Shown: positions 1 through 8,889 of the stretch, piece after piece
How the letters are laid out: each line of letters begins with the position of its first letter
How positions within the stretch are numbered: the stretch's first letter is position 1
Notes under the pieces: generated by a model
What the model was told of the DNA's origin: nothing
What the model saw: only the letters and a program-made list of their open reading frames with translations
Databases searched by the model: none
Translations under genes and position numbers: made by a program
Source: Beijerinckiaceae bacterium
Lineage (GTDB): Bacteria; Pseudomonadota; Alphaproteobacteria; Rhizobiales; Beijerinckiaceae
NCBI GenBank assembly: GCA_947380915.1
Contig: CANCSY010000123.1
Coordinates: forward strand, 1 to 8,889
Direction: 5' to 3'
DNA: 8,889 nt

Positions 1-216
1 GTGTTCCCCGTTTTCTCCCCCATGATCGACTCGATCAAGGTCGTGCGTCGCGGCAAGGTCCGTCGCGCCAAGCTCTATTACCTGCGTGATCGTCGCGGCA
101 AGTCGGCCCGTATCGCCGAGAAGCAGGAGACCGTGGCCGAGCGGACCGCGCGCGTCGAGGCCAAGACTGCCAAGAAGGCCAAGGAAAAGGCCGCCAAGCT
201 CGCCGCTGGCAAGTAA
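1..216 (+). CDS. rplS: 50S ribosomal protein L19, C-terminal part (5' end outside window)
   Basis: L19 is a structural protein of the large ribosomal subunit at the interface with the 30S subunit. The visible 71 residues open with FPVFSP and continue with [19 protein letters not shown] and [10 protein letters not shown], the highly conserved C-terminal half of bacterial L19. A Lys/Ala/Glu-rich tail of about 25 residues follows, as is common in alphaproteobacterial L19. The first codon, GTG, reads as an internal Val rather than a start, because the family has roughly 50 residues upstream of this point. The gene ends with TAA at 214-216 and is followed by two hairpins, so it is probably the last gene of its operon. 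The identification is secure; only the missing 5' end is unknown. Confidence 0.97.
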
Positions 217-221
217 GCGCG

Positions 222-246
222 CGCGCCCCTCGGGCGCGAGGCTTTT
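222..246 (+). terminator. Weak GC-rich hairpin after rplS
   Basis: A perfect 7-bp stem, CGCGCCC pairing with GGGCGCG, closes a 3-base loop (229-231). It starts six bases after the L19 stop codon. It is followed by a short tract ending in TTTT at 243-246, which is a poor U-run. It may be an accessory terminator or an mRNA 3'-end stabiliser ahead of the stronger hairpin downstream. Confidence 0.4.
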
Positions 247-256
247 GCAAGATTTC

Positions 257-288
257 AACCCCGTCGCAGCCATGCGGCGGGGTTTTTT
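257..288 (+). terminator. Rho-independent terminator of the rplS operon
   Basis: AACCCCGTCGCA pairs with TGCGGCGGGGTT around the 4-base loop GCCA (269-272), giving a stem of up to 12 bp with a single T-G wobble. A run of six T follows at 283-288. This is a textbook intrinsic terminator placed about 40 bases after the L19 stop. Nothing else is evident between it and the end of the next, convergent gene at 420. Confidence 0.88.
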
Positions 289-419
289 GTTTGCTCTGAC
301 AACGGTTCAAGCATTTGCGGAACGGAATTGATCCTCCCAGCCTGATCAGTGGCTACAGGTCACATCGAGGTGATGGCTTGCATCAACGCCCTGTGGCATT
401 TGCGAGCAGGCGGTCGGGC

Positions 420-1103
420 TCAAGCGGCGTCGGCTGTCTGGGTGATCGTCAAACCCGACATGACGACGGTCTGGTGCGTGTAGCGGGCTTCGCTGAGGTT
501 ATCGACAATGAAGGCCGCGAGATCGATGCGGCTGATCGTCCGCTTGCGCCGCTCGCCTTTCGTGCTGGCTAGCCAGCGCCCGGTCGCCGCGCCGTCTGTC
601 AGGCCGACCGGTTGCACCAGTGTCCAGTCAAGGCCAGACGACTTGACCAGGTTCTCCTGCTGCTCCTTGTCGTTCATCTGCTCGCGCAGCAGCAGCCAGC
701 GAAAGATCCGTTTATGCATCGGGGGCAGCAACTTTCGGGTGTCGCCGACGCCGTAACTGGTGACGCAAACCAGTCGCTGCACGCAAGCCGCCTGCGCTGC
801 GGCGATCACATTCGCCGTCCCGATCTCGCAGATGTTCGGCGGCGTAATGCGCTTCATGCCCAACGCCAGCGCAAACGGGTTCCGGGAATCGCCCAGGGCG
901 ACCACGATGGCGTCATGACCGACCACAGCGCGCGCCACCGCGTCGGCGTCGGTCGCGTCGCCCACGATCACGGCGATGTCCTCGCGCTCAGGGAGCTTCG
1001 ACGCATCGCGTGCGAAGGCGGTCACCTGATGGCCCCTGGTCAGCAATGTCAGCGCCATCGCGCGCCCCACTCTGCCGGTCGCCCCGAATACAATGACCTT
1101 CAA
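420..1103 (-). CDS. NAD(P)-binding atypical SDR / NmrA-like reductase
   Basis: This 227-residue protein has an N-terminal Rossmann fold: strand MKVIVF, then the dinucleotide loop GATGRVG (residues 7-13, GxxGxxG), and GDAT at 48-51. VTSYGVGD at 114-121 follows the fifth strand, and SSGLDWTLVQP at about 155-165 is typical of the atypical SDR group that includes NmrA-like and biliverdin-reductase-like proteins. The classical YxxxK catalytic pair is not in its usual place, so a cytosolic NAD(P)H-binding oxidoreductase or redox-sensing role is all that can be claimed; the substrate is unknown. The start codon is TTG at 1103-1101, supported by an AGGAG six bases upstream and by the Rossmann strand beginning at once. 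It is transcribed toward rplS and faces away from the crt genes, so it is probably not part of the photosynthesis cluster. Confidence 0.85.
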   Translation of the reverse strand: MKVIVFGATGRVGRAMALTLLTRGHQVTAFARDASKLPEREDIAVIVGDATDADAVARAVVGHDAIVVALGDSRNPFALALGMKRITPPNICEIGTANVIAAAQAACVQRLVCVTSYGVGDTRKLLPPMHKRIFRWLLLREQMNDKEQQENLVKSSGLDWTLVQPVGLTDGAATGRWLASTKGERRKRTISRIDLAAFIVDNLSEARYTHQTVVMSGLTITQTADAA

Positions 1104-1109
1104 AGCAGA

Positions 1110-1114
1110 CTCCT
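1110..1114 (-). promoter_or_regulatory. Shine-Dalgarno AGGAG that sets a TTG start
   Basis: On the minus strand AGGAG at 1114-1110 lies six bases before TTG at 1103-1101. No ATG or GTG in this frame is better placed, since the dinucleotide-binding strand begins directly at the TTG. The ribosome binding site therefore decides the start of the reductase gene. Confidence 0.7.
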
Positions 1115-1334
1115 GATGCTACGCAGCGCCTCACGTGAAAATAGTCGAGTTTCGCATAGCTGTAAATTAGCTCAGGGATTCTAGCGGATCGGGCGTCATG
1201 GGGCGCCGAACAAGCGCTCGATGTTGTTCGTCAAATGTCCTGCCAAACAATGATTGCATGAGACAAATCTCAGAAAAGCCCGGCATCGGGGCAACATGGG
1301 GTTGCTGCTCGCTCAAGTCTGGCGAGCGATTTCA

Positions 1335-1363
1335 TTGACGGTCGCCGACCCGGACTTTATTGT
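1335..1363 (+). promoter_or_regulatory. Candidate sigma-70 promoter for the DUF2269 gene
   Basis: TTGACG at 1335-1340 matches five of six positions of the -35 consensus. Exactly 17 bases later TATTGT at 1358-1363 matches four of six -10 positions, including the first two and the last. Transcription would start near 1370, giving an untranslated leader of about 100 bases before the ATG at 1470. The call rests on sequence resemblance only. Confidence 0.45.
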
Positions 1364-1469
1364 CACACGATCAGCCCTGTCTCGCTGGGAGCATGTGTGG
1401 CGAACAATGGCGCCGCGCACTCGGTGATGCTGGATTTCTTTCGTCAAGGGCGCCTGGTGGACGTGGACC

Positions 1470-1937
1470 ATGTACGAATTTTTCAAGGCCCTCCATATCT
1501 TCGGATTGATCTTGATGGCGGGGAACGTCACCGTCACCGCCTTCTGGAAGGTGTTCGCTGATCGCACCTGCAAGACGCAGATCATCGGCTTTGCACAGTG
1601 GCTGGTGACAGTGACCGATTTTACTTTCACCCTGACCGGCGGCTTTCTGATGGTGATCGGGGGCTATGGCGCCGCGCTGGTGGGCGGCATACCCCTGTTC
1701 GAGACGCCCTGGCTGATCCTCGGCCAGCTCATGCTCGCTGTGTCAGGTGGCATCTGGCTGTTCATTCTGGTTCCGATCCAGATCAGGCAGGCGCGTTATG
1801 CGCGCGATTTCGCGATCATCGGCGACGTGCCGGAAGTGTACAAAAAGGACAGCCGCACCTGGCTGGTCTGGGGGCTGATTTCGACCGTGCCGCTGACCCT
1901 GGGCATGTATTCCATGGTGTTCAAGCCGTATTTCTGA
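1470..1937 (+). CDS. DUF2269-like integral membrane protein
   Basis: This 155-residue protein is almost entirely hydrophobic, with four likely transmembrane helices at about residues 7-27, 50-70, 81-103 and 130-150. The N-terminus (YEFFKALHIFGLILMAGN), a Gly-rich second helix with TGGFLMVIGGYG (56-67), and the soluble loop between helices 3 and 4 with PIQIRQARYARDF resemble the DUF2269 family of predicted inner-membrane proteins, whose function is unknown. His9 in the first helix is the only obvious membrane histidine, so a haem or metal role cannot be inferred. The ATG is chosen because the first helix starts right after it; the upstream ribosome binding site is weak. It lies 108 bases before crtC on the same strand and could be cotranscribed with it, but it looks like a flanking gene rather than a pigment gene. 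Confidence 0.72.
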   Translation: MYEFFKALHIFGLILMAGNVTVTAFWKVFADRTCKTQIIGFAQWLVTVTDFTFTLTGGFLMVIGGYGAALVGGIPLFETPWLILGQLMLAVSGGIWLFILVPIQIRQARYARDFAIIGDVPEVYKKDSRTWLVWGLISTVPLTLGMYSMVFKPYF

Positions 1938-2045
1938 GAATAGCGATGCAAGGACAGGCGCAGCCTCCAATGTGAGCGGCGCCCGGCGCCCCTTGCACCC
2001 CGCCCTCCCCAACAGATAACCTTTCACCCCTGCGGAGATGGCATC

Positions 2046-3032
2046 ATGTCAGGAGCTAAGTCGCCACCGACTTGTGACGGATCGCCGGGCGCATCAGTTC
2101 CTGGGCCTCGTTTCGACGCGCCGGTGGCGCGTGGCGGCTACAGCTGGTGGTACGTCGACGCATTCAGCGACGACGGCAAAAACGGCATCACCATCATCGC
2201 GCTGATCGGCAGCGTATTTTCGCCCTACTATGCGGCGATGCGGCGCCGCCCCATGGGGGGCGATCCGCTGCACCATCTGTCGCTGAATGTCGCGATCTAC
2301 GGCGAGGGCAAACGCTGGTGCATGACCGAACGCGGCCGAGACTCCCTGCAGCGCGACAAGACGCGGTTGCAGATCGGCCCCAGCTCGCTCGAATGGGATG
2401 GCGACAGCCTGATCATCCATATCGACGAAATCACTGTGCCGTTTCCCAAACGCCTTCGCGGTACGGTTCGGGTGCACCCCACCGCAGTGCTGGGGCAAGC
2501 CTATCCTTTGGACCCAGCCGGTCGTCACCACTGGGAGCCAATCGCCCCGTGCGCGCGTGTGGAGGTCGATCTCAATCGACCGTCGCTGCGCTGGTCGGGC
2601 CATGGCTACCTCGACTCGAACCGTGGCGACGAACCGCTGGAAGCGAGGTTCCGGCGTTGGGACTGGTCGCGCACGGCGCTGAAGCATGGCGCCGCTGTGC
2701 TCTACGACGTGACGCGCCGCGATGGCGACGGACCCGTGCTGGGCCTGCGCTTCGATCCCGCTGGCGGCGTCGAACCCTTCGAGGCGCCGCCGCGGATCAA
2801 ACTGCCGAAAACCATGTGGCGTGTCGAGCGCGAAACGAGGGTCGATCCGCAAGGCGGAGCGCGCGTTCTCGCGACGCTGGAAGACACGCCCTTTTACGCG
2901 CGGTCAGCGTTGGAGACCAACCTGCTTGGCGAAACGGCGACCGCCATGCATGAGAGCCTGTGCCTGGATCGGTTCGACTCCCGTTGGGTGCAAATGCTGC
3001 TGCCGTTCCGGATTCCGCGAGCGCTGCGCTAA
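2046..3032 (+). CDS. crtC: Carotenoid 1,2-hydratase (hydroxyneurosporene synthase)
   Basis: CrtC adds water to the 1,2 double bond of acyclic carotenoids such as neurosporene and lycopene, giving 1-hydroxy derivatives for the spheroidene or spirilloxanthin branch. Family signatures are visible along its 328 residues: GGYSWWYVDAFSDDG (30-44), IGSVFSPYYA (54-63), DPLHHLSLNVAIYG (73-86), MTERGRD (93-99), HHWEPIAPCARVEV (161-174), GHGYLDSNRGDEPLE (185-199) and RRWDWSR (203-209). The asparagine-aspartate pattern in GYLDSNRGDEP is typical of the family. The ATG has GGAG eight bases upstream (2034-2037); the first 20 residues are low-complexity and poorly conserved. It heads a plus-strand run of four closely packed genes. 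Oddly, it is not beside crtD on the same strand; a decayed crtC fragment occupies that place instead. Its sequence differs clearly from that relic, so it is not a recent duplicate. Confidence 0.95.
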   Translation: MSGAKSPPTCDGSPGASVPGPRFDAPVARGGYSWWYVDAFSDDGKNGITIIALIGSVFSPYYAAMRRRPMGGDPLHHLSLNVAIYGEGKRWCMTERGRDSLQRDKTRLQIGPSSLEWDGDSLIIHIDEITVPFPKRLRGTVRVHPTAVLGQAYPLDPAGRHHWEPIAPCARVEVDLNRPSLRWSGHGYLDSNRGDEPLEARFRRWDWSRTALKHGAAVLYDVTRRDGDGPVLGLRFDPAGGVEPFEAPPRIKLPKTMWRVERETRVDPQGGARVLATLEDTPFYARSALETNLLGETATAMHESLCLDRFDSRWVQMLLPFRIPRALR

Positions 3033-3052
3033 ACAAGTGGAAGGGGCGGACC

Positions 3053-3358
3053 ATGGATGAATTCTTTGCAGGCGGGGGCGCCATCACTGTAGTCCTGTGC
3101 CTGATTGTCGTGGAAGCCATCGTGCTGATGGTGCTCTGGCGGATGGGCCTGTGCCCCCTGCCGCCGCGCGCAACCCTGCTGATCCTAGCCCCCGGCACCT
3201 GCCTGTTGCTGGCGGCGCTTGCCGCCCTGTCCGGCGCCTCCTGGATGGGGGTGTCATCGCTTTTCTTCGTCGCGCTGATCATCCACCTCATCGATCTGCG
3301 GCAACGTTGGCAAGAACGCGCGCGCATGGACGCGCCGCCCGGTTCAGGCGTCAAGTAG
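3053..3358 (+). CDS. Small three-helix membrane protein of unknown function
   Basis: I do not recognise this 101-residue protein. Three hydrophobic segments are evident: about residues 11-29, 40-60 and 63-82, followed by a charged cytoplasmic-like tail beginning [11 protein letters not shown]. There is no signal-peptide cleavage motif and no cofactor-binding motif. The ATG at 3053 is chosen because a purine-rich stretch (GGAAGGGGCGGA) lies just ahead of it and the first helix starts soon after; longer in-frame upstream starts would run antisense-like through crtC. It follows the crtC stop by 20 bases and precedes the SDR gene by 25 bases, so cotranscription with both is likely. A role as a membrane partner for carotenoid modification is possible but only guilt by association. 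Confidence 0.7.
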
Positions 3359-3383
3359 GTCTCTGATTGGAGCGGAAAGGCCG

Positions 3384-4310
3384 ATGGGCTGGACAAGGGT
3401 CGATATTCCCTCGCAAAGCGGGCGGCTCGCCGTCGTCACCGGGGCGACCGGCGGGCTCGGATACGAGACGGCGCAGGCGCTGGCTGCGGCGGGCGCAGAG
3501 GTTGTGCTGGCGGGCCGCGACGAGACCAAGGGCGCCCATGCGCTGGCCCGCCTGCGCGCAGCCCATCCCGGCGCCACGGTTCGTTTCGAGCGGCTCGATC
3601 TTGCGTCCCTCGCCTCGGTCGCCGCCTTTGCGGAAACGCTGCTCGCTGCAGGTCGCGGCCTCGATCTGCTGGTCAACAACGCCGGGGTCATGGCGCCGCC
3701 CGAACGGCGTGAGACGGTCGATAGATTCGAACTGCAGTTCGCCACCAACTATCTCGGCCATTTCGCCCTGACCGCGCGCTTGCTGCCACTCCTGCGGCGC
3801 GCTAGCGCGGCGCGCATGGTCAATGTCAGCAGCCTGGCTGCGACATTGAAGACGATCAATCTGGCCGACCTTCATTCGCAACAGGCCTATGTCCCGTTCC
3901 AGACCTATGGCATGACCAAGCTGGCGATGCTGATGTTCGCCCTGGAGTTTCAGCGCCGCAGCGAGAGTGCGGGCTGGGGGATCGCGGGGCTGGCCGCCCA
4001 TCCGGGCTTCGCCCGCACCGACATCATCAGCAACGGACCCGCCTCGTCCGGCTTGCGCGGCGCCCTGTGGCGGCGCACGAAATCGTTCCTGCTTCCCATG
4101 AGCCCGCCGGTCGGTCCGGCGGCCTTGCCGATCCTGCTCGCCGCGACATCGCCGGATGCGAAAGGCGGCGGGTATTATGGGCCGAGGTGGATGCTCGAAA
4201 TCATCGGCCCCCCCGGCCCGGCCAAGCTGCCCAAGCGAGCGCTCGATGGCGCAGCCGCCAGCCAGCTTTGGGAGACATCGGAACGGCTGGCCGGTGTGAG
4301 CTTCGCGTGA
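3384..4310 (+). CDS. Classical short-chain dehydrogenase/reductase (retinol-dehydrogenase-like)
   Basis: The 308-residue protein has every hallmark of a classical NADP(H)-dependent [11 protein letters not shown] (19-26) for cofactor binding, the AGRDETKG segment (43-50) with the arginine that usually favours NADP, NNAGVM (98-103), the catalytic serine in NVSS (147-150) and the YGMTK motif with Tyr175 and Lys179. [10 protein letters not shown] after the sixth strand is also typical. The extended C-terminal half (about residues 200-300) and the [12 protein letters not shown] segment (119-130) resemble the subgroup that includes retinol dehydrogenases and light-dependent protochlorophyllide oxidoreductases, but nothing shows the latter activity. 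Substrate unknown; a lipid or isoprenoid alcohol is a reasonable guess given the crt context. It sits 25 bases after the small membrane protein gene and 7 bases before the glycosyltransferase gene, consistent with one operon. Confidence 0.88.
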
Positions 4311-4317
4311 GGGGCCG

Positions 4318-5634
4318 GTGACGGTCGGGCGTGGTCCTGCGCGCATTCTGATCGTCTCCGACGCCTGGACGCCGCAGGTGAATGGCGTGGTGCGCACCCT
4401 CACCGCCGTCTCAGCCGAACTGCGCGCGATGGGCCACAGTGTCGAAGTGATCGGCCCCGACCGCTTCCGGACCATACCCTGCCCGACCTATCCGGACATC
4501 GGGCTGGCTTTGCTGCCGGGGCGTCGGCTGACGGGCCTCATCGAGGCGTTTCGACCCGACGCCCTGCACATCGCCACCGAAGGACCGCTCGGTCTTGCGG
4601 CGCGCGCCTTTGCATGTCGGCGCGGCCTGCATTTCACCACCGCCTACCACACGCGCTTTCCTGAATATCTCGCGGCGCGTCTCGGCCTTATGGGCCGCAG
4701 CGGGATCACGCATGCCATGACATCGCGCTTTCTGAAATGGTTCCACGCCCCCAGCCAGGGCGTGTTGGTCTCCACCGATAGCATGCGGGAGGAACTGGCC
4801 ATGGGCGGCTTTGTGCGGCTGCGGGCGTGGCCGCGCGGCGTCGATCTGTCGCTTTTCCACCCCGCCCTGCGCCAGGAGGCGCCGGATTTCACGGAACTGC
4901 CGCGACCGCTTTTCGCCTATATCGGGCGCGTCTCCGTGGAAAAGAACATCGGGGCCTTCCTCGACCTCGATCTACCGGGGACGAAACTCGTGGTCGGCGG
5001 CGGCCCACAATTGCGCGCGCTGGAAGGCGCCTATCCGAAGGTCCGCTTCGTCGGGCCAAGGACCGGGCGCGAATTGGCGCGGGCCTTCGCCAGCGCCGAC
5101 GTGCTGGTGTTTCCCAGTCTGACGGATACGTTCGGGCTGGTGGTGATCGAGGCGCTGGCGAGCGGCGCCCCGGTGGCGGCCTTTCCGGTGACAGGTCCGC
5201 GCGACATCCTCAGGGGCGTCGATGGTGTCGTGGGCGTGACCGACGCCGACCTGCGCCTGGCCTGCATGCGGGCCTTGACGCTCGAGCGCGCCGCCTGCCG
5301 GGCCCATGCCGAGGGGTTCACCTGGCGGGCCAGCGCCGAGGCCTTCCTCGAGAATCTGGTCCCGATCCATGGAGCGGCCAGCGTGACGCGTCAGGGCGCA
5401 GGGGTTGAGCGGGTCCTGGCGTCCGGCCCAGCGGCGCCGGGGGAAGAAGGCGCTGTTGCTGATTGCTTGTCGCCGGTCGTCGCTGAGCGCATCGATGGCC
5501 CACCAGATGTGACCACTGGGCGGAACGGAGCGGTCGAAGCCAGGTCCGCCATCACGCTGAGCGCCGCCTGCCGACCCGAGAGCGCCGCCATGGGCACGCC
5601 CGAGCCCGGATGCACGCCCCCGCCCGCCAGATAG
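4318..5634 (+). CDS. GT4-family glycosyltransferase with an aberrant antisense-derived C-terminus
   Basis: The first 350 residues form a complete GT-B glycosyltransferase of the GT4 type, close to sulfoquinovosyl- and GDP-mannose-dependent mannosyltransferases. The N-terminal domain opens with RILIVSDAWTPQVNGVVRTL (9-28) and includes TAYHTRFPEY (108-117). The C-terminal nucleotide-sugar domain has FAYIGRVSVEKN (199-210), VVGGGPQ (225-231), FVGPRTGRELA (244-254) and PSLTDTFGLVVIEALASGAPV (266-286), the region carrying the E-x7-E-like motif. The family normally ends near residue 350-380. Residues from about 351 to 438 show no family resemblance and are the antisense translation of a crtC relic and the crtD 3' end, so the native stop appears lost. 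The GTG start (4318) lies 7 bases after the SDR stop with GAGG upstream. Acceptor unknown: a membrane lipid or a hydroxylated carotenoid. Confidence 0.85.
   Translation: MTVGRGPARILIVSDAWTPQVNGVVRTLTAVSAELRAMGHSVEVIGPDRFRTIPCPTYPDIGLALLPGRRLTGLIEAFRPDALHIATEGPLGLAARAFACRRGLHFTTAYHTRFPEYLAARLGLMGRSGITHAMTSRFLKWFHAPSQGVLVSTDSMREELAMGGFVRLRAWPRGVDLSLFHPALRQEAPDFTELPRPLFAYIGRVSVEKNIGAFLDLDLPGTKLVVGGGPQLRALEGAYPKVRFVGPRTGRELARAFASADVLVFPSLTDTFGLVVIEALASGAPVAAFPVTGPRDILRGVDGVVGVTDADLRLACMRALTLERAACRAHAEGFTWRASAEAFLENLVPIHGAASVTRQGAGVERVLASGPAAPGEEGAVADCLSPVVAERIDGPPDVTTGRNGAVEARSAITLSAACRPESAAMGTPEPGCTPPPAR
5389..5547 (-). pseudogene. crtC: Decayed N-terminal fragment of a second crtC
   Basis: Read on the minus strand from 5547, one frame encodes GPGFDRSV, then GHIWWAIDALSDD, then a scrambled stretch, then SAFFPRRRWAGRQDPLNPCAL. 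This follows the order of the start of CrtC. Against residues 20-45 of the intact CrtC in this window (GPRFDAPV ... GYSWWYVDAFSDDGK) I count 13 identities over 26 ungapped positions. The later part aligns with the family's SVFSPYYAWA and DPLNHCALN motifs after a loss of about five codons. Homology stops at about 5389, where the sequence becomes antisense to the end of the glycosyltransferase gene; the remaining 240 or so residues are missing. It overlaps the crtD tail in another frame, as expected if crtC once followed crtD with a short overlap. No internal stop is present, but the fragment cannot be functional. Confidence 0.8.
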
Positions 5635-7031
5635 AGGCCCGGCAGACGGGTCCGCGCGCCCGGACGCGCGAAGGAGGCCATCCACCCATGCTGCGCGGGC
5701 CCATACAAGGCCCCGCCGGAGGCCGGAAACATCTGGGCGAAATCCGCTGGCGTCGTCACCACGCAGGCTGCGTCCAGCGGCGTCACTGTCAATCCGCAGC
5801 GCTCCAGATGGCGAAAGGTCGCGTCTTCGCAGGATTGCAGGTCCGATAGCTTGAGCGGGGCGCCATCCCCATTGGCGGGCGCGTTGATGAGGCAGAACAG
5901 GCGTTCGCTTTGCGGCTGGGCGCCCGGCTCTGGCGATGGATCGCCGCGATCCTGCGCGCAGACATAGACCGTGGGCGCGCGCGGGACGCGACCGTGGATC
6001 ATGATGTCATCGAACTCGGCCCGGTAGGCGTCCGAGAAAAACACATTATGGCGCAGCAGGGGAAAGCCCTCGGTCTTGGCCTGCATGGACCATGTGATCG
6101 CCGAGAGGACGCGCGCCTTGGGCGGCGTCATGGCGACGGCGCCGGTGACGTCGGGACCCAGCAAACCCGCCCCCAGCGCCGACACATCGCCGTTCATGAT
6201 GACGGCATCCGCCGCCAGGCGCTCGCCATCGGCAAGCTCCACCCCGCAAGAGCGCCCGCCCTCGACGAGGATGCGCGCCGCCCGGCGGTTGTAGAGAAAG
6301 GTCGCGCCGCAGCGCTGCGCCATGGTCGCCAGCCCCTCGGCCAGCCGCTGCATGCCGCCCTCGATCAGCCAGACGCCCTCGCGCTCCACATGGGCCACCA
6401 GCATGAGGGTGGCGGGCGCCGCATAGGGTGAGGCGCCGCAATAGGTGGCGTAACGGGCGAAGAGTTGGCGCAGGCGCGGATCACGGAACGTGCCAGCCAG
6501 CGCATCCGCCAGGGTTGAATAGGGCGAGATGCGCATCAGCTCGCCCAGGCGCGAGAAGCCGATCCGGCGCGAGAGTTGAAACAGATTGGGCCGGGAGGCG
6601 TGGATGAAGCTGTCCTTTAGCGTCCTATAGATGCCCTGCGCCCGCGCGGCGAAATCCCGATAGGCTTGCGCGTCCCGCGCGCCGCAGAAGGCTGCGATGG
6701 CTTCGACGCTCTGCTCGAGATCGGCGAAGAGGTCGAGCCGCGCGCCATCGCTCCAGCCATGGCGGGCCAGGGTCTGCGTGGGCTTGCAGGTGACATGATC
6801 GTCAAGGGACAGGCCCACATCTGCGGCCAGTTCATCGAAAACCCAGCGCATGGTGAGGACCGTGGGGCCGGAGTCGATGGGGACGCCGCCCGCCATGACT
6901 TCGCGCATCTTGCCGCCCGGAGCCGCAGTCGATTCCACCACCGTGACCTCGACGCCTGCAGCGGCCAGACGCAGCGCGGCGGTCAGTCCGCCCACGCCCG
7001 CCCCAATGATCACGACATGGCGCATGCGCAT
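5391..7031 (-). CDS. crtD: Hydroxyneurosporene/rhodopin 3,4-desaturase (methoxyneurosporene dehydrogenase)
   Basis: CrtD is an FAD-dependent, membrane-associated desaturase that introduces the 3,4 double bond into 1-hydroxy acyclic carotenoids. The N-terminus carries VVIIGAGVGGLTAALRLA (6-23) with the GxGxxG dinucleotide motif, followed by the phytoene-desaturase-family stretch APGGKMRE and IDSGPTVLTM. The C-terminal FAD motif GLYLAGGGVHPGSGVPMA is at about 465-482. The closest family alternative is CrtI, but the position divergent from crtEF and the crtC relic after it favour CrtD. The start at 7031 is preferred because GGAGG lies seven bases upstream; in-frame ATGs at 7103 and 7091 would lie in the operator region. 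The conserved part ends near residue 499; the last 47 residues (rich in S, T, P, A, G) are the frame-shifted reading of the crtC relic, so the original stop seems to have been lost. Confidence 0.93.
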   Translation of the reverse strand: MRMRHVVIIGAGVGGLTAALRLAAAGVEVTVVESTAAPGGKMREVMAGGVPIDSGPTVLTMRWVFDELAADVGLSLDDHVTCKPTQTLARHGWSDGARLDLFADLEQSVEAIAAFCGARDAQAYRDFAARAQGIYRTLKDSFIHASRPNLFQLSRRIGFSRLGELMRISPYSTLADALAGTFRDPRLRQLFARYATYCGASPYAAPATLMLVAHVEREGVWLIEGGMQRLAEGLATMAQRCGATFLYNRRAARILVEGGRSCGVELADGERLAADAVIMNGDVSALGAGLLGPDVTGAVAMTPPKARVLSAITWSMQAKTEGFPLLRHNVFFSDAYRAEFDDIMIHGRVPRAPTVYVCAQDRGDPSPEPGAQPQSERLFCLINAPANGDGAPLKLSDLQSCEDATFRHLERCGLTVTPLDAACVVTTPADFAQMFPASGGALYGPAQHGWMASFARPGARTRLPGLYLAGGGVHPGSGVPMAALSGRQAALSVMADLASTAPFRPVVTSGGPSMRSATTGDKQSATAPSSPGAAGPDARTRSTPAP

Positions 7032-7038
7032 CCGACCG

Positions 7039-7043
7039 CCTCC
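7039..7043 (-). promoter_or_regulatory. Shine-Dalgarno GGAGG that sets the crtD start
   Basis: On the minus strand GGAGG (7043-7039) precedes ATG at 7031-7029 by seven bases. This favours the shorter 546-residue CrtD over starts at 7103 or 7091, which would place the operator palindrome inside the coding sequence and add residues unlike the family. A second in-frame ATG at 7025 is a minor alternative. Confidence 0.75.
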
Positions 7044-7072
7044 GCGAGAAAAATGCGCGGAGCCCTCTTGCG

Positions 7073-7090
7073 TGTCAACATAAATTGACA
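7073..7090. promoter_or_regulatory. PpsR/CrtJ-type operator TGT-N12-ACA
   Basis: TGT at 7073-7075 and ACA at 7088-7090 are separated by exactly 12 AT-rich bases (CAACATAAATTG). This is an exact match to the palindromic consensus bound by the redox/light-responsive repressor PpsR (CrtJ), which controls carotenoid, bacteriochlorophyll and light-harvesting genes in purple bacteria. It lies in the 101-base interval between the divergent crtD and crtE genes, 42 bases from each start codon, and a TTGACA on each strand overlaps it. Repression of both transcripts by one site is therefore likely. I could not identify convincing -10 boxes. Confidence 0.8.
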
Positions 7091-7102
7091 TTACATTTGA
7101 CA
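7085..7102. promoter_or_regulatory. Degenerate second PpsR-like half-palindrome
   Basis: TTG-N12-ACA at 7085-7102 has the correct length and one perfect half (ACA at 7100-7102) but TTG in place of TGT in the other. It shares six bases (7085-7090) with the exact operator beside it. TTGACA is repeated at 7085-7090 and 7097-7102, so the site could equally be two -35 elements for crtE. It is a weak candidate for a cooperative second site. Confidence 0.35.
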
Positions 7103-7132
7103 ATCAAAACTGACGAGTGATGGGGTAGGACC

Positions 7133-8002
7133 ATGCAGATCGCAGACCGCATCGAGCAAGCCCTCGCACAGGCCATCGCATCTGCGCAGGGCGCAGGCGC
7201 GCCGCCCCTGCTGGCCTCGGCCCTTCAGTACGCGGTTTTCCCGAGCGGGCATCGCATCCGGCCCCAGCTCTGCCTGGCGGTGGCCATGGCCTGCGGCGAT
7301 ACGGACCCCGCAGCGGCCGACGCGGCGGCGGCCTCCATCGAACTGTTGCATTGCGCCTCCCTCGTCCATGACGATCTCCCCTGCTTCGACGATGCGGACA
7401 TGCGGCGCGGCAAGCCTTCGGTCCATCTGCAATATGGCGAGCCGCTGGCGGTTCTGACCGGCGACGCGCTGATCGTACAGGCCTTCGAGATTCTGGCCCA
7501 GGGCGTCGCCAAATCCCCCCAGAGGCTGGCGAGCCTGCTGACCATCATCGCCCAATCCGTGGGCTCCCCCAATGGCATTGTGGCGGGCCAGGCCTGGGAA
7601 TGCGAGGCGGCGGTCTCCCTCAGCGATTACCAGCGCGCCAAGACCGGCGCCCTTTTCGTGGCCGCCACGGCGGCGGGGGCGGCGGCAGCGGGCCATGATC
7701 CCGCGATCTGGCGCACGCTGGGCGCCAAGCTCGGCGAGGCCTATCAGGTCGCCGACGATCTGCGCGATGTGCTCTGCAACGCTGCGGAACTCGGCAAGCC
7801 CATCGGCCAGGACGCCGCACGCAAGCGCCCCAACGCCGCCGCGCAACTGGGCGTCGGCGGGGCCAAGGCACGGCTTGAGGAGCTGATGAAGGCGGCGATC
7901 GACTCGATCCCCGATTGCCCCGGCCAGACCCAGCTGCGCAAGCTCATCAAGGCCCAGACCAGCGCGTTCTTCCCCAAGGAACTCGCCCTCGTGGCGGCCT
8001 GA
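7133..8002 (+). CDS. crtE: Geranylgeranyl diphosphate synthase
   Basis: CrtE condenses isopentenyl diphosphate with allylic diphosphates to give C20 geranylgeranyl diphosphate, precursor of carotenoids and of the phytyl tail of bacteriochlorophyll. In this 289-residue protein the first aspartate-rich motif is DDLPCFD (80-86), with SLVHDD before it and RRGKPSVH (91-98) after it; the second is DDLRD (208-212) in GEAYQVADDLRDVL. FPSGHRIRP (36-44) supplies the usual diphosphate-binding Gly, His and Arg. Length and motifs fit the trans-prenyltransferase family. FPP synthase (ispA) has similar motifs, but adjacency to crtF and divergence from crtD fix the call as crtE. The ATG is preceded by a purine-rich GGGGTAGGA. 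It is followed 9 bases later by crtF, with which it is surely cotranscribed. Confidence 0.95.
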   Translation: MQIADRIEQALAQAIASAQGAGAPPLLASALQYAVFPSGHRIRPQLCLAVAMACGDTDPAAADAAAASIELLHCASLVHDDLPCFDDADMRRGKPSVHLQYGEPLAVLTGDALIVQAFEILAQGVAKSPQRLASLLTIIAQSVGSPNGIVAGQAWECEAAVSLSDYQRAKTGALFVAATAAGAAAAGHDPAIWRTLGAKLGEAYQVADDLRDVLCNAAELGKPIGQDAARKRPNAAAQLGVGGAKARLEELMKAAIDSIPDCPGQTQLRKLIKAQTSAFFPKELALVAA

Positions 8003-8011
8003 GGGCGCGCC

Positions 8012-8889
8012 GTGACGGCGCAGGCCCAGGGGCGTCCCGTCATGGCGAATCCCGTCTCCAGCTGGCGCGACAGCCTGATCAGGCTGCGCACCCGCGTCAT
8101 CAGCAACCCCCGTTTCCAGCGCTGGGCGGCGGCCTCGCCGCTCACCCGCTTCATCGCGCGGCGGCAGGCGCGGGCCTTGTTCGACCTGTGCGCAGGCTTT
8201 GTCTATTCGCAGGTCCTCGCCGCCTTCGTGCAGCTGCGCCTCTGCGATCATCTTGCCGAAGGACCACGCTCCGTGGAGGCGCTGGCCCGCCTCACTGACC
8301 TCACCCCCGACGCCGCCAGGCGCCTGCTCCGCGCCGCCGCCTCGCTGGGGCTGGTGCGTTCCATGCCGGGCGAGCGCTATGCGCTGGCTGATCTGGGCGC
8401 CTCCATGATCGGCAATCCCTCCGTGGCCGCCTTCATCGCCCATCACGCGCTGCTCTATGATGATCTGCGCGATCCCGTGGCCCTGCTGCGCGGTCAGACG
8501 CAAACGCGACTTTCCCAATTCTGGCCCTATGCGGGCGACCGGCCCGAGACGGCCTCAGGCGCCGAGACGCCGCCCGAAGGCTATGCGGGCTACAGCGCCC
8601 TCATGGCGCAATCGCAGGCGCTGGTGGCGGAGGACATACTTGACGCCTGGCCCATGACCAGGCACCGCCGCCTGCTGGATGTGGGCGGCGGCGAGGGTGT
8701 CTTCATCGCGGAGGTGGCGGCTAGCGCGCCGGACTTGCAGCTGCAACTCTTCGACCTGCCACCCGTGGCCGCGCGGGCGCAGGAGGCGCTGGCCCGCCGG
8801 GGTCTCGCCAATCGGGTGGACTGCATCGGCGGGAGCTTCCTGCGCGATCCCCTGCCGCGCGGGGCCGACATTATCAGCCTCGTGCGCAT
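8012..8889 (+). CDS. crtF: Hydroxyneurosporene O-methyltransferase (3' end outside window)
   Basis: CrtF transfers a methyl group from S-adenosylmethionine to the 1-hydroxyl of carotenoids made by CrtC and CrtD, yielding the methoxy group of spheroidene and spirilloxanthin. The visible 292 residues show the plant-type O-methyltransferase layout: an N-terminal dimerisation and winged-helix region (FDLCAGFVYSQVLAAFVQL, 57-75; LTDLTPDAARRLLRAAASLGLV, about 94-115), then the SAM-binding motif I LLDVGGGEGVF (221-231) and the acidic loop FDLPPV (247-252). RFQRWAAASPLTR at 34-46 is typical of CrtF. The start is either GTG at 8012, with GAGGG upstream and 9 bases after crtE, or ATG at 8042 in the same frame; conserved sequence begins after both, so the choice is uncertain. 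The gene runs off the right edge before its end. Confidence 0.93.
   Translation, partial: MTAQAQGRPVMANPVSSWRDSLIRLRTRVISNPRFQRWAAASPLTRFIARRQARALFDLCAGFVYSQVLAAFVQLRLCDHLAEGPRSVEALARLTDLTPDAARRLLRAAASLGLVRSMPGERYALADLGASMIGNPSVAAFIAHHALLYDDLRDPVALLRGQTQTRLSQFWPYAGDRPETASGAETPPEGYAGYSALMAQSQALVAEDILDAWPMTRHRRLLDVGGGEGVFIAEVAASAPDLQLQLFDLPPVAARAQEALARRGLANRVDCIGGSFLRDPLPRGADIISLVR

Follow-up and report, generated by a model that had tools for sequence, protein, structure and literature searches.

Decay of a crtC gene behind crtD and its probable displacement by a crtC of separate descent in a Beijerinckiaceae bacterium

Introduction

The carotenoid 1,2-hydratase CrtC corresponds to the family PF07143, and the catalytic residues given for the Rubrivivax enzyme are His239, Trp241, Tyr266 and Asp268 (PMC4717167). 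The gene order crtFECD has been described for Thiocapsa, in a 2023 review in which transfer of photosynthesis genes is also documented (PMC10604819).

The window analysed here is the whole of an 8,889-nucleotide stretch of DNA from a Beijerinckiaceae bacterium (contig CANCSY010000123.1). A stub of crtC lies behind crtD on the minus strand, and an intact crtC of another lineage lies on the plus strand. No description of a stub of this kind behind crtD was found in a search of the open-access literature. The stub and the intact gene are referred to below as crtC1 and crtC2, and the features of the window are as follows.

420..1103, minus strand: putative NmrA-like gene, named from its sequence, at the edge of the block (synteny)
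1470..1937, plus strand: DUF2269 membrane protein gene of the block (PF10027, synteny)
2046..3032, plus strand: crtC2, intact predicted carotenoid 1,2-hydratase gene (NF045922, E 1e-88, 297 bits; trees and clade test; catalytic residues present)
3041..3358, plus strand: small ORF of the block, from an ATG common to relatives in the alignment with L001 and L003 (mechanical ORF start 2960; no Pfam match above cut-off)
3384..4310, plus strand: short-chain dehydrogenase/reductase (SDR) gene of the block (PF00106, synteny)
4318..5634, plus strand: family 4 glycosyltransferase gene, antisense through the relic and the end of crtD (Pfam; C-terminus compared with L001 and G321)
5389..5397, minus strand: deletion junction, about 0.82 kb absent relative to L001 5354-6180 (alignment with L001; crtC-side edge recurs in P0122-P0124)
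5397..5547, minus strand: crtC1 relic, the decayed 5' piece of the crtC native here (DNA and protein alignment to intact L001 and L002 crtC, shuffles, codon-position count)
5391..7031, minus strand: crtD, conserved part 5544-7031, then 50 residues of tail that cross the relic in another frame (NF045637, 698 bits; mechanical ORF start 7103)
7133..8887, plus strand: crtE (7133-8002) and crtF (from 8012, cut by the window end), putative names from the usual order and synteny with 80 loci, divergent from crtD

Results

A stub of crtC beneath the end of crtD

The minus-strand frame from 5547 to 5389 translates as GPGFDRSVPPSGHIWWAIDALSDDRRQAISNSAFFPRRRWAGRQDPLNPCALT. In a tblastn comparison covering 80 loci and the window, the intact CrtC proteins encoded behind crtD in L001 and L002 each matched this relic with 55% identity over 58 columns (E 1.4e-16), and the window's own intact CrtC matched it with 40% identity (E 5e-5). 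As DNA, the relic aligned to the L001 and L002 genes with scores of 111 and 122, against best scores of 37 and 30 from 500 shuffles each; its 3' half alone (5389-5482) scored 68 and 72 against shuffle bests of 34 and 33, and the relic scored 43 with the window's own crtC2 against a shuffle best of 33. It is clear that the N-terminal CrtC signature which the initial annotation had noticed in this frame reflects significant similarity. The family profiles were silent, with no family found for the 53-aa piece in Pfam or NCBIfam model searches, but since the NCBIfam CrtC model, even on the intact CrtC of the window, matches only from residue 50 onward, this says little.

The DNA can be aligned with L001 and L002 from the crtD end as far as about 5397, interrupted internally by a single 15-nt gap. 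There the crtC homology stops, where sequence of the glycosyltransferase side starts, as initially annotated, and the final residues of the frame, ALT, derive from the far side of the junction; the coordinates of relic and junction are good to within about ten bases. The open reading frames 5391-7103 and 4318-5634 further confirm that the fragment sits under the crtD reading frame and antisense to that of the glycosyltransferase. On the basis of these alignments, the window from 5547 to about 5397 on the minus strand is assigned with high confidence to the 5' end of a crtC gene. At the start of the relic, L001, L002 and L003 have 12 nt more than the window and G321; a deletion in the window was considered for this difference and rejected, the short form being typical of most CrtD tails.

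The crtD-crtC order divergent from crtE and crtF, which had been put forward as known from purple bacteria, is widespread: of 80 loci retrieved by means of the window's CrtD, 75 have crtC on the same strand, starting at most 300 nt from the crtD end, and in L041 it lies 713 nt beyond. No crtC was found behind crtD in the other four (L003, L027, L064 and L077), with only 741 nt of contig remaining in L064. A crtC is present at another place, divergent from crtE, in the genomes of L027 and L077, and none was found in the genome of L064. In the former two genomes (L155 and L154, respectively) it is crtC that diverges from crtE-crtF, where most loci place crtD, and crtD lies at another place without crtC.

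Decay of the stub

Only about 150 nt of crtC1 remain as the relic, and the four catalytic CrtC residues fall in the part that is missing. Both types have the His, Trp, Tyr and Asp at the published spacing, as seen for crtC2 in the window, L003 and G103 and for crtC1 in L001, L002 and G321. When the relic was compared with L001, L002 and G321 over two ungapped pieces of 39 codons in all, 23, 22 and 22 sites differed, distributed over the three codon positions as 9/5/9, 8/5/9 and 9/6/7, respectively; the intact copies differ mutually at 8-9 sites over the same codons. The relic has therefore changed about 2.5 times as much as the intact copies have among themselves, in a small sample of 39 codons that overlaps the crtD tail frame, and it keeps 26-28 of 39 residues, versus 35-37 among the intact copies. 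Changes that are indifferent to codon position over these 39 codons indicate relaxed constraint in the crtC frame. The stretch thus combines significant homology at the orthologous place, loss of functional parts and relaxed constraint, as a crtC pseudogene would.

No stop codon occurs in the crtC frame of the relic before the junction, which is a point against long decay, as a long-dead gene might show one. The first 50-60 nt of the relic also coincide with a crtD overlap common in relatives, and as they double as CrtD frame this first part could have been kept for that reason. Judged by its sequence, the relic would have no function as crtC and appears to be the remainder of a redundant gene between two convergent genes.

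The intact gene belongs to another lineage

The 297 bits with which crtC2 matches NF045922 fall short of that model's curated cut-off (400), and the best that Pfam gave for crtC2 was a weak, below-cut-off match to DA_N. The name CrtC therefore rests on homology and the catalytic motif, and it is used here as a prediction and not as an equivalog assignment to NF045922. Among named relatives, Rhodoblastus sphagnicola has the closest one (83% identity); others come from Rhodovastum (74%, the match covering 83% of the length) and from Thiocystis, Thiodictyon, Thiorhodococcus, Rhodocyclus and Imhoffiella (66-69%). A tree of 130 CrtC rows places crtC2 within a 22-row set with these named relatives (SH-aLRT 99), and in a 54-row tree, composed of 49 rows chosen from the 130 and five added, the set with Rhodoblastus, Rhodovastum, Chromatiaceae and Rhodocyclus is supported at 100/97. 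In the latter tree, the CrtC proteins of L001, L002 and G321 group elsewhere, with the outgroup G122 (99/97).

Forcing the CrtC proteins of the window, L003, L001, L002 and G321 into one clade was 128 log units worse (p-AU 4.2e-5); as this constraint is rejected, no recent duplication connects crtC1 and crtC2, which are, with high confidence, separate lineages. Either transfer or an older duplication may have given rise to crtC2. Resident and newcomer thus differ in descent within the family, as expected of gene displacement. The DNA identity of crtC2 between the window and L003 is 86.7% and that of crtC1 between L001 and L002 is 85.8%, with crtD at 86.2% and 86.4%, respectively; since the crtC values are about those of crtD, neither gene appears to have been recently imported from a close relative. 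A plasmid search with crtC2 returned 11 records, all below 60% identity.

The gene lies in a block with the order NmrA-DUF2269-crtC2-small ORF-SDR-glycosyltransferase, on the strand opposite to the relic. In G103 and G174, crtC2 stands beside the same NmrA, DUF2269 and SDR genes, and these neighbours favour crtC2 as original to the block; no glycosyltransferase of the window's kind was found beside it in the stretches examined of these two genomes. The NmrA, DUF2269, crtC2 and SDR genes adjoin in L113 (6169-11070) and L114 (2669-8244), two unlinked or crtI-linked settings, and in L113 the small ORF lies near the group. It is possible that these four genes form a conserved carotenoid-related block.

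Alternation of the two genes among relatives

Around the same locus, L002 and G122 have crtD-crtC1-crtB-crtI and no block; L001 and G321 have crtD-crtC1, then the block without crtC2, then crtB-crtI; and in L003 crtD is followed by the block including crtC2 and then by crtB-crtI, an arrangement which the window shares as far as it reaches. The type of crtC is thus crtC1 in L001, L002 and G321 and crtC2 in the window and L003. What remains of crtC1 in L003 is at most about 30 nt, its score being reached by 0 of 1000 shuffles with L002 and 13 of 1000 with L001, and part of this match is the crtD end. The intact crtC at the same place in three close relatives, together with the relic, supports the earlier proposal that this lineage once had crtD-crtC and then lost most of crtC. 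The relic and the broken pair proposed by the initial annotation both stand; its description of the relic as a second crtC is refined, the relic being the native gene and the intact crtC of the window belonging to another lineage. The partner gene crtC2, the tie between loss and replacement and the alternation of crtC types among relatives are new here.

Among the 51 genomes listed for the genus of G003, crtD was matched in 17 at E 1e-100. By coordinates, 15 of the 17 have an adjacent crtC match, including G324, where it is cut by a contig end; the remaining two are G003 and G316, the latter with a crtD piece at a contig edge and no crtC match. A crtC piece without a crtD match occurs in G320. 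G324 has a partial crtC piece at the edge of each of two contigs (C86 and C175); the two overlap when aligned and may come from separate genes, from a mixture of strains or from a split in the assembly. Some record names look odd: L001 is entered as Rhizobium, but its genome is listed with the genus of a Beijerinckiaceae bin, and L021 is entered as Frankia and L011 as Anaerolineae, yet the crtC of both falls among those of proteobacteria.

A second genus, that of G103, has crtC in 5 of 11 genomes. In G225, G146 and G074 the gene lies beside crtD and is 52-53% identical to crtC2, and in G103 and G174 it is of the crtC2 type (81 and 83%); crtD is on a contig other than that of crtC2 in G103, and G174 gave no crtD match at E 1e-80. 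The alternation therefore recurs in this genus. Behind crtD of G103, a Rhodoblastus-type genome (L122, about 2950-3045), another frame reads GPAFDAPVAPRGP, followed by crtB, and this stretch, judged by eye, is likely a crtC stub.

In a family sample, 96 of 298 genomes match crtC, four of them twice (G153, G196, G198 and G225), the double matches being pieces of one gene or a full copy with a fragment. That of G225 (contig C44, 1671-1841) is a 57-residue CrtC C-terminal piece about 1 kb from the full crtC. No clear case of a genome with both crtC1 and crtC2 intact was found in this sample or in the genera of G003 and G103.

The deletion junction and the glycosyltransferase tail

Past about 5397 the alignment leaps by about 0.82 kb in L001, from 5354 to 6180, and lands just beyond the glycosyltransferase gene; a short GCGC/TGA match can be seen by eye at the junction. 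Beyond the shared core motif, the window's glycosyltransferase goes on for about 95 residues, which are read antisense to the relic and to the end of crtD, so that the convergent frames overlap by 244 nt (5391-5634). Those of L001 and G321 have their own stop about 25 residues past the motif and lack the tail. With the C-terminal part as query, six database proteins were found, which have tails of varied length with the same end motif. The antisense tails of P0122, P0123 and P0124 (84, 75 and 67% identical to the window over residues 340-438; longest contigs 5,032, 2,262 and 2,917 nt) have the same crtC-side edge as the window; on the glycosyltransferase side of the junction P0123 and P0124 differ from it. 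The tails of P0125 and P0126 are shorter, and P0127 is nearly identical to L003. In two CrtD proteins, P0131 and P0132, the tail is decayed and its internal gap is a different one. Comparison of these proteins suggests that the junction is most likely inherited.

These observations bear on three other ways in which the stretch could be read. The relatives are largely metagenome bins, so that an assembly or binning error might be suspected; that P0122-P0124, from other contigs, carry the same crtC-side edge makes an error unlikely, and since decay of the relic needs time as well, the suspicion retains hardly any weight. An equally slight probability attaches to an ordinary CrtD C-terminal tail with a spurious likeness to crtC. 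Many CrtD frames do extend, out of frame with crtC, over its first 50-60 nt, and the CrtD frame of the window is open to 5391; however, in L027, L064 and L077, where no crtC follows, CrtD stops 2-3 residues past its aligned part, and the 3' half of the relic, beyond the usual overlap, is significant alone, which refutes this reading in substance. Alternatively, the relic could have been retained as a useful coding tail of the glycosyltransferase or of CrtD, since the tail is open in the window, L003 and the six database proteins. This is very improbable: total glycosyltransferase lengths range from 392 to 438 residues as parts of the relic drop out stepwise, L001 and G321 do without the tail, and antisense frames often stay open in GC-rich DNA. 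Proteins with the tail and those without it were not resolved as separate groups in a tree built from ten glycosyltransferase cores.

Discussion

The history which best accounts for the locus, and which we consider highly probable, is gene displacement, in which crtC1 was deleted and decayed while crtC2 was present in the block, the old copy being still readable. This draws on the homology of the relic, its intact orthologues in three relatives, the block and its absence from L002 and G122, the separate descent of the two genes, the codon-blind decay and the shared junction. The ancestor would have had crtF-crtE divergent from crtD-crtC1, followed by crtB-crtI, and the block with its differently descended crtC2 would have settled between crtC1 and crtB. 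If crtC2 then supplied the 1,2-hydratase, crtC1 would have become dispensable and its loss tolerable. A deletion of about 0.82 kb, possibly by microhomology, would have taken most of crtC1 together with the stop codon of the adjoining glycosyltransferase gene, joining the relic to this convergent gene, and the leftover 5' piece would then have decayed. We place moderate confidence in this order of events.

Whether a single ancestor held both genes bears on how the displacement proceeded. On crtF-crtE-crtD the window is sister to L001 with 100% bootstrap and is nearest to it in 14 of 14 bins of a breakpoint search; an expected sister grouping of the window and L003 is rejected there (p-AU 0.0145), and the grouping of the window with G321 is not (0.093). 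The alignments of the block follow the flank tree less cleanly: NmrA-DUF2269 and small ORF-SDR-glycosyltransferase both fit the window with L003 best. Furthermore, L001 and G321 have one common junction without crtC2 although the window, and not G321, is the sister of L001, and simple coexistence of the two genes would therefore need separate losses or a regain. This and the lack of a genome with both genes intact in the samples described speak against the displacement history in its simplest form, and an ancestor with both crtC1 and crtC2 seems slightly more probable than not.

Alternatively, two haplotypes, one with crtC1 and the other with crtC2 and a dying crtC1, may have been exchanged by recombination among related species. 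The main deletion in crtC1 would then be single, and no lineage need have kept two working genes for long. The disagreement between flank and block, the crtC2-less junction common to L001 and G321 and the summed block site patterns (59 for the window with L001, 63 with L003 and 26 with G321) are all in its favour. However, the block preferences are not significant (p-AU 0.36 and 0.31 for the window with L001), the SDR alone fits the window with L001 slightly better, again not significantly, the tailed and untailed glycosyltransferases are not separated, and the window stays closest to L001 throughout crtF-crtE-crtD. Such exchange is a serious possibility, though we hold it to be rather doubtful.

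With displacement as the preferred reading, the relatives present successive stages of one photosynthesis-cluster enzyme gene yielding to another: intact, reduced to a stub, and reduced to its last few dozen nucleotides. It follows that the crtC genes of closely related genomes need not be orthologous, and that a deletion between convergent genes can extend a neighbouring gene by a new tail coded antisense. Pigment might be predictable from gene order if the products of the two CrtC types are not the same. Other crtC2 relatives presumably make rhodopin or rhodopinal, and the crtC2 block, to which the glycosyltransferase belongs in the group of the window, could be a carotenoid-tailoring module of the rhodopin/rhodopinal kind, the change from crtC1 to crtC2 switching the pigment; the two types would then be alternatives in function and not neutral substitutes. 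This is unlikely, and L001 and G321, which retain the SDR and the glycosyltransferase without crtC2, stand against it, as do the examined stretches of G103 and G174, in which no such glycosyltransferase was found next to crtC2. Were it true, the SDR or the glycosyltransferase would be candidates for the rhodopinal or glycosylation steps, the genes for which are called unknown in the 2023 review that mentions rhodopinal for Thiodictyon (PMC10604819).

Relative to the CrtC hydratase (NF045922), the relic shares the N-terminal signature and lacks the catalytic part, whereas crtC2 is an intact member and has all four catalytic residues, albeit at 297 bits under the cut-off of 400. The order crtD-crtC divergent from crtE-crtF is that of purple bacteria, as in 75 of 80 loci, but in the window the crtC of this pair is a stub and the working crtC is predicted on the other strand, in the block. 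Pseudogenes and gene displacement are known kinds, and the case is an ordinary displacement, unusually well preserved. Xenologous displacement and the transfer of photosynthesis genes are reportedly treated by Klassen (2009) and Igarashi (2001); as in xenologous gene displacement, loss of the resident goes together with the presence of a gene of other descent for the same step, and the difference is that the remnants of the resident can here be read at several stages in related sequences.
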